A DNA stretch of 7,230 nucleotides from Candidatus Aminicenantota bacterium (GTDB lineage: Bacteria > Acidobacteriota > Aminicenantia > UBA2199), in contig CP070627.1 of NCBI GenBank assembly GCA_020355945.1, positions 7,890,665-7,897,894 of the forward strand, written 5' to 3'. Each line of letters starts with the position of its first letter. Position 1 is the first letter of the stretch. Positions 1 to 7,230 of this stretch are shown piece after piece. A program made the position numbers and the translations under genes. Under the pieces are notes generated by a model. It ran no database searches and was not told the origin of the DNA. It worked only from the letters and a program-made list of their open reading frames with translations.

Positions 1-374
1 CGGGGATGGATTCCCACTAACATTAAAATTTTCAGGGCCATTCGTTTGTGAAGGTTCCATCGTTCCATTGCCAGAGCCACCAGGAATCCGCCGATAAATA
101 TAAAGATAATATGGTTGACATATTGAGTGGAAACATCTTTGCCGTCCATGATGCCAAAGGCAGGGAAAAGGATGAGGGGGATCAATGCCGTGACAGCTAA
201 GGGAATGGCCTCGGTAATCCACCATACCGCCATTAAAAAAGCAATAGCAGCCGTATAGGTGATTTCACGATGCCTGGGGGAAAGATCAACGAATAAAATA
301 AATAATACACATAAAATAGGGACAACGATTAGAATAACTCTTTTAAACGTATCTGCTGACTTTGCCTGCTCCAT
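1..374 (-). CDS. SLC13/DASS-family anion:Na+ symporter, N-terminal part (3' end outside window)
   Basis: Reading the complement from ATG at 374 gives 124 residues open to the window edge. The start is fixed by an in-frame TGA two codons upstream. Visible features are a transmembrane helix at about residues 12-30, a second hydrophobic stretch with WWITEAIPLAVTALIPL at about 51-67, and IFIGGFLVALAMERWNLHKR at about 91-110. These are hallmarks of the divalent anion:sodium symporter family (SLC13, VcINDY-like), which imports dicarboxylates, sulfate or related anions across the cytoplasmic membrane. The sequence stops just before the region where the first Ser-Asn-Thr substrate/sodium motif is expected, so substrate cannot be inferred. 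Family size is usually 450-500 residues, so roughly a quarter is present. No SD sequence precedes the ATG; see the promoter entry. Family assignment is secure, substrate unknown. Confidence 0.9.
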   Translation of the reverse strand, partial: MEQAKSADTFKRVILIVVPILCVLFILFVDLSPRHREITYTAAIAFLMAVWWITEAIPLAVTALIPLILFPAFGIMDGKDVSTQYVNHIIFIFIGGFLVALAMERWNLHKRMALKILMLVGIHP

Positions 375-379
375 ATGTC

Positions 380-408
380 ATTCTAACAGATTAATACTAA
401 AATGTAAA
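380..408 (-). promoter_or_regulatory. SigA-type promoter of the SLC13 gene, possibly giving a leaderless mRNA
   Basis: On the complement, TTTACA (408-403) and TAGAAT (385-380) are separated by exactly 17 bp. Only 5 nt lie between the -10 box and the ATG at 374, so the predicted start of transcription falls on or next to the start codon. That fits with the absence of any SD sequence. A different upstream promoter is possible. Confidence 0.6.
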
Positions 409-421
409 CACTTTAGGCAGC

Positions 422-435
422 CCTAAATTCACCGC
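422..435. repeat. Left copy of 14-bp inverted repeat flanking the PKD/S51 gene
   Basis: CCTAAATTCACCGC here is the exact reverse complement of 2240-2253. Both copies point inward, and a second shared box, GAGGCAAAAG, follows inside each (478-487 on the plus strand; 2220-2211 on the minus strand). The copy also forms the right arm of a small hairpin, TTTAGG-CAGC-CCTAAA (412-427). A few degenerate CACGAAGA-type units follow at about 450-464. No flanking target-site duplication is visible. Confidence 0.65.
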
Positions 436-468
436 CAGATTTTGTAAACCACGAAGACACGGGGTTCC

Positions 469-491
469 TGGCCGCCGGAGGCAAAAGTTGA
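469..491. repeat. 23-bp direct repeat, copy 1 (identical to 5704-5726)
   Basis: The 23 bases beginning TGGCCGCCGGAGGC are identical, in the same orientation, to 5704-5726. This copy ends 4 bases before the stop codon of the PKD/S51 gene. It is non-coding and GC-rich against an AT-rich background, suggesting a dispersed genomic repeat rather than part of either gene. Confidence 0.8.
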
Positions 492-495
492 ACGC

Positions 496-2088
496 TTAAT
501 CCGGTTCCTGGATATCGTTATCAATGGTACCGTTATTTACATTGACACTTTCCCAGGTACCGCCGGAACCGGTCCAGTTCACTAAATTAAACGTATTTAC
601 ACCGGATGGCCAACCTCTCACTTTGTAGACCGTCACTGCATCGGTCCAATGTAAAGGAGTACCGGATTGGCAAACATTCGGTGCCGTATCAGCTTCTAAG
701 AAGAACACGTAGTCGGTGTAGCCTTCCCAACCGAAAATTTTGGCCTGACCATTTTCAGCAACACAAACAGCCGCACCTTCATCACAGGCAATCGCTTTTG
801 TAGTATTTACCGTGGTAAACCCATCAATGATATTTCTTGCCATAAAGGTGATGACTCTGCCCAGTCGATCTCTTTCAGAGAAATGCGAATCCGTGATGAT
901 ACCCGATGAAAAAGGAATTTGGGTGATAAAATCTGTTTTCCGATAATTCATGTACTGGTGATAGGGATCAGATAGAGCTTCCGAAGAGTAAACCCCATAA
1001 GACTCAGGGATATAGTCAATCTCACCTAACACGGCCAGCCCCGCTGATGTTCCACCCACGGCCGCGTTTTTGACATTCACCAGGTAATCAATAGCACTTT
1101 CTACTTTAGTGTCATTCCAAAAGCTGTAGTAATCTGACTGGTCTCCACCGGCAATCCAGAGGGCTTCTGCATTTTTAATGACTTGTTCCACGTAAGTAGA
1201 ATTGGCGTATTCCAGTTTATTGATAACCAGGGTATGAACCGAATCCACACCACCGATTTGATTATAGATATAATCCTGGTAGCCATCGGAACGATCGGTG
1301 CGGATAACCACGAAGTCGCCGTTACTGGTCCTGGCCGTGAGCCAGGCCATGGCTTCATCACATTCCGGGCCCCCGCCCATATAGACGGTGCCGGCTTGAT
1401 GGCTGGTGGTCACCCATGCCGGATTTCCATCCACATAGACCCTCATACCACCTGGGGGGCTGCCCGGGTCTGGTTCACTACCGCTGGGATTTACTGTTAT
1501 AATAGCAGTATCATCGTCGGTCAGCCCACCGTTATCGGTTACGGTAAGGGTAGCTGTATATGTCCCGGCACTGGAATAGGTGTGGATAACGATCATTCCC
1601 GTGTCAGTATTCCCATCACCAAAGTCCCATTCATAAGAAGTTATGGTGCCATCCGGATCATAGGAACCCGAACCGTCAAAGGTGACTTGTTCACCCTCAT
1701 TGACCGTTTGGTCCGGACCTGCATCAGCTACCGGTGGAGTGTTGCCTCCATCATTTACTGTGATGATTGCCGTATCCGAATCTTTTTTTCCATTACTGTC
1801 CGTAACCGTAAGCGTGGCCGTATAGGTGCCGGCGCTTGAATACGTGTGGGTAACAATCATCCCTGAAGCTGTACCCCCATCGCCAAAATTCCATTCGTAA
1901 GAAACAAGCGTGCCTTTTTTAGCATAGGAGCCTGAACCGTCAAAGGTGACTTCTTCATCTACGTTCACGGTTTGGTCCGGCCCTGCGTCTGCTACCGGCG
2001 GTGGTGCACCTAATAGAATAGAAGGAATAAATAGTGTACTTGCCAGGAAAACAAAAAAGGCAAATACGGAACTTTTGAATTTATTCAT
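496..2088 (-). CDS. Secreted PKD-domain protein with cyanophycinase-like (peptidase S51) catalytic domain
   Basis: A 530-residue protein. Residues 1-28 are a signal peptide (Lys3 and Lys5, hydrophobic core 8-26, possible cleavage after LLGA). Two PKD domains follow at 30-112 and 118-200; they are tandem duplicates, about 65 of 83 positions identical, each with the DFGDG/NFGDG and HTYSSAGTYT motifs. A Pro/Gly/Ser linker (201-214) leads to an S51 domain at about 215-500. That domain shows GGDQ (314-317), the nucleophile motif GGTSAG with Ser348, DSHF with His402 followed by Arg406, Arg408 and Arg411 in the spacing I recall for cyanophycinase, and DEG with Glu437 as likely third catalytic residue. 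Known cyanophycinases cut beta-Asp-Arg dipeptides from cyanophycin; this one should act outside the cell, with PKD domains as surface or substrate-binding spacers. Its true substrate is not proven. The start is set by a strong SD, AAAGGAGG (2102-2095), 6 nt before ATG. It is monocistronic with its own promoter. Confidence 0.92.
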   Translation of the reverse strand: MNKFKSSVFAFFVFLASTLFIPSILLGAPPPVADAGPDQTVNVDEEVTFDGSGSYAKKGTLVSYEWNFGDGGTASGMIVTHTYSSAGTYTATLTVTDSNGKKDSDTAIITVNDGGNTPPVADAGPDQTVNEGEQVTFDGSGSYDPDGTITSYEWDFGDGNTDTGMIVIHTYSSAGTYTATLTVTDNGGLTDDDTAIITVNPSGSEPDPGSPPGGMRVYVDGNPAWVTTSHQAGTVYMGGGPECDEAMAWLTARTSNGDFVVIRTDRSDGYQDYIYNQIGGVDSVHTLVINKLEYANSTYVEQVIKNAEALWIAGGDQSDYYSFWNDTKVESAIDYLVNVKNAAVGGTSAGLAVLGEIDYIPESYGVYSSEALSDPYHQYMNYRKTDFITQIPFSSGIITDSHFSERDRLGRVITFMARNIIDGFTTVNTTKAIACDEGAAVCVAENGQAKIFGWEGYTDYVFFLEADTAPNVCQSGTPLHWTDAVTVYKVRGWPSGVNTFNLVNWTGSGGTWESVNVNNGTIDNDIQEPD

Positions 2089-2146
2089 TTGAAACCTCCT
2101 TTGATGATTTGTATGTCGATTTTAGGAGTGGAAGAAATTTTATCTG

Positions 2147-2159
2147 ATTAATGATTAAT
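2147..2159. promoter_or_regulatory. ATTAAT-N-ATTAAT palindrome at the predicted transcription start
   Basis: Two ATTAAT half-sites, each the reverse complement of the other, flank a central G. They overlap the expected +1 (about 2158) of the PKD/S51 transcript. The position suits a repressor operator, but AT-rich sequence makes chance occurrence fairly likely. Confidence 0.3.
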
Positions 2160-2164
2160 ATAAC

Positions 2165-2193
2165 ATTATATATGCATTAAATCTTTTTGTCAA
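2165..2193 (-). promoter_or_regulatory. Perfect-consensus SigA promoter of the PKD/S51 gene
   Basis: On the complement, TTGACA (2193-2188) and TATAAT (2170-2165) are separated by exactly 17 bp, matching the housekeeping consensus at all 12 positions. The predicted start near 2158 gives a leader of about 70 nt ending in the strong SD at 2102-2095. Confidence 0.88.
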
Positions 2194-2215
2194 CCGAAAA
2201 TTTTTTTTATCTTTT

Positions 2216-2253
2216 GCCTCTACGTTCCCTGCGGGCTCTGCGGTGAATTTAGG
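2216..2253 (-). repeat. Degenerate 9-bp tandem repeat plus right copy of the 14-bp inverted repeat
   Basis: Read on the complement, 2242-2216 holds three imperfect 9-base units, CGCAGAGCC, CGCAGGGAA and CGTAGAGGC. They are preceded by CCTAAATTCACCGC (2253-2240), the inverted partner of 422-435. The unit resembles the CACAGAGGN array at 3275-3301, which lies in the opposite orientation on the far side of the SAM hydrolase gene. This is dispersed intergenic repeat material with no coding capacity. Confidence 0.6.
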
Positions 2254-2255
2254 AC

Positions 2256-2295
2256 GGGTACACGTGTACACGTGTTCACGGGTACGCGTGTTCAC
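2256..2295. repeat. GGGTAC...GTGTTCAC tandem cluster with 12-bp perfect palindrome
   Basis: Two related units lie in tandem, 24 nt (2256-2279) and 16 nt (2280-2295). Each begins GGGTAC and ends CGTGTTCAC. The first contains the perfect palindrome GTACACGTGTAC (2258-2269). The cluster sits immediately upstream of the -35 box of the SAM hydrolase promoter, so it could be a regulator binding site or a dispersed repeat. Confidence 0.55.
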
Positions 2296-2298
2296 CTG

Positions 2299-2327
2299 TT
2301 GAAATCCTGGCGTACTTCTCATATAAT
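2299..2327 (+). promoter_or_regulatory. SigA-type promoter of the SAM hydrolase gene
   Basis: TTGAAA (2299-2304) and TATAAT (2322-2327) are separated by exactly 17 bp. The predicted start near 2334 leaves a leader of about 67 nt before the ATG at 2401. This supports ATG 2401 rather than a longer reading from GTG at 2272, which would begin upstream of the promoter. Confidence 0.75.
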
Positions 2328-2400
2328 ATCAGGTGAACGAGGTTATTCGGTGAATGTATATGCCTTTCTGGATAAATTTTTAAAAAAAAGGAGACATAAA

Positions 2401-3207
2401 ATGAGCGCAAAAAATCAAATCTGCGGATTAATCACTGATTTTGGAAATAAGGATTATTTTGTTGGCGTAATGAAAGGTGTAATGAAAAGAATTACCCCTG
2501 GTATTGAAGTGATCGACATTTCCAATGATATTCCCTCTTACGGCTTACTGCCCGCCTCTTTTGCTATTGATAAGTCATACCGGTATTTTCCCGCTTCCAC
2601 TGTATTTTTGGTGGTGGTGGACCCGGGGGTAGGGACAGAACGAAAGATTCTCCTGGTGGAGTACGATAACCGTTATTTTATTGCACCGGATAACGGCGTG
2701 CTCACCCCGATTTTGCAAAAAGAGCAGAAAATTGTGGGTGTGGTTGACAATAAGAAATACTTTTTGATTGATGGGTATTCTACGTTTGAGGCCCGGGACA
2801 AAATGGCGCCTGCGGCTGCATATTTGGCAGGCGGTATTGATCCCTGGGAAATCGCTGCTCCTACCACTGACTTTATTGTGAACCCGAATTATTTTCCAAC
2901 CAAATCCGCCAACTCCATTAAAGCCGGGGTGGTCTATATCGACAAATTTGGAAACCTAATGACCAATGTGACCAAAGAGTTTCTTTTTGATACCCTCAAA
3001 GAAACCGGGCTGGCGAAATTCAGAGTAGAATTCAATGGCAGGGAAATTGATAAATATTATGATACTTATGCGTATGCCGGTTCGGAATCGGTTCCCTTTA
3101 TGTTGATTGGCAGTCATCAAAATCTTGAAATTGCCATGAATATGCAGTCGGCTGCTTCTGTTCTTGAAGCGGCTGTGGGTCAAAAGCTCCTCATCACATT
3201 CTACTGA
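2401..3207 (+). CDS. SAM hydrolase (adenosine-forming), DUF62 / SAM hydroxide adenosyltransferase family, with variant active site
   Basis: A 268-residue protein of normal length for this cytoplasmic family, which splits S-adenosylmethionine to adenosine and methionine and is related to the bacterial fluorinase and chlorinase. Supporting motifs are ITDFGNKDYF (residues 11-20, Asp13), VVVDPGVGTER (71-81, with Asp74 and Arg81 seven apart as in the Asp-Arg-His triad), APDNGVL (95-101), IDKFGNLMTNV (180-190) and the C-terminal IGSHQNLEIAMN (236-247). The third triad residue is missing: where hydrolases have STFHGRD, this protein has STFEARD, placing Glu130 at the His position. Activity may therefore be altered. 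ATG at 2401 has the SD AAGGAG (2388-2393) 7 nt upstream; the open frame back to GTG 2272 runs through repeats and the promoter. It stands alone, with no co-directional partner in the window. Its job in the cell is not evident from context. Confidence 0.9.
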   Translation: MSAKNQICGLITDFGNKDYFVGVMKGVMKRITPGIEVIDISNDIPSYGLLPASFAIDKSYRYFPASTVFLVVVDPGVGTERKILLVEYDNRYFIAPDNGVLTPILQKEQKIVGVVDNKKYFLIDGYSTFEARDKMAPAAAYLAGGIDPWEIAAPTTDFIVNPNYFPTKSANSIKAGVVYIDKFGNLMTNVTKEFLFDTLKETGLAKFRVEFNGREIDKYYDTYAYAGSESVPFMLIGSHQNLEIAMNMQSAASVLEAAVGQKLLITFY

Positions 3208-3274
3208 ATAAAAGAAAAAAGGAAAAGGGAAAAAAGGACAAAAAAATCCTGGTCTACCATGAAATTACTTTAGC

Positions 3275-3301
3275 CACAGAGGACACAGAGGTCACAGAGT
3301 A
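3275..3301 (+). repeat. Three tandem 9-bp units, CACAGAGGA-type
   Basis: CACAGAGGA, CACAGAGGT and CACAGAGTA follow each other without gaps. They are followed at 3320-3336 by two GAAGGGA units 10 bp apart. Similar runs of CACAGAGGA and CACGAAGGA units occur between genes in many environmental bacteria. Non-coding. Confidence 0.7.
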
Positions 3302-3350
3302 AAAAAAATTATGAAGCATGAAGGGACACGAAGGGAAAAAGATAAATTCA

Positions 3351-3441
3351 ATTGTAGGGGTTTGATTCATCAAACCCCGTAGAAGCGTGGATGAAGCGCC
3401 CGGGCCGGGCTTGATAAATCAAGCCGTGAAGCATCTACAAT
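3351..3441. repeat. Extragenic palindromic element with two hairpins inside an ATTGTAG/CTACAAT inverted repeat
   Basis: Outer arms ATTGTAG (3351-3357) and CTACAAT (3435-3441) enclose two perfect hairpins: GGGGTTTGA-TTCA-TCAAACCCC (3357-3378) and GGCTTGA-TAAA-TCAAGCC (3408-3425). The palindrome GCCCGGGC (3398-3405) lies between them. A wider 10-bp inverted repeat, GAAGCATGAA/TTCATGCTTC (3313-3322 and 3468-3477), brackets the whole. It lies between two converging genes. Neither hairpin is followed by a T run, so a simple intrinsic terminator is not supported; it looks like a small non-autonomous repeat. Confidence 0.65.
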
Positions 3442-3506
3442 AGAATGGAGTAAGCGAGGGTATAATTTTCATGCTTCTCCGGGCGTGGCTGCGGCCTCAT
3501 GAGGAA

Positions 3507-5117
3507 CTATACCGCTGTTTCATTTTTGAAGGCCTGGTACAATCCCTGACTGTAGGTGGCCAGGACCTGGTCTAACTCAAAAAGAATTTCAGACTGGATT
3601 TTCTGTTCCCGGGCAGCCAGGGCTCTTAACCTGGGCCAGGCCAGGGCCACACTCTCACTGTCCGGGCAGCTTTCAACCAGGTCCATGGCCTGGTCCAGGA
3701 CATCCAGGGCACTTTGGTTGGCGCGATCGCAAAGGGTGCGCAAAACCTGCTGGTAACGTTCGGTCCAGGGCCCTGGTTCGAAGGTTCTCACTACCAGGCA
3801 GTCAAAGTAAGCCTGGCGAAGACGCTCCACCAATCCGTTGGGATCGGAATTGCGGAAGCTGAAGTTAAGAGCAACAAAAAGAGCATAGTAATCCAGGCGC
3901 GGGTCTAACAAATCATAATCGGGTCGTATGTCGCTGCCCATCAGCCGGCCCTCTTGAGCAAGTCTATCTTCGATGGCGGTTCCTGCCAGGGGCAGCATCT
4001 TGACAAAGGAAATAGGCGGACCTCCCATACGAGCCACTTGCCTCAAGAAATGTAGATTCTCCCGAACCGTCTCCATGGTGCTGTCCGGGTCAAAAAGCAT
4101 AAATCCCATATCAAATTCAAGTCCCACATCTTTAAGCGTCTGCATAGCTGCCAGGTTTTGTTCCACTGTCACATGTTTGTTTAGAGTCTTCAAACCCAGA
4201 CGACTGCCGGATTCAACCCCCAGGTAGACCACCAATAGGCCGTGGTCCCGGCAGCGTGCCATCACGTCCGGTTGTATGTCATCCACCCGACAGGAGACTT
4301 TCCAGCCTATCTTGCCTTTAAGGCCCGCTGCCTCCAGTTCATGTAAAAAATTCTCTATCCAGCGCACCTGCCGGTCGGACTTAGCAGCAAAATCGTCATC
4401 CTGGAATAGGAACAAGCAAATCCCCCGGGACTTGTAGAGGTACTTCATTTCAGCCGCCACATCCTGGGGGGAGCGAATACGCCGAAGCGGACCAGGGGCG
4501 CCTCCATAAAACTGGCGTATACTGCAAAAGGAGCAGTTGTACAAGCAGCCGCGGCTTGCCAGGATAGGCGCCATTCCCCTACCTCGGGAACTTTGTCGAA
4601 TTTCTCCCCGCCGGGGCCAGGGCAATTCATCCAGGTTAGCCAGGAGAGGACGCGGCGGGTTAATTACTATTTCCCCTTCCCGTCGGAAGGCCAGCCCCAA
4701 AATGCCAGGCCATTCCTGGGGCTGATTCAATTTGCTCAGAAGTTCAACGGTGGTTAATTCCCCTTCGAATATGACGATAGAATCCAGGTACTTCAGTTCA
4801 GCCAGGGTACGCACCGGACGCAAGCTGGGATAATGACCGCCCGCAGTAAAGTGGGCCCTGACACCCTCCTGGCGCAGCATCTCCATGAGTTCGCCAAATT
4901 CGTGCAGGTTGTATTGAAAGATGATGGAGAAGCCTATCAGGTCGGGGGAACTTCGTTTAGCAACCTCCAGGACATCGGTGGGATTACCTGGTTTATAGGG
5001 TGCCAGTGCGCTGCGAAAACCCTTAGCCTCAATGTAAGCCATGATATAGCGCAGTCCCAGGTTCTCCTGGTTTTCATATCCAACAAACAGTGCATCTACT
5101 TTGTGGATAGAACCCAA
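3507..5117 (-). CDS. Cobalamin-binding-domain radical SAM enzyme, function unknown
   Basis: Coded on the complement; 536 residues from TTG at 5117. This start is preferred because GAGG (5127-5124, within AGAGGTGG) sits 6 nt before it. A TTG at 5141 adds 8 residues but has no SD, and an in-frame TAA lies just upstream. Residues about 7-150 form a Rossmann-like B12-binding region (VDALFVGYE at the first strand, GGHYPS near 93). The DxHxxG His motif is replaced by ENQENLG, so cobalamin, if bound, would lack His ligation. The radical SAM core follows with SRGCLYNCSFCSI; Cys191, Cys195 and Cys198 form CxxxCxxC for the 4Fe-4S cluster. GVESGS (300-305) fits the SAM-binding barrel. About 150 C-terminal residues, rich in helix, match nothing I recognise. 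Related enzymes do methylations, ring closures and peptide modification. It probably shares a transcript with the 71-residue protein upstream (70-nt gap, or 46 nt from 5141). Confidence 0.9.
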   Translation of the reverse strand: MGSIHKVDALFVGYENQENLGLRYIMAYIEAKGFRSALAPYKPGNPTDVLEVAKRSSPDLIGFSIIFQYNLHEFGELMEMLRQEGVRAHFTAGGHYPSLRPVRTLAELKYLDSIVIFEGELTTVELLSKLNQPQEWPGILGLAFRREGEIVINPPRPLLANLDELPWPRRGEIRQSSRGRGMAPILASRGCLYNCSFCSIRQFYGGAPGPLRRIRSPQDVAAEMKYLYKSRGICLFLFQDDDFAAKSDRQVRWIENFLHELEAAGLKGKIGWKVSCRVDDIQPDVMARCRDHGLLVVYLGVESGSRLGLKTLNKHVTVEQNLAAMQTLKDVGLEFDMGFMLFDPDSTMETVRENLHFLRQVARMGGPPISFVKMLPLAGTAIEDRLAQEGRLMGSDIRPDYDLLDPRLDYYALFVALNFSFRNSDPNGLVERLRQAYFDCLVVRTFEPGPWTERYQQVLRTLCDRANQSALDVLDQAMDLVESCPDSESVALAWPRLRALAAREQKIQSEILFELDQVLATYSQGLYQAFKNETAV

Positions 5118-5187
5118 CGCCCACCTCTCATATAAAGGCAAAAGGCAATGATATCGATTAAGTTACTGCCTGGTCACCGGAAAGCTG

Positions 5188-5403
5188 CTAAATGTTGATA
5201 TTTTCTACTATCTTGATAATCTCATCGCAAGTCTGCATCTCTTGTTGTAAAGTTTTCGTTTGAGCTCTCAACTGGATGAGGGTGATTTCTTTCAGCTTAT
5301 CGTGCGGAATGATCTTCAAAAATACCGGGTCAAATATGGGACCAATACGGTCAGCAATACTCAGCGGTCTGACTGCCGAGGTAGGTATTTCTCCATTTGG
5401 CAT
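5188..5403 (-). CDS. Small 71-residue protein upstream of the radical SAM gene, unknown function
   Basis: I do not recognise this protein. It starts at ATG 5403 behind a near-perfect SD (AAAGGGAGGT, 5420-5411, 7 nt spacing) and a strong promoter, so it is very likely translated. Residues 1-20 look flexible (MPNGEIPTSAVRPL); the middle carries GPIFDPVFLKIIPHDKLKE (21-39); the rest looks like one amphipathic helix or short coiled coil (about 36-69) rich in Gln, Glu, Lys and Ile, with a single Cys59. There is no signal peptide, transmembrane segment or Gly-Gly leader site. It is the first gene of a likely two-gene operon with the radical SAM enzyme, so it may be its substrate, a peptide carrier or a small partner protein. 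It could equally be an unrelated small regulator. The gene is real with good confidence; the role is inference only. Confidence 0.75.
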   Translation of the reverse strand: MPNGEIPTSAVRPLSIADRIGPIFDPVFLKIIPHDKLKEITLIQLRAQTKTLQQEMQTCDEIIKIVENINI

Positions 5404-5431
5404 TTTTTTTACCTCCCTTTAAAAGAATTGT

Positions 5432-5457
5432 TACAAAATAGAATTATATATTTTGTA
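5432..5457. promoter_or_regulatory. Inverted repeat with 9-bp perfect arms at the 5' end of the small-protein/radical SAM transcript
   Basis: TACAAAATA (5432-5440) and TATTTTGTA (5449-5457) are perfect complements around an 8-nt spacer. On the complement this begins at or one base after the predicted transcription start (about 5458) and ends roughly 28 nt before the start codon. It could be a repressor operator or a 5' hairpin that protects the mRNA. Confidence 0.5.
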
Positions 5458-5464
5458 GAAAAAA

Positions 5465-5493
5465 ATTGTATCATAGGGAAAATTTGTTGTCAA
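5465..5493 (-). promoter_or_regulatory. Extended -10 SigA promoter of the small-protein/radical SAM operon
   Basis: On the complement, TTGACA (5493-5488) and TACAAT (5470-5465) are separated by exactly 17 bp, with TG one base before the -10 box (TGATACAAT). The -35 box begins about 10 bp beyond the last recognisable sigma-factor codon of the relic at 5503-5655, so the promoter sits at the broken edge of an older gene. The predicted leader is about 55 nt. Confidence 0.85.
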
Positions 5494-5502
5494 GTTAGCA
5501 GT

Positions 5503-5655
5503 CTTTTGGCGGCTGAGCATATTCAGGCAGCAGTTACGCAAAATCCGGTAAAACCAGGGATAAAAAAAGTCCTGCCGCTGCAGACGGGAAATCGCTTTAA
5601 AGGCTCGTGTAAAAGAATCCTGGCAGGCATCTGCCGCATCCTCTCGTCTCCGGGT
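5503..5655 (-). pseudogene. Relic of an ECF RNA polymerase sigma factor (region 2 only)
   Basis: The complement encodes REDAADACQDSFTRAF followed by FYPWFYRILRNCCLNML, which matches sigma-70 region 2 of ECF factors: the DAED-QE-F-RA helix, then F-WLYRIARN-LD-LRR for core and -10 recognition. Homology ends at SRQKT near 5503. The frame then reads through the promoter and leader of the next gene and stops near 5431, with no region 4. At the 5' side the frame runs to TTG 5694 without an SD, and the usual N-terminal helix of region 2 is not recognisable. A complete ECF factor has about 160-200 residues; about 50 remain. It is therefore broken at both ends and not expected to work. Confidence 0.8.
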
Positions 5656-5703
5656 ACAAATTTTTGCCTGTCCCCGTATTACCGTATTTCTCAAAAAGGG
5701 TTA

Positions 5704-5726
5704 TGGCCGCCGGAGGCAAAAGTTGA
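5704..5726. repeat. 23-bp direct repeat, copy 2 (identical to 469-491)
   Basis: Exact same-orientation copy of 469-491. It lies between the sigma relic and the promoter of the metalloprotease gene, ending 8 bp before that promoter's -35 box. It may mark the breakpoint that truncated the sigma gene. Confidence 0.8.
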
Positions 5727-5734
5727 CGGTGGGA

Positions 5735-5763
5735 TTGAAATGTGAACCGATTTCCTTTAGAAT
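5735..5763 (+). promoter_or_regulatory. SigA-type promoter of the metalloprotease gene
   Basis: TTGAAA (5735-5740) and TAGAAT (5758-5763) are separated by exactly 17 bp. The predicted start near 5770 leaves about 30 nt of leader containing the SD GAGAGG at 5789-5794. Confidence 0.7.
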
Positions 5764-5800
5764 ACAAGATAAAAAAAAATCAAAAAAAGAGAGGTTAAAC

Positions 5801-7230
5801 GTGGACTTCACAATGATTGCCCTGTATGGTATCGGAGGCATCCTGGTGGTTTATTTTCTACTTTATATTTTTACAGCCCAAACCATCCTGGGATTTGTTT
5901 TAAAAAAACCCGGTATAAAAATAGTAGACCGGTCCGACTGCCCGGGATATTTAAGAAACTTATTTGAAATCAAAGAGAAAGAACTGTTGGAACTGGGCTT
6001 TAACTACCTCTACTGTATGCTGGTGGATGACCTGTATGTCAAAAAATATTCCCGGAAATATACATTGGTATATTATCATCCCCAAGAAAAAACCTATGCG
6101 GAATTATCGACATCGGATGCGGCTGATCATGTGATACCCGTGCAGGTATCATTTTCCACCCATTTTACCAACGGTAACCGGCTGATTAGTCTCAATGGCT
6201 TAAAACACGGCGTGTTAGGCACGATTCCCAATGCTATACTGATCGACCCCTATGCTGAAACATTGAAAAAACAGTTTGATTTCCACCTGCACCACCTGGC
6301 CGCCGCAGGTGATAAGGAAGGTGAGATCAAGGAATGGCAGCCGGATAAACTGCTAAATCCCGATGAAATCACCCGGGGAGAAAGCCTCCGCTTTGAAAAC
6401 TATTTAAAACAACTGGAAAAAGAGGGTTATATATATCATGCCGGGGATAATAACTATTTGATCAGGACAATTCCCTCGCTGCGTTTTGCCCACCAAATGA
6501 TTTCAGGCTTAAAAAAAATCACCCGACTGCGCGGCAAAATAACCAGGCTGCGGGGCAGGGCAAAACAAACAGACCTGCCTGTAGAACTGGAAGTAACCAA
6601 TTATTTGAATACCCGGGCCGTTTTCAATCAACAAATAAGGAACAGCAGCGGTAAACTCTTTTTTCTCCTGTTATCGGTTTTATTATTTGGCGCGGCTTTC
6701 AGTCTCATTTTATCCGTTGAATGGGTGCTGTTACTTATTGCGGTTGTATTTTTACATGAGGGAGGTCATTTACTGGCCATGCGTATATTTGGCTACAAGA
6801 ATTTACGAATGTTATTTATCCCGCTTTTTGGTGCGGTTGCCATGGGCACGGATAAAGATGTGGCCCCTTATAAAAAAGTGATTACCTATTTTGCCGGTCC
6901 GGTCCCGGGCATATTGCTGGCATTCCTGTTACTGGCAACACAACTAAACGCGGGAGTAGCGCTGCAATCATCCGCGACACTGATGACAGTGATTGCTGTA
7001 CTTTTGATTCTCAACTATTTTAACTTGATCCCCATAATGCCTTTTGACGGCGGCCAGGTTTTTAATACCGTCATATTCTCAAGGTTTCCCACATTACAAT
7101 TGGTATTTAATATCATCAGTTTTACAGCGGTCCTGTTACTGGCTTTTATTTTGCAGTCGCCTTTGTTGTTTTTTGTTGCCCTGGTGATTTTTTTGGGGCT
7201 CCGGCAGTTTTTTACCCAGAGACGAATCAT
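5801..7230 (+). CDS. Site-2-protease-like membrane zinc metalloprotease (M50 class), 3' end outside window
   Basis: An uninterrupted frame of 476 codons runs from GTG 5801 to the window edge. The SD GAGAGG (5789-5794) lies 6 nt upstream. ATG at 5813 is four codons in and less well placed. A membrane helix at residues about 5-32 is followed by a large soluble region (about 33-280) that I do not recognise; it has no obvious PDZ domain. A transmembrane bundle then begins near 285. The zinc site is HEGGH (319-323; His319, Glu320, His323) inside a helix, and the third ligand is in NLIPIMPFDGGQ (408-419, Asp416), the classic S2P pair of motifs. FAGPVPGILLAFLL (about 367-380) is the conserved intervening helix. 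Such enzymes cut membrane-embedded substrates, often anti-sigma factors or other regulators. No target is identifiable here; the neighbouring sigma relic is suggestive only. The gene is divergent from the small-protein operon. Confidence 0.9.
   Translation, partial: MDFTMIALYGIGGILVVYFLLYIFTAQTILGFVLKKPGIKIVDRSDCPGYLRNLFEIKEKELLELGFNYLYCMLVDDLYVKKYSRKYTLVYYHPQEKTYAELSTSDAADHVIPVQVSFSTHFTNGNRLISLNGLKHGVLGTIPNAILIDPYAETLKKQFDFHLHHLAAAGDKEGEIKEWQPDKLLNPDEITRGESLRFENYLKQLEKEGYIYHAGDNNYLIRTIPSLRFAHQMISGLKKITRLRGKITRLRGRAKQTDLPVELEVTNYLNTRAVFNQQIRNSSGKLFFLLLSVLLFGAAFSLILSVEWVLLLIAVVFLHEGGHLLAMRIFGYKNLRMLFIPLFGAVAMGTDKDVAPYKKVITYFAGPVPGILLAFLLLATQLNAGVALQSSATLMTVIAVLLILNYFNLIPIMPFDGGQVFNTVIFSRFPTLQLVFNIISFTAVLLLAFILQSPLLFFVALVIFLGLRQFFTQRRI

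What the first reader, a model, noticed from the sequence alone, without database searches (positions are those of the whole stretch)
3507..5403. Two-gene unit: unknown 71-residue protein plus B12-type radical SAM enzyme
A short, well-expressed gene with no recognisable family sits directly upstream of a cobalamin-type radical SAM enzyme whose C-terminal part is also unrecognised. The pair has one strong promoter and no terminator between the genes. Small gene plus radical SAM enzyme is the layout of ribosomal peptide modification systems and of enzyme/small-partner pairs. The small protein lacks a leader cleavage motif and Cys-rich core, so it may represent a different type of substrate or a chaperone-like partner. 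This is the best candidate in the window for an undescribed system.
Basis: partly seen in the sequence, partly recalled or inferred. Interest (0 to 1): 0.7.

Follow-up and report, generated by a model that had tools for sequence, protein, structure and literature searches.

The report
Small protein paired with B12-radical enzyme
A 71-residue protein of unknown family sits in front of a vitamin-B12-type radical enzyme, and the same pair turns up in other groups of bacteria with one almost unchanging stretch in the small protein, which points to an undescribed enzyme/partner system whose chemistry is not known.

Summary
On the minus strand a strong promoter-like site (5493-5465) precedes a 71-aa gene (5403-5188) and, 70 nt on, a 536-aa B12-binding/radical SAM enzyme (TTG 5117 to 3507), with no terminator between. 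The small protein matches no Pfam or NCBIfam family but has 49 relatives, and it is linked to this enzyme: 12 small proteins (11 without the window's own) report the same longest-contig length as one of 120 listed enzyme homologues, against 0.33 expected. All 50 carry RIGPI[F/L]D, 52-57 residues before the C-end, then a predicted long helix (window protein). The enzyme is a class-1 cobalamin radical SAM protein; its Pfam-blank C-terminal part is a helical bundle like OxsB's. None of the 25 NCBIfam models shown reaches its cut-off. Whether the small protein is the substrate (slightly favoured) or an accessory subunit is undecided. Most listed enzymes could not be tied to a small protein (9 of 60 on contigs of 5 kb or more), so the pair is either not universal or under-detected. 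No neighbourhood beyond this window could be read.

The parts
5465..5493 (-). promoter-like site TTGACA-17-TACAAT with TG before the -10
5411..5417 (-). Shine-Dalgarno-like GGGAGGT of the small gene
   Evidence: sequence
5188..5403 (-). small gene, 71 aa: flexible N-terminus, RIGPIFD motif at residues 19-25, predicted helix 34-67
5118..5187 (-). 70-nt gap without terminator-like site; holds GAGAGGTGGG (5129-5120) before the enzyme's TTG start
3507..5117 (-). class-1 cobalamin-dependent radical SAM enzyme, 536 aa: B12 Rossmann domain, CX3CX2C barrel, C-terminal helical bundle

Best explanation
The two genes form a dedicated pair. Inferred: the small protein binds the enzyme through its conserved motif and helix. 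Inferred, and only slightly favoured over the rival: the small protein is the enzyme's ribosomally made substrate. The extended RIGPIFDP segment would enter the active site and be altered there (C-methylation or a radical ring or cross-link; which one is not determinable here), while the fixed-length helix behind it would serve as the recognition (follower-like) part. The altered protein or peptide would act inside the cell, since no exporter is encoded beside the pair in this window.
For: Pairing: 12 coincidences of longest-contig length (11 without the window's own) against a shifted-length control with mean 0.33 and maximum 4 in 10,000 sets. On the 2105-base contig reported for P0145 and P0019 only 290 bases are left outside the two genes, so they must be neighbours if it is one contig. 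The two partners diverge in parallel over the 12 pairs, r=0.82, Mantel p=0.0001, the floor of 9,999 shuffles. Motif: R, I, G, P, I, D and L at window positions 19-23, 25 and 29 are the same in 50 of 50, F24 in 49 and P26 in 46, in proteins 30-56% identical to the window's. The motif lies where the prediction is not confident (block means 55 and 66), before a confident long helix, as expected of a segment that orders on binding. The small gene has the strong promoter, ribosome site and an ATG, the enzyme a TTG, which suggests excess of the small protein (inference). One source has two copies with neighbouring locus tags, P0002 and P0003, identical over 51 residues and 10 of 21 alike afterwards. 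Other cobalamin radical SAM enzymes act on small linked peptides with a conserved motif, e.g. PbsB on FHAFRF peptides (PMC12257519, abstract and passages).
Against: No cleavage motif recognised, no variable core, no protease or exporter in the unit, and no RRE (PqqD-like) Pfam match in the enzyme; the PbsB system has an RRE protein, other enzymes and a protease. The part behind the motif keeps a fixed length (52-57 residues counted from the motif's first residue, 50 of 50) and conserved E and A positions, which fits a subunit as well as a follower. Parallel divergence may reflect only common descent. The pair was not detected in clades of 46, 11, 27 and 2 rows, nor in 14 of 21 rows of the window's own clade, several of them on contigs over 10 kb.
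Confidence: 0.45

Rival explanations
1. The small protein is a non-substrate accessory subunit: its helix packs on the enzyme (perhaps on the C-terminal helical bundle) and the RIGPIFDP segment shapes or closes the active site, while the true substrate is a small molecule, lipid or another protein.
For: Fixed length from motif to C-end and conserved Ala/Glu positions in the helix; the nearest whole-length fold is OxsB, which is reported to need a second protein, OxsA, to avoid shunt product, though direct binding is not reported (PMC13331322 passages). No cleavage motif, protease or exporter in the unit.
Against: OxsA is an HD-domain phosphohydrolase, not a small helical protein. BchE, for which a partner was long suspected, was found active alone (PMC13142503 passages). 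Among characterised class-1 enzymes that act on small molecules I recall none with a dedicated 70-aa subunit (recall). Tandem copies in one source and the stronger expression signals of the small gene fit a substrate better.
Confidence: 0.4
2. The genes are only neighbours by common inheritance; the small protein works apart from the enzyme.
For: Pair not detected in several enzyme clades; the same-contig evidence gives no gene order except on one short contig.
Against: The pair recurs in three parts of the enzyme tree with parallel divergence, and one 2.1-kb contig leaves little room for other genes.
Confidence: 0.1
3. The small protein is a redox or metal-delivery partner of the enzyme.
For: Radical SAM enzymes need an electron donor (established knowledge).
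Against: 48 of 50 members have no Cys and 20 of 50 no His, and neither residue is invariant at any position.
Confidence: 0.03

Closest known systems
OxsB (with OxsA), oxetanocin A biosynthesis
   Different: No extra N-terminal domain; Ile65 (30 of 32; Leu in 2) stands where OxsB has Asn186 under the cobalt; the partner matches no HD-phosphohydrolase family.
BchE / HpnJ / HpnR group of cobalamin radical SAM enzymes
   Same: Among the best NCBIfam matches (98.8, 91.2 and 77 bits).
   Different: Far below the cut-offs (481, 578, 650 bits).
Cobalamin radical SAM enzymes of ribosomal peptides (PbsB, ApyD, bottromycin methyltransferases, TIGR03975)
   Same: Enzyme beside a small gene with a conserved motif. 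In bottromycin the N-terminus of the precursor is the product part and a follower lies behind it (PMC5103208 passages), as motif-then-helix would be here. The bottromycin core as I recall it resembles GPIFD; that is memory, not a test.
   Different: ApyD 84.5 of 750 bits and TIGR03975 45.7 of 282 bits; no RRE, protease or exporter in the unit and no variable core seen here, whereas the pbs cluster has an RRE protein, an MNIO, further enzymes and an exporter.

Membership tests
class-1 cobalamin-dependent radical SAM enzymes | N-terminal B12-binding Rossmann domain before the radical SAM barrel | tested here: met
   Pfam PF02310 at 26-134 and PF04055 at 195-365 of the 544-aa ORF; fold match
class-1 cobalamin-dependent radical SAM enzymes | CX3CX2C cluster motif | tested here: met
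   C190, C194, C197 in 32 of 32 aligned members
class-1 cobalamin-dependent radical SAM enzymes | C-terminal helical bundle | tested here: met
   AlphaFold2 model, mean pLDDT 93, helices from 405 to 534; 486 of 535 model residues align with OxsB, so at least 81 of these 130 do. A predicted fold only.
class-1 cobalamin-dependent radical SAM enzymes | binds cobalamin and cleaves SAM | not testable with these tools
   needs purified protein
OxsB/AlsB | extra N-terminal domain | tested here: not met
   the protein begins at the Rossmann domain; OxsB aligns from its residue 115-117 on
OxsB/AlsB | Asn in the loop after strand 3 under the cobalt (as described for OxsB) | tested here: not met
   Ile65 in 30 of 32, Leu in 2; read from a sequence alignment
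BchE / HpnJ / HpnR | score over the NCBIfam equivalog cut-off | tested here: not met
   98.8/481, 91.2/578, 77/650 bits
RiPP radical SAM enzymes TIGR03975 and ApyD | score over the NCBIfam cut-off | tested here: not met
   45.7/282 and 84.5/750 bits
RiPP precursor peptides in general | small gene linked to a candidate modifying enzyme | tested here: met
RiPP precursor peptides in general | RRE domain in enzyme or neighbour | tested here: inconclusive
   no PqqD-like Pfam match in the enzyme; the genome outside the window was not readable
RiPP precursor peptides in general | modified residue in the small protein | not testable with these tools
   needs mass spectrometry

The most novel reading that the evidence does not exclude
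A two-gene protein-modification system shared between phyla: a cobalamin radical SAM enzyme alters an internal, nearly invariant RIGPIFDP segment of a helical small protein, which then acts as a protein-derived cofactor or signal inside the cell, without leader, protease or exporter in the unit.
Probability: 0.3. Interest if true: 0.8.

Novelty: new variant of a known kind. Interest (0 to 1): 0.58.

Why it matters
Cobalamin radical SAM enzymes are a large class in which few members have a known reaction. A subfamily with its own co-inherited small protein gives a concrete handle: the motif names the residues to look at, and one co-expression would tell whether the small protein is a substrate. 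If it is, this would be a minimal two-gene modification system outside the usual antibiotic-type clusters; if it is a subunit, it would be an unusual case of a small-protein-dependent enzyme of this class.

Tried and rejected
Known family for the small protein: none in Pfam or NCBIfam for the window's protein at E<=1. Among the 50 members Pfam gives three families at E 0.039-0.054, each in one member, taken as chance; NCBIfam gives none at E<=0.01. Best PDB sequence match of the profile is E 0.58. Foldseek on the small model returned no match, but that model has mean pLDDT 73.9. Redox partner set aside for lack of Cys. RNA element: no Rfam match at gathering score in the window. Terminator or attenuator between the genes: none seen, fold z 0.33. 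PHROGs and PADLOC were not searched.

Genome context elsewhere: the one genome-contig scan, made with the single window enzyme, gave one 24% Prochlorococcus match; an alignment would have been the better query. Viral contigs: no relatives of the small protein and four loci at 23-26% for the enzyme. Plasmids: none for the small protein, 14 records at under 32% identity for the enzyme. Genomes of the phylum of that Prochlorococcus: 0 of 146 and 0 of 386 at E<=1e-60 (the two draws appear to overlap, and no positive control was available, so this shows little). Gene order and presence or absence in complete genomes therefore rest on reported contig lengths alone. Which listed enzymes truly lack the small gene cannot be told: the profile search scored only 108 candidates that share short words with five sequences, and the enzyme list is the best 120 of 1621.

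Literature: a locus-tag prefix; 5 of 5,338 listed, none of the five with the tag; 0 papers; motif words, 0; 15 of 54 listed; 11 listed; 1; 1; 8 listed. I saw nothing on this pair in these listings. Only open-licence PMC papers are covered, so 'undescribed' means not found there. Four papers were opened in part: PMC13331322 (passages and one section), PMC5103208, PMC13142503 and PMC12257519 (passages).

Full report
What is there. The minus strand carries, in order, a near-consensus promoter-like site with an extended -10 (5493-5465), a strong ribosome site (5417-5411), a 71-codon gene (5403-5188), a 70-nt gap without terminator-like site and a cobalamin-type radical SAM gene. Its start is best placed at TTG 5117, giving 536 aa, the length of the database copy (P0006), with GAGAGGTGGG ahead of it.

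The small protein. A single-sequence search gave 5 proteins including itself. A profile of those five gave 50, including itself, with E-values from 6.5e-38 to 3.8e-8. All 50 were aligned. Window residues R19, I20, G21, P22, I23, D25 and L29 are the same in 50 of 50, I16 and F24 in 49, E55 in 48, P26 and A58 in 46. RIGPI[F/L]D is in 50 of 50 and exact RIGPIFDP in 45. The N-terminus varies in length (motif start at residue 13 to 35), whereas the length from the motif's first residue to the C-end stays at 52-57 in all 50. AlphaFold2 for the window's protein gives mean pLDDT 73.9: residues 1-9 below 50, the two blocks with the motif 55 and 66, and one helix 34-67 in blocks of 81-92. Two of 50 members contain Cys, the window's own (C59) being one. 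No Pfam or NCBIfam model fits the family.

The link. Without contig access I compared the 'longest contig' values of the two search tables. Of 49 small-protein entries (P0002 and P0003 report one length and were entered once), 12 equal a value among the 120 listed enzymes. Leaving out the window's own, 11 against a mean of 0.33 and a maximum of 4 in 10,000 sets with lengths shifted by up to 10%. Among small proteins with a contig of at least 5 kb, 9 of 11 are matched, of at least 2 kb 12 of 22, the window included. That an equal length means one contig is inference; for two pairs the source names agree: Chloroflexota (P0130, P0020) and Bryobacteraceae (P0150, P0069). Deltaproteobacteria is named for P0002 and P0003, whose enzyme was not seen. 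For P0145 and P0019 the contig leaves only 290 bases beside the two genes; for P0004/P0029 1043, for P0150/P0069 2061 and for P0005/P0063 3733. Pairwise distances of the 12 pairs correlate at r=0.82, Mantel p=0.0001; this shows joint descent, not contact.

Limits. In the tree of 117 enzymes over 500 aa (of 120; three shorter ones dropped; quick method) the 12 paired rows fall in three parts of the 90-row side: a 4-row, a 6-row and a 21-row clade with 3, 2 and 7 paired rows. None falls in the clades of 46, 11, 27 and 2 rows, although several of these have contigs above 50 kb, and in the window's own 21-row clade 14 rows are unpaired, some on contigs of 11-151 kb. Of 60 enzymes with contigs of at least 5 kb, 9 are tied to a small protein. 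The small-protein search needs shared 5-residue words and sees only called genes, and a cluster's longest contig need not be the one that carries its partner, so this is a lower bound; but the pair may really be absent from many of these.

How it may work. Two readings share the shown part. Substrate: the motif looks like an extended linear segment that hardly changes, and in the PbsB system, a cobalamin radical SAM enzyme with small linked genes, the conserved motif is what is modified (PMC12257519, abstract and passages). Expression signals favour the small protein, and one source has tandem copies. Subunit: constant length behind the motif, conserved positions in the helix, no processing genes, and a structural relative that depends on a second protein. 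I put these at 0.45 and 0.40. Redox partner and unrelated neighbour are unlikely. The checking round mended statements and added the unpaired rows of the window's own clade; the odds already allowed for under-detection and were left as they were.

Surroundings. The other genes do not extend the unit: a convergent SAM hydroxide adenosyltransferase-type gene (2272-3207, +), a divergent M50-type membrane peptidase (+, from about 5810, running off the window) and a truncated sigma-70 region-2 fragment (5431-5700, -) that overlaps the promoter-like site. The peptidase is not in the transcription unit and no relative's neighbourhood could be read, so no role is assigned.

Noticed in passing
window 5431-5700 (-): Sigma-70 region-2 fragment (Pfam 42.5 bits) without region 4, ending just before the small gene and overlapping its promoter-like site; looks like a truncated ECF sigma factor remnant.
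   Followed up: partly
window about 5810-7228 (+): Divergent gene for an M50-type (site-2) membrane metallopeptidase running off the window (Pfam 47.7 bits).
   Followed up: partly
window 2272-3207 (+): SAM hydroxide adenosyltransferase / (R)-SAM hydrolase-type gene, convergent to the enzyme; over the Pfam cut-offs, below the NCBIfam equivalog cut-offs.
   Followed up: partly
window 496-2088 (-): Protein with two PKD domains and a weak Peptidase_S51 match (19.5 of 23.9 bits).
   Followed up: no
window 469-491 and 5704-5726 (+): Perfect 23-nt direct repeat (TGGCCGCCGGAGGCAAAAGTTGA) 5.2 kb apart, just outside the called genes.
   Followed up: no
window 2254-2293: Four imperfect 16-nt copies stepping by 8 nt (ACGTGTAC-like), at the front of the SAM hydrolase-type gene.
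   Followed up: no
proteins P0002 and P0003 (C4B58_16005, C4B58_16010): Two small-protein copies with neighbouring locus tags, identical over 51 residues, then only 10 of 21 alike; suggests conversion of the front part or divergence of the tail.
   Followed up: partly
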